64,000 nucleotides of DNA from Spirochaetaceae bacterium. GTDB taxonomy: Bacteria; Spirochaetota; Leptospiria; Leptospirales; Leptonemataceae. Positions 1 through 64,000 of this stretch are shown piece by piece. Numbering within the stretch: position 1 is the stretch's first letter; the number at the start of each line of letters is the position of its first letter. The notes beneath the pieces are model-generated. The model saw nothing but the letters and a program-made list of their open reading frames with translations. It was not told the DNA's origin and searched no databases. The translations under genes and the position numbers were made by a program. The DNA is taken from positions 66,044-130,043 of the forward strand of contig PCBI01000006.1 of NCBI GenBank assembly GCA_002730875.1. The letters are read 5' to 3'.

Positions 1-51
1 GTAAGCATGAAGACGAGTCGACAGAGCAGCCGTGCGGCCCAGGCGCATGAA

Positions 52-1128
52 TTATTCTCGCATCAGAAACATATCCAGCGGAACAGTATAAGGATAGAAA
101 CAGTCCACATCTTCCTGCCGGTCAAACTCATCGCCAAAATCGGGGAAGCCCTGTCTTCGATTTTGGTCCGTAACATCCGTCGTTAGTTCGGCCTGGGATC
201 CAGACAATGTTAGCGTAAGCAGGTATTGCAGGTCCGAACCCTCCACTCCATAAGTTTCCAGATGGGCCCGCCTGGCATTTTCCGCGAATTGCTCCTCCTG
301 TCCGGCCATAATGTGATATGGAATAGCATCGGGCCAATCGGCAGCAGTAAACCGGGCTATGATTCGCCCATCCTTTTTGCTCCAGCTTCCTCCAACCCGT
401 TCCACGCAATAGCCGGGATAGTTAATATCGCTGATACCCAGTTTTCCATCCGGTCTAAAACGGATACTGCCACATTTGTAACAGGGCCGGCCAATGCAGC
501 CCTCGGAAAAAGCCTGCACGTTGGGCGAAGTAATGGGTGTACATCTATCCAGACCGCTCGCCTCAATGAATTCCTGCGAGTTTCTGCGAACGGCCCGTCC
601 GTCCATCACCACCCAGCCGGAATGGCTCCAGTCCATCCCGATAAATGGACAGAACATCCAGCCATCCGCGTCGGGAACGGTCTCATCCATTGGGGAAGAC
701 GGCAACGGAGGATCTACGGCCACTTTGCACCAGGCCCCTTCCATTTCCAGAACAGTATCCTGACCCTGACCAAAATCCAGCATCTGCAAACGAGTCCCAA
801 AAGGCACTCTGCGAATAACCTCGTGATTCAAACCCGGGCCGTTGCGCAACGCCAGGTCCGGCATCATCCGAACTGATTGGTCATTGTAGTTCAACCCCCG
901 ATACAGATCATCTTCGGCACGCAGTCTTTGCTGCTCCGGAGTTAATTCGCCGCTGGCGGGATCAGAATCCGAGGATGGCAAATCTTGATTCTCGGAGCCA
1001 GCCGGGAAATCGCAATTATACGATGCGAATATCGAAAGAAAACAACACAGAGCCCATGCTCGCCTTGCCCCTGTATGCCCGGTTCGCAGTTTCGCATACT
1101 GCATCTTTGAAGGCGTCCCATTTAGCAT
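52..1128 (-). CDS. SH3-domain lipoprotein of unknown role
   Basis: A 358-residue protein with an N-terminal hydrophobic segment ending in FASYNC (Cys about residue 39), which fits a relaxed spirochaete-type lipobox. It is therefore probably an exported lipoprotein. A bacterial SH3-like fold is suggested at about residues 85-165, with the pattern VRMMPDLALRNGPGLN followed by VPFGTRLQ and a late GWMFCPFIG. Such domains usually bind peptides or cell wall. The C-terminal half has several cysteines (CIGRPCYKCG) and is not recognised. It is the last gene of a minus-strand run, 77 bases after the propeller glycosidase-like gene. The start could also be the Met at residue 9. Function unknown; the lipoprotein and SH3 calls are from visible motifs only. 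Confidence 0.7.
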   Translation of the reverse strand: MLNGTPSKMQYAKLRTGHTGARRAWALCCFLSIFASYNCDFPAGSENQDLPSSDSDPASGELTPEQQRLRAEDDLYRGLNYNDQSVRMMPDLALRNGPGLNHEVIRRVPFGTRLQMLDFGQGQDTVLEMEGAWCKVAVDPPLPSSPMDETVPDADGWMFCPFIGMDWSHSGWVVMDGRAVRRNSQEFIEASGLDRCTPITSPNVQAFSEGCIGRPCYKCGSIRFRPDGKLGISDINYPGYCVERVGGSWSKKDGRIIARFTAADWPDAIPYHIMAGQEEQFAENARRAHLETYGVEGSDLQYLLTLTLSGSQAELTTDVTDQNRRQGFPDFGDEFDRQEDVDCFYPYTVPLDMFLMRE

Positions 1129-1205
1129 TGATTTATCCGAATTTGGTCCTGGTGACGGAGGACTGTTCGCTCAAGTCTGCTGGCTCCATGTACCGGTTTT
1201 CGGCA

Positions 1206-2297
1206 CTATTGCGAATTCTCGTCGCTCTTACCCACAATCCGCCCTATCCGCTCTTTTCCCTTGAATACGTTCCATTCGTCCCGGGCGTTGAAATACAGAG
1301 CCCATTGACCATCGTCCAGTTTCCGGCAGTCGCAGGCATAGACGTGGGATTTCATCCATCCTTCTGTGGGCGAAATCAGGGGCTCGCGCTTTCCGTAATT
1401 CCAGGTGAGTCCATCCTTCGATGTAAGCAGAAATAATGCCGAGCGACTGCGAGATTGTGTGCCAGTGCCGTCCCCTTCGTGTTCCGAGGATCTCTCTGGA
1501 GCTGGAATGGAGGATGTGGCCGTAACCGTGCCCTCCCCGGTTTTCCAATCCGAGTTCTGATTGTGGCTGCCGGCCGCCGAACGCGCATCAGACTCCAGAT
1601 AGATGCCGTTCTGCAGTCCGATCCATCCGTCTTCCATTTCGTACACCTTGATGGATCCGCAACCCATATTGCGGCCGGGGAGTTCGGGATCCGGCGAAAG
1701 CACGGGCTTCTCCATGCATTTCCAGGGCCCTTCCGGACGATCCGATTCGGCGATTCCAATGTAGGCGGGTTCCGAAAATCCGCAGTCCGGAACAAATACG
1801 AGAGAAGCGCTGTAGTACATTCGATATCCGGATTGGAAAGGCACCACGCAGGGATTGCTTACCGAGGCGCTTTTCTTGAACGCTTTATGCCAGGGTAAAT
1901 GTGGTTTAATACAAGTTCGCGGCGATGACCACCGAAGTAGATCCCTGCTTGTGCGAACCTCAATGCGTGATCGCCAGGGCAGCGGAAGCCAGGATAGAGG
2001 CATCAAAAATGGCGGATAGCGTTCGTAATAGAGATAGTAGAGACCGTCAAACCCGCGGATGAAAGGACGCATGCCGAATCGAACAACAAGGCCCCGGTGA
2101 TTCCAGGTTGCGCCGTCTTCGGATTCGAATCGATGCAGCCCCCAGATGGTGTGTGCGAATAGCTGATACAATCCGTTGGGCGACTCTTGCGGCAACAGCA
2201 CAGAGGGATCCGCCACAACCGGAGAAGCAGACGGAGGTTCGATCAGTGCCGTGCCCGGATCAGACCAGTTTAGAGATAAAAAATCCTTTAGCTTCAT
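1206..2297 (-). CDS. Five-bladed beta-propeller glycosidase-like protein
   Basis: A 363-residue cytoplasm-type protein (no signal peptide) with repeated propeller-style blades: ADPSVLL near the start, SEDGATWNHRG, a YYLYYERYP strand, NPCVVPF with YRMYYSAS, the phrase YIGIAESDRPEGPW, and a final LTSKDGLTWNYG with WALYFNARDEW. These resemble the GH43/GH32/GH130 five-bladed propeller families, which act on beta-fructans, arabinans or manno-oligosaccharides. A polar low-complexity insert of about 45 residues (around 235-280) interrupts one blade. Its start codon overlaps the stop of the aldehyde dehydrogenase gene (TAATG), so the two are probably translationally coupled. The substrate cannot be told from the sequence, and a non-enzymatic propeller is possible. 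Confidence 0.7.
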   Translation of the reverse strand: MKLKDFLSLNWSDPGTALIEPPSASPVVADPSVLLPQESPNGLYQLFAHTIWGLHRFESEDGATWNHRGLVVRFGMRPFIRGFDGLYYLYYERYPPFLMPLSWLPLPWRSRIEVRTSRDLLRWSSPRTCIKPHLPWHKAFKKSASVSNPCVVPFQSGYRMYYSASLVFVPDCGFSEPAYIGIAESDRPEGPWKCMEKPVLSPDPELPGRNMGCGSIKVYEMEDGWIGLQNGIYLESDARSAAGSHNQNSDWKTGEGTVTATSSIPAPERSSEHEGDGTGTQSRSRSALFLLTSKDGLTWNYGKREPLISPTEGWMKSHVYACDCRKLDDGQWALYFNARDEWNVFKGKERIGRIVGKSDENSQ

Positions 2298-3841
2298 TAG
2301 CCAAAGAGTATGTTAATGACTCGGCGAAATAGTTTCTGCGTACCCTGGCTGTACGGAAACCACCAGAGTTCCTTCTTGAGCCCCAGCCGGTCGCGCAATA
2401 CAGATTGCACATTTGTAAATGCGCGTAGGCCTTCTTTGCCGTACACGCGGCCTATTCCGCTTTCTTTTACGCCGCCAAACGGCAGATCGGACATGATATA
2501 GTTCGCATCCACATCGTTAATGCACACAGCTCCGCTTCTGATGCTTCTTGCCACGCGACGGGCTTTTCGTCCATTCTTGCTCCACACGCTGGCATTCAAA
2601 CCAAAGGCAGTGGAGTTCGCCAGATCGATGGCCTCCGCCTCTGTTTCAAACTTCTGAACGGCGATCACCGGACCGAAGGTTTCGTCCTTCCAGATCATCA
2701 TATCGGAGCTTACCTCGGTCACCAGAGCCGGCTTCATAAAGAGTCCGTCAAAATCATCATGGCGGCCGCCTTCTACCATCAGATGGGCGCCCTTTGCTTT
2801 GGCATCCGCCAGATGTTCCTGTACAATGTTTACTTGCTTATCGAAGGTCATGGAACCCAGACTGGGAAAATCCTGGCGAAAGCCCTGCCGCGTAGTCTTG
2901 AGTTTATCCGCTACCAGCTGCGTGAATTTGTCGTGCACGCTGGATTCCACAAGAACCCGTTCCACGCTAATGCAGGTCTGACCGGAGTTGGAATAGCCGC
3001 CCCAGATCGCCGCATTGGCCGCCCGTTCCAGGTTTGCATCGGAGAAAACTACCATGGGATCCTTGCCGCCCAATTCCAGAATCACCGGTTTGAGCATTCG
3101 ACCGCAGATCTCTCCGATCTTGCGACCGGTGGCCGTAGAGCCGGTGAAGCAAATCATATCCGTGTCCGGATGTTCTACCAGAGCGGCGCCAGTGGAGCCA
3201 TCGCCGGTGGCCACCTGCAGGGCATCATCCGGAATTCCAGCCTCCAGAGCTAATTCTTTGAGTTTGAGCGAAGTGGCCGGAGTTACCTCGGAAGGTTTAA
3301 CGACCACGGTGTTACCGGCCATCAATGCCTGTAGCACCGGACCGGCGGTGAGAATAAAGGGATAATTCCAGGGACTGATGACCCCCACCACCCCGCGGGG
3401 CTGAAAGTTTGTATACGCCGCTTTCCAGAGGAAGACACCGGTGCTGCGCTTTTCAGGCTTAAGATATTTGGGCCCCTTCTTGCGAAAGTAGTTCAGATGT
3501 TCGCAGACCGTAAATACTTCCAGTATTCCGTCCATTTCGGTTTTGCCGGTTTCTTCGCAAACCGTATGGGCGATCTCATCCTTTCGCTCCACGAAGAGTT
3601 TCTGTAGCTTCTTCAGAATTTTGGCCCGCTGCTTGAGGGAAAGACCGCTCCAGGCCGGGAATGCGGAGCGGGCCCGCTTAACGAGACCATCTACATCGGT
3701 GGCGGTGAAAACGGGAACATCGGCGATCAGCTCCATGGTGGCCGGATTCAGATTCGGAATGGTACGTCGATTCCCATTTGGTTCGCTACCCGGGGCTCCC
3801 GCAGGAGTTTGGGATGACTGAGCGCTCTGAACGGTTTGCAT
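2297..3841 (-). CDS. NAD(P)-dependent aldehyde dehydrogenase
   Basis: A 514-residue aldehyde dehydrogenase that oxidises an aldehyde to the acid with NAD(P). The family landmarks are all present: SPWNYPF and KPSEVTP for cofactor binding, FTGSTATG for the nucleotide loop, the catalytic Glu in LELGGKDP, the catalytic Cys in GQTCIS, and FGPVIAV plus the late PFGGVKESGIG. The C-terminal about 25 residues (ending KLFRRVINILFG) are amphipathic and hydrophobic, as in membrane-associated fatty-aldehyde dehydrogenases, which hints at a lipid-derived substrate. It sits 31 bases downstream of murJ and overlaps the next gene by one base. Family certain, substrate not. Confidence 0.93.
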   Translation of the reverse strand: MQTVQSAQSSQTPAGAPGSEPNGNRRTIPNLNPATMELIADVPVFTATDVDGLVKRARSAFPAWSGLSLKQRAKILKKLQKLFVERKDEIAHTVCEETGKTEMDGILEVFTVCEHLNYFRKKGPKYLKPEKRSTGVFLWKAAYTNFQPRGVVGVISPWNYPFILTAGPVLQALMAGNTVVVKPSEVTPATSLKLKELALEAGIPDDALQVATGDGSTGAALVEHPDTDMICFTGSTATGRKIGEICGRMLKPVILELGGKDPMVVFSDANLERAANAAIWGGYSNSGQTCISVERVLVESSVHDKFTQLVADKLKTTRQGFRQDFPSLGSMTFDKQVNIVQEHLADAKAKGAHLMVEGGRHDDFDGLFMKPALVTEVSSDMMIWKDETFGPVIAVQKFETEAEAIDLANSTAFGLNASVWSKNGRKARRVARSIRSGAVCINDVDANYIMSDLPFGGVKESGIGRVYGKEGLRAFTNVQSVLRDRLGLKKELWWFPYSQGTQKLFRRVINILFG

Positions 3842-3872
3842 ACAGCAAACTTACGGCATGTCAGAAAAAAGA

Positions 3873-5453
3873 TCAACGAAAAAGAGAACGAATCACGCCC
3901 ATTTCACGGTTCTTCATCAGAAGAGCGATGGCCAGATAGATCAAGCCGCCCAGGCCAATAGCGCCAAAAACCACGGGCCACATGGAACGACTTTCCAGGC
4001 TTGCACGAATTCGTTCTGGCTCATTCAGTTGCCAGAAGTCCAGACCCCCCAGAAAGAAAAGGGCCAGAGCCACTACACCGGCCAGAGCGATCCATAGCGG
4101 CAGCAAGGCCTGAATGCGAGCGAATAGATCCGACCAGGGGATGCGACTGATTTTTCGACGCAGAAAGAACAACAGGGCCATGCAATTCAGAAACGATGTG
4201 GTGGTGGTGCTCAAGGCCAGAGCCCCGTGGGCCAGGTACGGAATCAGAATCAGGTTCAAGCTCAGATTCACTGCCACAGTGCCGGCCAGGATGCGCACCG
4301 GGGTTTTTGTATCCTGGTAGGCGAAAAAGCTGGAGGTCAGGATTCGATTCATACTGTAGAAAGGCACGCCAATGCAATAGAACTGAAGCGCATGCCAGGT
4401 AGTTAGCGTGGAATCCACAGTCCACTGGCCGCCACTGAAGAGCAGATGGATGATGAAGGGACCGAGTAGATAGAGTCCCAGGCCTGCCGGCACCGTAAGA
4501 AACAGGGAAAAACTAATGGCGCTTACCAACTCCTGACCGTTGTCGTCGCTTCCGTCGGATTTCATGGCAGCCACGAGAGCGGGCAAAATGGCCGTAGATA
4601 GAGCGACTCCAATGATCCCAGTGGGTAATTGAATCAAGCGATGGGCGAATCGAAGTCCTGGAATGGCGCCCGTATCGTCGATCAAGTAGCTTGCCAGAAC
4701 AATGTCCATTAGCTGATTAATATGAAACAGACTGGCTCCCAGCACCGCCGGCGCCATGAGCGTCAGAACCTTTCGCAGCGCCGGATGCTTCCAGGCCAGC
4801 TTGAGCCGGGGCCACCAGCCATGAAAATACACGTAGCCGGCCTGCATTAAGATTTGCAGCAGTCCGCCGCACAGCACAATCCAGGCCAGAGCTGAAGCGT
4901 TCCCTTCCTGGCTCAATTCCAGAGGTTTCAGAATCAAAAAGCCAGTGATAAACACCAGGTTAAGCAATATCGGCGAAAGCGCGGGGAAAGAAAAATGCTG
5001 ATGGGTTTGCGCGATTCCGCTGAGGATCGCCGTAAGGCTGGCCGACAGGATAAATCCAAAAAGGACCTGGCTCAGATAGATTTCCAGACCGGCCTGCGCC
5101 GGATCCTGATCCACATACAGCGGGATAAAGAACGGAAAGATCAAGATCGCCGTGGCCACCAGACCGGTAAGAAATAGCGCCAGCACTGCCAGAACGACAC
5201 CGGCCGCTTCTTTGCCTTTCTCGTCGCTGTCCTTGAGCGCTTCGCCGTAAATGGGAATGAAAGCCTGGGAGAGTACGCCTTCGGCCAGCAGGTTCCGAAG
5301 CATATTCGGAAGCATGTACGCGATTTCCCAGGCGGCGGCCACGGCTCCGGTACCAAAGAAGGTAGCCTGGAAATGATCCCGGACCAATCCCAGGACCCGG
5401 GAAATCATTGTAAAAAAGGAAAGTTTAAGCGAGTTGCGGGCCGTACGGCTCAT
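3873..5453 (-). CDS. murJ: Lipid II flippase MurJ
   Basis: A 526-residue polytopic membrane protein with the MurJ/MviN signature at the N-terminus (SRVLGLVRDHFQATFFG, then AWEIAYMLPNMLRNLLAEG and SQAFIPIY). It flips the peptidoglycan precursor lipid II to the periplasmic side of the inner membrane. Around 14 hydrophobic segments can be traced, the usual number, and the length is normal. The start overlaps the stop of the upstream STAS gene by four bases (ATGA). Co-transcription with a STAS/zinc-ribbon protein and a sensor-like membrane protein is the unusual feature and suggests regulated wall synthesis, but this is inference from position. Confidence 0.95.
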   Translation of the reverse strand: MSRTARNSLKLSFFTMISRVLGLVRDHFQATFFGTGAVAAAWEIAYMLPNMLRNLLAEGVLSQAFIPIYGEALKDSDEKGKEAAGVVLAVLALFLTGLVATAILIFPFFIPLYVDQDPAQAGLEIYLSQVLFGFILSASLTAILSGIAQTHQHFSFPALSPILLNLVFITGFLILKPLELSQEGNASALAWIVLCGGLLQILMQAGYVYFHGWWPRLKLAWKHPALRKVLTLMAPAVLGASLFHINQLMDIVLASYLIDDTGAIPGLRFAHRLIQLPTGIIGVALSTAILPALVAAMKSDGSDDNGQELVSAISFSLFLTVPAGLGLYLLGPFIIHLLFSGGQWTVDSTLTTWHALQFYCIGVPFYSMNRILTSSFFAYQDTKTPVRILAGTVAVNLSLNLILIPYLAHGALALSTTTTSFLNCMALLFFLRRKISRIPWSDLFARIQALLPLWIALAGVVALALFFLGGLDFWQLNEPERIRASLESRSMWPVVFGAIGLGGLIYLAIALLMKNREMGVIRSLFR

Positions 5454-6598
5454 GAAGTGGCAAGTTTTTCGTAGTAGGATGTAGATCCATCCGTTTCCAC
5501 TTCAAATTCGATTTTGCAGGCCGGGCAAAGATGACGCCCGGTATGGTAGATTCGTAGCTTGCTGCCGCACTGTTCGCACTGGATGATTCGGTTGATTTCG
5601 GCGGTCGCGGCCCCCTTTCCGGAACCCCGGCCGGTAGTCATCCGGGCGGACGTAGCGCTCCTGGCCGAGTGGCCCCTGGAAATAGAGCCGCCAACAGAAC
5701 CGGCCGTCCCGGGCAAGGCCCCGGCCGATGCTTGATCCTGTAGAGAAGCCACAGGCACCTCACCTGGACCGGCTGAACCTGGCCTGGCTTCGGCCGCCAA
5801 TCGTCCCCCGACCTGGCCGCCGGAGCTTCCCGCAGCGGTGGATGGGCTGGTGGCTACAGTCTGGTTGGCCGGGCCGCTCGGGCGGTTGCCTTCCGAGAAG
5901 TGAAACTGTCGGTCTTCAGCGCTACGAACTCGACCACCGGACGATCGGAGCCGGCGCTCCTGCTCGAACTCCTCCTTCAAGGAGTGCTCGGTCCGTTGCA
6001 GATCTTCCATGGTCTTGCCCAGACTTTTCAGGTGCCTGGTAAGTCCGTTCAAGGTTTCGGAAAGTCGACCTATGGATTCTCCCATATAGTAGGCATCCGT
6101 GGAATGACCTCCGGATGACTGAACGCGACTGGCAGAACCGGCAGAATCTCCGGCAATAGGGGATTGGGCTGATCCAGGCGAAAGGCTTGCTCCCGCACCC
6201 GCCGGCTGGCCAAACGGCGAACCGGTGGGTGGCAGACTCTGGGCTCCGGAATCGAAGGATTGCTGTTCAACGACGTACAGCGGTTGTCTGGATTCCGGCA
6301 TGGCAGACCGCATCTGCTCTTCGGAGTCGTACACCGGGATGTGTTTGGATATGCCCAGAAAATCCAGCATCATGGCCACTTCTTGCGATGGCTTTAGAAT
6401 ACCCAGAGCCAGGTTACGCTCCTGAGCCTTCTGGCTGATCCGCAGAAAGGAAGCTACGCCGGCGCTGGTCATGTACTTGAGCCCGGAAAAATCCAGACCA
6501 ATAGGCTCGCGATGCTCACGCAGCAGTTCAGTCAGACTTCTTTCGAAGCGATGCCCTGTGCTGGAATCCAGAACTCCTCTGATGGCGAGAATCTTCAT
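5450..6598 (-). CDS. STAS-domain protein with C-terminal zinc ribbon
   Basis: A 382-residue soluble protein in three parts. Residues 1-110 form a STAS domain of the anti-sigma-factor-antagonist type: LDFSGLKYMTSAGVASFL carries the Ser-Ala-Gly at the site that is phosphorylated in SpoIIAA-like proteins. Residues about 115-330 are a Ser/Gly/Ala/Pro-rich linker with a short coiled-coil-like stretch near 175-215 (SLGKTMEDLQRTEHSLKEEF). The C-terminus (about 337-370) has two CxxC pairs, CEQCG and CPAC, which form a zinc ribbon. It lies between the sensor-like gene (ATGA-type overlap) and murJ (4-base overlap). Expected role: phospho-controlled partner switching. The partner kinase is not in the window, and the link to MurJ is inference. 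Confidence 0.8.
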   Translation of the reverse strand: MKILAIRGVLDSSTGHRFERSLTELLREHREPIGLDFSGLKYMTSAGVASFLRISQKAQERNLALGILKPSQEVAMMLDFLGISKHIPVYDSEEQMRSAMPESRQPLYVVEQQSFDSGAQSLPPTGSPFGQPAGAGASLSPGSAQSPIAGDSAGSASRVQSSGGHSTDAYYMGESIGRLSETLNGLTRHLKSLGKTMEDLQRTEHSLKEEFEQERRLRSSGGRVRSAEDRQFHFSEGNRPSGPANQTVATSPSTAAGSSGGQVGGRLAAEARPGSAGPGEVPVASLQDQASAGALPGTAGSVGGSISRGHSARSATSARMTTGRGSGKGAATAEINRIIQCEQCGSKLRIYHTGRHLCPACKIEFEVETDGSTSYYEKLATS

Positions 6599-7755
6599 TC
6601 ACGTTCTCCGTTCTTCAAAGGAATGGCATCCAGAATGTCTCGATCGATGACTTTGGGCGCTTCGTAAACCGGGTCTTCCATGGTATGACTTCTACCGGCC
6701 GGATTACCTGTCGGAGCCCCGGATGACATGGCAGGATTGTGACCGGCCTGAGCCTGCGAAAAGCTACCGGGCCGGGCCCCCGGGTTTTGTCCGGGAAAGG
6801 CGGGCCAGCTTTCCGTTTCTTGCGACTGAAAAGAAGGTACGCCCCCGGGTCCGGACGCAAACGCTGAATTTCCTTGCATGGGCAACGACTCGGCCGGGCT
6901 TTCGAATGACTCGGTGAAGCCCGCCTCTTCCAGGTCCCGGCTTCGATCGTCGAAAACCTCATCGCTTCCCCAGGTGGAACCATCCGGATTCAGATCCGCG
7001 GCCCCGCTGGCGGGGATGCCTGCATCCCTTTTCGAGCCCCCAAAAATGGTAAGGGCAAGTAAGATACTCAGAATAAGGCTCAAGGCAGAGTATGCGATTA
7101 CGCTGTAAGTGATTGTGCGAAGCACGTTCTGCCAGTATAGATTAAGGATATTGTCGATTCCATCATTGCGCAGATGAACATGCAGACTACCGGAAGGCAC
7201 GTCGGCATCGGGCAGATACACGGCGTACGCCACATGGAACCGATTGGCTCGCAGATCCGGGATATACTTTTCCAGCAACGGAATCATTGATGCCAGTGGC
7301 GCATCCGGTCGGTAACTCGTGCGGCCGGTGACCTGAAGGTCCAGGGGATACCGGCGGGCATTCAGGAGTACATCTTTGTATTTCTCTTCTGTGTAGGTGA
7401 TGCCCGAGTCTTTGGCCACTTTGGCCACATCGTTATGGGCCATTACCCGGCCCTCCAGATCAATCAGGAAGGTTTCTTCTACTACAAAACCCCGGGCTGA
7501 TTCCTGGGAATCCTGAACCAGCAGTTTCATGGTTTCACAGAGGGCCACCAGGGCTTCCGGGCTGGTGGCTTCGGAGGCCTGTGCTCCCAGGGCCACGGTA
7601 AGCTGGCTGGCGCGGCTTCGGGCTTGCTTTTGCACCTCGCCTACCATCTCCGCTCCATCGCGGTAGATGAAATACGCGGCAGGAATCATTCCCACCAGGA
7701 GCATGATAGAAATGAGGAACGATCCCCCAAGCCATTTGAACATTCGGGCAGCCAT
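6595..7755 (-). CDS. Membrane sensor-like protein with extracytoplasmic domain and disordered tail
   Basis: A protein of about 386 residues with one N-terminal TM segment (FLISIMLLVGMIPAAYFIY), an extracytoplasmic domain of about 190 residues, a second TM segment (YSVIAYSALSLILSILLALT) and a cytoplasmic tail of about 130 residues rich in Gly, Pro, Ser and Gln. The extracytoplasmic part has Cache/PAS-like phrases (ETFLIDLEGRVMAHNDVAK) seen in small-molecule sensors. There is no HAMP, kinase, MCP or GGDEF output. The tail ends in a more conserved-looking KVIDRDILDAIPLKN. The reading frame is open to 7845, but the ATG at 7755 gives a normal start before the TM segment and avoids overlap with the divergent hisZ. 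Signal and output are unknown; the STAS protein encoded next is a candidate partner. Confidence 0.65.
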   Translation of the reverse strand: MAARMFKWLGGSFLISIMLLVGMIPAAYFIYRDGAEMVGEVQKQARSRASQLTVALGAQASEATSPEALVALCETMKLLVQDSQESARGFVVEETFLIDLEGRVMAHNDVAKVAKDSGITYTEEKYKDVLLNARRYPLDLQVTGRTSYRPDAPLASMIPLLEKYIPDLRANRFHVAYAVYLPDADVPSGSLHVHLRNDGIDNILNLYWQNVLRTITYSVIAYSALSLILSILLALTIFGGSKRDAGIPASGAADLNPDGSTWGSDEVFDDRSRDLEEAGFTESFESPAESLPMQGNSAFASGPGGVPSFQSQETESWPAFPGQNPGARPGSFSQAQAGHNPAMSSGAPTGNPAGRSHTMEDPVYEAPKVIDRDILDAIPLKNGERE

Positions 7756-7843
7756 AGTCTGTAATATGATCGGCCAGTTACCCCCCCAAATGTGAAAAGA
7801 ATTTGTCAGGAAAAACGCCTCGCAGAAAATCAACTCCCGTTGC

Positions 7844-8806
7844 ATGGAAAAATTCCGAAGCTGGATTCCGCACGGTTTCGACTACCTTTCTCCCGAAGAA
7901 ATCAAGATTCTTCGCCGTTTACAGGCGCAAAGCCGGGAATGTTTTGAAAAGGAAGGTTTCAACGAGATCATTCCCCCTGGCATAGATTATGCCGGGGCAT
8001 TCGCTATCACCGGCCGAAACGCCGTTCCAGACCGTATTTTTGAATTCCGCGACTCCGCCGGTGAGATTCTGGCTGTTCGATCCGATCTAACCGTCCAGGT
8101 CATCAAGGCCGTGGCCTCGGGAAGGGCCGGCACCACAATCCCGGCGGATCTCTATTATGTTCAGCCTGTATTTGTAGAAGCGGGCAAAGGTAGCGGGGCC
8201 TCCCGGGAAATCTATCAGGCTGGAATCGAAATGATAGGAAGTCCCAATCAGATCTCCTATATAGAAAGGGTCCAGCGACTGGTGACTCTGGCCCGCACGG
8301 TTCTGGGAACTCTGGCCGAAGGGGCCCGTTTCCTGTACGGCGATGCGCGATTTCTGGAAATACTCTTTAATGGAATTGATCCCATGCTACGGCGGGAGCT
8401 ATCGGAGGCCTTCTATAAAAAGGACCGTCGTAAGATCCAGGAGCTTTGCAGCAAAGGCGATGTGTCCTCTGATCGTGCCCTGATTCTTTCCGAAATGCCG
8501 CATATTTTTGGCGGACCGGAATGTCTGGATGAACTGGAAACCCTTTGCGCTTCGGAGCCAGGCCTGCTATTGCTTCTGAAAGAGGCCCGTCAAATTCCAG
8601 GAGTGGTGTTTGACTTCAGTCTTGTGCGGGAACTGAGCTACTACGATGGCCCGGTCATCGAAGCCTTTCTGCCCGGTCATACAGACCGAATTCTATCCGG
8701 TGGCTTTTATGATGGACTGGCCCGGGAATTCTCGGGAAAATCGCTGCCGGCAGCGGGTTTCGCAGTCCATCTTTCGGAACTGGTGCGCGCCAGGCAGGCG
8801 GCTTGA
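7844..8806 (+). CDS. hisZ: ATP phosphoribosyltransferase regulatory subunit HisZ
   Basis: A 320-residue relative of the histidyl-tRNA synthetase catalytic core, which is the form taken by HisZ. HisZ joins the short form of HisG to catalyse and regulate the first step of histidine synthesis. Visible class II motifs are VRSDLTVQVIKAV (motif 2 region), REIYQAGIEMIG, and GGFYDGLAREF in place of the synthetase motif GGRYDxL. The anticodon-binding domain of a true HisRS is absent, and the length fits HisZ. No hisG is in the window; hisI lies at 49.9 kb. It diverges from the sensor-like gene. Confidence 0.88.
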   Translation: MEKFRSWIPHGFDYLSPEEIKILRRLQAQSRECFEKEGFNEIIPPGIDYAGAFAITGRNAVPDRIFEFRDSAGEILAVRSDLTVQVIKAVASGRAGTTIPADLYYVQPVFVEAGKGSGASREIYQAGIEMIGSPNQISYIERVQRLVTLARTVLGTLAEGARFLYGDARFLEILFNGIDPMLRRELSEAFYKKDRRKIQELCSKGDVSSDRALILSEMPHIFGGPECLDELETLCASEPGLLLLLKEARQIPGVVFDFSLVRELSYYDGPVIEAFLPGHTDRILSGGFYDGLAREFSGKSLPAAGFAVHLSELVRARQAA

Positions 8807-8985
8807 GCCACCGGATGTCGCCGGGTGATGGAGTTAAATGCCGGCTGGATAGAGTGGCCGAGTCAAACTTCGGCTGCATTCTCTAGCATCGCAAGATGAT
8901 TGGCGGAAGGATGCGGTAGTGTAAAGATCGGAGAAAGCCTTGATACGCAGTCAGCCCACATGCATGCCCTGAAGGCACCGGCTGA

Positions 8986-10302
<1,317 letters not shown>

Positions 10303-10368
10303 AGACCGGAATATCGCTACTGATCTAGCATTCCCCACCGGCTCATCTACTGATCCCGGAAAATGGTG

Positions 10369-10397
10369 TTGCCTCTTTCTCGAGGTGGCTGTATAAT
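10369..10397 (+). promoter_or_regulatory. Sigma-70-type promoter almost touching the start codon
   Basis: TTGCCT (10369-10374), a 17-base spacer and a perfect TATAAT (10392-10397). The ATG of the next gene is at 10407, only nine bases after the -10 box, so the predicted transcript would have an extremely short leader or none. Confidence 0.6.
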
Positions 10398-10406
10398 CTG
10401 TGCAGT

Positions 10407-11213
10407 ATGAACTCTAGAAATGTTCGATTCGCTCTTCTAGCGCTGGCCGCCTTCGGGGCCTTCACCATTGCGCGACTGGGCTACAATGTCTACAGGTATG
10501 ATCCTACCGCCGATCTATTGCGCACGGTACAAACGGAAGCGCTGGCGGGAGCGTCTAATGAAGTGCCCTTGAATTATGGGCCGGAAGGCTACTACACCCG
10601 GTCCAGTTCCATCTGGCTTTCCGTACCGGCCGAGAATTTTCAATCAGCCCAGTCCGGAGCGCTGGATGCCAAAGACCAGGCACGTGTACTCCATAGAAAG
10701 CAAAGCCGTTCGGGCGGTACCGAGTATGCTGCGCTGCAAATACGAATTTCCGAACAAAAGGCCGAAAACATGCTTTCTTCCATGCGAGCGGCCTTCGATG
10801 TTCTTCGCTACGAAGAAAACCGAGCGGACAAAAATGAACAGTTCAGCACTCTGCAGGCAAGACTGGAAGCCCTGCAGCAAACAAAAACACGAATCACAAT
10901 AACACCGGAACAGTTCAAACTTAGCGCTTCCCGCGAATTGAGCGAAGAAGCCGCACAGATTCAGTCCACCTTGCAGGAGTACCAGGCCGCCAGACTACGC
11001 GAACCGGAGCAGGCTCTGACAATCGTTTTTATCAAGGATCCAGGGCTAACGGTAGCGGCCACTGGTTCGTTGGTACTGGACGCCATCTGGTGGAGTATTG
11101 CGCTTTTTGGAGCGCTGGCTATTCTCGCTTTGTTTGGTTTTCTCATATGGAAACTGTTCCAGGGCGGCAGAGATCTGCTCGGAAAGGCAGCCCGCGAAGG
11201 CAGTAACGTGTAG
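10407..11213 (+). CDS. Two-TM envelope protein, DUF4349-like layout
   Basis: A 268-residue protein with an N-terminal signal/TM segment (VRFALLALAAFGAFTIA), an extracytoplasmic region with a long coiled coil (about residues 130-200, including FSTLQARLEALQQTK and EEAAQIQSTLQEYQAARLRE) and a C-terminal TM segment (WSIALFGALAILALFGFLIW). The order of a VPAENF-type strand pair, coiled coil, beta return and C-terminal TM is like DUF4349 proteins, but I cannot confirm homology. It is monocistronic, with its own strong promoter, and converges on the chemoreceptor gene. Function unknown. Confidence 0.7.
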   Translation: MNSRNVRFALLALAAFGAFTIARLGYNVYRYDPTADLLRTVQTEALAGASNEVPLNYGPEGYYTRSSSIWLSVPAENFQSAQSGALDAKDQARVLHRKQSRSGGTEYAALQIRISEQKAENMLSSMRAAFDVLRYEENRADKNEQFSTLQARLEALQQTKTRITITPEQFKLSASRELSEEAAQIQSTLQEYQAARLREPEQALTIVFIKDPGLTVAATGSLVLDAIWWSIALFGALAILALFGFLIWKLFQGGRDLLGKAAREGSNV

Positions 11214-11250
11214 CAATTCGCAAGCCCCCGTCAGGCCTGGCTACTACAAC

Positions 11251-12825
11251 TCAGTTTTCGTTCTTTTCCAGTGTGGCCGCCAGGTGCTGCTTCTCCATTT
11301 CCAGGGACTCAACCACGGAACGAATGGCCGAAACGGCCCCGGACAGCTCTTCCAGTTCTTTGCGCAGAGTGGCCAGGTCGCCGTCCGCTCTTCGCGTCTG
11401 TTCGGCCTGACTTTCGGTGCGTTCTTTCATCTGACCGGCCACATTCTGAATCTCCAGAGTGGCCTTCTGTATGTCCGAAAAGAATCCCTGTTGCTTCGAA
11501 ATCAGACCGTGGATTTCCTGGGTTCGCGTCTGCATATGCTCGGAGCGTTCATGGATCTTCTGCATGGTGCTTCCCATGTTTCGCACAAGACCCGCCCCTT
11601 CCATGGTTTGATCATGACTCCGGCGAATTAGATTTTCGATTTCGCTTGCATGGCGACTGGACATCTCGGCCAGTTTACCCACTTCAGAAGCGACAACTGA
11701 AAAGCCCCTTCCCTCTTCGCCGGCCCGGGCCGCTTCAATGGCGGCGTTCAGGGCCAGCAGGTTGGTCCTTTCCGCAATCTCGTTAATGATATCCAGAATT
11801 TCAAAGATCCGATTGGAGCTTTCCTGAATGCCTTCCATTCCTGTGAGAGTCTTCTGAAGCGTGCCTTCCCCTTCCGTCAAAAGGTCCATGATTTGTTGCG
11901 AGCCGGTTAGATTCATTTCGCTGGAACGTGTGATGTCTTCCATTCGGGCGCGAAACTTGAGCACTAGATCCGTATTGGACTGACAGAGTTGATCCTGTCT
12001 TGAAGCGCCGGCGGCCATTTCTTGCATCTCGCCGCTTACAGTTCGAATCAGATCTCCGGTATGCTCCAGGGCATCCTTCTGATGCACTCCGGTGGCATCC
12101 AGGGTCTGTACGCTTAGCTTTAATTCCTGGATTTGATCTCCCAGACTCTGAACCACTGAGCGGGCGCTTCGCAGAAGCTCGGAAAGCAGCTTGAAGCGTT
12201 GCTGGGATTCCTCCCTTTCTTCGTTTACTTTGAAGATCATCTTTCGAATCATTCGCGTTGCCATAGACAGCGCCACGGAAAGACCCAGCATAAAGATGGA
12301 AGCAATGATGAGATCCACCGGGCTGAGAAAGTCGGGCTGCTGACTGCCTTTCTTTATGCTCCAGGCAACGGGAGTTACTTCAACAATCAGAAAATGCAGA
12401 CCGGCGTTTACCGCCACAGCCAGAAGGCCGGTGACCGTAACCAACCGCGGAGAAAAGCGCAACACCGAAGCGGCAATCAATACATAAAACAGTCCGTGTC
12501 GGGTTGCATTTCTTACAGCCCATTCATGGCCATCTTCTACGAAAACATGACCCAGAAGCACAACAAACAATCCCAGCATTTCGCCCACGGCAAATGCATA
12601 CTTCATGAACGGTTTGTATTTATGGTACCGAATCGCCAGATAGGAAAGGACGAACACCAGCGAATAGATCCCGATGCCTGCCAGATAGAAAAGCGTCTGC
12701 TGGAGCCTGGCGCTTCCGGTGAAGAATCCAACAGCTGTACCGGCCAGAAAAATGACGATTAGAAGTATGCGAAGACGGCCGGTAAGCCTCTCTCCGTCCA
12801 TCTCAAAGGCAAGCTGACGGTTCAT
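11251..12825 (-). CDS. Methyl-accepting chemotaxis protein, multi-TM type without HAMP
   Basis: A 524-residue chemoreceptor. The N-terminal 210 residues contain about six TM helices with only short loops, so there is no periplasmic ligand domain. There is no recognisable HAMP domain. The signalling hairpin is clear: its tip reads [19 protein letters not shown] followed by [16 protein letters not shown], which contacts CheA/CheW. Flanking Glu/Gln-rich helices would carry methylation sites. No C-terminal CheR-tethering pentapeptide is seen (it ends LEKNEN). The multi-TM input suggests sensing of a membrane or energy state, which is inference. It lies 11 bases after the permease gene and may be co-transcribed with it. 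Confidence 0.9.
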
Positions 12826-12836
12826 GGAGAACAGTT

Positions 12837-14537
12837 TTACGATCGGCGGCGGGAGATGGCAAGCCTAAGATCTTCTTCAGACTCTTCATCGGAAGAATTT
12901 CCATTTGTAATGGAGTTACGCTTTTTTGCATCGCCACGGGCCGTGGTTGAGCGGGCACCCGCATCCACAGAATGACCGGATGAACCATTCCGGTCCGTGC
13001 TTTCATTCATGGTCTGCGGACCTTTGCCGTTTACGCCGGAGTCTTCGGGCATGGGATAGTCCGGATATTCTGAAAAGCCAGACCGACCGTGGTCCGCATC
13101 ATCATCGTCCTCTTCCAGAAACTCGCCTGTACCATGAAACAGGGGTAGGTTCATAAGCGTTTGCCGTAGCTCTTCGTGGTTTTTTCCGCGATGAACTATG
13201 CGCATCCAGGCAAAGTAAAGGGGAACTCCGGAAAGCACTACAGCCAGAGCAATCAAACACTCTTCGTAAGAGTACAGCAAGCTGGCCACCATTACGAATA
13301 TCGAAACGCCAATGAAGAAGAGCGGAGTCAGCGGATACCAGGGAGTTTTGTAATGCCCCTGAAGATCCGGGCGATCTTTTCTGAGTTTCATCAGTCCGGC
13401 CACCGCCACAACGGGAAAGATGGCCAGAGCAAATCCCATATAGGTCTGAATCTGTTCGTAGGTTCCGCTGACAATGTAGATGATGGCAAGTAATCCCTGC
13501 AGCAGAAAGCTTACAATGGGCGTACCGAATTTGGGCGATACCCTGGAAGCAGCCTGAAAGAACAGGTTATCCCGGGCCATGGCAAAGTAGACACGGGGGC
13601 CCAGCATGATTGTGGCCGAAAGCGTAGAAATCAGGATGAAAAAGAATCCCAGATTGAACAGTGCGGATACTTTTGCGCCGAACAGGCTACCGGCGCTCAT
13701 GGCTGCCACGGCCTTTTCGCCGGCAAGGCTTTCGGCGGGAACGGCCAGGTAGTATACCAGGTTCAGCAAGATGTACAGCGTAGTGGTGAGCAGGGTTCCT
13801 ATGATGAGCGCTCGAGGCAGGGTCTTCTTCGGATCCTTAACTTCTTCGGCCAGATAGGCGGCGCTGTTCCACCCGCTGTAGGCAAAAGTTACGTATAGAA
13901 GACCAACACCGGTACCACCCCAGGCGATGGCATTTCCCGGAGTAACGGTTTCTGTCACCGGCATATCCTTCACCAGCAGGGCCACATACAGTCCCGCGCC
14001 CACGAAAGCGACCACCAGACTCAGTTTAACCACGGTTAAGACATTTTGCAGATAGCCCCCGGCTCGCACGCCGAACATGTGGATGGCCGTAAATAGCATC
14101 ACCAATCCACAAGCCACAATCTTCTGATTCACCGTGGACTGTAGGAAAGGAACCAGCGGTGAGGATGGGTCCAGCAAAGCTACGGTCTTCTCTGCATACT
14201 CGCTGGAAAGCAACGCTGCGCTGGCCGCGGGTGCGGAGAAAGCCACCACAAAGGAGACCCAGCCGGTTAAGAAGCTGGGAAGGAGACCAAAAATATTCTT
14301 AAGGTAGACATACTCCCCGCCGGCATGGGGCATGATCGTGGAAAGCTCGGCGTAACAAAGCGCGCCGGAAAGGGCCAGGAGTCCGCCAATCAGCCATAAC
14401 AGAATTACGTACCCCGGATTGGCTACTGCCTGCTGGATGATGCCGGTGTTTCCAAAAATCCCGGACCCGATCATGCTTGCAATAACCACAAGCGTGGCAG
14501 TCCAGAAACCAAGTTGTCTAGTTAATCCGTGGCTCAT
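12837..14537 (-). CDS. APC-family amino acid permease with acidic C-terminal tail
   Basis: A 566-residue transporter with about 12 TM segments. The APC signature is at the N-terminus ([14 protein letters not shown] in TM1, [25 protein letters not shown] in TM2-3), and TM6 carries [22 protein letters not shown]. It imports or exchanges amino acids at the inner membrane. Unusually, about 110 cytoplasmic residues follow the last TM and are rich in Asp, Glu, Ser and Gly (including [15 protein letters not shown] and [14 protein letters not shown]). The start at the ATG 14537 is preferred over an in-frame TTG at 14552; neither has a clear ribosome site. The chemoreceptor gene follows after 11 bases, a possible transport/sensing pair. 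Confidence 0.9.
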
Positions 14538-14734
14538 GGGGGGAGGGGTCAAAATGACTTAATCGCAGAAAGGGCCCCTGAGGGCAAATTCTTATTGACA
14601 TAACACATACCTTTTTTGATCAACCGGAGTGTCCTTTTTTCCCCGTTCTGAAGGCATATAGCCGCAAAGGATACTGGCGTACTGACCCCTGCCAAAAAAC
14701 CCCGAAACACAATAGAGATACTTCAGAGTTACAA

Positions 14735-15952
14735 ATGAAAGCTACCCCGATAACCACGATTCTACTAACTGCAATCCTACTTCTGGCTACTGGTTGCGGG
14801 CCTACCAATCCAGGGGACGGCGCTTCAAATTCATCTTCGCAGGAAAAGCCCGAGCAATTGAATTCTTTTTTGCTGGGTTATGACGGACTTAGCGACCCGG
14901 AATTACAGAAGAAAGCCGACTATCTGGCCGGCAAGAAGGACGCCTATCAGTCCAAGAGCTTTGCCGAACACTCTACAGCCTTTGATCGCATCTGGAAGAA
15001 AGGGGAAGATCTGCGACTTAAGCAGATTCGAACCTGGGGCCGCGATGAGTTTGCTCCCCTGTGCAAAGAAACCGCTACTGTATTTTATCCATTTGGAGGG
15101 GCCGATATCCTGCACTCCGCGCTGTTTTTTCCCTGCGGCCGAAACACGGTCATGATTGGACTGGAACCTCCGGGCACTGTAGCCGATCTCTCCAGCATGT
15201 CGGAGCCGGCCCGCAGACGATACCTGGGCGCGGTGCGACAATCCCTGTTTAGCATTATTGAGTTCTCCTTTTTTCGAACCCTGGCAATGCGCGATGACTT
15301 CGCAAATGTGTTGGATGGCGTAGCTCCGGTTCTGGTTGTCTTTCTTGCGCGCCTGGACTACGAGCTACTGGCCATCCGGGAGATTCGAATCGTTTCCGAC
15401 GGAAAGACTGTAACTCGATCCGCTTATGAATCCATGAAAAAAGAGAAACCGGAACTGAGCGCCGTCCCCGGAGTGCAGATCTTTTATCGCACGGAATCCG
15501 AAGGACCGGTGCACAGCGTGGCCTATTTCTCCACCGATATTTCCAACGGCGGCCTGAAAGAAACGCCCTACTTCCTACCCGCCATCAAGAGCGCTTTTTC
15601 TGATCCAACCATCGGATACCTGAAGGCCGCTTCTTACTTGATGCACAGGGATTCATTTTCGGACATCCGAAGCTTCATTATGGACGAAACAGAATTCCTT
15701 TTAGGCGATAGCTCGGGAATCCCAATAAAGTACATGAAGGACGGCCGATGGGATCTTACCTACTACGGTCGATACGACCAGCCCATCAATCTGTTTAGAG
15801 TGCGTCACCAGCCCGATCTCAAAGCGGACTTCCGAAACAAAGAGAACGATATCCGACCACTGCCTTTCGGTATCGGCTACAACTACATCAAGGGCACCTC
15901 GCACATGGTCCTGGGGACAAAAAAGGCGTCCGCGCCCGAAGCCAAAGAGTAA
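14735..15952 (+). CDS. Lipoprotein of unknown function
   Basis: A 405-residue protein with a good lipoprotein signal (TTILLTAILLLATGC, Cys about residue 21) followed by a short Gly/Asn/Ser linker. The mature part is mixed alpha/beta with no motif I recognise. Phrases such as VFYPFGGADILHSALFFPCGRNTVMIGLEPPG and PYFLPAIKSAFSDPTIGYLKAASYLMHRDSF are distinctive enough for a profile search. It is monocistronic and is followed by a 9-bp-stem hairpin shared with the convergent flavodoxin gene. The 182-base gap upstream separates it from the divergent permease. Confidence 0.75.
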   Translation: MKATPITTILLTAILLLATGCGPTNPGDGASNSSSQEKPEQLNSFLLGYDGLSDPELQKKADYLAGKKDAYQSKSFAEHSTAFDRIWKKGEDLRLKQIRTWGRDEFAPLCKETATVFYPFGGADILHSALFFPCGRNTVMIGLEPPGTVADLSSMSEPARRRYLGAVRQSLFSIIEFSFFRTLAMRDDFANVLDGVAPVLVVFLARLDYELLAIREIRIVSDGKTVTRSAYESMKKEKPELSAVPGVQIFYRTESEGPVHSVAYFSTDISNGGLKETPYFLPAIKSAFSDPTIGYLKAASYLMHRDSFSDIRSFIMDETEFLLGDSSGIPIKYMKDGRWDLTYYGRYDQPINLFRVRHQPDLKADFRNKENDIRPLPFGIGYNYIKGTSHMVLGTKKASAPEAKE

Positions 15953-16013
15953 CGTCGATGGGCAGGAACGTGCCAATCCAGGTCCGGGTCGAATAACTAC
16001 TGCCTGCAGTCGC

Positions 16014-16042
16014 TGCAGCCGGCTCACAGACAACCGGCTGCA
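16014..16042. terminator. Hairpin between convergent genes
   Basis: A perfect 9-bp inverted repeat (TGCAGCCGG at 16014-16022 and CCGGCTGCA at 16034-16042, 11-base loop) between the convergent lipoprotein and flavodoxin genes. Neither strand has a T-run after it, so it may terminate only weakly or just stabilise both 3' ends. Confidence 0.4.
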
Positions 16043-16072
16043 ACAAACATACGGCAGCACCGGCGCCGCCCA

Positions 16073-16669
16073 TCAGGCAACAGCGCCAGTCTTGCCGGAG
16101 CGAAGGTCGCGATCCCGGTCCATTCCGTTTTCCCATCGCCGCCGCAGCTCGGCCTTGATTCGTCGCCCCCAGGCGCGAATCGCTTCTGGCTCCCGGTAAT
16201 CTCCTTCTTTCAGACCCTTGATTTTCATCCCCACTCGAAAGGGAATCCGAATCCAATAGGGGATGGCGCTGTAATTCAGGGTACCGGCAAAGCCTTGAAT
16301 ACTGAGCGGCTGGATAGATGTGAGGTTGCGAATCCGATTCTCATATGTCCGCGCCTGTTTTCGTCCGTCCTCCCCTCCGGCCAGACTCAGACAGGAAAAG
16401 AAAAAGGCCACCGACCGTCTTTGTAGCGACTGCTCGTTCGATTCAACGTAGGCGGTCATCTGAGTAAGCCAGCGATCATATCGAATCGCGCTGCCTGCAA
16501 TTACTGCATCGTAATTCTCGGGATCCGGTCCCTTCCTGCCCGGTTCCAGGCGTTGAAGCGAGATCTCGGCAAAATCCTCCAGCTCGGCCGCAATGAGTTC
16601 GGCCATTAGAGCTGTGGATCCTCCTCCGCTGGCATAAAGGACCAGCACCTCGGGTCGGTTCCTATTCAT
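16073..16669 (-). CDS. Flavodoxin-domain protein
   Basis: A 198-residue protein whose first 150 residues fit a flavodoxin fold: EVLVLYASGGGSTALMAE replaces the usual phosphate loop TxSxTGxT, then YDAVIAGSAIRYDRW and FFFSCLSLAGG. Family members bind FMN and carry electrons; HemG-type protoporphyrinogen oxidases are the nearest style. The C-terminus is basic. The start is set by AAAAAAGGAGG ending six bases before the ATG at 16669; the open frame runs further to 16699 but would then begin inside the operator. It is divergent from a TetR gene across a nearly symmetric control region, so it is probably that regulator's target. The reaction is unknown. Confidence 0.78.
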   Translation of the reverse strand: MNRNRPEVLVLYASGGGSTALMAELIAAELEDFAEISLQRLEPGRKGPDPENYDAVIAGSAIRYDRWLTQMTAYVESNEQSLQRRSVAFFFSCLSLAGGEDGRKQARTYENRIRNLTSIQPLSIQGFAGTLNYSAIPYWIRIPFRVGMKIKGLKEGDYREPEAIRAWGRRIKAELRRRWENGMDRDRDLRSGKTGAVA

Positions 16670-16673
16670 GATT

Positions 16674-16752
16674 TCCTCCTTTTTTGACTTGCTTGACACG
16701 CTGTAAAGCTACAGATAGTCAAAAGGAGGCTTGAACTTTACAGCATGTCAAG
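16674..16752. promoter_or_regulatory. Divergent operator/promoter with two interleaved inverted repeats
   Basis: CTTGACACGCTGTAAAG (16692-16708) is matched in inverted form at 16736-16752 with one mismatch in 17. A second inverted pair is CCTCCTTTTTTGACT (16675-16689) against AGTCAAAAGGAGG (16717-16729), differing only by two A/T. Each arm of the first pair carries a TTGACA box and each arm of the second a ribosome site, so the two divergent control regions look like inverted copies. A smaller palindrome CTGTA-AAGC-TACAG lies at 16701-16714. Confidence 0.75.
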
Positions 16753-17341
16753 TAAAAAAGAAAAAATACCCGAGACCAGGTTGAGCATCCTGGAAGCCAC
16801 TCGACAGATCCTGGACAGCCCGAAGCCGCGAGTTCCCAGTATGTCAGAGGTAGCCAAAGCGGCCGGCATCTCGCGACAGGCAGTGTATCTCCATTTCGCA
16901 TCCCGGGCCGAGCTTCTGATTGCCGCCATTCGCTACATCGACGAAAGGCAGGGACTTCCGGCAAGGCTGGCACGGATATATGAGAGCCAGAACTCCACGC
17001 AAATGCTGGATCGTTGCGTTGAAGTGTGGGGCGGCTACTTGCCCGAGATACGAGGCATCGCCCACGTCTTGCTACAACTGAGGGACTCGGACAGCGAAGT
17101 GCTGGAGGCCTGGAATGAAACCGTCAGATGCCTTAAGGACGTTTGCCGGGATTGCATCAAAGCCCTCAAGACCGAAGGCCGATTGGCAGAAGCATGGACC
17201 TTACCTTTGGCCACGGATATGCTCACCGGGATGCTATCCATACCGTGCTGGGACGAACTTCGAAGACTGGGATGGAATAATCAGCAATACATCAAGAACA
17301 TGAAACTGGCCACGCAAAAAACGTTTTGCAAGGATTTCTGA
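16745..17341 (+). CDS. TetR-family transcriptional regulator
   Basis: A 198-residue regulator with a TetR DNA-binding head at residues 12-60: LSILEATRQIL, then the helix-turn-helix MSEVAKAAGISRQAVYLHFASRAELLIAAI. The rest is an all-alpha ligand/dimer domain that cannot be assigned to a ligand. The ATG lies inside the right arm of the inverted repeat at 16736-16752, so a bound regulator would cover its own start and the divergent flavodoxin promoter, as expected for autorepression. The ribosome site AAAAGGAGG ends 15 bases upstream of the ATG, which is longer than usual. The 246 bases after the gene show nothing recognisable. Confidence 0.9.
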   Translation: MSSKKEKIPETRLSILEATRQILDSPKPRVPSMSEVAKAAGISRQAVYLHFASRAELLIAAIRYIDERQGLPARLARIYESQNSTQMLDRCVEVWGGYLPEIRGIAHVLLQLRDSDSEVLEAWNETVRCLKDVCRDCIKALKTEGRLAEAWTLPLATDMLTGMLSIPCWDELRRLGWNNQQYIKNMKLATQKTFCKDF

Positions 17342-17587
17342 TTGGCCAGCCTCGAAGGAAACCGGACCCACCAGGGGCTCTGTGCGCTGATAGCTGATCG
17401 GCGCCGAACAGCCGAATTCGGGAAACCGCTACGGCGGCGCAGCCCTTGGCTGAATTCGGATCTACACTGTGTGCATCGCTGGCGACATCGGGGGCCGCTT
17501 GCCTGACGGAATCGGTGACCGGGTTATCGGGAGTCGTATAAGTAGTCCGATGGGTGAGCGTGCTGCAATAGCTAGAAGAGGAGTAGG

Positions 17588-18073
17588 CTACTCGATTTCG
17601 GTCTGCAACGGAAGAGCAATTTGTCCGGTACGAGCCACTTCCAGGATTCCAAAGGGCTCCAGCATGGTCAGCAGACTATTCACCTGACGGGGGCTTCCCT
17701 GCATTTCGATTAGCATGGACTCGGGCATAATTTCCTGAATGCGACCATGGAAGACTTCTACGATACCGAAAATCTGCGTTCGGTCGTCTTTCTTGCAGGA
17801 TACTCGAATCAGAATTAGCTCTCGGATCACCGAATCGTGGTAGGGAAGCGCCCGCACCTCGATTACATCCGCCAGTTTAAGAAGCTGTCCCTGAAACTGT
17901 GTAAGAACCCGATCATCCCCCCGTAGGACAATGGTGATTACGGACACGCCTGGCTCATGAGTCACTCCCACGGCAATGCTGTCGATGTTGTATCCCCGAC
18001 GGGTGAACAGCCCGGAAACATGGCTCATCACACCAGGTTTGTTTCTTACTACAATGGACAATAAATGCTTCAT
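17588..18073 (-). CDS. ilvH: Acetolactate synthase small (regulatory) subunit
   Basis: A 161-residue protein with an N-terminal ACT domain (HLLSIVVRNKPGVMSHVSGLF then GYNIDSIAVG) and the conserved second half (RELILIRV, VDSLLTMLEPFGILEVARTG-like). It confers valine feedback on the large subunit IlvB/IlvI in branched-chain amino acid synthesis. Length is normal for IlvH/IlvN. The large subunit gene is not in the window. It diverges from sppA with 38 bases between starts. Confidence 0.95.
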   Translation of the reverse strand: MKHLLSIVVRNKPGVMSHVSGLFTRRGYNIDSIAVGVTHEPGVSVITIVLRGDDRVLTQFQGQLLKLADVIEVRALPYHDSVIRELILIRVSCKKDDRTQIFGIVEVFHGRIQEIMPESMLIEMQGSPRQVNSLLTMLEPFGILEVARTGQIALPLQTEIE

Positions 18074-18111
18074 CTATCGAGTCAGTGCCCCTCTAGCTGA
18101 TACCGGGTCAA

Positions 18112-20394
18112 TTGAAAATCGGGTTACAGAGAACGCGCCTGCTGTCGTCTGGACCAATGCTCCGCTGGATCCTGCTACCTTTGCTTCTGCCTGTACGAAT
18201 GCTGATGTACCTATGGTTCAAGGTAGGCCTGGTCTTTCTCCGCGGCAACGTTCTGTTTCATTCCTTACCGGAAAAATTTACATCCACGCTTCAATCCGGG
18301 TTGCTCTACCGTATCCTGAACAAGCAGGAGATGCTCTGGTTTCACTATCTGGGCTTTCTTTCCCGTCTGTCCCGAGACCGCGGCATTCAATGGGTGCTAC
18401 TCTCCATTCCCGACGTGGAAGAATTGGACTGGTCCCAGATCGAAGAGATCCGAATCAGGCTGGAAGAGATCAAGAAGTCCGGCAAACGACTTGTGGGCCA
18501 TGTAGAAAAAGGCGGACTAAAAACTCTTTGCCTGCTTTCCGCATGCGAAAGACGTTACCTGGCTCCGGGAACCAGCTTTATTACGGCCCTCCCCTACTCT
18601 GAACCGTTCTTTTTTGCGGCCACGTTAAAGAAGCTGGGGATTCGCGTTGAAGTACATACAGCCGGAGAGTTCAAAAGCGCCGGCGAATCCGTGAGTCGTC
18701 AGTCCATGAGTCCGGCGGCCAAATCCAACCTGGAAGAGCTTCTGGATGCGCGCACTGCGGGCATTCTTTCCGGCATCGACGCTCTGCCTGCTCCTGGAAC
18801 GTTGCCGGGAGACAACTCTGCTTCGCAAAGCGCCTCGTCCGGGAGCAGATCTTCAGAGAAGAACACGGTAGTTCAGGATTCGCAGCGAAAGAAGGAAGAG
18901 TATGACAATGAACAGGACCGTGAACAGCTAACGAAAAAACTGCACGATTTGATTCGAAATCGATCCTTTCTGGAATCCGAAGAATTGAGGGATGCCGGAT
19001 TCGCCAGCGGACTTGTGGCCCGGGCTAACTTCCGAGATCTGTGCGAAGACCTGCTTCCGTTCTGGCATACCGGCACGGCATTACCATCGGACTCCAGTAT
19101 TGATCAGGGCGATCGTTTGCCTCTGTTGCAACTGGAAGGAATCACCGTAACCGATGCTCCGGTTTCGCATGCGTTTCCGGGAAAAGCCGAAAAGACCATG
19201 AACCAGATTGCCGAAGAGCAACTGGCCCGACTGGAAAAAGAAGGAGCCATGGAAAGAGAAAATCCGGGAAGCGACAAGGGGCATGCAAAGGATCGCAAGA
19301 AGAATCGAATTTCAAGAAAGAAGAAAGCAAAAGGAGCCAGGGCAGCTTCCCTGACACCACGAGCCGAACAGGCACCCTCAGAGGGAAATGATTTAGAAGC
19401 AGCGGAAGAAAAACTCAAAAAAGCCCCGGCATTTCGCATATTGGAAATGGATCAGGTGGAGAAGCGATTTCAGCGAAGCCGTTTTAACCCGCTGAGGATC
19501 AAACCTTTTCCCTCGGTAGCGCTGGTTAGCTGCGAAGGTATGATCGTATGGGGCGATGAAGACCCGGACAGCGGACGAATTGGCGCTCTTTCAATGCGAA
19601 GGATCTTTCGCGACCTGGAAGACTCAAAGAATGAAGCAGTATTTCTCTACATTAACAGTCCCGGCGGCTTGAGCGATGCCAGCGAAGCGCTGTACCAGGA
19701 TATATACAGGCTCTCCAGGGCGAAGCCCGTTTTTGCCGTAATTGGGCCGGTGGCTGCCTCGGGTGGCTACTACATGGCCTGCGCCGCCAATCGAATCTAT
19801 AGCCCCGACCTCAGCCTTACCGGTAGCGTAGGAGTGCTACGAATGCGCCCGGAACTCTCCGGATTATATTCCAAACTCGGAATCAAGAAGCAAAGAGTAC
19901 GCTTTGGGCCTACAACCGACATACTATCCGAGTCCGGAAATCTCGGCAAGAAAAGCCAGGCTCTGCTTGACGAATCCATGGACCGGTCCTACAATCTGTT
20001 TCTGGACCGTGTGGGCCGGAACCGCGGGCTCAATCGCCAGGAGGCGGATCTCCGGGGACGGGGCAAAGTCTACACCGGCGCGCAATTCAGAGAGGAAGGC
20101 ATGGTGGATCGCAAAGGCGGTTTCATTGAAGCCTTTCGCGATTTTCGCAAGGAGGCAGGGTTCGGTGAACAAATGTTCGATATACAGATCTACCCGGTAC
20201 TCCGACCGGGCCCTGCCGATCTTCTGCGACAGGGCTCTTCCTTTCTTTCGTTCAAGAACCAGAAAAGAAGCGAACTGTTCTCCGGCCAGAATCTCTATAT
20301 GGCCCATCCTGACTCTGGCCTTGTTGGTCACCGCTTTGCGGCCGAACTTCGCCGAGCAGGAATCGACTTCATCCAGGGACGACTCCCATTGTGA
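18112..20394 (+). CDS. sppA: Signal peptide peptidase SppA-like S49 protease with long charged insert
   Basis: A 760-residue double-domain S49 protease that degrades cleaved signal peptides at the inner membrane. An N-terminal hydrophobic stretch (WILLPLLLPVRMLMYLWF) anchors it. The first domain carries the general-base Lys in HTAGEFKSAGES (about residue 187); the second carries the nucleophile Ser in GPVAASGGYYMAC (about 549) and the following GSVGVLRM. Between the domains lie about 240 highly charged residues (including KKNRISRKKKAKGARA), not found in the 618-residue E. coli enzyme. The listed start is TTG; an ATG at 18157 would begin just before the TM. The 3' 230 bases overlap the next gene in another frame. 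Confidence 0.88.
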   Translation: MKIGLQRTRLLSSGPMLRWILLPLLLPVRMLMYLWFKVGLVFLRGNVLFHSLPEKFTSTLQSGLLYRILNKQEMLWFHYLGFLSRLSRDRGIQWVLLSIPDVEELDWSQIEEIRIRLEEIKKSGKRLVGHVEKGGLKTLCLLSACERRYLAPGTSFITALPYSEPFFFAATLKKLGIRVEVHTAGEFKSAGESVSRQSMSPAAKSNLEELLDARTAGILSGIDALPAPGTLPGDNSASQSASSGSRSSEKNTVVQDSQRKKEEYDNEQDREQLTKKLHDLIRNRSFLESEELRDAGFASGLVARANFRDLCEDLLPFWHTGTALPSDSSIDQGDRLPLLQLEGITVTDAPVSHAFPGKAEKTMNQIAEEQLARLEKEGAMERENPGSDKGHAKDRKKNRISRKKKAKGARAASLTPRAEQAPSEGNDLEAAEEKLKKAPAFRILEMDQVEKRFQRSRFNPLRIKPFPSVALVSCEGMIVWGDEDPDSGRIGALSMRRIFRDLEDSKNEAVFLYINSPGGLSDASEALYQDIYRLSRAKPVFAVIGPVAASGGYYMACAANRIYSPDLSLTGSVGVLRMRPELSGLYSKLGIKKQRVRFGPTTDILSESGNLGKKSQALLDESMDRSYNLFLDRVGRNRGLNRQEADLRGRGKVYTGAQFREEGMVDRKGGFIEAFRDFRKEAGFGEQMFDIQIYPVLRPGPADLLRQGSSFLSFKNQKRSELFSGQNLYMAHPDSGLVGHRFAAELRRAGIDFIQGRLPL
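20149..20155 (+). promoter_or_regulatory. Ribosome site inside sppA that sets the next start
   Basis: AAGGAGG at 20149-20155, nine bases before a GTG at 20165. The GTG is in frame with the HEAT/SH3 gene, and no ATG or GTG occurs later in that frame upstream of the signal-like segment. Confidence 0.55.
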
Positions 20395-21421
20395 AACCGT
20401 TGCCGAGGAATTAAACGATCCTTCACGATTACGAAGACTGTACGCCGCCCGCCATGCCGCAAGCTGTAGCCCTACCGGTTCGGCAGCCCTTATAGGCGAC
20501 GCATTGATTTCTATACTTCTGGGCGATGATCCCGAAGTGCAACGCGCCGCCCTGGAATCCCTGGGTCCCCACCTGCATCCGGGCCATCTCACCGCCCTGG
20601 TAAGATACGGTTCTGCGCTGAATGTCTCCGGCGTTCCCTACAGGCTTGAACCAGTAGAAACCCTTGCAGATATGCCGCCGGCCTACTTTCAGCAAAAGGC
20701 GCTGGTTTACGAATACATTCACAGGATCCTCTCCGCCTTACATCCCGACCAGCAGGGTCGAAACAGGATCCATAGCGCCGACTTTGCAAACTTCCTTAAG
20801 CAGGGACTAATGGAGAGTCGCTCCGCCAGGTTCGTTGTTTTTGAAGAAGCGGACCGGGCGGCCTGCTCCATTCTGGATAGTCTTGCCCTGCGCGGAGAAC
20901 CGCCCGGCTATCTTATCGACTTTGTGGAAAAGGAAACGCAGAACCCGCTACTGCTTTCCTGCGGCCTATTTGCATTGTCCCGGTATGATCTAAAGCAAGA
21001 GCCTCTTTTTGAGCGAGTGGAAAGCCTGGCGCAGAAAGCCCTCAAAGGAAGCGAAATGGAATACGAAGCGGCGGCCCACTGGTATGGGCGGCGTCCGGAA
21101 CTGGATTCTTTGTCGCGACTTCTGGCCTATCGCCGGGATCTGCTTCCCTTTTCCCGACCGGAAATCAGCGAAATGGCCCGCCGGATGGAAGGCAACCAGG
21201 GACGTATTCGCGCAAGGACTCCTCTGTATTCTTATCCGTATGCATCAGGTCCGGTGCTGCGCATCCTTTCCGATGGAGAAGCTGTGAATGTTCTTCGCCG
21301 CAGCCCCGGATTCGATTCTTCCCGCCCCGGAGATGGCTACACCTATCTGGTACAAACCGCCGACGGGCTCACCGGCTGGGTAAATTCCTCGCATTTGCAG
21401 ACCGAATCCAAAAAAAATTGA
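20165..21421 (+). CDS. Exported HEAT-like/SH3 protein overlapping sppA
   Basis: About 418 residues. A hydrophobic segment (ISIWPILTLALLVTALRPNFA, residues about 44-64) would export or anchor it. A helical HEAT-like region follows (DDPEVQRAALESLGPHL is typical), and the last 70 residues form a bacterial SH3 domain (ARTPLYSYPYASGPVLRIL, then DGEAVNVL and GLTGWVNSSHLQ). The start is the only canonical one compatible with the signal segment: GTG at 20165 behind AAGGAGG. This makes the first 76 codons lie within the end of sppA in a second frame. The nqrA ATG is 54 bases downstream. Function unknown; SH3 domains of this kind often bind cell wall. Confidence 0.65.
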   Translation: MNKCSIYRSTRYSDRALPIFCDRALPFFRSRTRKEANCSPARISIWPILTLALLVTALRPNFAEQESTSSRDDSHCETVAEELNDPSRLRRLYAARHAASCSPTGSAALIGDALISILLGDDPEVQRAALESLGPHLHPGHLTALVRYGSALNVSGVPYRLEPVETLADMPPAYFQQKALVYEYIHRILSALHPDQQGRNRIHSADFANFLKQGLMESRSARFVVFEEADRAACSILDSLALRGEPPGYLIDFVEKETQNPLLLSCGLFALSRYDLKQEPLFERVESLAQKALKGSEMEYEAAAHWYGRRPELDSLSRLLAYRRDLLPFSRPEISEMARRMEGNQGRIRARTPLYSYPYASGPVLRILSDGEAVNVLRRSPGFDSSRPGDGYTYLVQTADGLTGWVNSSHLQTESKKN

Positions 21422-21475
21422 TCTCGATTGACAGGGCAGTGCAGGCCAGGCATTCGGACTGTAACCTACCCGCTT

Positions 21476-22825
21476 ATGAACCAATACAAGATCAAAAAAG
21501 GCTACGACCTTCCCATCAAAGGTCAGGCAGAAAAGACTATCCTGGGATCCACAGAGCCGTCGCATCTGCACGTTCACCCCACTCACTTTGCTGGCATTAA
21601 GCCCAAGATGCTGCTCAAGAAAGGGGATGCAGTTAAGCGAGGCACTCCACTCTTTCATGACAAAAAGCATCCGGAAAGAGTATTTGTATCCCCGGGAGCA
21701 GGTATTATAGAGGATATAGTTCTCGGCGAGCGACGAGCCCTGGACAAAGTAACCATTAAACTGTCCGGCGATGACGTCGAACAGTTCCGCGCTTACAAAA
21801 AGGAAGAGGTTTCCGGCATCAATCGCGAAGATCTCATTGACCACCTTCTAAAAGGCGGTCTCTGGCCGCAGATTCGGCAACGCCCGTTCAGCCGGGTAGC
21901 GGATCCTGAAATCACTCCGTCTTCCATTTTCGTAAACTGTATGGATACAGCGCCTCTGGCGGCGGACCCGGAGTTCAATCTCCAGGGAAAGACCATTGAA
22001 TTCCAGACCGGCATCGAAGCGCTCAAGGTGCTCGGCCCCACGGTCCATGTTGTAGTTCCGGCGGGGAACAACAGCACTGACTTCCTTAAAGTAGAAGGAG
22101 TGCAGCAGCACAGCTTCGCCGGTAAGCACCCGGCAGGCTTGACCAGTACGCATATTCAGAAAATCGATCCAATCAGCCACGGAAAGCATATCTGGTACCT
22201 GAATGCAAGAGACGTAGTCGATATTGGCGACTATCTGCTGGTGGGTCAGTATCCAGTGGAACGCGTGGTGGCCGTAGTCGGCCCCGCCGCCGAGAAACGC
22301 GGCTATGTGAAGACCCGCAAGGGGGCGCCACTGGGAGTCATCGCCTCGCATGCGAATCCCCAGGATAACGTTCGACTGATTTCCGGAAACGTTTTGTCCG
22401 GATACGGAGGAACCGCAGACGATGGGCTGGGTCTCTATGATGACCTGGTAACCGTTGTGCGCGAAGGTGGCGAAGAAAGGTTCCTGGGCTGGCTGGTGCC
22501 CGGCCCATCCCGTCCTACCTATAGCCGGTCTTACCTGGCGGGTTTTCTGCCCGGCCGTCGCCTTCCGATGGACACTTCCATGAACGGCGAAGAGCGAGCC
22601 TTTGTAAAAACCGGCGACTATGAAAAGGTAATGGGAATCGATGTACTGCCCGATTTCCTGGTCAAGGCAATCCTGATCGAAGACATTGAACGCATGGAGA
22701 AGCTCGGAATTCTGGAAGTAGATCCGGAAGACTTTGCTCTGTGCGCCTACATATGTCCGTCCAAAATTGAGTTCTGTGACATCGTGGCCCGTGGCATCGA
22801 CATGATGGAAGCAGAGATGGTGTAA
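21476..22825 (+). CDS. nqrA: Na+-translocating NADH:quinone reductase subunit A
   Basis: A 449-residue soluble cytoplasmic subunit of the sodium-pumping NADH:ubiquinone oxidoreductase, associated with quinone binding. The start motif YKIKKGYDLPIKGQAE and later HTHFAGIKPKM-like, FVSPGAGIIEDI and the C-terminal CAYICPSKIEFCDIV segment are characteristic. The frame is open from 21428, but homology begins at the ATG 21476. A TTGACA at 21428-21433 is the only hint of a promoter and has no good -10 box. It is the first of six nqr genes in the usual order A-F. Confidence 0.96.
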   Translation: MNQYKIKKGYDLPIKGQAEKTILGSTEPSHLHVHPTHFAGIKPKMLLKKGDAVKRGTPLFHDKKHPERVFVSPGAGIIEDIVLGERRALDKVTIKLSGDDVEQFRAYKKEEVSGINREDLIDHLLKGGLWPQIRQRPFSRVADPEITPSSIFVNCMDTAPLAADPEFNLQGKTIEFQTGIEALKVLGPTVHVVVPAGNNSTDFLKVEGVQQHSFAGKHPAGLTSTHIQKIDPISHGKHIWYLNARDVVDIGDYLLVGQYPVERVVAVVGPAAEKRGYVKTRKGAPLGVIASHANPQDNVRLISGNVLSGYGGTADDGLGLYDDLVTVVREGGEERFLGWLVPGPSRPTYSRSYLAGFLPGRRLPMDTSMNGEERAFVKTGDYEKVMGIDVLPDFLVKAILIEDIERMEKLGILEVDPEDFALCAYICPSKIEFCDIVARGIDMMEAEMV

Positions 22826-22852
22826 GCACCTTTCACTGGAGAGAGTATAACT

Positions 22853-24106
22853 GTGAAGTTTCTATTAAAGCAAATTCATAAGAACGATCATCTTTTTCAG
22901 AAAGGTGGTAAACTGGAGCGACTGCACCCTGTTTGGGAAGCCCAGAACACCTTTCTGTTCACTCCACCGATCAAGACCAAGAACGGCCCTCACGTCCGGG
23001 ACTCCATCGATTTGAAACGATTGATGATTACCGTGGTGGTGGCCCTGGTTCCGGCCACTCTATTCGGTATCTATAATGCCGGTTATCAACAGCTTCTGGC
23101 CATCGGTCACATACCTCTGGATGCAGCAGTCAGCGCCCTGAGTACCGATCAGCACTTAACCATCATGCTGCATGGCGCCGCCCTGGTGCTTCCCATCATT
23201 CTGGTAAGCTATGCCGTGGGTGGTATCTGGGAAGCTGTATTCAGCGTGGTTCGTAAAGAACCCATCAGTGAAGGTTTTCTGGTAACCGGTCTTCTGTTTC
23301 CCCTTACGCTTCCCGCCACCATTCCACTTTGGCAGGTAGCTATTGGTATCTCTTTCGGTGTGGTCATCGGCAAAGAGATCTTCGGCGGCACCGGTATGAA
23401 CATCCTGAACCCGGCTCTAACGGCGCGGGTATTTCTGTTTTTCTCTTTTCCCACCGACATTTCCGGTGAAGAGCCCTGGATTGCACTAAACAATCCGCTT
23501 CTGGGTGTCGCTGGCCAGTCCGCGGTGGATGGCTTCTCTGGAGCTACAGCCCTTCTCGTGGCTGCGGCCCCGGACGTCACCAACCCCATACAGGCCATGA
23601 GCAACTTTGGCTACGCCGGGTCGCATTTCAGTCTCGAGAGCATGTTCATTGGATTTATTCCGGGGAGTATTGGCGAAACCTCTACCCTTGCCTGCTTGAT
23701 TGGAGCGGCCATCCTCATCATCACTGGTGTAGGAAGCTGGCAAATCATGGTGAGTACTGTGATTGGCGCCGTGGCAATGGCGGCCTTCCTGAATATGTTC
23801 GCCGGGCCGGATCTCCCATCCATGCTGGCTCTACCGCCAGAGTATCATCTGGTTATGGGCGGTTTCATGTTTGGTACCGTATTTATGACCACGGATCCCG
23901 TAAGCGCAGCTCAAACCACCCTGGGCAAGTATATCTACGGCGCATTGATCGGCATTCTCTGCGTGTTAATTCGCGTATGGAACCCGGCCTATCCGGAGGG
24001 TATGATGCTGGCCATTCTATTCATGAACATCTTCGCACCGCTCATTGATCACTATGTGGTGGAAGGAAATATCAAAAGGAGGCTCCAACGTGCGGAAGCA
24101 AAGTAA
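22853..24106 (+). CDS. nqrB: Na+-translocating NADH:quinone reductase subunit B
   Basis: A 417-residue membrane subunit with about ten TM helices that forms much of the sodium path and binds riboflavin and covalent FMN. The FMN attachment motif is visible as DGFSGATALL; the Thr (about residue 232) receives FMN from ApbE, whose gene is downstream. Other landmarks are GGTGMNILNPALTARVFLFF and TDPVSAAQT. The start is GTG, supported by GGAGAG nine bases upstream. The end overlaps nqrC by 17 bases. Confidence 0.97.
   Translation: MKFLLKQIHKNDHLFQKGGKLERLHPVWEAQNTFLFTPPIKTKNGPHVRDSIDLKRLMITVVVALVPATLFGIYNAGYQQLLAIGHIPLDAAVSALSTDQHLTIMLHGAALVLPIILVSYAVGGIWEAVFSVVRKEPISEGFLVTGLLFPLTLPATIPLWQVAIGISFGVVIGKEIFGGTGMNILNPALTARVFLFFSFPTDISGEEPWIALNNPLLGVAGQSAVDGFSGATALLVAAAPDVTNPIQAMSNFGYAGSHFSLESMFIGFIPGSIGETSTLACLIGAAILIITGVGSWQIMVSTVIGAVAMAAFLNMFAGPDLPSMLALPPEYHLVMGGFMFGTVFMTTDPVSAAQTTLGKYIYGALIGILCVLIRVWNPAYPEGMMLAILFMNIFAPLIDHYVVEGNIKRRLQRAEAK
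24075..24082 (+). promoter_or_regulatory. Ribosome site fixing the nqrC start
   Basis: AAAAGGAGG-type site inside the 3' end of nqrB, seven bases before the GTG at 24090. It favours GTG 24090 over the ATG at 24045 as the nqrC start. Confidence 0.6.
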
Positions 24107-24950
24107 TCTATATATTTTCGGATTTGCCATCGCGGTTTGTCTCTTTGCCAGCGTAGTTCTGGCCGTTGCCTCCACCGCATTGAAACCGGCCCAGACCCAG
24201 CAGGTTCGCCTGGACATCATCCAGAACATCCTGAGCGTTGCCGGCTATTCGGCAGAGGATATGAAAGGAAAGAGTCCGGCAGATATCATCGATCTGTACG
24301 AAAAGAAATTCGAAGTTCTTCTTATTGATAAGAACAACACTCCTGTCCAACGTTCAGAGATGGAAAAGGAGCTCCAGACTCTTGGCTACAAAGAAGCCGA
24401 GCTGGCCGAAATGAAAACCTTTGAATTGCTTGAGGTGTACAATGCCAAGCTCAAGCTCCTGGCAAAGAGAGCGGGCGAAACAGTAGAGCAGTACGACAAA
24501 GGGATCAAGGTAGTGTATTTGTACAAGCCCGAAGGCGAGATCAAGTATTACATCATTCCTATAGAGGGAAATGGACTCTGGGGCATGATGTATGGCTATA
24601 TTGCGCTTAAAACGGATCTCAACACAGTGGCCGGTATTCGCTTCTATAAGCATATTGAAACTCCGGGACTGGGCGCGGAACTGGCCAAGCCGTCACACAA
24701 CGAAAAGTGGATTGGCAAGAAAATCCTGGATGAGGACGGCAAGCTGGTCTCTGTGAAGGTAGCCAAAGGCGATGCCGAGCAGTCTCATGCGCAGGAAATC
24801 GAGCACTATGTAGACGGAATCAGTGGCGCAACACTGACAGCAAAAGGTATTAACGAATTCCTGAAGGCGGACCTTCAGACCTATGAGCCATACTTCAAGA
24901 CCAGAAGACAAACCGAGGAAACTCAGCAACCGGCAGGAGAAGTAGAATGA
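24090..24950 (+). CDS. nqrC: Na+-translocating NADH:quinone reductase subunit C
   Basis: A 286-residue subunit with one N-terminal TM helix (LYIFGFAIAVCLFASVVLAVA) and a periplasmic FMN-binding domain. The covalent FMN site is DGISGATLTAKG near residue 247. The phrases GLWGMMYGYIALKTD and KHIETPGLGAEL are typical. The start is GTG at 24090 with its ribosome site inside nqrB, giving a 17-base overlap. The stop overlaps nqrD by four bases. A charged insert (about residues 65-115) makes it slightly longer than the Vibrio form. Confidence 0.95.
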   Translation: MRKQSNLYIFGFAIAVCLFASVVLAVASTALKPAQTQQVRLDIIQNILSVAGYSAEDMKGKSPADIIDLYEKKFEVLLIDKNNTPVQRSEMEKELQTLGYKEAELAEMKTFELLEVYNAKLKLLAKRAGETVEQYDKGIKVVYLYKPEGEIKYYIIPIEGNGLWGMMYGYIALKTDLNTVAGIRFYKHIETPGLGAELAKPSHNEKWIGKKILDEDGKLVSVKVAKGDAEQSHAQEIEHYVDGISGATLTAKGINEFLKADLQTYEPYFKTRRQTEETQQPAGEVE

Positions 24951-25627
24951 GCACCGCAACCGAAACCAAAACAGTAGCTCCCGCGGCGCCAAAACAGCCG
25001 CTGTTCGGGAAGAAGGAACGGGAAGCCGTAAAGGATCCCTTGTGGGATAATAACCCCATCACCATCCAGGTTCTGGGCATCTGTTCGGCCCTGGCGGTAA
25101 CCACCCAGATGCAGGCCTCGCTTGTGATGGGCCTTTCGGTGGTAGCTGTACTGGTATCCTCCAACCTGATCGTTTCCCTGTTAAGAAACATGATCCCTTC
25201 CAAGATCCGGATCATTGTACAGCTGGCAGTTGTTGCCAGTCTCGTAATCATGGTGGATCAGATTCTGAAGGCCTACATGTACGACATGAGTAAGACTCTG
25301 TCTGTATTCGTTGGTCTGATCATTACAAACTGCATCATTCTGGGTAGAGCCGAAGGTTTCGCCATGGCGAACAAGCCACTGCCTTCCATCATGGATGGTC
25401 TGGGAAATGCTCTGGGCTATGCCGCCATTCTTCTGATGGTAGCCCTTTTCCGGGAAGTGTTTGGAAACGGTAGCTTCTTCGGTATCCAGGTAATTCCCAC
25501 CGCGCTCTACGAAGCCGGGTACAAAAACATCGGACTTATGATTCTGCCTCCAGGAGCCTTTTTGATTCTGGGGCTTTTGATCTGGGTTCAGCGAAGCATT
25601 TCCGGCAAGTATGAGGCCAATAGATAG
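24947..25627 (+). CDS. nqrD: Na+-translocating NADH:quinone reductase subunit D
   Basis: A 226-residue integral membrane subunit with about six TM helices. The charged N-terminal about 30 residues lead into LWDNNPITIQVLGICSALAVTTQM, the normal NqrD start, and later VGLIITNCIILGRAEGFAM. This last contains the Cys thought to help hold the intramembrane iron centre between NqrD and NqrE. It is translationally coupled to nqrC (ATGA) and is followed after nine bases by nqrE. Confidence 0.96.
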   Translation: MSTATETKTVAPAAPKQPLFGKKEREAVKDPLWDNNPITIQVLGICSALAVTTQMQASLVMGLSVVAVLVSSNLIVSLLRNMIPSKIRIIVQLAVVASLVIMVDQILKAYMYDMSKTLSVFVGLIITNCIILGRAEGFAMANKPLPSIMDGLGNALGYAAILLMVALFREVFGNGSFFGIQVIPTALYEAGYKNIGLMILPPGAFLILGLLIWVQRSISGKYEANR

Positions 25628-25636
25628 GAGATTACC

Positions 25637-26245
25637 ATGGCAGAACTAGTTAGCATTGCAACCAAAGCGATTTTCGTAGAAAACATTCTCCTGGCCTACT
25701 TCCTGGGAATGTGTTCCTTTCTGGCTGTATCCAAAAAAGTGTCCACGGCCGTCGGTCTGGGCTTTGCGGTAATCTTCGTAAACGGTATCACAGCCCCGAT
25801 TAACTGGCTCATCAACGAGTACATGCTGGCCGATGGCGCCCTCGCCTGGGCGGGCCTGCCTACCATAGACCTGAGCTTCCTGCAGTTCATTCTCTATATC
25901 TCTACAATTGCCGCTCTCGTGCAGCTGGTGGAGATGATTATCGATAAGGTATCCCCTACCCTGTACGCTAACCTGGGGATCTTCCTTCCGCTGATTGCGG
26001 TGAACTGTGCGATTCTGGGAACCTCGCTGTTTATGGGAACCAAAGGATACGGCTTCCTGGAAAGCACCGTTTTTGGCTTCTCTTCGGGAGTGGGCTGGAT
26101 GCTGGCCATTGTGGCGATGGCAGCCATTCGAACCAAAATCCAGTATTCCAACGTTCCCCATGGATTGCGCGGACTGGGTATGACCATGATTCTTACCGGA
26201 CTGATGGCCATTGGCTTCATGTGCTTCGTAGGGATCAACCTGTGA
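25637..26245 (+). CDS. nqrE: Na+-translocating NADH:quinone reductase subunit E
   Basis: A 202-residue integral membrane subunit with six TM helices, partner of NqrD. Diagnostic stretches are [23 protein letters not shown] and [17 protein letters not shown], each holding a Cys that would ligate the intramembrane iron centre. A strong ribosome site (AGGAG) lies seven bases before the ATG. nqrF follows after 23 bases. NqrM (29174-29371) is the expected assembly factor for this iron site. Confidence 0.96.
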
Positions 26246-26268
26246 TAGGGGAGACGGTATAGATATTT

Positions 26269-27501
26269 ATGGAAAGCTTATTAATAGTTGGATTAAGTGC
26301 AGCGGTGTTTACCGCCGTGATCGTTGGTCTTGTGGCCATCATTACTGTGCTGGAGCGAAAGCTGGTGGCTCAGGGAAATGTGCACATCAATATCAATGAC
26401 AACGATGAAAAGAGCATCGACGTGCCGGCAGGGAGTAACCTGCTCAGCGCCCTGAGCGATGCAGGCATCTATCTACCTTCTGCCTGTGGCGGTGGCGGGA
26501 CCTGTGCCATGTGCCGGTGCCAGATCACCGAAGGTGGCGGAGATATTTTGCCCACCGAAGAAGGCCATTTCTCCAGAAAAGAGATCAAAGAACAATGGAG
26601 ACTGTCCTGCCAGGTGAAAGTCAAAAATGACATGAAGATCCACGTACCGGACGAGATCTTCAGCATTCAGAAATTCAAAACAACCGTTAAGTCCAACGAA
26701 AACGTGGCCACGTTCATTAAGGAACTGGTACTGGAAATCGAACCCGGCTCTGAGATGGAGTTCGATGCCGGCGGTTACATCCAGATTTATATTCCTCCTT
26801 ACCATCTGAACTTTAAAGAGTTCGACGTGGAAAAGGAATACCATGAAGACTGGGACAAATACAATCTATGGCGCTACAATGCCTCCAATGATGAGGAAAT
26901 CTTCCGGGCCTATTCCATGGCCAACCATCCGGCGGAAGGAAACATTGTGATGCTGAACGTACGTATTGCCACACCTCCACCTAACAAAGACGTTCCCCCT
27001 GGAATCGCTTCCAGCTACATCTTCAACCTGAAACCCGGGGATGAAGTGGATGTAAGTGGTCCTTATGGCGAATTCTTCATCAAGGATACAGACCGGGAAA
27101 TGGTCTACATCGGTGGTGGAGCGGGTATGGCCCCTCTGCGAAGCCATATCTTCCATCTGTTCCATACTCTGCGAACAGGACGCAAGGTGTCTTACTGGTA
27201 TGGAGCTCGAAGCCTGCGCGAAGTGTTCTACGAAGAGCATTTCCGAAAGATCGAAAAGGAGTTCCCTAACTTCTCTTTCCACCTTGCTCTATCCGATCCG
27301 CTTCCCGAGGATGACTGGAAAGGACCTACTGGCTTCATTCACGAAGTGGTACTCCGTGAGTATCTGGACAAGCATGACGATCCGAGCGAAATCGAGTACT
27401 ATCTCTGTGGACCTCCCTTAATGCTTTCTGCCGTCCAGAAAATGCTATATGATCTGGGCGTAGAAAAGGAAATGATCGCCTTCGACGACTTCGGGGGCTG
27501 A
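26269..27501 (+). CDS. nqrF: Na+-translocating NADH:quinone reductase subunit F
   Basis: A 410-residue subunit that takes electrons from NADH. It has an N-terminal TM helix ([21 protein letters not shown]), a [2Fe-2S] ferredoxin domain with [12 protein letters not shown] and a later LSCQV Cys, an FAD domain with RAYSMANHP, and an NADH domain with [14 protein letters not shown] and the end YYLCGPPLM. The length matches the family. It is the last gene of the operon and is followed by tandem hairpins. Confidence 0.97.
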
Positions 27502-27559
27502 TCCTTTAAACCACAGCATTCAGACAGCCATTTTGGTACGCCTGAATGCCCGAGTTTAC

Positions 27560-27584
27560 GGCTTTCCCCCAAGAGCGGAAAGCC
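27560..27584 (+). other. First of two tandem hairpins after nqrF
   Basis: GGCTTTCC (27560-27567) pairs with GGAAAGCC (27577-27584) around a nine-base loop. It has no T-run of its own and stands four bases before the intrinsic terminator. Its left arm shares GGCTTT with the terminator's right arm, so alternative pairing is possible. Confidence 0.5.
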
Positions 27585-27588
27585 CATC

Positions 27589-27624
27589 GCAAAGCCGGAG
27601 CAGTGTCTTCGGCTTTGCTTTTTT
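27589..27624 (+). terminator. Intrinsic terminator of the nqr operon
   Basis: GCAAAGCCG (27589-27597) pairs perfectly with CGGCTTTGC (27610-27618) around a 12-base loop and is followed directly by six T (27619-27624). It closes the nqr operon and separates it from apbE, whose ATG is 40 bases on. Confidence 0.85.
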
Positions 27625-27663
27625 GTGCTATAGCCATTTCTCTATGCAGGATGCGAGTTCCCG

Positions 27664-28926
27664 ATGATGAATACGATCTGGAAGATGAGTTTTAATGGAT
27701 TGAAGGGGCCCGTTGTTCCTGGGCTGGCCCTCACCGTAGTATTGGGCTCCCTGCTCCTGGGCTACTGTAAGGAGGACACCTCCTTTTCGCTACAGGGCAG
27801 CACCATGGGCACCTCTTACAGCATCAAGGTGCGTAATGCCCCGGAAGGAGTAGATCCCGCCGAGCTAAAAGAAAGCATCGATTCACTTCTTCAGGAAACC
27901 GACTATCGCTTCTCCAGCTGGCAACAGGACGAACTCTACCAGGTAAACGAACATCCAGCGGGCGCTCCCAGATCCATTAGCTCCGACTTCTGCCTGGTGC
28001 TCTACAAGTCCCGACTGATCTGGAAGACCAGCCAGGGACGGTTTGATCCTACCATAGGAGCGCTCATCGATCTATGGGGCTTTGGCCCATCCGAAAAAAC
28101 CAGCGATCCGGGACCGGCGGAGATTCGGCACGCGCTTCAGAACTCCGGTTTCGAAAAGCTAGAGCTGCTTCCACTGAGCGCCCCATCCTTTTCGGGAAGG
28201 TATGCTGCAGACATCGAATCCATACTAAAAGTTCAATCCGGCGAGTCCGGAGTAGATGGCCCCCAGGACCGTGGCGGCAATGAAAACAGCAAGGACATTG
28301 GTCACAATGATGACATAGCTTTGCGGGCCGACGGACAGGACTTCCAACCCGGGTGCAAAATCTCCAAATCTGCGGACCTGAACCTGAATCTGAGCGCCAT
28401 CGCAAAAGGTCATGGAGTGGATCGAGTGGCACAGCTGCTGGAAAGTGAAGGCATCCAGGATTTCATGGTAGAGATTGGCGGCGAGGTGAAGACCGGTCCC
28501 GCCGGAAGCTTTCGCATTGGAATCGAAAGACCCAATTATGACGGAACCCGAAGCCTCTACACAATCCTTGAATCCCGAAATGGATGCGTGGCCACCAGCG
28601 GAAACTACAGGAACTTCTTTGAAAGGGATGGCCAGATCTTCAGTCATATTCTGAGTCCGCAGTCCGGAAAACCGGCACTGAGTCGAATTCAGTCCGCTAC
28701 CATCGTAGGCCCGGACTGCGCTCTGGCGGACGGACTGGCCACGGCGGCTATGCTTTCTACCCCCGAGCAAACCGCCGCCATGCTTAAAGAAATTGAAGAG
28801 AAGACAGGTCAATCCTACGAATACCTGTTGCTGGAATCAGGAAAGCTGGTTCAGGGCGATACCGGAAATTTCACAATAGAAGAGTACACCTCGGAGGGGC
28901 TTTCAAGAATCCGAGTCCAGAAATAG
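27664..28926 (+). CDS. apbE: FAD:protein FMN transferase (lipoprotein)
   Basis: A 420-residue periplasmic lipoprotein (signal ending LLLGYC, Cys about 35, mature start CKED) of the ApbE family. It splits FAD and attaches FMN to Thr in the SGAT motifs of NqrB and NqrC. Family features visible: LQGSTMGTSYSIKV, YRFSSWQQDELYQVNEH, RFDPTIGALIDLWGFGP, ATSGNYRNFF and FSHILSPQSGKP. A polar insert of about 50 residues (around 185-235) is extra. Placement directly after nqrF fits its role in maturing that complex; the terminator at 27589 suggests separate or read-through expression. Confidence 0.95.
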   Translation: MMNTIWKMSFNGLKGPVVPGLALTVVLGSLLLGYCKEDTSFSLQGSTMGTSYSIKVRNAPEGVDPAELKESIDSLLQETDYRFSSWQQDELYQVNEHPAGAPRSISSDFCLVLYKSRLIWKTSQGRFDPTIGALIDLWGFGPSEKTSDPGPAEIRHALQNSGFEKLELLPLSAPSFSGRYAADIESILKVQSGESGVDGPQDRGGNENSKDIGHNDDIALRADGQDFQPGCKISKSADLNLNLSAIAKGHGVDRVAQLLESEGIQDFMVEIGGEVKTGPAGSFRIGIERPNYDGTRSLYTILESRNGCVATSGNYRNFFERDGQIFSHILSPQSGKPALSRIQSATIVGPDCALADGLATAAMLSTPEQTAAMLKEIEEKTGQSYEYLLLESGKLVQGDTGNFTIEEYTSEGLSRIRVQK

Positions 28927-28931
28927 AATTA

Positions 28932-29006
28932 GCGCCCGTAGATCGACATCATTCAGATGATCAGGCACAGACTCTTGGCAAGGTCAGCTCGGGCGCCGGC
29001 CTTTTT
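28932..29006 (+). terminator. Structured terminator-like element after apbE
   Basis: GCGCCCG (28932-28938) can pair with CGGGCGC (28990-28996), enclosing about 50 bases that contain a small hairpin (ATCAT/ATGAT at 28948-28961). Five T follow at 29002-29006. It could be an extended terminator of apbE or a small structured RNA; the long closing loop makes the call weak. Confidence 0.35.
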
Positions 29007-29086
29007 CGGAAATGGCGACTATCGTCGGTAAGCCCGGAGGGCGTGATTAGAACCCCTGGCTGGTGTTGGAGCAGAGATCGCAAGGA

Positions 29087-29145
<59 letters not shown>

Positions 29146-29173
29146 ATTGGATGGCCCGAAATACGCCGGCCGA

Positions 29174-29371
29174 TCAAGAAATGCCGGCAGGCTCTTTTTT
29201 CGAATGCTCGGCCGTATCACATTGGCTGGAATCATTGCCGCATACGGAGCAGGCCCCACCGCCTACGCCTCCGCATGAGCCTTTGATCTCTGCACGGCCA
29301 AACAAAAGGCCTATGCCAATACCCAGCATTGCTACGCCCAGAATTCCAATTGTGAGAAGCACGGTGGTCAT
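29174..29371 (-). CDS. nqrM: Na+-NQR maturation factor NqrM
   Basis: A 65-residue protein (DUF539 family) with one N-terminal TM helix (VLLTIGILGVAMLGIGIGLLFG), then the diagnostic GRAEIKGSCGGVGGG and ACSVCGND cysteines. NqrM delivers or builds the Cys-ligated iron centre shared by NqrD and NqrE. The frame is open upstream to 29515, but the family begins at the ATG 29371. In proteobacteria nqrM usually follows nqrF and apbE on the same strand; here it is inverted, 107 bases downstream of the barrel-protein gene. Identification rests on the KGSCGG motif, size and the nearby nqr genes. Confidence 0.85.
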   Translation of the reverse strand: MTTVLLTIGILGVAMLGIGIGLLFGRAEIKGSCGGVGGGACSVCGNDSSQCDTAEHSKKEPAGIS

Positions 29372-29478
29372 ACTATATCCAGAATAAGAAACGCAAGCTC
29401 CTTTGCACAATCCTTTTTGCTCGGATAAATCCGACCCCGAATTACAGCTAGATACACCACAGGGCGGCCCTGAGGGTA

Positions 29479-32400
29479 TCAGAACGAAAATCCCACGGAA
29501 AACCGTCCTTCCCACTGACTCAAGGGCAGGCTACGTTTTCCATCATAAGGTGTGGCCCATTCGATTTTCATGAGCGCGCCAGGAAACAGAAACCACAGAA
29601 AGTTGCTCCAATGCAGTCCCACGCCAAAAGAAGCGTTCAAATCCCGAGTAACCCCCACATCGCCGTCGAATGCCTGAAACTGACGATGGTCATCAAATGC
29701 GGCTCCCGCATCAAAGAATATAGCTCCCCTGATGAGACCCGGAGACCAGCGGAAGGGCGCCCCGAAGAGCAATTGTTGAATAAAGGTGAACCGGTATTCC
29801 AGGTTTAATACGAAAGCGTTTCGGCCTTCGAACTCCAGGAACGGATAACCGCGGATTGTGTAATAACCGCCCACCGATAGAGGATACAAATCCGCATCGG
29901 GTCCGCTTACTCGCGCCCCTAGAAGCCGGAAGGCGAACAAAGAAAAATCGTCGAAGAGATGATAGAATCGATACTCCGCCCCGGCTACATAGACGTGTCG
30001 CTGATTTCCGCCGGGTCGAAACGGCACCGAATAACTAAGGCGTAAAGACTGTCCGTCCAGGGGACCATACACCGAGTTAACGGTATTGTCGTACGTGTAC
30101 TGGAAGGTGAAGCTCTGCCGATTCTGGAATACATCTTCCCTCTCGCGCTGTTCCGGTTCGGCCTGGGCAAAAACCTTCTCTTCCCGGGCCACTTCATAAC
30201 TGGCGCTCAATGCCCCGAAGCTATGGAGCGGATAACTCACGGCGGCATAGCCACCGGTGCTTCGCTGATCAATCAACCGGAAATAGGGATTATACAGGAG
30301 CTGATTTAGACTGAAATCCAGAAAACTAAAGATCGCAAATGTGCCCCGGGAGCTATAGAGCCCGGCGTAAAAATCGGCTTTCCATCGCGTATAACCGTAG
30401 CGCAAATCCACATTCGTATTTGCCGGTCTGTCCTGATAGGTGATCAAACCTTCCAGATCATGAAAACCGGAATCATCGGCCAGGGCAAAATAAGCGGCCC
30501 CGGCCAGGCTGCTGTTACCGTTCGGATCGGTTCCTCCGGTAATGAACAGGATCGGCGGTCTGGCCAGAAGCAACGTGGGTTTGTAGTCCTTCTGAAAATG
30601 CTGCAGATTCCGGATGTCCGGCGCAAGATCGGGCAGCGAATAGTTCGCAGGAAGAAAGCTTGGTCGGGAAACTCGATCAATGGCCTGAAAGTCGTTTCCC
30701 TCGGCCGGTCGAAGCATCTGGACTTCCAGGGCCCCCTCCTCCAGGCGGGATATGATCAGCGAAAATGGCCGGCCGGATTCTGTAAGATTTGGGTACCGCT
30801 CATATGAGCCCCTGTCATTCTCCAGGCCCGGAGTAGTCTTCGCCTCTGTACCGCTACTTACTCCGGCTCCGTCGCCTTGATTCGCTCCGGTTTCATAGCC
30901 TGTGGAATCCAAAAACAGAATCTCGGTATCGGACGCTGTGATGCGATCTATGCCTTCCGGCCCGGCCGGATTCGTCCGCGTACAGGCATCGGACAGTCTG
31001 TAGACATTTCGCACGCCTTCATGGTTGGATAAGAAATACAATGAACACCCGGGTCCCGCCACTGGATGACTGATGTCTCCAGAAAGATCGAGCAGCGAAA
31101 CGGCAAACCGCTCGGGCGCTCCAGCCGCCGGCGAAGCGTCCTGCTTGAGGGATTTTCTAAACAGGGTCCGTCTTCCTGCATCGGCGGGTCGCTTCAAGTC
31201 CCCGGAATCCGAAACAAAGTAGATCCACTGTCCCTTTCGTATGGGATCCGACTCATGAAACGGATTGGCGCTCAATCGCTGCAGCTTTCGGGTCTTCCAG
31301 TTCAGAGCATACAGGTCGGAGGTGGAACCCGAAACGCCGGTAAACAGCAGCGTTTCGCTTTCTGGATCGTATACCGGATACTGGATCATATCGAATGGAA
31401 GCGCCTGGAAATCCAACAGCGCGCCCTCCTCTATGGAAACCTGTCCGATGCCGGGCCTCCCTTCCTTTCGCGTGAGCAAAAAGACCGTACCTGAAGGACC
31501 GAAGCTAAGCCGATTGGTCAATGGGTACCACTGTTCGAAATCCGACGAACGCAGCTGACGCAGAGCAACCGTCCGCTCATTCCGACTTTCCGATGTAGTG
31601 TTCGCATTGGCCACACGCTGAATTACAAGCGCCGGAAAAATGCCATCGTAGCTCAAATAAGCGAAGTAGTCTCCTTTCGGCGAAAACACCGGTCTTAACT
31701 GAAATCCTATTCCATCGAGATACCGAAACGTTAAACGCGAAAGTCGCGCATCGGGCCGGGTTTGCGCAATCACTTCGCCATACTGCGAAGCGAGAAAATC
31801 GCGATAAAGCAAATCGAAAGCAGCCGGTGATATTCCAAAGGCGGAAAGAAAGGCCTCCTCGAAATTCTGCAAGGTTACAAGTTCTTTGTAGAAGAATCCG
31901 ATTCGCTGGTTACCATACCGGGAGGCCATGAAATGCATTATGGACTGGCCGCCCTTGTAGTAGAGAAATGGATTCACGTTGCCCGAATGTAATTCCCGGA
32001 GCCCGGGCATTCGCTGATGGATCATAAGGTCTCGAATCCTGGCGTCCCCCTCCGCATCCCAGCCGATGGAAAGATATTCGCACATTCCTTCCATGAGCCA
32101 AAGTGGATACCGACCCGGATTGCCGCCGGCAATGTCAAATTGATAAGCATGGACGATTTCATGGACCAGAACGTGACGCAACTTCTGGTAATCGCCATTG
32201 AAAGGTAGCACCACGCGATGCCTGCCAAAATCGGTAAAACCGCCGGTGGACTCCGATGGAACAATGGGCAGTATGGTTGTAGCCTGAAAATCCTGATCCG
32301 AAGGATAGAGAAATACTTTAATCTTATGGCCAATTCGATGCCGCAGTGTCTGCTCAATTCGGTCCGCCTCCGATTCGGCGATTCGGCCCGCTTCGGAAGC

Positions 32401-32565
32401 CAGAAGATGACTCCCTTTCTGATAGTGGATCAAAAAGCGATCGGTTTCCAGCACCCTCCAATTGGGAACGTTCAACGGGATCTTCTGCTGGGCTCGGGCC
32501 GCCGATGGCAAACAGATCAGCGCGAAAAGCAGCAATGCGACAAAATCCTTGACCCTGTGTGCCAT
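29479..32565 (-). CDS. Exported peptidase-MA / beta-propeller / outer-membrane barrel protein
   Basis: About 1028 residues in three parts. After a signal peptide (VALLLFALICLPSAARA) comes a gluzincin domain with HEIVH (about residue 133) and a downstream EGMCEYLS Glu, which together form a plausible zinc site. The middle (about 260-640) has repeated TolB/WD40-like blades (YFAYLSYDG, YPVYDPESETLLFTG). The C-terminal about 350 residues look like an Omp85/BamA-type 'bacterial surface antigen' barrel: alternating strands, SVGGYYTIRGYPF with the RGY motif, and a terminal Phe (FSVGFSF). The start at 32565 is supported by GGAGAAAAGG just upstream. It probably sits in the outer membrane with the peptidase facing the periplasm. 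Substrate unknown. Confidence 0.8.
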   Translation of the reverse strand: MAHRVKDFVALLLFALICLPSAARAQQKIPLNVPNWRVLETDRFLIHYQKGSHLLASEAGRIAESEADRIEQTLRHRIGHKIKVFLYPSDQDFQATTILPIVPSESTGGFTDFGRHRVVLPFNGDYQKLRHVLVHEIVHAYQFDIAGGNPGRYPLWLMEGMCEYLSIGWDAEGDARIRDLMIHQRMPGLRELHSGNVNPFLYYKGGQSIMHFMASRYGNQRIGFFYKELVTLQNFEEAFLSAFGISPAAFDLLYRDFLASQYGEVIAQTRPDARLSRLTFRYLDGIGFQLRPVFSPKGDYFAYLSYDGIFPALVIQRVANANTTSESRNERTVALRQLRSSDFEQWYPLTNRLSFGPSGTVFLLTRKEGRPGIGQVSIEEGALLDFQALPFDMIQYPVYDPESETLLFTGVSGSTSDLYALNWKTRKLQRLSANPFHESDPIRKGQWIYFVSDSGDLKRPADAGRRTLFRKSLKQDASPAAGAPERFAVSLLDLSGDISHPVAGPGCSLYFLSNHEGVRNVYRLSDACTRTNPAGPEGIDRITASDTEILFLDSTGYETGANQGDGAGVSSGTEAKTTPGLENDRGSYERYPNLTESGRPFSLIISRLEEGALEVQMLRPAEGNDFQAIDRVSRPSFLPANYSLPDLAPDIRNLQHFQKDYKPTLLLARPPILFITGGTDPNGNSSLAGAAYFALADDSGFHDLEGLITYQDRPANTNVDLRYGYTRWKADFYAGLYSSRGTFAIFSFLDFSLNQLLYNPYFRLIDQRSTGGYAAVSYPLHSFGALSASYEVAREEKVFAQAEPEQREREDVFQNRQSFTFQYTYDNTVNSVYGPLDGQSLRLSYSVPFRPGGNQRHVYVAGAEYRFYHLFDDFSLFAFRLLGARVSGPDADLYPLSVGGYYTIRGYPFLEFEGRNAFVLNLEYRFTFIQQLLFGAPFRWSPGLIRGAIFFDAGAAFDDHRQFQAFDGDVGVTRDLNASFGVGLHWSNFLWFLFPGALMKIEWATPYDGKRSLPLSQWEGRFSVGFSF

Positions 32566-32596
32566 CGGACCTTTTCTCCAATTCGGCCCTTCTGCT

Positions 32597-34762
32597 ATGA
32601 AAAAGAAATTGTACATTATTGCTGGCACAGTCCTGGCAATTGGCCTGGGCGCCCTACTGGCAATACCCGTCCTGGAAAATCAAATACACTCGTCCCTCGA
32701 AGAAATGAGCCTGGATACCAGAATCCAGGAGGAACTGGAATCCACAGGCCTGCGACTCACCTACCAGGGAAAGAGATTTGAGATCTTTCACGGACTTATT
32801 CTCAAAGGAGCCAGACTGGAGAAAGAACAAAATGGTAGCTACGTGGAAGTGGCAGACTTCCGGGATATGGTTCTGAGCATTTCCTATTTCTCCTGGGCAA
32901 CCGGCGGGCAACCATTAAGTAGCATCAGAAGCTACAACGGCAGGCTGTATTCGGATACTTTACTCACCCACAAAGCAGGCTCATTCCTGGAGGATCTTCG
33001 GGACCTTCTGGGCAATCGTGACCTGGACGTAGGACTCTACAACATCGCCTGGGAAACCGCATCCAACAGCTCACAAAGCGGGATCCGAGCGGACCTGGAA
33101 CTGAAACCCGAAAAGGACGGATTGAACCTGGACTTTCGCTTTTATGGAGAGAGCGGCGAGATTCGGTTTCACGGAACCCTGAATAACCAGGATCGGCGTA
33201 TCTATATCACTCTCTCTGAAGTTCCGGTACAATTGCTGCTGGACTTCATGCGAACTTCCGACTCTGTTCCGGCGCTTCAACTACTCCCCGCCTGGAGTAC
33301 AATCCGGGGCGAACTGAACGGCAAAGGGAGCATGGATCTGCGCCAGCCCGGCACAGCCATCAACCTGAAGGGCGGTTTCCATAGTCTGCATATGGATGCA
33401 GGAGAGCCTTTTGCGCTTCGTCTTCGCAACCTGGAAGGGGATTACCATTTTTCGCAGGTTCATTCTTACGAAGAGGGAGTACTTAAATCCGATATTGAAA
33501 TCAAAGCCGGCGATGTCCTCGATACCAGACTCGCCTACAAAAAGGAGTCTTCCGGTCTGCCTCATTCGCTTCACCTGGAAGGCCAGGCTACTTTGAGCGA
33601 TTTGCGAAACAATCTGGATACTGCCATATTTACCACGCTACTACATTGCGCCGGTCAAACCCGGTTTTCCATCGACGCCCGGTACAATGAATCGTTGACT
33701 CGAATTGATCTCGTTCCCGACGTGAAGCTGGAAGACTTCAAGCTACTGCCTCCGGATGGGTGGCCGGGGCAAAAGGAAGCTTTGGCCAATCTGTCCGTTC
33801 ACGTAGACGGTGCCAGACAAAGAATTACAGGACAGGGAACGGTCCTGGACGGCAAGGTTTCCCTGGACTCAAAAGGCAAGTTCTCCCTGGCCCGTATTGA
33901 AGGCGGTAAGCTGAGACTGGTTCAAGACATAGATCATTCCATGAAGGTGGACGGCGTTTCCTATCGCAAACTCACCGAATTGCTTGTCCATACACATAGT
34001 TGGATCCTGGATCGCGCTTCCAGGCCCGATGCCAGGAAAGCGGAAGACCAGGGCCCGCTATGGGAGAACGAATTCATTGATATGCCGCTTTATACGCAAA
34101 TACTGGCCGGTCTCCAATTGGATGGACAGGTCTCCTTTGTAAACATGGCGCAGGGCACCGGCCTTCCCGACAAAGCCACGATGCGAATCGCATCCAATCC
34201 TATGAACTTCAACCTGAGTCTGAGCGAAGACCCCGGTCAGCCAGGAGTGTTGCGAGCCAGGTACATGGGCGTATGGAACGAGCAGCTACCCTCCCATACT
34301 CTGAGCCTGAATATCAAGCAAAAAGAGCTAAGCATCCACTGGCCCGAGCTTACTGGACAGAAAGGGCCTTCCGGTATCAGCATTGATGCCAATTTCAGCT
34401 CCAGCGGCCTTTACCCGGCGGACCTGATGAACTACAGCAACGGCCAGATGTACTTCGAAGCTTATGATATGGACATGAAAGCATTCGCGCCCTTTGCCCT
34501 GGGCATGAAGATGCTGGGAAAAAAGATTCCCGACGGACCGGTGATCGGCGATATTGAAGTGGTACGGTCCGGCACCGGTCAACAAATCGAGTATTATCGC
34601 ATCGTGATGGAGACCGATACCATAGTGGCCCGGGGTGGCGGTAGCTACACAATTTACGAAGGCGGAAAGACCTGGCTGGATGTGGCCTTTGACGGCAATC
34701 GCGACAAGTTAAACTTCCAGGTTCAGAAGAATGGGAAGTGGCTGCCGGACGACGGCCTCTGA
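32597..34762 (+). CDS. AsmA-like envelope protein
   Basis: A 721-residue protein with one N-terminal TM helix (KLYIIAGTVLAIGLGALLAI) and a long beta-rich periplasmic part. The N-terminal phrase FEIFHGLILKGARLEKEQNG resembles AsmA/TamB-type domains, in which the first strands read like 'I...gv.l.d'. The C-terminal SNGQMYFEAYDMDMKAFAPFALGMKML with FQVQKNGKW suits the same group. AsmA-like proteins bridge the periplasm and help move phospholipids. It is divergent from the barrel-peptidase gene with only 31 bases between starts, so the two may share control. Homology is a judgement from pattern only. Confidence 0.6.
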   Translation: MKKKLYIIAGTVLAIGLGALLAIPVLENQIHSSLEEMSLDTRIQEELESTGLRLTYQGKRFEIFHGLILKGARLEKEQNGSYVEVADFRDMVLSISYFSWATGGQPLSSIRSYNGRLYSDTLLTHKAGSFLEDLRDLLGNRDLDVGLYNIAWETASNSSQSGIRADLELKPEKDGLNLDFRFYGESGEIRFHGTLNNQDRRIYITLSEVPVQLLLDFMRTSDSVPALQLLPAWSTIRGELNGKGSMDLRQPGTAINLKGGFHSLHMDAGEPFALRLRNLEGDYHFSQVHSYEEGVLKSDIEIKAGDVLDTRLAYKKESSGLPHSLHLEGQATLSDLRNNLDTAIFTTLLHCAGQTRFSIDARYNESLTRIDLVPDVKLEDFKLLPPDGWPGQKEALANLSVHVDGARQRITGQGTVLDGKVSLDSKGKFSLARIEGGKLRLVQDIDHSMKVDGVSYRKLTELLVHTHSWILDRASRPDARKAEDQGPLWENEFIDMPLYTQILAGLQLDGQVSFVNMAQGTGLPDKATMRIASNPMNFNLSLSEDPGQPGVLRARYMGVWNEQLPSHTLSLNIKQKELSIHWPELTGQKGPSGISIDANFSSSGLYPADLMNYSNGQMYFEAYDMDMKAFAPFALGMKMLGKKIPDGPVIGDIEVVRSGTGQQIEYYRIVMETDTIVARGGGSYTIYEGGKTWLDVAFDGNRDKLNFQVQKNGKWLPDDGL

Positions 34763-34864
34763 TTTACGCTGATTGACGGCCGCTGATAAGGTATGAGCTC
34801 AGAGAGCCCCGCGGAATCAACCATGCGAACTAGATCGTGCATCCGAAATGCTAAGCGCTCAGTA

Positions 34865-35251
34865 ATGCAACATTCAACCTACATCCGAAGCCCGCTGAGG
34901 TTACCTCTACTTTTGCTTCTAGCGACGGCATTTGTCGCCGGCCCTTATTGCAAAGAGGATTCCGCGGTGCAAGATCCGGATTCGGTGCACCGGGATCCGG
35001 GCCAATTCGCCGGAACCTATTCCCTGGAGCCGTCCAGGACAAAGCATTACATCGTTCTGAAAAAAGATGGTACAGCTATAAGCGAAAGAGACGGACAGCG
35101 CGAAATCGGCTTCGTGCAGCGGGACTCCAGGATGCTACGTATTTACCTGCAAAAGAAGCCGGTAGGTCTGTTCCTTTTTGACGATTATGATGCAAACGAC
35201 TGGCGAGGCGTCTGGAAGGACTCCGTCAAAATTCTAAAACGCCTGCAATAG
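34865..35251 (+). CDS. Small lipoprotein of unknown function
   Basis: About 128 residues. The signal is RLPLLLLLATAFVAGPYC, with the mature protein starting CKED, as in ApbE and the M23 lipoprotein of this window. The mature part (about 100 residues) looks like a single small beta barrel or lipocalin-like strand set (GTYSLEPSRTKHYIVLKKDGTAISERDG, then RIYLQKKPVGLFLFDDYD). The frame is open from an ATG at 34793; the ATG at 34865 gives a normal-length signal. It follows the AsmA-like gene by about 100 bases and may be co-transcribed. Function not recognised. Confidence 0.65.
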   Translation: MQHSTYIRSPLRLPLLLLLATAFVAGPYCKEDSAVQDPDSVHRDPGQFAGTYSLEPSRTKHYIVLKKDGTAISERDGQREIGFVQRDSRMLRIYLQKKPVGLFLFDDYDANDWRGVWKDSVKILKRLQ

Positions 35252-35473
35252 GGTTCCGCCTCCCTAAGCAATCTTTCCTGGCAAGCCCTCGCTGCCTTCC
35301 GGGTATCCTCGGCGCCGGGAATCCCGATGATCGATATCCGTAAATGTACCGCTGATGCAGGCAGGTTTTAACCATAACCTGATCATACCCTGAACATAGC
35401 CTGACCATTTCCCGGTCAGAACCCAGAATCGCAATGAGGTCCGCTGCGCCGCCCACATACACCTGCAACTTTT

Positions 35474-35488
35474 ATGCTAAATAAGCAT
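35474..35488. promoter_or_regulatory. Palindrome upstream of the XRE regulator
   Basis: ATGCT-AAATA-AGCAT, a perfect 5-bp inverted repeat in an AT-rich stretch about 60 bases before the XRE gene. It is a candidate autoregulatory operator. The rest of the 296-base gap before the gene holds nothing recognisable. Confidence 0.35.
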
Positions 35489-35547
35489 ATTCCTCCAATT
35501 TTTTTGGCCGAGGAAGAAACTCCACCTTCAAGCCGTGTTGCCCTCCT

Positions 35548-36012
35548 TTGCCGGCAGTGTACATCCGCTCTGTGCCTTCGGCGTACGATAAACTGCTTCT
35601 GGAATTGATCTCCCGATTTGGAAAAGATGTGAAGCTCTACCGGGAAAATCGTGGTCTTCGCGGATCCGATGCGGCCGAAGATTTGAGAAGCAGATACGGA
35701 CTGAGGATTGATCAGAGTTATCTTTCGCGCATCGAATCCGGTCAGGTTGACATCAAGCTGAAGCATTTCCTGGCCATTGCGGATTATCTGCAACTGGATG
35801 CCTCTGCGCTGGTAGCTTCTCTGGTGGCTCCTTCCGGCATCGAATACCTGGCGCAGGATCCGTATGTTTTCAAATCCTTGATTCGCCTGCGAGAAGATCT
35901 GGGCCCGGAAGGGGCGCTTCAGACCCTGAACCAGTTCTTTGAATGGATGGAAGACTATGACTCCAGAAAGAAGCGGAGTCAGGAAAAAGGGGCCGGAAAA
36001 AAGAAGTCTTGA
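35548..36012 (+). CDS. XRE-family DNA-binding regulator
   Basis: A 154-residue protein with a helix-turn-helix at about residues 25-80: VKLYRENRGLRGSDAAEDL, then the recognition helix and turn QSYLSRIESGQVDIKLKHFLAIADYLQL. This is the Cro/C1/XRE pattern. The C-terminal half is helical, ends in a basic tail (KKRSQEKGAGKKKS) and carries no ligand domain I recognise. The start is uncertain: TTG at 35548, or in-frame GTG at 35557 or 35572. It precedes the phosphatidyltransferase gene by 47 bases, so it may regulate itself and that gene. Its target is not known. Confidence 0.8.
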   Translation: MPAVYIRSVPSAYDKLLLELISRFGKDVKLYRENRGLRGSDAAEDLRSRYGLRIDQSYLSRIESGQVDIKLKHFLAIADYLQLDASALVASLVAPSGIEYLAQDPYVFKSLIRLREDLGPEGALQTLNQFFEWMEDYDSRKKRSQEKGAGKKKS

Positions 36013-36059
36013 ATTGCTCTTGACTGGATGCCAAATGGAGGCACCCCTGTTCCGTTCTC

Positions 36060-36671
36060 ATGAAGTTCCGGGACGCCTTCCAGGAAAACTATCTCACTCT
36101 GAGCAATTTTTTGTCGGTGAGCCGTGTACTGCTGGTACCCCCGTTTCTCTACCTGGGGCATGGATTCAGCCGCCAACCGGAGAACACAAACCTCCTCTAT
36201 GGCCTGCTGGTCATCGTCTTCATTGCCATAATTACCGATTTCCTGGATGGCTTTCTGGCCCGCCGCTGGAACCAGGTGACAATGGTAGGGCAATACCTGG
36301 ATCCTATCTGTGACAAGATCGTCACTCTGGCAGCCCTTACGCTACTGTTGATCGATTTCGATTTTCCGATGTGGATCTATGCGTTCTACTGGTCCCGGGA
36401 GCTGGCCGGCGTCTGGGCCGGGACCTTCCTGTACTTCAAACGAGACGTACAGGGAAAACCCAACATCTGGGGAAAGATCGGAGTCTTTGTTGTGGGCCTC
36501 TGCACCACCTGGTATTTGCTTAACCCACTGCTTAAGCAACACCTGTCCGAAGGCCACTGGCTCACTCAGCCGGTGATATCGGCCTACATCCTGGCCCTGG
36601 TTCTGGTTCTGGGAATCATCTCTTATACACGTTCCTATGGGAAGCTGGTCTTTAAACCGGATTCCAAATAG
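36060..36671 (+). CDS. CDP-alcohol phosphatidyltransferase
   Basis: A 203-residue membrane enzyme with about six TM helices. The catalytic motif D-x2-D-G-x2-A-R-x8-G-x3-D-x3-D is complete in TDFLDGFLARRWNQVTMVGQ followed by YLDPICD. The family joins a CDP-activated lipid to an alcohol such as glycerol-3-phosphate (PgsA), serine or choline. The N-terminal LTLSNFLSVSRVLLVPPFLY is PgsA-like, but the substrate cannot be fixed from sequence. It may share a transcript with the upstream XRE gene; the recA promoter region follows. Confidence 0.88.
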   Translation: MKFRDAFQENYLTLSNFLSVSRVLLVPPFLYLGHGFSRQPENTNLLYGLLVIVFIAIITDFLDGFLARRWNQVTMVGQYLDPICDKIVTLAALTLLLIDFDFPMWIYAFYWSRELAGVWAGTFLYFKRDVQGKPNIWGKIGVFVVGLCTTWYLLNPLLKQHLSEGHWLTQPVISAYILALVLVLGIISYTRSYGKLVFKPDSK

Positions 36672-36684
36672 CCCCACTTTTTAC

Positions 36685-36922
36685 TTGACGCCTGTATAGT
36701 GCACAATAAGGCTTATTTATGTCACAGTCCTGATTTACAGTGAAGGCCTGAAACGGGATCAGTGCTTTAAAGGTGATCCGAAAAAGACGGACAGACCGGC
36801 AGGTTCTGAAAGTAGAAGAAAGTCACAGAAATCTGGATAAAAAACAGGGACAAAATCGCTGTAGCTGACCCGTACGGTAGCCGGCCCCTGGCCGGGAAAG
36901 AACATCAGCAAGGAAAAGCATT
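36685..36922 (+). promoter_or_regulatory. recA upstream region with palindrome and two leader hairpins
   Basis: A TTGACG box (36685-36690) is followed by TATAGT (36695-36700) and the palindrome AATAAG-G-CTTATT (36705-36717). Downstream are a hairpin GGATCA/TGATCC (36756-36761 with 36774-36779) and a tight one CCGGCC/GGCCGG (36881-36886 with 36890-36895) just before the ribosome site AAGGA. Box spacing is not canonical, so the exact promoter is unsure; the elements are directly visible. Confidence 0.4.
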
Positions 36923-38044
36923 ATGGCAAAGAAAAAAGTAGAAAAGATCAATCCGGCTCAAAAGCCAGAAAAGAATGAAAAAGCCCAGGCTGTAGACGGA
37001 GCCATCCAGCAAATCGAGAAGCAATTCGGAAAAGGTTCCATCATGAAACTGGGGGACAATACCGTACGGTCCGAAATAGGCTTCATCCCCACCGGCGCCA
37101 TGACACTGGATTTTGCCCTGGGTCTGGGTGGGTTTCCCCGTGGAAGAATTGTTGAAATCTACGGCCCTGAGTCCTCCGGGAAAACCACACTCTGCCTCTC
37201 TGCGGTGGCCAACGCCCAGCGCAATGGAGGTATAGCCGCTTTCGTAGATGCGGAGCATGCCCTGGATCCCAGTTTCGCCACGCGCCTGGGAGTAAACATT
37301 GACGATCTGCTCGTAGCCCAGCCGGATAACGGCGAAGAGGCCCTGGAGATTACAGAATCCCTGGTTCGCTCCAATGCAGTGGATATCATCGTAGTCGATT
37401 CCGTAGCTGCACTGGTTCCCAAGTCTGAACTTGAAGGAAACATGGGCGATGCTCAGATGGGACTTCATGCCAGGCTCATGAGTCAGGCCATGCGAAAGCT
37501 TACCGGCACCATCTCCAAGTCCAACACTACCATTATCTTCGTGAATCAGATCCGAAACAAGATCGGAGTAATGTTCGGATCGCCGGAGACCACCACCGGG
37601 GGAAATGCATTAAAATTCTACGCATCGGTACGACTGGACATTCGTAGAATCGAAACACTGAAAAAAGGCGATAGCCCCTATGGGAACCGCGTACGAGTCA
37701 AAGTTGTAAAGAACAAGGTAGCCCCCCCATTCCGCCAGGCCGAATTCGATATTCTATTCGATTCCGGCATCAACCGTGAAGGCTGTATTCTGGATCTGGC
37801 CCTGGAACATAATCTCATCGAACGTTCCGGAACCTGGTATTCCCACCAGAGCAATCGCATAGGCCAGGGGCGCGACAATGCCTGTAACTTCCTGAAAGAG
37901 AATCCAGATATAATGGAAGAGCTGGACCAGTCGCTACGTGTTATACTCAAAGAAATGCGAGCGCCGGCGAAAGCAAAGAAAGAGGAAGAACCCAGGATTG
38001 ATCCCGAAACCGGAGAGATCCTGGACGAGGAAGCGGCTGGATGA
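36923..38044 (+). CDS. recA: Recombinase RecA
   Basis: A 373-residue RecA: strand exchange in homologous recombination and LexA self-cleavage co-protease. The Walker A loop [15 protein letters not shown], the Walker B region [14 protein letters not shown], loop 1 [35 protein letters not shown] (loop 2) and [13 protein letters not shown] are all present. The N-terminus is Lys-rich and the C-terminus acidic as usual. Its stop overlaps the argC start by four bases, an unusual pairing of DNA repair with arginine synthesis. Confidence 0.99.
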
Positions 38045-39084
38045 TTCCTGTTTCCATATTCGGCGCCGGCGGGCTGACCGGGCGAGAACTGCTCACCTGG
38101 CTGAGGCATCATCCTCAGGCCAGGCCGGTTTTCGTAACCTCGGACCAGCATGCCGGCAAATCGGTGTCAGAGATTTTTCCCGAGCTTCCCGAGTATCAGG
38201 AGCTTCGGTTCTCCAAACATACAGACCCCTGCCCTGCTGATTCACTGTGTTTCCTGGCAACCCCGAACAAGACCAGCATGGACATGGTGCCTGCACTTCT
38301 GGAGAAGGGCCACCGGGTCATAGATCTAAGCGGCAGCTTCAGAATACCAGAGAAGTCTCTATTTGAGCAGTACTATGGCCTGGAGCATACCTGCCACGAT
38401 TTGATGAAAGAAGTGGTCTACGGCATGCCAGAGCTGTTCAGAGATCAAATCAAAGGTGCAAGGGCGGTGGCCAATCCTGGATGCTATCCCACGGGGTCGA
38501 TACTACCGTTATTTCTAATGGGCGAACACCGCAACCAGATCCGTTCTGTAATCATCGATGCCAAGTCCGGTGTCTCGGGAGCCGGTGGTCGGACCGAAGA
38601 CTCCGGTTTCGCTTTCCAGAACGTGTACGAAAACTTCCGTGCCTATAAGATACTGAAGCACCAGCATACTCCGGAAATCCAGATCTATGCGATGCAGGGA
38701 ATCAATCGATTTCGAAGCCCCGACGAAGGGTCGGACGCTCCCCCGCTGGTCTTTACTCCGCATCTGTTGCCGTTGTATCGAGGAATTCTCTCCAGTATCG
38801 TGATAGAATGGCAGGACGCTCCTCCCCGGAATCTAAGCCAGCAGCTGCAGGCTTCTGCCGACAACGAGCCTTTCCTGCGCTTCTATGAGACTCCGGAAGA
38901 AGTGGAATTGCGAAAGGTCCAGAACACGAACTTCGTAGACTTTTCTGTTCGGAGCCTGGGAAATATCAGCATCGTGGTGTCGGCCATAGACAACCTGGTG
39001 AAAGGGGCGGCCGGGCAGGCCATTCAGAACATGAATCTGATGTATAACCTGGCCGAGACCTCGGGTCTTCTGGCTAGCCGCTAG
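38041..39084 (+). CDS. argC: N-acetyl-gamma-glutamyl-phosphate reductase
   Basis: A 347-residue enzyme that reduces N-acetylglutamyl phosphate to the semialdehyde with NADPH in arginine synthesis. The nucleotide-binding start [15 protein letters not shown]-like ([12 protein letters not shown]), the catalytic Cys in [19 protein letters not shown], and the His-bearing [12 protein letters not shown] are present. It is coupled to recA by an ATGA overlap. No other arg gene is nearby. The 288 bases after it contain only a GGCTAC triplet repeat. Confidence 0.96.
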
Positions 39085-39108
39085 GCGAGCAAGGGGCCAG
39101 AACCAGCC

Positions 39109-39128
39109 CGGCTACGGCTACGGCTACG
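39109..39128. repeat. Three tandem copies of a hexamer
   Basis: GGCTAC occurs three times in a row in the gap after argC, followed by a partial copy. It has no coding context that I can support. Confidence 0.6.
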
Positions 39129-39372
39129 GCAAGCTAACCAGCATTGAACATCGAATCCACTCAGAGCTGACCACCGAAATGTTATCGGGTCTGCCAGCTG
39201 CACGGCCGGTTAGCAGCGAGCGGGCTCATCACAGCCCCGAGCCGGGTGGAGGCTTTGCGCACAGACGCATGGCTTCCCTGCCATGCAACATACTGGCCTG
39301 CCCGTATCCAGGCTTGCATTCAAAGATGAAGCGTTTCACTAAGCGTTCCACGAAGCGTTCAACGCTGTGCAA

Positions 39373-40374
39373 TTAGTGCTCCAGGCTGGCTTCTCGGAAT
39401 TGCCGGATATCATCGATAAGATCAGATACCGTCTGGTATCGATTGTCGGGATTGCTTTCTACGCATTTGAGGCAGATCTCCTCCAGTTCACGCGGAACCT
39501 TTCGATCGGGGGTTCTCTCCGAAGGAGCTTTGAAGCGTCCATGACTGATATTGTCCATCACCTCCTGGACCGTCTTTCCTTCGATCATGTTTTCCAGAGT
39601 AAGGATTTCATATAGCACTGTACCCAGGCTATAAATGTCGGAACGAGCGTCCAGATTGAGCACCCGGTTCACCTGCTCCGGCGACATATACAGCGGGGTT
39701 GCGTTCAATTGACCGGCGCGAGTCAGGCGAAAATCGGTGGGTGCGTTCATGGTGGCCGCTTTCATTTCTTGTTCCGTCATGGGTGGATCGTTCTTATGCC
39801 CCACCTGAGCCAACCCCCAGTCTATGAGGTGCACTTCCCCGTAGCGTCCGATGGCGACGTTCATGGGCTTGATATCCCGGTGAATCACGCCGTGTTCATG
39901 GGCGTAGTCAAGGGCGTTCGCGACCTGAATAAAAGCTCCCAGAAGACGGTTCAGTTTGAATTCATGAGCGATCTCTGCATCGCTTTCCTTTAGCTTCTCG
40001 AATATTCCATGCAGTGTGTGACCGTGGAGCAATTTCATGGTGAAGAAGTACCGGCCCCGATTGTCCCGACTAATATCGTACACCGGAATCGTATTCGGAT
40101 GCTGTAACATGGCTGTAACACGGGCTTCGCGCAGAAATCGAACTCTCTCCTCTTTGCTATCCACGAACTCCTTACGTAAGCTCTTATGGCATACGATTCG
40201 GCCCAGATAGTTATCCTTACAGGATTGGATCATGCACACGCCACCCCTGGCAAAGACTTTGAAATCGGTGTAGCGCATGTCCCGGGTGCGAACATGCTCG
40301 GGCAGTTCATGATCCGTCTCTTCAATGAAGAGCTTTTTGGTAAGTGAAATTAATTCCTTCGATTCTTCTTCCAT
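39373..40374 (-). CDS. Soluble Ser/Thr protein kinase (Hanks type)
   Basis: A 333-residue kinase with no TM segment. The Gly loop is FARGGVCMIQSC, the ATP-binding Lys is in IVCHKSLRKEF, the catalytic loop is HRDIKPMN, the metal-binding motif is DWG (in LIDWGLAQ) instead of DFG, and GQLNATPLYMSPEQ and SDIYSLGTVLYEILT follow. DWG is known in some bacterial PknB-like kinases and is compatible with activity. There is no PASTA or other sensor domain. It is 109 bases downstream of trkA on the same strand, so regulation of potassium uptake is possible but only by position. Confidence 0.93.
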   Translation of the reverse strand: MEEESKELISLTKKLFIEETDHELPEHVRTRDMRYTDFKVFARGGVCMIQSCKDNYLGRIVCHKSLRKEFVDSKEERVRFLREARVTAMLQHPNTIPVYDISRDNRGRYFFTMKLLHGHTLHGIFEKLKESDAEIAHEFKLNRLLGAFIQVANALDYAHEHGVIHRDIKPMNVAIGRYGEVHLIDWGLAQVGHKNDPPMTEQEMKAATMNAPTDFRLTRAGQLNATPLYMSPEQVNRVLNLDARSDIYSLGTVLYEILTLENMIEGKTVQEVMDNISHGRFKAPSERTPDRKVPRELEEICLKCVESNPDNRYQTVSDLIDDIRQFREASLEH

Positions 40375-40483
40375 CTGTTAATCAAATCCTCACCTTCTGT
40401 CGTAGCGCTGTTTCGGTTGAATTAGCGCTAATGGAACGGTTCAGTAAAGCAATTTCCGGGGACATCGAACAGACCCGCCCGAT

Positions 40484-41167
40484 TTACATCAACTCATCGA
40501 TAAAGTCTTCGAGGCTGGTATCTTTACCAAAGAGAACCAGAATATCGTTGGACTTAATGATGGTCTTTCCGTCCGGAATCCCAATGAATTCCTGCTTCTC
40601 CGTGGGCCGTTCCGGATCCTGGGCCCGCCGAACGGTCACTATGCTGATGTTAAACCTCTTTTTCAAATTCGCGCCGTTCAAGCTCATCCCGACGAGAGCC
40701 GGCGGAGCCTCCACCTCGAAAAGTCTATATCCTTCTTCCAGAAACATACTGCGCTTGATGGAAGGATGCGCGAATTGCTCCGCCATGTTCTCGGCGGCCC
40801 GTTCCTCCGGATTGAAAAGTTCTTTCACGCCCAGCATTTCCAGAATCCTCTTGTGCAGTGCGGTCCGATACCGCACAATCAACTGACCATTAAACACTCG
40901 CCGCAAAATATCAGCGGTAACAATCAATGTCTCGAAGCTTTGAGCGGCGGACAGAATCACTGTGTCCATCTGTTCCACGCCCTGCGAACGCAGGGCCTTT
41001 TCGTCGGTGGAATTCAGACAAACCGCATGAGTACATCGCGTTTTGATCCCCTCGATAGTGGCCAGATCATGATCTATGGCCGTAACCTCGTGCCCCTCTT
41101 CATGCAAATGCTTGACCAGAGCCTTTCCAAAATCTCCCAGACCAATAACTGCTATCTTCTTTCGCAT
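40484..41167 (-). CDS. trkA: TrkA-type potassium uptake regulatory subunit
   Basis: A 227-residue cytoplasmic ring-forming subunit. The N-terminal RCK domain starts KKIAVIGLGDFGKALVKHL, a complete Rossmann motif that binds NAD or ATP/ADP, with the acidic AIDHD at the end of strand 2. A TrkA-C domain (about residues 140-225) follows and ends in LVLFGKDTSLEDFI. It has a single RCK unit, like KtrA, rather than the double form of E. coli TrkA. It lies 99 bases after trkH on the same strand and would gate it. Confidence 0.94.
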   Translation of the reverse strand: MRKKIAVIGLGDFGKALVKHLHEEGHEVTAIDHDLATIEGIKTRCTHAVCLNSTDEKALRSQGVEQMDTVILSAAQSFETLIVTADILRRVFNGQLIVRYRTALHKRILEMLGVKELFNPEERAAENMAEQFAHPSIKRSMFLEEGYRLFEVEAPPALVGMSLNGANLKKRFNISIVTVRRAQDPERPTEKQEFIGIPDGKTIIKSNDILVLFGKDTSLEDFIDELM

Positions 41168-41266
41168 AGATTTTTCACCGGATGTCTTTCTTGATACCTT
41201 TGTTACAGACTAGCTTCCCCAAAGATTACAGCGCCAGCTAATCCAGGACGTTTCCATGGTCCTGTT

Positions 41267-43081
41267 TTAACCAACCACAATATACTCTGTGGGATATGTA
41301 TAGTTCACCTGACGGGCCCGAGGCACTACGGACAGAAGAAAGGTCATGGACCCCACCCGTCCCACAAACATAACAACGCAAAGCACAGCCTTACCCTCCT
41401 CGGTAAGCGCCGCTGTGATACCGCGGGACAACCCTACGGTGCCGAAGGCCGAAACCACTTCAAAAATGATGTCTATAAAGGCATGTTTTTCAAGAAATAA
41501 TAGCGCAAAGATAGCGGCAAAGATGGAAAAGAAGGATAGCAACACAGTGGAATAAGCCCGGGCCACCGTATCGGCCGATACCGTGCGGCCAAACACTTCC
41601 ACCCGTTGTTTGCCTCGAATCAAGTTCATTATATGAACTGCCGCAACGCTGATTGTGGAGGTCTTGATCCCTCCTCCAGTACTCACCGGGCTGGCTCCAA
41701 TCCACATAAGTAGAAAAGTAAAGAATACAGTAGGCAATGCGAAAGCGGCTGTGGAGAGAGTCTCAAAGCCGGCTGTTCGCGTTGTTACCGAATAAAACAG
41801 GCTATGCATCCAGGCGCTACCGGAATCCATTCCTTTTAGCAGACCGTTTCGCTCCATCAAATAGAATGCCACGGTACCGGCCACAAGCAAAACCAGGGTA
41901 GCGATTAGAACAAGCCGGGTACTTACGCTCAGGCGAAAATGCACGCTGGCCGGATGCCTGATACGCATAAACAACGCTCTGAGAACCGGAAATCCCAGGC
42001 CTCCGAGAACAATCAATACCATAAAGGTGCCTATCGAATAGGAAGGGGATCGCGCCAATCCCGCAAGACTATCAGCGTACAGCGAAAAGCCCGCATTACA
42101 GAAGGCGGAGATACTGTGGAATATGGCATGGAACCAGCGGCTTTCAAAACTACCCGGAAACCCTTCCGGAAGCGATCTGTACAGGGAAACGGCGCCCACA
42201 GCTTCGATACTGAAAGTAAAAATAGCTACCGATCGCACAATCTTTCGAACTTCGCCCAGGCTGTCTTCGCTCAGTAGATCCCGCATGAGCAATTGCTCGG
42301 AGATGCTATGGCCGCCTGCAAGAAATAAGGAGAAAAAGGAGGTCAGGGTCATAAGTCCCAATCCGCCAATCTGAATCAAGACCAGGATTACCATTTGTCC
42401 GGCGAAGGAAAAGTCCCGGGAGATATCCACCGGCGAAAGCCCGGTCACGCAGGTAGCGCTGACAGCAATAAAAAGCCGATCCATGCTGGAAACTTCGGCC
42501 ACAGTAAACCTGGGCAATGAAAGCAAAGCGTAGCCGCACAGAATTACAAATAGAAAGCTTCCCACGAAAATCATCGCCGGATTGACGCGTAGAAAGCGCA
42601 ATGCTTGAACACGGCGAATGAGATGAATGAGATTGTTCAGTACAAAAATGGCCTGACTTATGGCCAGAAAAAGCAGTACGGCAGTGGCCGAGCTAAAGCC
42701 TCGGGCGTCCAGGTAGGAGATCAAAGGGTCCCGAAAAATCCACTGAAAGATTACCAGAGCGGCCAGACCAATTTCCATTTTGTGCTGGCTCAAGTGCTCC
42801 CGCACATTGGGACGGGCAAAGAACAGGCTAATCAATTCATAGGCCACAAGCACTATGAGGATCGCCTCCGTGGTTACCGTAGCCAGCGCACGATGCTCCT
42901 CGGCGATTCCAAAGCCGATTTCCATCACCAGAATAGCGCCGGAAGCCAGACCGGCCAGAAAGAAGATCCAACGAAAAAAGGGGTGTATATGGTGGTGATA
43001 ATGACTTCGGGCGGAATAGTAGGATCGACGGAGTGCCGAAAAGGCGCGAGAAAGATCGCGGCGCAACCGAAAAATCCTCAT
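41267..43081 (-). CDS. trkH: TrkH/KtrB potassium transporter membrane subunit
   Basis: A 604-residue integral membrane protein. Four pore-loop repeats of the TrkH/KtrB type can be traced: SATCVTGLSPVD, SISAFCNAGFSLY, TTRTAGFETL and SAFGTVGLSRGI. Each has the central Gly of the selectivity filter. The N-terminal about 170 residues add extra TM helices compared with KtrB. It would form the K+ (or Na+/K+) channel gated by the adjacent TrkA. It diverges from the rel gene with about 100 bases between starts. Confidence 0.94.
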   Translation of the reverse strand: MRIFRLRRDLSRAFSALRRSYYSARSHYHHHIHPFFRWIFFLAGLASGAILVMEIGFGIAEEHRALATVTTEAILIVLVAYELISLFFARPNVREHLSQHKMEIGLAALVIFQWIFRDPLISYLDARGFSSATAVLLFLAISQAIFVLNNLIHLIRRVQALRFLRVNPAMIFVGSFLFVILCGYALLSLPRFTVAEVSSMDRLFIAVSATCVTGLSPVDISRDFSFAGQMVILVLIQIGGLGLMTLTSFFSLFLAGGHSISEQLLMRDLLSEDSLGEVRKIVRSVAIFTFSIEAVGAVSLYRSLPEGFPGSFESRWFHAIFHSISAFCNAGFSLYADSLAGLARSPSYSIGTFMVLIVLGGLGFPVLRALFMRIRHPASVHFRLSVSTRLVLIATLVLLVAGTVAFYLMERNGLLKGMDSGSAWMHSLFYSVTTRTAGFETLSTAAFALPTVFFTFLLMWIGASPVSTGGGIKTSTISVAAVHIMNLIRGKQRVEVFGRTVSADTVARAYSTVLLSFFSIFAAIFALLFLEKHAFIDIIFEVVSAFGTVGLSRGITAALTEEGKAVLCVVMFVGRVGSMTFLLSVVPRARQVNYTYPTEYIVVG

Positions 43082-43178
43082 ATCACCAGTGGCTCAGACC
43101 CCGGATAGACTGTCATCTTTTCTCTTGCCATTCGACACACAGGGATGCACCTTGTCAGGGATGTTAAAAGAAGGCTTC

Positions 43179-45356
43179 ATGAGCATCAAGATTCTGGCCT
43201 CCTATCGTCAGCTACTCAAGACCTTCCGGGAACGAGTGCCTGAAGGAGAGGAAGACCTTGTGCGCCGCGCCTTCCAGTTTGCCTACCGGGCCCACCGGGA
43301 TCAGAAAAGGTTATCCGGAGAGCCGTATATCATCCATCCCATCGCCGTTTCTCAGACCCTGGCCGAACTCGGCCTGGATTCGGCCACCGTGGCCGCCGGG
43401 CTACTCCACGACGTGGTCGAAGATACTCAGTTCGGAGAAGACTTCATCAAGCGTGAATTTGGCGAAGAAATCCAGAACCTGGTGAAGGCCGTGACGAAGA
43501 TTTCCCTGGTCAAGAAGGACAGTGTCCAGCCGCCTCCGGAAGGCAGTCTTCGCACACTAAAGGAAAAAGAAGCGGCCGAAAATATTCGATTAATGCTGCT
43601 GGCTACCGCAAGGGACGTTCGCGTAATCCTGATAAAACTGGCGGATAAACTGCACAACATGCGAACCCTACAATTTCAGAAGCCCGAAAAGGTGGAGCGC
43701 ATTGCCCGGGAAACGCTCAACATATACGCCCCCATCGCCGGTCGCCTGGGTATGTTCGGCATCAAATCGGAACTAGAGGATCTTGCATTCGCCAGCCTGG
43801 ACCGATCCACCTACAAAGAGATTGTAGTAGGCCTCAAACAAAGCCGTAGCGAAAGAGAAGAGTTCATCAAAAAGCTTCGCAAGATTCTGCAACAACGACT
43901 GGCCGATATCAACATTACAGCTCGCGTTGAAGGACGGGCCAAGCACATATATTCAATCTATCAGAAAATGAATCGGGACAATCGGGACCTCACACGGGTT
44001 TACGATTTGCGCGGGGTTCGAATCATTGTAGACGAAGTCCGGGACTGCTATGGAGCGCTGGGAATTGTGCATACCCTCTGGCCTCCAGTGCCCGGGCGGT
44101 TTAAAGACTACATTGCCATGCCCAAAATTAACGGCTATCAGAGTCTGCATACCACGGTAGTGGGTCCCGATGGACGTCCCCTGGAGGTGCAGATTCGCAC
44201 CCGGGATATGGACGAACGGGCCGTATTTGGCATTGCGGCGCACTGGTTATATAAGACCGGAAGCACGAAGGAAGAGCGCAGAAACGAAAAGTTAAAATGG
44301 TTGGCTCATCTTTCCAGGCTCACTCAGGAATTCCACGGAGATACCAGCGAATTCATCGAAGATCTGCGACATGAACTCAACCCTCATGAAGTATTCGTGT
44401 TCACGCCCAAAGGGGAGATATTGAATCTTCCGGTGGGAGCTACCGTTCTGGATTTCGCTTTCCGGATTCATACCGATATTGGCCTTCGCTGCCGCGGCGC
44501 CATCGTAAACGATCGAATGGTCCCGCTTCGCACAGAACTGAAAAGCGGCGACCGGGTGGAGATACTGACCAATCCGCAGCCGAACCCGTCCCCGGTCTGG
44601 TTGCGATACGTAAACTCGCCCCGAGCACGCCAGAAACTGAGGGGCTATTTCCGAAAGCAGGAAGAGGAAGAACCGGACCTACCGGAAGAACCATCTTCCA
44701 CAGAAAAGGTTCAGGAAAGGCCAATCAAGATTCGAAGGCGAAAATCTTCGGACCCAAAGAAAGTGCCTATCGAAGTCGCCGGCGCCACCGACATACCGGT
44801 ACGCTATGCGGGTTGCTGCTCCCCGGTTCCCGGGGACCGCATCATTGGTTTCGTTACCCGGGGTCGGGGCGTGACTGTCCACCGGGCGGATTGTCCTCAC
44901 ATTCCGTCAGAGGATTCGGAAAAGGATCGCCTGATCTCTGTTCGCTGGGAAGGGCTTACGGAAACCTATCCGGTGCAAATCGAAATCGATGCCGAAGACC
45001 GACAGGGCCTTTATCTGGATCTGGTGGGCGCTATTGCCCGGACTCAGACAAACATCCTGAAAGCTCAGGCAGACATTCCGCGCAATCATCGAGGAACCAT
45101 GAAAGCCACCTTCCTTCTGGAAGTGGAGCATGTGGATCAGCTAAACGATATCCGGGAAACCCTGCAGGCCATTCCCGGAGTATACGAAGTGCGAAGAGTT
45201 CTGGGGCCGGGAGTGGGTCCCGAAAAGGTGGCCGGAGGAAATGGCAAGGCAGCCGAACTTGCCGTGGAAAGCCAGGACAGCGACTCCGCTACGCTGCCAT
45301 CCCTGATAGGCGGGAAAAACGGAAAACCCAGGAATAAGAAAAAGCAAAAAGCGTAA
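43179..45356 (+). CDS. rel: Bifunctional (p)ppGpp synthetase/hydrolase (RelA/SpoT homologue)
   Basis: A 725-residue stringent-response enzyme. The hydrolase domain keeps its HD motif (GLLHDVVEDT) and upstream HPIAVSQTLAEL. The synthetase domain shows RIIVDEVRDCY and INGYQSLHTTVVGPDGRPLEVQIRT. A TGS domain (VFVFTPKGEILNLP), a zinc-finger region (RYAGCCSPVPGD, VHRADCPH) and a C-terminal ACT domain complete it. An intact HD site implies both synthesis and breakdown of (p)ppGpp. The start at 43179 has AAGAAGG four bases upstream; earlier in-frame starts exist (43089, 43161) but precede the family's normal N-terminus. Confidence 0.95.
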   Translation: MSIKILASYRQLLKTFRERVPEGEEDLVRRAFQFAYRAHRDQKRLSGEPYIIHPIAVSQTLAELGLDSATVAAGLLHDVVEDTQFGEDFIKREFGEEIQNLVKAVTKISLVKKDSVQPPPEGSLRTLKEKEAAENIRLMLLATARDVRVILIKLADKLHNMRTLQFQKPEKVERIARETLNIYAPIAGRLGMFGIKSELEDLAFASLDRSTYKEIVVGLKQSRSEREEFIKKLRKILQQRLADINITARVEGRAKHIYSIYQKMNRDNRDLTRVYDLRGVRIIVDEVRDCYGALGIVHTLWPPVPGRFKDYIAMPKINGYQSLHTTVVGPDGRPLEVQIRTRDMDERAVFGIAAHWLYKTGSTKEERRNEKLKWLAHLSRLTQEFHGDTSEFIEDLRHELNPHEVFVFTPKGEILNLPVGATVLDFAFRIHTDIGLRCRGAIVNDRMVPLRTELKSGDRVEILTNPQPNPSPVWLRYVNSPRARQKLRGYFRKQEEEEPDLPEEPSSTEKVQERPIKIRRRKSSDPKKVPIEVAGATDIPVRYAGCCSPVPGDRIIGFVTRGRGVTVHRADCPHIPSEDSEKDRLISVRWEGLTETYPVQIEIDAEDRQGLYLDLVGAIARTQTNILKAQADIPRNHRGTMKATFLLEVEHVDQLNDIRETLQAIPGVYEVRRVLGPGVGPEKVAGGNGKAAELAVESQDSDSATLPSLIGGKNGKPRNKKKQKA

Positions 45357-45642
45357 GGGGTGTCGATAGATCGCTGCTATTCAGTATTTGAACAGGCCAG
45401 TTGTGTACAATCTATATCGGTCAACGTCACACGCTTCTTTGCCAGTAGTCACCGAGGCCCTGCACAGAAGCCCTGTACAGTAACCCGGTTTCGCATGCTG
45501 CTTCGCCCATGTAAGGTTCAAGAGAAAACGAGAAGCGATCTCTTACAACAAATCAAATGGCGTGGGTTTCGCCTCAGCGTGCCCGGGGCAAACGAGGTCC
45601 GGGGCTTCGCAAGCGCAGGGAAATACAGGGACGCCTATTGGC

Positions 45643-46392
45643 TTACTTCTTACACTGAAGGAATGTCATTCCACGCTCCGATTGCTCGGTAACCTTGCGA
45701 AAGCCCGCACTCTGTAGAAGAGCCAGGACAGTGCCGGTGCGCATACGTAACTTTCGATATGAGCTTGCATACATGTTCCAGCGATTATGCTGATCGGTAT
45801 CGTCCTGAGTGGTATAGAGAATATCTGTCACTTCCACGTGCGAATCGCTGAAGTCGACGAATGTGGTGGCTATAAGGTCTCTGTCGGAGTAGAACGGTAT
45901 AAACCGATCGGTTCCCTTGAGTTCGTTGGACTGATCCCGGAAAGACACCAGGAACTGCCCGTCATCGGACAGGTTTTCGTAGACCATGGATAACAGATCC
46001 ATCAATTGCTGTTCTGACTCCAGGTGGGCCAGGGTATCTGTCATACACAGAATCAGGTCCAGGGGCTGATGACTATGGGCGGCAATGTTCAGAATATCAT
46101 CCTTTACTATCTCAATACTCAGACTGCCTGCGTTCGTTGCGAGTTCGTCGAGCAATGCTTCGTCCAAATCCATTGCCAGAACGGAATAACCAAGTTCTGC
46201 CAGAGGAATAGAGAAAAAACCGCTACCGGCCCCAAGGTCAGCCGCGTAGCGGCTTCCGGCGGGTTCCACGGACTCCAGGCCGCAACTGGAAAGTCGCCTG
46301 CGGGCTTTCGCCAGGTTTTCGCTTAGTCCGCCGTAGATACGAGTGTAATAGGTCGAGAGGATCTCGGAGTAATGCTTCTGAAAACTGTACAT
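45643..46392 (-). CDS. Class I SAM-dependent methyltransferase
   Basis: A 249-residue methyltransferase. Motif I is AADLGAGSGFFSIPLAELG, followed by AMDLDEALLDEL and LDLILCMTDTLAHL. The N-terminal FQKHYSEILSTYYTRIYGGL and the later NRWNMYASSYRKLR suit small-molecule methyltransferases, but the substrate is not evident. The start at 46392 has GAAGGAAG about eight bases upstream. The frame remains open upstream to a GTG at 46596 through a 25-bp tandem repeat, so a longer, repeat-encoded N-terminus is formally possible. Confidence 0.82.
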   Translation of the reverse strand: MYSFQKHYSEILSTYYTRIYGGLSENLAKARRRLSSCGLESVEPAGSRYAADLGAGSGFFSIPLAELGYSVLAMDLDEALLDELATNAGSLSIEIVKDDILNIAAHSHQPLDLILCMTDTLAHLESEQQLMDLLSMVYENLSDDGQFLVSFRDQSNELKGTDRFIPFYSDRDLIATTFVDFSDSHVEVTDILYTTQDDTDQHNRWNMYASSYRKLRMRTGTVLALLQSAGFRKVTEQSERGMTFLQCKK

Positions 46393-46480
46393 TGACCTGT
46401 CTTCCTTCGCCACCATGCGGCCGTCAAGAGGCCGACGTTTGCAGCCACTGCGCCAGAGGGCAATACTGGCAGTCGGCATG

Positions 46481-46580
46481 GCAAAGAGCAACCGCGGTCG
46501 GCGCAGCAAAGAGCAACCGCGGTCGGCGCAGCAAAGAGCAACCGCAGTCGGCGCAGCAAACAGCAACCCCTGCCGGACAC
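46481..46580. repeat. 25-bp tandem repeat upstream of the methyltransferase
   Basis: Three near-perfect 25-base copies (start positions 46481, 46506 and 46531; one G/A change in the third) and a decayed fourth from 46556. The unit begins GCAAAGAGCAACCGC and ends GGCGCA. It lies between the start of the methyltransferase gene and the end of the fapA-like gene. All three minus-strand frames are open across it. Confidence 0.92.
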
Positions 46581-46643
46581 CCCACCGAGTAAACACCAGA
46601 AAGACGGAGCCTCGCCTGGCGAATGAACAGCAGGCGAGCAGCG

Positions 46644-48329
46644 CTAGACGCTGGAGAGTCGTACCTGGTCTTCGTACAGAGTAAACCTGGCGCCGGGAAG
46701 AGACCTTCGCTCCACTCTGTATTTGCGCACGCCCACCCCGAAACTGATCTCCACACCGGGATATACCTGTTCGCGGACCTCTACTTCGGCCCCTTCCACC
46801 GGGTTGATGCTGGCAATCAGTCGCTCCCTTTGAAGCTCCAGGTTTTCCAGGTGCTTCTCCAGTTTCTGCTGCACCATACGAAGGCGTTTTTCGGTCTCTT
46901 CATCTTCCTGCGAGGCTTTGCCGCGCTTCCTGCTCTCCTCAATTTGCTGGATATGCAGAAGCACTCGGTGATAGGTTTTCTTTTGATCTTCGTACTGAGC
47001 ATCCATTTCCCGTAACTTCTGGAAGGTGTCCGGATCCACACCTACGGTGACCCGGGTACCTGTTTCCATTTTCGTTCCGAGTTTTCGCGCCTTCAGGCGC
47101 TGGCCGGCCAGCACATCCCCGCCTATTATCTCGCCCCGGCCCTCTTCTACAATGATCTCCTGGCCGGCGGTTAGCCGCGAATGCATGCTCACTTCCTGGA
47201 TATAGATGCCGTGTCCGGCAAGCAAGGAACTACTCTGCGCAAAGCGAGCGAAGATACTGCCCGCAGCCTCGATGTAGCCGCTGTTTCGGGTGACGGAGCC
47301 TCCGCTAAGAATAATGTCGCCTTCGGCTTTCAGAAATACGTTACTTACAGTCTTTTCGATGATAATATCGCCCCGGGCCCTAACCTGAAAACCGTCCAAT
47401 ACGGCATTTCGCACAACCACGGTTCCGGGAAAATCGATGTGACCGGTGGAATAGTCCACATTGTCTAGCTCCAGGATCTCCTCTACGTCCACCCGGGGAA
47501 ACCGGCTTTGATAGTTGGATACCCTGGCATGCCCGTCGATCCTGGAGAAGTATTCATTTCCCCGGGCTTCCACATTCATGCCTGCTTCCAGGACAATGGA
47601 TGAGCCATCGGTGGGCGGAAGCGTTCTTCCCGTTACGGTGAATCCGGCTTCCCCGGGCTCCCCGGGCAGAACTGTAGCCAGCAAGTCCCCGGCTTTGCAG
47701 GTTTGTACTACATTCAGATTGCGAAAGTCTACTGGATCTTCCTCTCTTTGACCTTCTTTGCGCACAGGCACAGCGCGGGGATTGGGCTCTATCTGCCACT
47801 TCACGCTTGCATCTCGGGCCGCCGTGGGTGATTTCATGGTTGCGATGCGATAGGCTTTTTTCTGAAATCCCCGGTTCGCCAGCTCCGGCAGGGTTCGGTC
47901 GGCGATGGAGGCTACCATGTCTTCGTCGATGCCCGCCACTACTCCCCTGGATGCTAGCAGTGAGTATATGTCTTCCCGGTTGGGCCAATGTCCGCCATGA
48001 CGGGGCGCTATGACCGTGAGCATGGCCTGGCTTTCATCTTCGGCCACGTCCAGTTCCATACGCGCGTCTTCGCTGGGTAGCTCCTCCCAGGCGGCTATGT
48101 CGTATGGTTCGCCGGAAGCGGCAGCAATGGCTTCATCCAGAGCCGCACGATCAAAGTCCGAAATACCAAAGAGTGCGAGGCGGGCCTGAACGTCGATCTT
48201 CTTCACCGGCCGTCCTTTCTTGCCGGCCGGATAGACCCGCAGGATTGCCCGGCCGCCTTCGTTTTCTAAAAGGAAGTGTCCGTTCTCATTGTCCTCGATG
48301 GACTTCAGGAAATCGTGATGGGATTCCAT
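46644..48329 (-). CDS. FapA/DUF342-family protein
   Basis: About 561 residues. The central FapA domain (about 170-440) is a right-handed beta-helix type region with the characteristic GHIDFPGTVVVRNAVLDGFQV, then ARGDIIIEKTV, LKAEGDIILSGG and IEAAGSIFARFAQSS. A C-terminal coiled coil (about 470-530, Glu/Lys/Gln-rich) precedes a beta tail. Members are called flagellar assembly protein A after a Vibrio homologue, but the family is widespread and the role in spirochaetes is not established. Start chosen at ATG 48329; an in-frame TTG at 48407 is possible and neither has a strong ribosome site. Confidence 0.85.
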   Translation of the reverse strand: MESHHDFLKSIEDNENGHFLLENEGGRAILRVYPAGKKGRPVKKIDVQARLALFGISDFDRAALDEAIAAASGEPYDIAAWEELPSEDARMELDVAEDESQAMLTVIAPRHGGHWPNREDIYSLLASRGVVAGIDEDMVASIADRTLPELANRGFQKKAYRIATMKSPTAARDASVKWQIEPNPRAVPVRKEGQREEDPVDFRNLNVVQTCKAGDLLATVLPGEPGEAGFTVTGRTLPPTDGSSIVLEAGMNVEARGNEYFSRIDGHARVSNYQSRFPRVDVEEILELDNVDYSTGHIDFPGTVVVRNAVLDGFQVRARGDIIIEKTVSNVFLKAEGDIILSGGSVTRNSGYIEAAGSIFARFAQSSSLLAGHGIYIQEVSMHSRLTAGQEIIVEEGRGEIIGGDVLAGQRLKARKLGTKMETGTRVTVGVDPDTFQKLREMDAQYEDQKKTYHRVLLHIQQIEESRKRGKASQEDEETEKRLRMVQQKLEKHLENLELQRERLIASINPVEGAEVEVREQVYPGVEISFGVGVRKYRVERRSLPGARFTLYEDQVRLSSV

Positions 48330-48471
48330 TATCGGATACAGTTTCCCTCGGCGACGCTTTGACTGCTCGCATGTCTGAGTATTTCGGCATCTCGAATCAT
48401 TGGCCAAAGTTGCAGATTTCTTGCAGCCCGGAGACTTCTTGCAAGCTGATCCATTTTCCAGGTATGAATCA

Positions 48472-49851
48472 TCATTTCGCTACCTTGAGAAAATCCAGGA
48501 AGTAATCCGGATAGGTTTTTCGCACACAGCCCGGATCTTCGATTTCGATACCGCAACCGGCGCTAACCAGGGAAAAGGCCATGGCCATGCGATGATCCCG
48601 GTAGGTCTGAAATCTAGCGCTCTTCGGAGTGTGCGGAGGCTCAATGATCAAATAGTCCGCCCCTTCTTCTACCTTCGCCCCGGTTCGCTCAAGTTCTGTT
48701 TTGAGTCCGTGGATTCGCTCGGACTCCTTTACCCGCAAATTGGCTATGTTTGTAATTCGGCTTTGTCCGGAAGCGAACAGGTTCAGCGTGGCCAGCGTCA
48801 TGGCCGCATCCGGCATGGCATTCATATCAAGATCCAGGGCTTTCAAATCATTGCCTCCTCGGCTTTCAATGAAGTTGTCGCCGATTTCAATGGATGCTCC
48901 CATTTGCTGTAGGATAGAAACATAGTCCAGGTCGCCCTGGATGGAAGTCTTGCCCAGACCATAGATCCGCACGGGACCTCGCCCTGGCAAAGCGCCGGCA
49001 GAAAGGAAGTATGTGGCCGCCGAAGCATCGCCCTCGATTTCATACTCGGATGGGGCGGCATAAGCTTGATTTCCGGGAACGAAAAACTGCTGATAGCCCT
49101 GCCGCTCCACAGTTACTCCGAAATCATGCATCATAGATATTGTCAGGTCGATGTAGGGCTTGCTCACAGGATCGTCCTGCAGTTTCAGGGTGAAGTCCTT
49201 TTCGGAAAGCGGAGCGGCCATTAGCATGGCCGAAATAAACTGACTGGAAGTCTTTCCCTGAATGTTCGCCTCCTGACTCTTCCAGCCCTGGCTCTTGATC
49301 CGCACCGGCGGGCAGCCGTTTTCGCTTGCTTGAATGTCCACTCCCAGGCTGACCAGGCAATGCGCCAGATCTCCAATGGGTCGGCGATTCATCTGCTCGT
49401 TTCCGTAAATGAGATAATTGCCTCTTAGAGCCGATAGCACTGCCAGTAACGGACGCATTGCGGTGCCCGCATTTTCGACGTAAAACTCGCCCTCCGCCGG
49501 CGAAAGACGGCTGTGATCCGACTCTATTCTAATGCCATCCGGTCCGGCCTTCACGGATACACCTAATTGCGGTAAGAGGTTTCTCAGAACATTTACGTCG
49601 TCGGAATCAGGAAGCCTTTTCAGAATGCATGGTCTGCCCGGAACGGTACCCAGAGCCGAAAGCAGCAACGCCCGATTGGCTATGGACTTGGAGCCGGGCA
49701 ACTCCACTTCACCGACAAACTGATTGATGTGGGGAATCTGGAGAATATCCAGGTCAGTATTGCCCTCCGTATAGGCAGAAAAGAGACCATTGCTTGCCTG
49801 TGCCATCCGTTCGGCAAAGGATGGCTCTACAGATGGAAAGCGGGCGGGCAT
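48472..49851 (-). CDS. aroA: 3-phosphoshikimate 1-carboxyvinyltransferase (EPSP synthase)
   Basis: About 459 residues. It transfers enolpyruvate from PEP to shikimate-3-phosphate, step six of the shikimate pathway. VELPGSKSIANRALLLSAL, VENAGTAMRPLLAVL, MNRRPIGDL and RVKESERIHGL are present, as is the DHRMAMAFSL segment near the end. The pattern is class I-like at the PEP site (NAGTAMRPL). About 40 residues precede the usual N-terminus, so the true start may lie further in. It lies 143 bases beyond the fapA-like start. Confidence 0.95.
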   Translation of the reverse strand: MPARFPSVEPSFAERMAQASNGLFSAYTEGNTDLDILQIPHINQFVGEVELPGSKSIANRALLLSALGTVPGRPCILKRLPDSDDVNVLRNLLPQLGVSVKAGPDGIRIESDHSRLSPAEGEFYVENAGTAMRPLLAVLSALRGNYLIYGNEQMNRRPIGDLAHCLVSLGVDIQASENGCPPVRIKSQGWKSQEANIQGKTSSQFISAMLMAAPLSEKDFTLKLQDDPVSKPYIDLTISMMHDFGVTVERQGYQQFFVPGNQAYAAPSEYEIEGDASAATYFLSAGALPGRGPVRIYGLGKTSIQGDLDYVSILQQMGASIEIGDNFIESRGGNDLKALDLDMNAMPDAAMTLATLNLFASGQSRITNIANLRVKESERIHGLKTELERTGAKVEEGADYLIIEPPHTPKSARFQTYRDHRMAMAFSLVSAGCGIEIEDPGCVRKTYPDYFLDFLKVAK

Positions 49852-49901
49852 ATCCTTCAATGACTGCTACGTCCTAACTGACAACCACTTTGAGAAATGC
49901 C

Positions 49902-50387
49902 ATGATACCCAGCATAAGCCAGCTAAAGGAAAAAAGAGCCGCGGCCAGCCACGAAGACCTGGAAGAAAGCTCCGAGTTGCTATTGGATTTCTTTAAACTG
50001 CAGAAGCTTCAACCAGCAGCCGCCGAAGGGCTGGTCCCGGTGGTGGTACAGAATGCGGATACCGGCGAAGTATTGATCCTGGCTTATGCGAACCATGAAG
50101 CCCTACAGCAAAGTCTGGAGCGGGGAATCGCCGTATTCTACAGCACATCCAGAAAGGAATTATGGATTAAAGGCGCCACCTCCGGCGATTACCTGGACCT
50201 GGTGGAAGTTCGCATCAACTGCGAGCAGAATTCGTTGCTTTTTCTCGTAAGACCTAGAGCCGGCGGGGTTTGCCACACCCGCCAGACCTCGGGAAAAACC
50301 AGGCAGTCCTGCTACTATCGGCTCGTCGAAAAATCCGGCAAGCTCAGTCCGCCAGCCAGCCAGCCACTTCCATGGCATGATAGCTGA
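49902..50387 (+). CDS. hisI: Phosphoribosyl-AMP cyclohydrolase
   Basis: About 161 residues. It opens the adenine ring of phosphoribosyl-AMP in histidine synthesis. The signature is clear: LAYANHEALQQSLE, VFYSTSRKELWIKGATSG, then zinc-binding Cys residues in INCEQNSLLFLV and GVCHTRQTSGKTRQSCYYR. HisE is not fused, so this is the monofunctional form. The ATG at 49902 is favoured over TTG 49890. About 30 residues precede the normal N-terminus. Its 3' end overlaps the convergent hemB by 44 bases. Confidence 0.95.
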   Translation: MIPSISQLKEKRAAASHEDLEESSELLLDFFKLQKLQPAAAEGLVPVVVQNADTGEVLILAYANHEALQQSLERGIAVFYSTSRKELWIKGATSGDYLDLVEVRINCEQNSLLFLVRPRAGGVCHTRQTSGKTRQSCYYRLVEKSGKLSPPASQPLPWHDS

Positions 50388-51321
50388 GGATGATACTGGC
50401 TCCAGCCCGTTTCATTCCCAGAAGGGATTCAAGAACCACGCTTTTATAATCCAGCCAGCCCGCATTGGAGGCGGCTTTGAGCATGGCATACTCGCCGGAC
50501 ACATTGTACACCGCCACCGGAACATCGCTCACTTCAGCCAGCGCGCGCACAACATCCAGATAGGGAAGGCCTGGTTTCACCATTACCATGTCCGCTCCTT
50601 CCTGAATGTCCAGTTCGTATTCGCGTAACGCCTCTTTTACGTTGGCCGGATCCATCTGATACGTCTTCTTATCTCCGGATTTGGGCGCGCTCTGTAAAGC
50701 GTCACGGAAAGGACCGTAAAAAGAAGAGGCGTACTTTGCGCAATAGGACAGGATACCGGTATTCTTAAAACCTTCGGCGTCCAGGGCTTCGCGAATGTAG
50801 CCCACCCGGCCATCCATCATATCGCTGGGCGCCACGAAGTCGGCGCCCGCCCGGGCCTGCGCCACGGACATCTTCGCAAGGGCTTCCAGGGTTTCATCGT
50901 TCAGGATTTCGCCATCGGCGGATACAATTCCGTCATGGCCATCGCTGGAATAAGGATCCAGGGCAACGTCGGAGAAGATAATGAGCTCAGGAAACTGCTT
51001 TTTGATGGCAGTCAGGGCCCTTGGATACAGACCTCCAGGATTCACTGATTCGCTGCCATGCGAATCCTTCAAGGCTTCGTCAATGGCCGGAAAAGGGGCC
51101 ACCGCCCGAATACCCAGATCCAGGGCCCTCTGCAGAAACTGGGGCAGAATTTCCAGTCCATGGCGGTACACTCCTGGCATGGAAGGAATCTCTTCTTCTT
51201 TATTGCCCTCCATTATGAAGACCGGAAGAATAAAATCTTCCACACGGAGATGATTTTCCCGCACCAGGTCGCGCAAATAGGGACTGTTTCGATTCCTTCT
51301 GGGTCTGTGTAGCATGTCCAT
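50344..51321 (-). CDS. hemB: Delta-aminolevulinic acid dehydratase (porphobilinogen synthase)
   Basis: A 325-residue haem-pathway enzyme that condenses two aminolevulinates to porphobilinogen. The two catalytic lysines lie in GILSYCAKYASSFYGPFR and VMVKPGLPYLDV. The metal site reads FSDVALDPYSSDGHDGI, with no triple-Cys zinc motif, so this is the Mg-dependent type. RDAL and SGEYAMLKAA are also conserved. The end is antisense to the end of hisI for 44 bases. Confidence 0.97.
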   Translation of the reverse strand: MDMLHRPRRNRNSPYLRDLVRENHLRVEDFILPVFIMEGNKEEEIPSMPGVYRHGLEILPQFLQRALDLGIRAVAPFPAIDEALKDSHGSESVNPGGLYPRALTAIKKQFPELIIFSDVALDPYSSDGHDGIVSADGEILNDETLEALAKMSVAQARAGADFVAPSDMMDGRVGYIREALDAEGFKNTGILSYCAKYASSFYGPFRDALQSAPKSGDKKTYQMDPANVKEALREYELDIQEGADMVMVKPGLPYLDVVRALAEVSDVPVAVYNVSGEYAMLKAASNAGWLDYKSVVLESLLGMKRAGASIILSYHAMEVAGWLAD

Positions 51322-51605
51322 GAGTCAAATTGGACAGGCCGCTGGAAAAATCGAGTGATTATGAACGGGTAGAGACGCGGACCATGAGGGAATGGGAATG
51401 GGATTTGCTTATGCGGCCCGCGAGTTGCCCAACCCCGGGGATTGATGCCATCGGAAGGATGCGAAAGAAATCCCGTGCAACCCCTCCAGGCGATTGTCAA
51501 TTCTGACTGAGGATGCCGTGCCTGGCTGTTCCTGGCCATGCCTGGACAGGCACGAAACAGCGGGAGCGCCAATTCAATCGTTTCGCGCTTCAGCGCATTA
51601 CCGCA

Positions 51606-52307
51606 TCAGCGCGGCATAAGATTGTTGTTTCTTTCAATTTGCTCGATCAAGTGATCGAAGTTACCGGCTTTGCTTGCGCGAAACTGCTCCAGCATCTTCA
51701 TGCGGGAGTTTTCAAATTCATCCATCATGTTCTTTTCTACGCCCACGGACTTGTTGGGTCCCATCTCGGCCACCACCTTTTCGCCGGAACGCACGGACAG
51801 TTTTGGAACCCCGGGGCCCTGCACTTCCACTTCGCCTTCGCCCACCAGGACCCTGGTATTCTGCTCTTCGGCTTCCACGATGAAAGTAGTGCCTCGAACC
51901 AGGGCCACGGCGGTGGGTCCTTGCACCCGAATATTGTATTTCTGACCGCTCTTTTGAGCATCCACGCCCAGTTTGCCGCTGAGTATGTTTATGAAGAACT
52001 CAAGACGACTCACAGTATGATTGATGGTTTTTACTTCGACTTTACTGTTTTCCTGCACGGCCACAAAGGATCCCTGGGAAAACTGAACGATGACCCTGGA
52101 GTTCTTTCCGGTGCGGATTACATCGTTTTCCTCGATGATTTCCCGGACCCGGATCTTACGCACTTTATCGCCTCGCTGGATTTCGGCATCTCCTACGCGA
52201 AAGGTTACCAGCGCGATTTTTCTGATCTTTTCTTTTTCGGCTCGAATTCCCGAAGGAGCGGTAATGAGCATGGTGGCGATAATTGCCAGTACGGTAAACC
52301 TTTGCAT
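51606..52307 (-). CDS. Exported FecR-domain protein
   Basis: A 233-residue protein with a signal peptide (FTVLAIIATMLITAPSGIRA). A FecR domain follows at about residues 33-170: VGDAEIQRGDK, then VIRTGKNSRVIVQFSQGSFVAVQENSKVEV and VQGPTAVALVRGTTFIVE. In spirochaetes such domains occur in stand-alone periplasmic proteins, without the sigma/TonB partners of classic FecR. The C-terminus is a charged helix (about 185-230). The start is well supported by GAGGAA seven bases upstream. Role unknown; about 280 bases after it hold only a 7-bp hairpin (GTGCCTG/CAGGCAC). Confidence 0.85.
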   Translation of the reverse strand: MQRFTVLAIIATMLITAPSGIRAEKEKIRKIALVTFRVGDAEIQRGDKVRKIRVREIIEENDVIRTGKNSRVIVQFSQGSFVAVQENSKVEVKTINHTVSRLEFFINILSGKLGVDAQKSGQKYNIRVQGPTAVALVRGTTFIVEAEEQNTRVLVGEGEVEVQGPGVPKLSVRSGEKVVAEMGPNKSVGVEKNMMDEFENSRMKMLEQFRASKAGNFDHLIEQIERNNNLMPR

Positions 52308-52472
52308 TGTTTCCTCTTTGCTGTTTCGGATTGTTCCAGAATCACAATCTGCTACGCCGTTGAAAGCCGGGGCGCTTGGTCCAAAGCAGCTATGTATAGC
52401 TTAAAGCCGTGCCGGCCCTAATGCATGATTAGATCGTTTTTTGGCGGATTCCGGTTCGAGAAAACCGTTTTT

Positions 52473-54443
52473 TCATCCATCTTTTTGCAGTTGAAAAGCC
52501 AAATCCTGATACTCCAGTAAACACTCGGGATTGCTCAAAGCTTCTTTGTTTTTCACGGAACGACCTTCCACAATCTCCCGCACCGCAATCTCCACCTTTT
52601 TCATGTTCCGAGTGTAGGGTATCGAACTTACAGAAAGAATCACCGCCGGAACGTGCCGGGGCGAAGCTTCCTGCCGAAGTTTCTTTCGAATAGTGTCCTC
52701 TTCTTCCTTTTTCAGGGCCCGGCCCGGATCCTCCGCCAGCTTTACAAAGAGAACCACGCGAACATCGCCCTTCCAGTTCTGACCGATGACAACGCTGTCT
52801 TCTACAAAGGAGAGCGACTCCACTATGCGGTAGATGTCGGCGGTGCCAATGCGCACTCCCCCGGGATTGAGGGTAGCGTCGGAACGGCCCAGAAAGAGAA
52901 AACCACCGGACTCGGTGCGCAGGGCAAAATCCCCGTGGGTCCACACATTGGGCCAGACATCAAAGTATGCCGAATGGTAACGGCTTCCGTCCGGGTCGTT
53001 CCAGAAATAGAGCGGCATAGAAGGGAACGGTTCGGTGCAGGTAAGCTCCCCCTGGTTGCCGGTAACATCGTTTCCGTTTTCGTCCTTGATCTCGACTTTC
53101 ATTCCCAGACCGGCGGCCTGGATCTCGCCTCTTCGCACCGGCATGAGAGGATTGCCCAGGGCAAAGCAGCCGTTCAGATCGGTGCCCCCGGAGATGGATG
53201 CCAGTTGCACATCGGATTTTATCGAATCATAGATGTAGTCGAACTGCTCGGGCAGAAGCGGCGAGCCGGTAGAAAGCATCAATCGCATGGAGTCCAGATG
53301 ATGCTCTCGAGAAACCGGATAGCCGGACTGCTCCAGAGCGGCGAAGTATCGTGCGCTGGTTCCAAAGACGTTTACGGACTCTTTTTCGGCCAGGCGAAAA
53401 AGGGCTTCCGGACCTGGATGAAAGGGGTTACCGTCGAACAGAAGCACGCAGGCGCCGCTGGCCAGGGCGCTTACCAGCCAGTTCCACATCATCCAGCCGC
53501 AAGTGGTGAAGTAGAAAGTGGTTTCGCTGGAACGAAGATCGCAGTGCAAGACATGCTCTTTTAGATGATTGAGAAGGACTCCCTGACCCTGAACCATACA
53601 TTTTGGCAGGCCCGTGGTTCCGGAAGAATACATAATGTACACAGGATCCATGAACGATCGGCCCACAAAATCGATTTCGCCGTGGCCCTGCCCGGAATCG
53701 CTCAAGAAGTCCTCCAACGCCGTGGCTCCCGGGATATCGGAAACGTCCACTGGATCCGAAGAACCAGGTACAACGACAATGGCCTCCAGGGAATCAATCT
53801 CTGTGGCAATTTGCTTCACTTTGTCCAGAATGGAAATCCATTTGCCTTTGAAAAAGTAACCATCGCAACTGAAAAGTACCCGGGGCTTGATTTGTCCAAA
53901 GCGATCCAGCACTGCCTGTACGCCGAAATCCGGCGATGCGCTGGAAAAGACCCCGCCCAGGGAGGTAGCCCCCAGCATGGCCAGCACCGTATGAGCACGA
54001 TTGGGAAGATAGGCAGCCACGCGATCGCCGGGCTGCAGGCCCAGGCGCTTGAGCGCTGCATGATAGCGGGCGGCTTCGGCATAGAGTTCGTTATGGTTGA
54101 ATCGAATCTCCTGTCCCACTTCATCTATGGAGATCAACGCCGGTCGATCATCTCGGTGCTTGAGCAGGTTCTCGGCGAAATTCAACCGCGCGCCAGGAAA
54201 CCATTGAGTGTCCTGGATTCGCTCGGTCCTTTGAAGAATTTCTTCGGCTGGTTTCTGGAATCGCACATCGCAGTAATCCGCCACTTCTTTCCAGAACAGA
54301 TCCAGGTTTGCCACCGACCAGCGGTGTAGACTTGCATAATCCGCAGGATCGATGCTGGAATCGTATTTGTCGCGGACCCTGGATGCGAATTCATACATCT
54401 GGCTCTTTTCGGGATGGGACGGAGACCACAATACCGGATTCAT
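52473..54443 (-). CDS. aacS: Acetoacetyl-CoA synthetase
   Basis: A 656-residue acyl-adenylate enzyme. The AMP-binding motif is YIMYSSGTTGLPKCMVQG, with TTCGWMMWNWLVSALASG, ISGGTDLNGCFALGNP and the C-terminal GRSDATLNPGGVRIGTADIY. The N-terminal WSVANLDLFWKEVADYCDV and NFAENLL are typical of AacS, which activates acetoacetate for lipid or polyhydroxyalkanoate synthesis, and set it apart from acetyl-CoA synthetase. Length matches the family. It is preceded by a 115-base gap and has no clear metabolic partner beside it. Confidence 0.94.
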   Translation of the reverse strand: MNPVLWSPSHPEKSQMYEFASRVRDKYDSSIDPADYASLHRWSVANLDLFWKEVADYCDVRFQKPAEEILQRTERIQDTQWFPGARLNFAENLLKHRDDRPALISIDEVGQEIRFNHNELYAEAARYHAALKRLGLQPGDRVAAYLPNRAHTVLAMLGATSLGGVFSSASPDFGVQAVLDRFGQIKPRVLFSCDGYFFKGKWISILDKVKQIATEIDSLEAIVVVPGSSDPVDVSDIPGATALEDFLSDSGQGHGEIDFVGRSFMDPVYIMYSSGTTGLPKCMVQGQGVLLNHLKEHVLHCDLRSSETTFYFTTCGWMMWNWLVSALASGACVLLFDGNPFHPGPEALFRLAEKESVNVFGTSARYFAALEQSGYPVSREHHLDSMRLMLSTGSPLLPEQFDYIYDSIKSDVQLASISGGTDLNGCFALGNPLMPVRRGEIQAAGLGMKVEIKDENGNDVTGNQGELTCTEPFPSMPLYFWNDPDGSRYHSAYFDVWPNVWTHGDFALRTESGGFLFLGRSDATLNPGGVRIGTADIYRIVESLSFVEDSVVIGQNWKGDVRVVLFVKLAEDPGRALKKEEEDTIRKKLRQEASPRHVPAVILSVSSIPYTRNMKKVEIAVREIVEGRSVKNKEALSNPECLLEYQDLAFQLQKDG

Positions 54444-54558
54444 GAACTCAGAATGTGTTCGGACCGGTCACAGTTGCAAGTATTTAAGTCGGATGGACAA
54501 CGGCAGCGTGGGCCTGGAGTAGGAAGCAGGGACGCTTAATCGATAGCAATGCCGGGTC

Positions 54559-56451
54559 CTAATGAGGGTAGATCGCCTGAAAGAAGGGCTCCGCCGGATT
54601 GCCGGCCAGGTCTTTAACCTGGATAGAAAGAAAGGAGCCATTACTGTTCATCCACTTCTCAGGAACCGAGACCCGCAACAACGATCGGTCCCCGGCCCAT
54701 TCGTAGTCCAGAGGGATGCCATCGAGAAATACGGCCGTTGTATCGCGATCAACCCAGGACTGTTCGTCGTAGATGTCGAACTCGAGTAAACCCACCGGAT
54801 TCTCTTTATTCCCTGAATGGATCAAATCATCCTCGGGTCGCTGCCAGGCAAACGATGGATGGATGACCGGGGCTCCGGTATCGCGCAGTATGGCCACGAT
54901 CCCTCCCCGCTTAAGCCTCAGATTATAGTAGGCTTTGTTTTCTGTTTCTCGATAGGGCTTGCCCAGCCAGTCCCATCTTCCCGTGGTAGGATTCCACAAA
55001 TACAGTTCTTCGTCCGGATGCTTCTTATCGACGCTGCCGGAGATATACATGTACCCCGACACAACCAGATCACGAGCATCGAAAACGAAAGCGCGAACTC
55101 CGCCCGCAGGCTCGGTCAATCCATCCCGTACCGGTGGCATGGCGCGAATCCAGGTAGGCTCCAGAATCCGGGCCTTTGCACGCCCCCGTTGCATTCCTCC
55201 CGGGATTTGAATATTTAAGCTGATCCCATCGCCGTTGTAGGAAAAGTTCGCCCCGGCATAGGGCGGCAGGTTCCGGAAGGGCACATCGTTTTGTCGGATC
55301 AAGGGATCTTCCTGTTCCGTTCCGGTAGCCTCATCGCGTTCAGGTTTTTCGGATTTCAGATCCGCATCGGTAGCATGTCCAATTTCGAAGAGTAGCCGGG
55401 CCTTGTTACCGGAGCTATCCAGAACCTCAACCAGATACACTCCGGCGTCCAGTTCCGATCGATTCCGGCGCAAGGTATCGTATAAATAGTATACGTATTC
55501 AGAGCCAATGGAAGTCTTTTCTGGATCGTAGTAGCGATCTGCTGTGCGAAGCTCGGAAGTAGCAATGCCATCCAGTTCCATCTTGTATTCGGGTTTCGCA
55601 GGGATTTCTTCGGGCTGGCTTCGGTAGGTTTGCAGGGTTAAAGGCTCATCGCCCAGGAAATAGAGACGAACTCCGTGGACTCCGTTTCGATTAAGCGCGG
55701 CCATAGTATCATAGGTTCCGATTCGATAATCCGCCGAAGACAACGGTTCTTTCACAGCCAGCGCGTACGTATCAATGGTATGTCCCTGTTTCGTATACTG
55801 CCGATGCACCTGTTTGAGATCATAGGCTCGGGTTCGAGTATGTAATCGCAGCAATGTAGGCGCTGTGAAATCCTGAATCGCTCTGTCGGGATCCTCCAGA
55901 GGGCTTTTGAAGTAGCCCCCGGACCCCACCTCAAAATGCAGATGGGGCGCACCAGATCCGCTTTCGCCGCTACGCCCAATTGTTTCCCCTTTCTTAAAGG
56001 CAAAGTAGCCCGGAAGATTCACCGAAGCCCGATTTCGCGGATGCATCAAAAAGAGCGCCATGCGCAGGTACTCCAGCTGCGGATGCTTTCCCAGAAAGTC
56101 GTACATATGCCCATAAGTGAAGTGCCGACCATCTACGGAGCTCAGGACCAGACCGTTGCCGTAGCCCACCTCCGATGTATAAAGCCTGGCTACCGTCATA
56201 TCTTCCACAGCCACTATAGGAATGCCATTTCGATTGAAGGTCTTGTAGTCCAGGCCATGATGAAACCGGCCGCCGGATCGGTATTCGCCGAAGCTGCCGG
56301 ATATATGAGGAAACTCAATGGGATGGTTGTTCCCTACAGAATGATTGGCCCGTGCCTTGCGCACTTCAGGAGGCAAATCCTCTTTGCAGCCAGCCAGGCA
56401 AAGAACCGTGAAAAAGGCGCCGAGCAAAGCAAGCCGCCGGGCAAGGGCCAT
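54559..56451 (-). CDS. M23 (LytM-type) peptidase-domain lipoprotein
   Basis: About 630 residues. The signal ends VLCLAGC and the mature protein starts CKED. The M23 domain lies at about residues 45-195: GGRFHHGLDYKTFNRNG supplies the first His and Asp, and SGAPHLHFEVG the HxH pair, so all zinc and catalytic residues appear intact. Such enzymes cut peptidoglycan cross-links. The remaining about 430 residues are beta-rich with no named domain (late phrases RDTGAPVIHPSFAW and SIQVKDLAGNPAEPF resemble Ig-like folds). The frame is open upstream to 56658, but the ATG at 56451 directly precedes the signal. It follows the CBM48 gene by 172 bases. Confidence 0.88.
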   Translation of the reverse strand: MALARRLALLGAFFTVLCLAGCKEDLPPEVRKARANHSVGNNHPIEFPHISGSFGEYRSGGRFHHGLDYKTFNRNGIPIVAVEDMTVARLYTSEVGYGNGLVLSSVDGRHFTYGHMYDFLGKHPQLEYLRMALFLMHPRNRASVNLPGYFAFKKGETIGRSGESGSGAPHLHFEVGSGGYFKSPLEDPDRAIQDFTAPTLLRLHTRTRAYDLKQVHRQYTKQGHTIDTYALAVKEPLSSADYRIGTYDTMAALNRNGVHGVRLYFLGDEPLTLQTYRSQPEEIPAKPEYKMELDGIATSELRTADRYYDPEKTSIGSEYVYYLYDTLRRNRSELDAGVYLVEVLDSSGNKARLLFEIGHATDADLKSEKPERDEATGTEQEDPLIRQNDVPFRNLPPYAGANFSYNGDGISLNIQIPGGMQRGRAKARILEPTWIRAMPPVRDGLTEPAGGVRAFVFDARDLVVSGYMYISGSVDKKHPDEELYLWNPTTGRWDWLGKPYRETENKAYYNLRLKRGGIVAILRDTGAPVIHPSFAWQRPEDDLIHSGNKENPVGLLEFDIYDEQSWVDRDTTAVFLDGIPLDYEWAGDRSLLRVSVPEKWMNSNGSFLSIQVKDLAGNPAEPFFQAIYPH

Positions 56452-56623
56452 GGCTGCACGGGACTCTGGTCGACCGCGCCTTTCAGAGATTCGATGCTCG
56501 ATAAAGGAGCCCGGACTGCCGGCACTGACGAGACCAGAGCTGGCCGGTTTTTGCGACGAGACCGGGCGCGGCCCGACCGAGCGCAGACGGTTCAGGTGAG
56601 AGAAACCGGATCGAGCCCGGCCG

Positions 56624-57490
56624 CTATTCAGGAACGTTAAAGTATGAGACCATTTCATCCAGATGCCTGTGGAAACGAGTATCTGGATTCAATGGATCCA
56701 GCACCCACTTGCCGTCGGCCACCAGCATGTATAGATATTCTCCGGGGCGCAAGTGCAATCTAAGCCTGAAGACTCCATCCTCCCCTTTCTGAAAGAAGTG
56801 GGTTTCCGGATTCCAGTGGTTAAATTCGCCGACCAGCGAAAGGTTTTCAATGCTGCCCTGAAAAGTCCGTTGCTCCAGGATTCGGCTGTGTACAGCAAAT
56901 TCCACCAGTCGCTCCCGTCCCGGCTTCTTCTGCTTTAGCAGGCTAACACTGGCGAGTTCGTTGGGATACTCCCGATCAAGGAAGAAGGTGGAAATATATC
57001 CTCCCATACCATCATCCTTGCGATTGGGATGTGTCGGATCGTGCTGCCAGATTCCATCAACCTGGAACCGATATTCATAGTTGCGGACTCGATGACCCTT
57101 CTCCAGTTCGCGCACCGGAATCACCAGATAGTAGACCCCCTGCGCGTTGCGTTTCATAGGCACTGGCTTCCAGTTGGTAAAATCCCCGGCCAGGTGCACA
57201 TTGCGGGCCCTGTAGTCCTGATACGTGAACAGGATTCCGGTTCGGCCGGGGTTGGAGCTAACAGCATACTGCTCCCAGTCCAGCAAATGAATGTATTTAG
57301 GGGCGATGGACTTTCTCAGCTTCTTTAGATGGAAAGTGGTGTAGCTTTTGATCTGCTCGACGTCCGCCGTCTCCAGGCCGGACTGCTCGGAATTGTAGGA
57401 AACGATGCTTTCGGGAGCCCCGTTCAAGCCTGCCAGAGACAGGGTGGAAAAAAGAAAAATGAACTGTACAGCATTTCTGGGCTTTATCAT
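56624..57490 (-). CDS. Exported protein with two CBM48-like domains
   Basis: A 288-residue protein with a signal peptide (VQFIFLFSTLSLAGLNG). Two glycogen-binding-type Ig-like domains follow. The first, about 85-170, has VHLAGDFTNWKPVPMKRNAQG and YEYRFQVDGIWQHDPTHP; the second, about 200-285, has LSLVGEFNHWNPETHFF and YLYMLVADGKWVLDPLNPD. The G(D/E)FxxW and DPxxP hallmarks of CBM48/AMPK-beta domains are conserved in both. There is no catalytic domain. Being secreted, it is unlikely to bind cytoplasmic glycogen; a periplasmic glycan or protein ligand is more plausible. It may share a transcript with the M23 lipoprotein. Confidence 0.82.
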   Translation of the reverse strand: MIKPRNAVQFIFLFSTLSLAGLNGAPESIVSYNSEQSGLETADVEQIKSYTTFHLKKLRKSIAPKYIHLLDWEQYAVSSNPGRTGILFTYQDYRARNVHLAGDFTNWKPVPMKRNAQGVYYLVIPVRELEKGHRVRNYEYRFQVDGIWQHDPTHPNRKDDGMGGYISTFFLDREYPNELASVSLLKQKKPGRERLVEFAVHSRILEQRTFQGSIENLSLVGEFNHWNPETHFFQKGEDGVFRLRLHLRPGEYLYMLVADGKWVLDPLNPDTRFHRHLDEMVSYFNVPE

Positions 57491-57647
57491 ATGAGAATGT
57501 GTCCTTTTACAAAGCAGCTGACGTCCGCGCCCGAAGCGCTCTCAGGGAGCGCCGATTCCCGGTTTAAACGCACATTTTTTCACGGGCGCCACTGCTCTAT
57601 ATTGTCGATAATTCTACTGGAATCACTGAAGTAATTCTTCTACTATC

Positions 57648-60600
57648 ATGGCAGACACAGAAACAGGAGACAGCCGGAACGATCAGATTGAGGAGCTTCT
57701 ATCAGACCTGGACCGGGATCTGACCGAAGTAATCTCCCCTCTGGAAGATCAGTTCAAAGAAGATCTAATGGAGATCCGTGGAGAAGACCCGGATCTTCAG
57801 AGCATCGAACAGGGTATGGCATCCGGCGATGATCCTGAAGGCTCCAGCGCCGAATTCGACGATGACGGCCCCACCGGGGTGGATACGGATTCCGGCGACG
57901 ATCCGTTTGCGGGCATGGACCTGGGCGCCGAAGAAAGCGCCGGCGAAGCCCCGGAAGCAACGGGCGACGACATTCTGAGCGGACTGGACTTTTCGCAGGA
58001 CTCGGAGAGTGCGGAATCCGTCGAACCGATGGATACAGGCACATCCGACCAGGATATGGGTTTTTCCGACCTGGACGACCTCATGGGCGGCATGGGCGAC
58101 TCGGACGCAGGGGATATGGCTACCGGGCTGGATGCCGGCGAGGAGGATTCGGCGGGCGCTGATCTGGGTGATTTCGGCGATCTGGGCGACCTGGGCCTGG
58201 GAGAAACTTCCGACCAGGGTGACGCTACCCAGGCCACCGACGGCGGCCTGGATTCAGATACTTCCTTTGAAGACCTGACGGAACCTCTGCAAGCGGACAC
58301 CGGAGCCGGTGGCGATGACCCATTCGCCGATCTCGGCGACTTTGGAACCGGCAACACAGAAAGCGCGGAAGATCCTTTTGCCGATACCACCCTGGGCGAA
58401 GATCCCTTCGCGGATGCAGAGACCCTGAGCGGCGATAGCGCAGGAGACGATTTCGCAGCGGACCTGGGCGGTGCCGACTCAGGTGGCGCCGATGATTTTG
58501 CGGCGGACCTGGGCGGTGGCGATCTTGGCGCCGATGACTTTGGCGCAGATCTGGGCGGCGGCGATCTGGCAGCCAGCGACGATTTTGGTACAGATCTGGG
58601 CGGAGCCGACCTGGGCGGCGGAGATCTGAGCGCAGGCTCGGGAGACGATTTTGGCATGGATCTGGGCACCATGGACGACATGGGTCTGGAAAGCGCCGGC
58701 GAATCTGATACTCAGAGTTCCGCGGCCGGTGAAGAAGACCTGGGCGGACTGGAAGACCTGGGAAGCTTCTCCAGCGGAGACCTGGAAGAAATGGCCAGCC
58801 AGGCGCAGATGTCGACCGGCATCGGCGAAGAGTTCACCGATGAAGAACTGGCCACCATACGAACCGAAATTGTGGACTTTCCGCAGGAACTGCGAAAGGC
58901 CATCATTGATGCAGTAGTAAACGAAAAACTCTCTCATCCAGATCAACGAATGCTGATGAATATGATCGTGGATCAGGCCGATCCCGATCAAATCGCGGAT
59001 TTCCTGGAACCGCGCATGGGTTTTCGTCCGGACACCTCCCCGCCGGATGTGCGAAAAGACGGTGTCCCCATCATCTACGCCGACGAGTTCTCCCCGGAGG
59101 CTCTGGGACGAAGACGCCGTAGAGCCAAGATGATGCTTCTGGGTCTGGGCGGTGTGATTCTAGGCCTGATTGGCGTATTTGGCGGTCTGCTGCTCTATAG
59201 AAATCTATCTATCCAGGGTCTGTACGAGACTGGTCTGGAACGACTCCAGGACGCTCGGCGCGCCAGCCCGGATCAAAAGGCTGCTCTTGCTCAAGAAGCC
59301 GAAAGCTATTTTCAACGGGCTCTGGAAGCGGATGATGGAGTCTACGACGTAGAGTATCTGAACCGTTACGGAATCGCCTATTTAAAAGCCGGCTACTACG
59401 ACGAGGCATTCTACAAACTGTTTGGCAAAATCGAACCCGAATACGAATGGAATGATCCGGCCTTTCGTGCTCCTTTAATCAATGTTGCGGAAAACTCCCG
59501 CTGGTATGGCCCGAAAGAAAGAAAAGAAGGCTTCCAGAGTACTTTCGTGGACAAGGACAAGACTCCACGCACTGTAGAAATCCCTGGCGCCTACATTGTT
59601 TCCCGCCTGCGGGACCGGGAAATGGACCGTCAGAACCTGATGGCTCTGGGTCGTTTCCATTCGCATAACTCGAGACGATTCCTTTCTACGCCGGAAGGCC
59701 AGAAGTACAAGAACGACCAACTGGGAATTGATTACTATCGGTTGATTACCACTTTATTGAACCTGCCCGACGATGCGGAAGCTCTGGCAGGTATCGGCAA
59801 GATACACTACAACCGGGAAGAGTACGGAGCGGCCGCCCGAAAGTATAACGAGATCCTGGAAACGCACCCGGCCCAGATAGAAGGTCATGCAGGACTGATC
59901 AATACCTACATTGAGCTCTGGAAGAAGGACGGGGATCCCAGATTCGTCATCGCGCGACATAGAGAAGCCCGGCGCCTGGGCCTGGAAGAAGAACTACCGA
60001 TTTACGTGCTTACCAAGCTGGCCGGCTTCTACATCGATCTGGACCCTACCGATCTTCGCATCAAGTACCAGGTAGATCCGGTAGATGCGGTTTCGGGCTA
60101 CGATCTCGATCAGAACGTGGTTCACTTACTCAAGATCGTCTTTGATAAAGAAGAAACGCGGGACGAAGAAACCATTCAGGGCTCCGAATACGGCGAAGGA
60201 TTCTACCAGCGCGGTCGTTATCTTCTGGCCAAAGACGAAAGCGCCCGTGCCATGCGCCAGTTCGAAAATGCAGTGCGCACCGATCCCTGGCATTATCCGG
60301 CGCTCACATCCATGGGGGAGTATTATCAGTCCGTTCTGGATTTCTCCCGCGCCGAGCAGTATTATCGCGCAGCCCTGCAAACCTACGAAGCTCACCGGGA
60401 CGACTACGGAAATAGACCGGAAGATGAAACCCTGATGGAGGGCGACATCGGCAAGATCTACTTTAACATTGGTTCTCTACTATACTTGCAGAACGCCGGC
60501 GGTTCGGACCCTACCCTGATGCCCCGGGCGCGCATCTATCCATTCCGAGCCGAACGAGCAGAAACCGAAGAAACGCAAAAGCGAAGGCAACAACTCCTGC

Positions 60601-61205
60601 AGGCAGCGGATTATTTTGACACCGCCCTGGAAAAGGACCTGGAAGATGAGCAGGCCATAGCCCAGGCGCATTACCGAAAAGGATGGATTCGCTACATGGG
60701 CGCCGATTTCGAATCGGCGCTGGAGGAGTGGAACAAACTGGATTCCAGCTACGAGGCGGTGCATGACGATCGTTCCATCCTGATGGGAAGAGCCAACGCA
60801 GCCTATCATGAAGACCAGCTGGGCTACAGTCTGGGAAACTATCTCAAGCTAAAAGATGAACTGGAAGATGAAGCGATGCGCATCTCCAGTCCAGATCCGC
60901 AGAATCGCTCACACCGACTTGTATACGAACAATTGACGCAGGTCTATAACAACCTGGGTGCAGTATATGAGAAACAGTACATGGAGAAGAAGGAAGCCGG
61001 AGCGTCCCAGAACGTACTGAACGATCTCCAGGAACAGGCCATGAGCCATTACTGGAAATCGGTGGAAACAGCAGGTCTGGTGGATCTTCCAGCAGAGATT
61101 CCGCGACAGAACATTCAGCTAAGCTTTCCGCGAAGCGGCGAACGAGAGCCTCTTCTGGATGAATGGCTGAATCCTATGCTTGAGAAAACGGATCCACCAG
61201 AATAG
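57648..61205 (+). CDS. Large acidic-repeat / TM / TPR protein
   Basis: A 1185-residue protein in three parts. Residues 1-400 are extremely rich in Asp, Gly, Ala and Glu, with degenerate repeats around DDFGxDLGGxDLG at about 270-345. After a folded-looking stretch (about 395-465, FTDEELATIRTEIVDFPQELRKAI) and basic RRRRRAK comes one TM helix (about 492-515, MLLGLGGVILGLIGVFGGLLLY). The remainder is a chain of TPR-like helical pairs (AESYFQRALEADDGVYDVEYLNRYGIAYLKAG is typical). By the positive-inside rule the acidic part is cytoplasmic and the TPRs periplasmic. It may scaffold an envelope or motility complex; no partner is identified. No strong ribosome site precedes the ATG. Confidence 0.78.
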   Translation: MADTETGDSRNDQIEELLSDLDRDLTEVISPLEDQFKEDLMEIRGEDPDLQSIEQGMASGDDPEGSSAEFDDDGPTGVDTDSGDDPFAGMDLGAEESAGEAPEATGDDILSGLDFSQDSESAESVEPMDTGTSDQDMGFSDLDDLMGGMGDSDAGDMATGLDAGEEDSAGADLGDFGDLGDLGLGETSDQGDATQATDGGLDSDTSFEDLTEPLQADTGAGGDDPFADLGDFGTGNTESAEDPFADTTLGEDPFADAETLSGDSAGDDFAADLGGADSGGADDFAADLGGGDLGADDFGADLGGGDLAASDDFGTDLGGADLGGGDLSAGSGDDFGMDLGTMDDMGLESAGESDTQSSAAGEEDLGGLEDLGSFSSGDLEEMASQAQMSTGIGEEFTDEELATIRTEIVDFPQELRKAIIDAVVNEKLSHPDQRMLMNMIVDQADPDQIADFLEPRMGFRPDTSPPDVRKDGVPIIYADEFSPEALGRRRRRAKMMLLGLGGVILGLIGVFGGLLLYRNLSIQGLYETGLERLQDARRASPDQKAALAQEAESYFQRALEADDGVYDVEYLNRYGIAYLKAGYYDEAFYKLFGKIEPEYEWNDPAFRAPLINVAENSRWYGPKERKEGFQSTFVDKDKTPRTVEIPGAYIVSRLRDREMDRQNLMALGRFHSHNSRRFLSTPEGQKYKNDQLGIDYYRLITTLLNLPDDAEALAGIGKIHYNREEYGAAARKYNEILETHPAQIEGHAGLINTYIELWKKDGDPRFVIARHREARRLGLEEELPIYVLTKLAGFYIDLDPTDLRIKYQVDPVDAVSGYDLDQNVVHLLKIVFDKEETRDEETIQGSEYGEGFYQRGRYLLAKDESARAMRQFENAVRTDPWHYPALTSMGEYYQSVLDFSRAEQYYRAALQTYEAHRDDYGNRPEDETLMEGDIGKIYFNIGSLLYLQNAGGSDPTLMPRARIYPFRAERAETEETQKRRQQLLQAADYFDTALEKDLEDEQAIAQAHYRKGWIRYMGADFESALEEWNKLDSSYEAVHDDRSILMGRANAAYHEDQLGYSLGNYLKLKDELEDEAMRISSPDPQNRSHRLVYEQLTQVYNNLGAVYEKQYMEKKEAGASQNVLNDLQEQAMSHYWKSVETAGLVDLPAEIPRQNIQLSFPRSGEREPLLDEWLNPMLEKTDPPE

Positions 61206-61233
61206 ATTGGAACGGATTGATACTGCGGACATT

Positions 61234-61293
61234 GCTGGAGCTTTGCTGGAGCTTTGCTGGAGCTTTGCTGGAGCTTTGCTGGAGCTTTGCTGG
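61234..61293. repeat. 11-bp tandem repeat after the TPR gene
   Basis: Five perfect copies of GCTGGAGCTTT (61234-61288) plus a five-base partial copy, starting 28 bases after the TPR gene's stop. The rest of the gap to the convergent glycosyltransferase gene has no visible feature. Confidence 0.95.
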
Positions 61294-61384
61294 CTTCATC
61301 GCAAACCAGATTGGCCGCAACGGATCCCCATCGCCTCGGAGTAACGTGGCTTTCTGGGATCCCGGGCCAGGGCAGGCCACGAGC

Positions 61385-62230
61385 CTATTTCTGCGCGGCC
61401 AACTTCTGTTCTTTTCTCTTCTGACGGTTTACTTTTATAGATCGGAAGAACGTCTTCAGATAGAATCCGTACAGGGCAAACCAGCGAATCAAATTCATGG
61501 GACGAATTAAGGTGCGCCACAGCCAGCTTAAGCCACGGACCTGAAAGTAATCCGGGGCTTTCTTTTCCATTCCCGAAAGAATATCAAAAGCTCCATCTAC
61601 ACCGATCACTACAGCCGTGGACAGACTCTGAATGTTTTCCCGTGTCCAGAGTTCTTGAATGGGGAATCCCATACCCACAAAAATAATGTCCGGAGAAGAC
61701 TTACGCAGTGATTCTTTGATGCGTTCCCCTCTTTCTTGATTGAAGTAACCGCCCTGACGGCCGATAATTCGCACACCGGGGAAGCTCCGGGTAAGGTTCA
61801 GAAATACCTTTTCCAGGTATTCCATGCGCGAACCAAGCAGGTAGATGGTGAATTCACGCTTCACGCTCAGTCGGATCACGTCCATAAGAAAGGCAATCAT
61901 GGGGATACGCTCTTTCAAAGGCGTGCCCAGCTTTTGAGCGGCCCAGGGCAATCCGGCTCCGTCCGCCAGTATCATGGCGCTGTCACGAGCAATGAAGGAG
62001 TGCTTCTTTCCGGGCCGAATTTGCATCAGCTTCACCGGGTCGGCAAAGAAAACGAAATGGGGACCATCCTTGCGCTCCACCATGTCCATAATGCAGGCCA
62101 CGGCTTCATCCCGGTCCACGTTATCCACCGGTACATCCAGCAAATCCACCTTCTCTAAAGAAGAGAGATCGATGCTCTTGTAATCCAGGAGGTAATCCCT
62201 GTCCTCCCTGGCGGATGCATATGGCTTCAC
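61385..62230 (-). CDS. WecG/TagA/CpsF-family glycosyltransferase
   Basis: About 281 residues of glycosyltransferase family 26. Typical stretches are VDNVDRDEAVACIMDM, HFVFFADPVKLMQIR, ARDSAMILADGAGLPWAAQKLG, IYLLGSRMEYLEKV and PDIIFVGMGFPIQELW with GVDGAFDILSG. Relatives transfer N-acetylmannosamine or its acid to a lipid-linked sugar for teichoic acid, enterobacterial common antigen or capsule. A GTG at 62230 is chosen because AAAGGAG lies five bases upstream, inside the longer open frame that starts with ATG at 62245. No other polysaccharide gene is adjacent. Confidence 0.88.
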   Translation of the reverse strand: MKPYASAREDRDYLLDYKSIDLSSLEKVDLLDVPVDNVDRDEAVACIMDMVERKDGPHFVFFADPVKLMQIRPGKKHSFIARDSAMILADGAGLPWAAQKLGTPLKERIPMIAFLMDVIRLSVKREFTIYLLGSRMEYLEKVFLNLTRSFPGVRIIGRQGGYFNQERGERIKESLRKSSPDIIFVGMGFPIQELWTRENIQSLSTAVVIGVDGAFDILSGMEKKAPDYFQVRGLSWLWRTLIRPMNLIRWFALYGFYLKTFFRSIKVNRQKRKEQKLAAQK

Positions 62231-62235
62231 GGTTG

Positions 62236-62242
62236 CTCCTTT
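62236..62242 (-). promoter_or_regulatory. Ribosome site fixing the glycosyltransferase start
   Basis: AAAGGAG on the minus strand, five bases before a GTG at 62230. It lies after the ATG at 62245, so that upstream ATG is unlikely to be the real start. Confidence 0.6.
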
Positions 62243-62410
62243 CATTTTCTGACCCTCGGCGTGCTACGCCTCAATTATGTCTCCATCTGGCAAATGCCGT
62301 TTCAATAATACAGCAAATTTTTGCCGTTTAATGAAAAATCCCCGGCAAGCGCTGACCCGCCTCGTTCGGGCCTATGAGCCCGGGTTTTCGCTTCTATGGA
62401 GCGGCAGATT

Positions 62411-63298
62411 CTATGTATCCAGGTGCAGGCTCCGCAGGGAATCGTCCCATTGCCGCGCACCGTCGGCTCCCGGCCCTGAATTCATGACAGATCCGATCAC
62501 AGCCGGAACGAAGGCGCGGGTGTTCCAGCCCCTGGTCTGAATACCTTTTGCGAGTTCAGCCCAGTTTTCGGGATTCAGTCCTCCAATCATCACAACGGAG
62601 AAAGGCCGGCTTCGCTCCTCAAATTGCGAAACAACCTTTGATTCGGCGATGATTTCCAGGGCTTGCTCGGGCCCCAGAGGATCATTTTGATCACTGGATT
62701 TGGTTTTGGAACCGGTAGCAAAAACCGGTCCAAGGGCAATATAGGACCAAACGCTACCCCTGCTTTCTTTGCCGAAAGGAGACTCATCGGGCTCCATGGC
62801 CCGCCGGAACTGATCCAGATTGTGCGTGGAGCAGCCCGCAATTCCGCCAGAATCCAGGATTTGCTGCAGCATTGCCTGCTCCCGGGAACTCAACGATTCC
62901 AGATCCGATTGGCCCAGATGTATTCCGCAGAACCAGTCCGAGTGATGCCAGGCCAATTCCAGAAAGTCGTTTGCGATTATGGCCGGTCGACCGAACCACC
63001 GGTTTGGATGGCCGCCCATGGAGCCAGTGGCGGCGGAGGTAGAATCGGGTTGATCGGCGGAATCAGATTCAGCGATCGGCGCCTGCATCGGCAAAGGTTC
63101 CATCCAGACAGCATGCAATTTCTCGGCCAGAGCCGCATACTCCTGCGCCGACACCCCTTTGGCCCGTAATTGAAACGGACCCCAGCCCAGGGTTTTCCAT
63201 TCCAGAATCACCTCTTCCGGGGCTACGCTACGGGCCTGACAGGCATCCAGGTCCAGGATGGGATAAATGCCAGCCGGGAAATGGGGGTTTTTCATCAT
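62411..63298 (-). CDS. thiE: Thiamine-phosphate synthase-like protein
   Basis: A 295-residue TIM-barrel protein. ThiE joins the pyrimidine and thiazole parts to thiamine phosphate. Landmarks: IYPILDLDACQ at strand 1, FQLRAKGVSAQEY, IIANDFLELA, CGIHLGQSDLES (phosphate and Mg site), GIAGCSTHNLDQF, YIALGPVFATGSKTK, and VVMIGGLNPEN. It is longer than typical ThiE (about 210-220) owing to a polar insert of about 35 residues after AVWMEPLP and a C-terminal extension. The start overlaps the thiS stop by four bases, supporting a thiamine role. TenI-like function is possible. Confidence 0.85.
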   Translation of the reverse strand: MMKNPHFPAGIYPILDLDACQARSVAPEEVILEWKTLGWGPFQLRAKGVSAQEYAALAEKLHAVWMEPLPMQAPIAESDSADQPDSTSAATGSMGGHPNRWFGRPAIIANDFLELAWHHSDWFCGIHLGQSDLESLSSREQAMLQQILDSGGIAGCSTHNLDQFRRAMEPDESPFGKESRGSVWSYIALGPVFATGSKTKSSDQNDPLGPEQALEIIAESKVVSQFEERSRPFSVVMIGGLNPENWAELAKGIQTRGWNTRAFVPAVIGSVMNSGPGADGARQWDDSLRSLHLDT

Positions 63299-63486
63299 CC
63301 CCCTCCTACGAATCGAATGATCTCCAGCTTGTCTTCATCGCTCAGAGCGGTGCTGTCCCAGCTTTCTCGCCGTACAATCTCACCGTTTCTTTCTACAGCC
63401 ACGGTTCCAGGATCCAGTCCCAGGGATTGTATGAACTCCAGTAAACTTGATACCTCTACCGAGCGGTTTTCTCCATTTACTATCAT
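63295..63486 (-). CDS. thiS: Sulfur carrier protein ThiS
   Basis: A 63-residue ubiquitin-like sulfur carrier: it starts IVNGENRSVEVSSLLEFIQ and ends in the required Gly-Gly (FVGGG), whose C-terminus is thiocarboxylated for thiazole synthesis. VAVERNGEIVRRESW is the typical middle. It overlaps thiE by four bases (ATGA). A TATAGT lies only three bases before the ATG, so a very short leader is possible. No TPP riboswitch is visible in the 107 bases upstream. Confidence 0.93.
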   Translation of the reverse strand: MIVNGENRSVEVSSLLEFIQSLGLDPGTVAVERNGEIVRRESWDSTALSDEDKLEIIRFVGGG

Positions 63487-63593
63487 CTAACTATAATCAA
63501 TGACACCACCGGGGCGGGCAGCAATACAAAATTGTTGCCCAACACTGTTCGGTACACATATTTGACTGATCGTTACAAGCTATAGAGGAACGC

Positions 63594-64000
63594 ATGCGTA
63601 TCAAGGCAGTCAATACCACTGGAATCATTTTTGTTCTACTCATATCTTTGGGGCTGACTCCCCTGGGCGGCGAGGAGCCGGCTCCAGACAATCAGCCCAC
63701 CGAACAGTCCGCGCCGGAAGCGGCAGAGACCGCGGAGCAAGAGCAACCCCCGGAGGGGCAAGAATCCTCCGGCTCGGTATGGAGCTTGCTGGTAAAGGGC
63801 GGCTATACAATGATCGGCCTTTTGCTCATATCCACGATCATCGCAGCTTTCGCCCTTGAAAGGTACTTCTTCTTTAGAAGAAATAAACTCTATACCAAAG
63901 GTTATTATGATCGGATTCGAGCCGCCCTGGATTCCGGCGGTCTGGACGCCCTGGCAAAGGAGATTCAAGACGACGACTTATTCCTCAGTCGCATACTGCG
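63594..64000 (+). CDS. ExbB/TolQ/MotA-type proton channel protein, 3' truncated by window end
   Basis: Only the first about 135 codons are in the window. A signal peptide (TTGIIFVLLISLGLTPLGG) leads into about 35 residues rich in Pro, Glu and Gln, then SVWSLLVKGGYTMIGLLLIS and TIIAAFALERYFFFRR, which is the TM1 and following region of ExbB/TolQ-family subunits. The family uses proton flow across the inner membrane to drive TonB-, Tol- or flagellar-type work. A cleavable signal plus acidic linker before TM1 occurs in some ExbB proteins. AGAGGA four bases before the ATG supports the start. It diverges from thiS. Confidence 0.85.
   Translation, partial: MRIKAVNTTGIIFVLLISLGLTPLGGEEPAPDNQPTEQSAPEAAETAEQEQPPEGQESSGSVWSLLVKGGYTMIGLLLISTIIAAFALERYFFFRRNKLYTKGYYDRIRAALDSGGLDALAKEIQDDDLFLSRIL

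Follow-up and report, generated by a model that had tools for sequence, protein, structure and literature searches.

The closest described counterparts to the gene pair analysed here are the PP2C/STAS partner-switching systems RsbU-RsbV and SpoIIE-SpoIIAA, and docking between a PP2C phosphatase and a STAS protein is documented (PMC11418112). The pair was found in a stretch of 64,000 nucleotides of spirochaete DNA (the window), and consists of a membrane sensor and a protein joining a STAS domain to a zinc ribbon (STAS-ZR). It resembles these systems in that STAS-ZR has a serine at the switch position, and in that relatives of the sensor are PP2C receptors with an adjoining STAS gene; unlike them, the window sensor has neither a phosphatase domain nor an adjacent kinase gene, its tail ends in a motif, and its STAS partner bears a zinc ribbon. 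Chemoreceptors carry a C-terminal tethering peptide, NWETF, that serves CheR, and by analogy the short conserved peptide ending the sensor's flexible tail would hold a cytosolic partner; the sensor differs in its motif and in the absence of an MCP signalling domain, and its docking is a prediction. The extracellular Cache (PAS-like) domains of WalK, DctB and CitA share their fold with the sensor's extracytoplasmic domain; however, these three proteins are histidine kinases, whereas no kinase domain was detected in the window sensor. There is also a relationship to the LIC_12071 family (NCBIfam NF047550), to which five sister-family sensors align over nearly their whole length, motif end included (252–317 bits, all below the 350-bit equivalog cut-off), while the window sensor matched only over positions 43–232 (25.5 bits against the same cut-off of 350). 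Based on such sequence matches, the Leptospiraceae sensors correspond to this functionally unassigned family, and LIC12071 itself, annotated as hypothetical, is tabulated in PMC3953431 among upregulated genes of Leptospira interrogans (2.08-fold).

The pair occupies positions 5450–7755, and the gene order on the minus strand is sensor, STAS-ZR, murJ (Table 1), the identity of the last being clear from its Pfam MurJ score of 289.8 bits. The sequence-only reading had described four-base overlaps joining the three genes, and these are present at 6595–6598 (sensor/STAS-ZR) and 5450–5453 (STAS-ZR/murJ). ORF calls and Pfam searches of the window neighbours identified no kinase, phosphatase or sigma gene adjoining the pair.

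Table 1. Features of the sensor/STAS-ZR locus, in window coordinates
Feature	Position	Strand	Basis
Membrane sensor gene, 386 aa	6595..7755	-	ORF call; frame open up to ATG at 7845
Extracytoplasmic Cache-fold region, about residues 36-200	7156..7650	-	Model; range aligned to WalK, DctB, CitA
Conserved Cache-type motif GRVMAHND	7429..7452	-	Sensor alignments
Second transmembrane helix, approximate	7051..7128	-	Within modelled helix 199-239; boundaries by eye
C-terminal docking-type motif ILDAIPL (putative)	6616..6636	-	Alignments, motif counts, genome profile search
STAS plus zinc-ribbon gene (STAS-ZR), 382 aa	5450..6598	-	ORF call, Pfam, model
STAS domain, residues 1-103	6290..6598	-	Pfam, model
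Ser45, candidate phospho-acceptor	6464..6466	-	Alignment
Predicted helices / possible coiled coil in linker, residues 176-219	5942..6073	-	Model, low confidence
C-terminal zinc ribbon, residues 332-367	5498..5605	-	Pfam, alignment, model
murJ, 526 aa	3873..5453	-	ORF call, Pfam
Divergent neighbour, HisS/HisZ-type	7844..8806	+	Pfam tRNA-synt_His

The sensor is built from a first transmembrane helix, an extracytoplasmic domain, a second transmembrane helix and a cytoplasmic tail, judged from its composition to be flexible, that ends in a DAIP-type motif. A Pfam search of the window sensor gave no match at E ≤ 1, Cache models included, and thus neither a catalytic domain nor a kinase, and the best PDB match by sequence was unconvincing (E 0.028). 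Modelling nevertheless assigns the extracytoplasmic domain a Cache fold: a modest model built from a six-row alignment (mean pLDDT 70.4, pTM 0.60) scored Z 12.7 against the WalK extracellular domain (rmsd 3.0 over 133 residues) and Z 13.2 against DctB, with WalK, DctB and CitA all falling at Z 12–13. With two transmembrane helices, a Cache-fold model and no catalytic domain in Pfam, the protein agrees with its earlier description as sensor-like, with a Cache-like domain and no known output domain.

The STAS-ZR protein matched PF01740 (STAS) with 51.1 bits (cut-off 22.6), and the cysteines of its ribbon are spaced CxxC-x13-CxxC. Pfam zinc ribbon models matched below their cut-offs; the region was modelled with strands (pLDDT blocks of 84–86), as expected of a ribbon with two CxxC knuckles. 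The linker (residues 104–187 and 222–331) was modelled at pLDDT below 50, which, together with the composition of the sensor tail, is in keeping with the long disordered linkers proposed from the sequence alone. In alignments Ser45 sits at the usual STAS phospho-acceptor position, which we take to be that of SpoIIAA and RsbV, and the previously suggested combination of a phosphorylatable-type STAS site with a zinc ribbon was thereby recovered. By alignment a serine occupies this position in 76 of 82 tail-linked proteins (window included), in all eight that are phosphatase-linked, and in 34 of 35 orphan STAS-ZR rows. The six tail-linked proteins without it have G or N instead, five of them forming one clade (L100–L104) and the sixth standing apart (L114); all six retain the sensor, its motif and the pairing. 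As the motif persists where the serine has been lost, its role does not depend on that phosphorylation.

A survey of the pair matched 95 genomes, three of which (G046, G146 and G289) were left out of locus retrieval. Wherever the sensor end could be read in tail-type loci (81/81), the sensor is followed by STAS-ZR in the same orientation, the STAS-ZR profile match beginning between -27 and +46 nt from the sensor stop. The zinc ribbon was found in 79 of these 81 STAS-ZR proteins, and in the other two (L110 and L114) the contig ends inside the gene. Recurrence of the same gene pair in 81 loci of other genomes shows that the pairing is not due to chance, and sensor and STAS-ZR are kept together across much of the spirochaete phylum, with or without an adjoining murJ.

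The sequence-only reading had proposed that the pair controls lipid II flipping; on this view it would sense the envelope and regulate MurJ by contact. The genes do overlap; of the 18 genomes of the window's family that carry the pair, 14 have murJ next to it (one more by inference), as do 3 of 7 in the sister family; and the best fold matches of the Cache domain include WalK, a kinase with a role in cell-wall metabolism, though the fold is common. However, murJ was not seen beside the pair in G009, G016 and probably G011, or in four sister-family genomes, and it was seen in none of the 57 loci outside the window's order (16 from the remaining families of the class and 41 from beyond the class), of which L182, L189 and L201 have less than 400 nt downstream, too short to tell. 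The three-gene neighbourhood is therefore conserved within the order and unseen beyond it. Because the linkage was seen in one order only and is patchy even there, while the pair persists in 57 loci with no murJ in sight, MurJ was ruled out as a conserved partner and control of lipid II flipping is left unsupported; we regard it as very improbable. The adjacency most plausibly reflects shared expression or the history of the operon, with murJ probably co-transcribed with the pair rather than being its target.

The C-terminal motif of the sensor tail is present in 79 of 81 sensors versus 9 of 683 other ORFs in the same loci, and a strict form, I/V-x-[DE]AIP, in 48 of 81 versus none of the 683; as the expression was composed after all tails had been viewed, these counts describe conservation and are no blind test, and they exclude two sensors with open ends (L116 and L125) and the phosphatase-type L216. 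When 13 genomes were searched with a 15-position motif profile, the sensor was the best or only match in 12, and the only match in the window's genome; the profile is weak, and most sensors of these genomes were already in it. Runners-up came close in some genomes (0.746 versus 1.38 for the sensor in G005, and 0.114 versus 0.48 in G024), and in G031 the motif of the sensor was missed by this search.

Relatives of the sensor suggest what the tail may stand in for. In 12 loci of other spirochaete families, proteins matching the sensor profile carry HAMP and SpoIIE/PP2C domains by Pfam, and six of them (L230, L231, L232, L233, L305 and L308) exceed the cut-off for Pfam sCache_3_2; L229, also a sensor-profile match, was set aside as a histidine kinase by Pfam. 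Ten of the 12 loci are uncut, and nine of these have a STAS gene 18–455 nt downstream, the exception being L226, which has no adjoining STAS gene. Of these nine, six show a ribbon (L216, L225, L230, L231, L232 and L305), and none was seen in the STAS frames of L233 and L308. The phosphatase-type proteins lack the tail motif; the C-terminus of L216 (EEIPVARKV) merely resembles it and fails the motif expression. In a tree of STAS-ZR proteins the six phosphatase-linked rows group as a single clade (100/98), and the tail-linked rows fall to the same side of a single branch (SH-aLRT 93); either form, tail or phosphatase, may be the ancestral one. A search for an associated PP2C had been advised earlier; its presence in the sensor's relatives, together with the wide recurrence of the pair in the phylum, supports the description of the pair as an uncharacterised signalling module. 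The window's genome itself holds 39 SpoIIE domains.

We propose, with middling confidence, that the pair is a unit devoted to envelope sensing, a form of PP2C/STAS partner switching in which the tail motif most likely docks STAS-ZR. The Cache domain would read a presumed periplasmic signal; the cytoplasmic side carries no enzyme, only a flexible tail ending in the putative docking motif ILDAIPL, in the place where relatives have HAMP and a PP2C phosphatase. The likeliest partner of this motif is the co-encoded STAS-ZR, and signal-dependent holding or release at the membrane would set the amount of STAS-ZR free for a presumed target, and with it the presumed output of the pathway. Phosphorylation of Ser45 would probably be set by some of the cell's separate PP2C phosphatases and HATPase_c_2 kinases, the window's genome having 26 HATPase_c_2 matches, 16 of them over the cut-off.

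The partner of the putative motif could also be a phosphatase, a kinase or a protease. Recruitment of a separate PP2C (or kinase) would make the sensor one piece of a two-piece Cache-HAMP-PP2C receptor with STAS-ZR as its substrate, and it would suit the presence of PP2C at the same place in relatives, the absence of the motif from phosphatase-type proteins, and the occurrence of SpoIIE domains (4 to 48 per genome) in every one of the 57 mostly tail-type genomes examined. We consider it unlikely, given that the motif is kept where the STAS serine is lost, that the motif-bearing protein is paired with STAS-ZR in every one of the 81 loci, and that Pfam scans of conserved neighbour clusters (through cluster representatives or single neighbours) turned up no PP2C gene. 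Classical sigma/anti-sigma switching, with STAS-ZR as an anti-anti-sigma factor acting against a kinase/anti-sigma and the sensor merely adjusting its level, we judge to be less probable again. The serine-bearing STAS domain and the HATPase_c_2 frames of 150–158 aa in the genome fit such a scheme, as do the relatives that pass NCBIfam TIGR00377 (anti-sigma-antagonist), namely L280 (60.5 bits), L191 (55.4) and L129 (55.7); however, L225 (49.7), L153 (43.2) and L119 (45.1) fail it, as does the window STAS-ZR (47.4 bits, cut-off 53.45), serine-less members have been retained, and the window has no adjacent kinase or sigma gene.

If docking of STAS-ZR by the tail does replace the phosphatase, partner switching would gain a mode in which the receptor itself has no enzyme. 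A broader reading, which we offer tentatively as a possibility somewhat short of even, is that such enzyme-free receptors are widespread, with stoichiometric capture and release of STAS-ZR taking the place of dephosphorylation and able to survive loss of the phospho-serine. What was a hypothetical protein beside murJ becomes a testable signalling unit spread through much of the phylum and related to a functionally unassigned Leptospira family; its short motif is a handle for finding what it binds, and the natural serine-less variants separate docking from phosphorylation. None of the literature matches listed (titles and abstract starts, with subscription papers mostly outside) concerned the pair, the STAS-ribbon protein or the motif, and the putative anti-sigma factor antagonist mentioned in PMC8638967 is unrelated to STAS-ZR or unplaced relative to it.

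A difference in zinc-ribbon Arg/Lys between tail-linked and other STAS-ZR proteins was rejected as covariation with the motif, being one independent contrast only. A search for other operon partners yielded neighbour clusters, the largest covering 26 loci, of lineage-specific genes (NUDIX, rhodanese, LpoB, class-I adenylate cyclase, QueF, AAA, CheA and others), which were not retained as partners. The STAS-ZR profile identified no STAS-ZR frame in L282 and L295. In 35 loci of other families STAS-ZR occurs with no adjoining sensor-profile match, which implies that it also works without this sensor. On the other side of the window pair, the divergent neighbour is presumably hisZ, judged by its length, and a similarly sized divergent gene adjoins the pair in 16 loci (one neighbour cluster).

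The sensor, a two-TM protein with a flexible cytoplasmic tail, STAS-ZR (a STAS plus zinc-ribbon protein) and MurJ are encoded in the window by consecutive genes, with a four-base overlap at both the sensor/STAS-ZR and the STAS-ZR/murJ junction. A Pfam scan of the sensor gave no domain match; the domains it found in the other two proteins are in the table.

Genes of the locus in the window, with the basis of each assignment
Gene	Position	Strand	Basis
Sensor	6595-7755	minus	window ORF
STAS-ZR	5450-6598	minus	Pfam STAS, weak ribbon matches
murJ	3873-5453	minus	Pfam MurJ

A structure model of the sensor, built from a six-row alignment, predicted TM, Cache and TM for residues 1–250 with modest confidence (pLDDT 70.4), and VIA-align listed WalK (Z 12.7), DctB (Z 13.2) and CitA (Z 12.4) among its highest-ranking matches to this model, with an integrative WalK model (Z 14.2) above them. 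The Cache-type stretch G-x-x-x-A-H-[SN]-D is kept across the sensor alignments. In the STAS-ZR model, ~230 mostly disordered residues connect a STAS domain to the ribbon. Elsewhere in the window, an MCP-signal protein (11251–12825) has an N-terminal part that looks like several hydrophobic segments, not a periplasmic domain.

A single-sequence search detected the sensor in 36 of 61 relatives, and a sensor profile matched 42 of the 48 class genomes (29 of 30 where quality was good) and 95 of 296 across the phylum, the latter including phosphatase-type proteins (those carrying PP2C) and one histidine kinase. The sole good-quality class genome lacking a profile match (G014) encodes a membrane protein ending near ILKAISLG, followed by STAS-ZR and murJ. 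Of the fetched tail-type loci, 81 have a readable sensor end, and every one of these encodes STAS-ZR downstream of the sensor on the same strand; the signalling module proposed in the sequence-only reading is thus real, as a conserved sensor/STAS-ZR pair, of which our literature searches found no description. NCBIfam NF047550 (LIC_12071 family protein) aligns over almost the full length with five sensors of the sister family in the window's order, at 252–317 bits, all below its 350-bit cut-off, and because of these near end-to-end matches a Leptospira version of the sensor probably exists under a function-less name; the window sensor matches weakly (25.5 bits). A table of upregulated genes in PMC3953431 includes LIC12071 as a hypothetical protein (2.08-fold).

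The link to murJ is less constant. In the window's family, murJ directly follows the pair in 13 of 17 other fetched loci, as it does in the window itself; in G018 murJ and the STAS-ZR end share one contig end, probably making a fifteenth case, while murJ is 5.4 kb from the pair in G009 and on a different contig in G016, and another gene appears to follow the pair in G011. The two are adjacent in three of seven sister-family loci, and murJ was seen beside the pair in none of 57 loci outside these two families, 16 of them within the class and 41 beyond it; three of the 57 (L182, L189, L201) are uninformative, with <400 nt remaining downstream. The conserved unit is therefore the pair, not a trio with murJ, and with linkage incomplete in the order and unseen in those 57 loci outside it, the proposal that the module controls lipid II flipping is unsupported. 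Other neighbors of the pair are likewise variable. In 16 loci (L127, L173–L176, L198, L202, L203, L205–L211, L215) a ~910-residue gene lies nearby in opposite orientation, its L205 representative being a class-I adenylate cyclase by Pfam; a divergent cluster of LpoB-like (peptidoglycan-synthase activator) genes (26 loci, several families; representative L190:2054-2623) lies upstream.

Sensor tails share a common end. The window's family has ILDAIPLE and similar endings and the sister family VLDAIYLD; tails from other class families read ILDAILVE, and those from outside the class IRDAIPVKKR or IKEAIPVKE. A motif expression, composed after all tails had been viewed, matched 79 of 81 sensors versus nine of 683 other ORFs from the same loci, and the two it missed (SLDAVYLD and TIKDAIPEE) resemble the same motif; a strict form matched 48 of 81 and 0 of 683, respectively. 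With a weak 15-position profile, among whose members were most sensors of the 13 genomes searched, the sensor was the best or only match in 12 (the only one in the window's genome); other frames scored near it in G005 and G024, and the G031 sensor was missed. As the motif sits at the end of a flexible tail, and STAS-ZR is the one partner constantly encoded next to the sensor, docking of STAS-ZR is suggested.

Recruitment of a phosphatase alone is a rival role for the motif. The candidate switch serine of STAS-ZR (Ser45 in the window) aligns in 76 of 82 tail-linked rows, including the window's, 8/8 phosphatase-linked and 34/35 orphan rows. Six tail-linked proteins have lost it, five of them from a single clade and the sixth from elsewhere, and since these loci still keep sensor, motif and pairing, a phosphorylation-independent role such as STAS-ZR docking is favored. 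Candidate enzymes for action in trans are present: the 4.9-Mb window genome (G000) alone has 39 SpoIIE/PP2C domains and 26 HATPase_c_2 matches (16 above cut-off). SpoIIE domains occur in 57 of 57 genomes checked, with 12 to at least 48 in each of 14 others of the order (some counts being lower bounds). Most likely, an enzyme-free Cache receptor would capture and release STAS-ZR, with docking, signal and output all putative.

In other families a Cache domain picked up by the sensor profile precedes HAMP and SpoIIE/PP2C domains, both identified by Pfam in 12 loci (L125, L216, L225–L228, L230–L233, L305, L308). With L125 and L227 truncated by contig ends, nine of the remaining ten have a STAS gene 18–455 nt downstream, L226 having none; a ribbon is visible in six of the nine, whereas L233 and L308 have STAS frames that show none and L228 is cut. 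The L216 protein ends in EEIPVARKV, motif-like and unmatched by the expression; a 60-residue ORF between it and STAS-ZR (L216:1834-2016) is Flp-type pilin-like by eye. The L230–L233, L305 and L308 proteins are large (~1135–1181 residues), with Cache, HAMP and PP2C on the C-terminal side and, in most, weak Ig-like or BNR-like matches N-terminally; a STAS gene follows each.

In a STAS-ZR tree the six phosphatase-linked rows used formed one clade (100/98), and with orphan rows (STAS-ZR having no adjoining sensor-profile match) added, a single branch (93, few columns) set all tail-linked rows apart, so the exchange between tail and phosphatase occurred about once, in one or the other direction. 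A profile from phosphatase-linked STAS-ZR matched in 207 of 392 phylum genomes (E ≤ 1e-20), tail-linked members included; 39 loci fetched from these matches comprised 35 orphans (among them L311, with a PP2C frame 2 kb off), two phosphatase-linked cases and two with no frame. Judged from such matches, orphan-type STAS-ZR is widespread in the phylum. Orphans (among L280–L318; e.g., L281:5023-5574 and L280:5366-5911) are ~180–200 residues long and come from many spirochaete families, a 1.1-Mb single-contig genome included. The window's order also has a second, short STAS-plus-ribbon paralog with a degenerate STAS part (L219:2739-3191, L220:2681-3178), matched in the window's genome at G000:C10:91465-91596.
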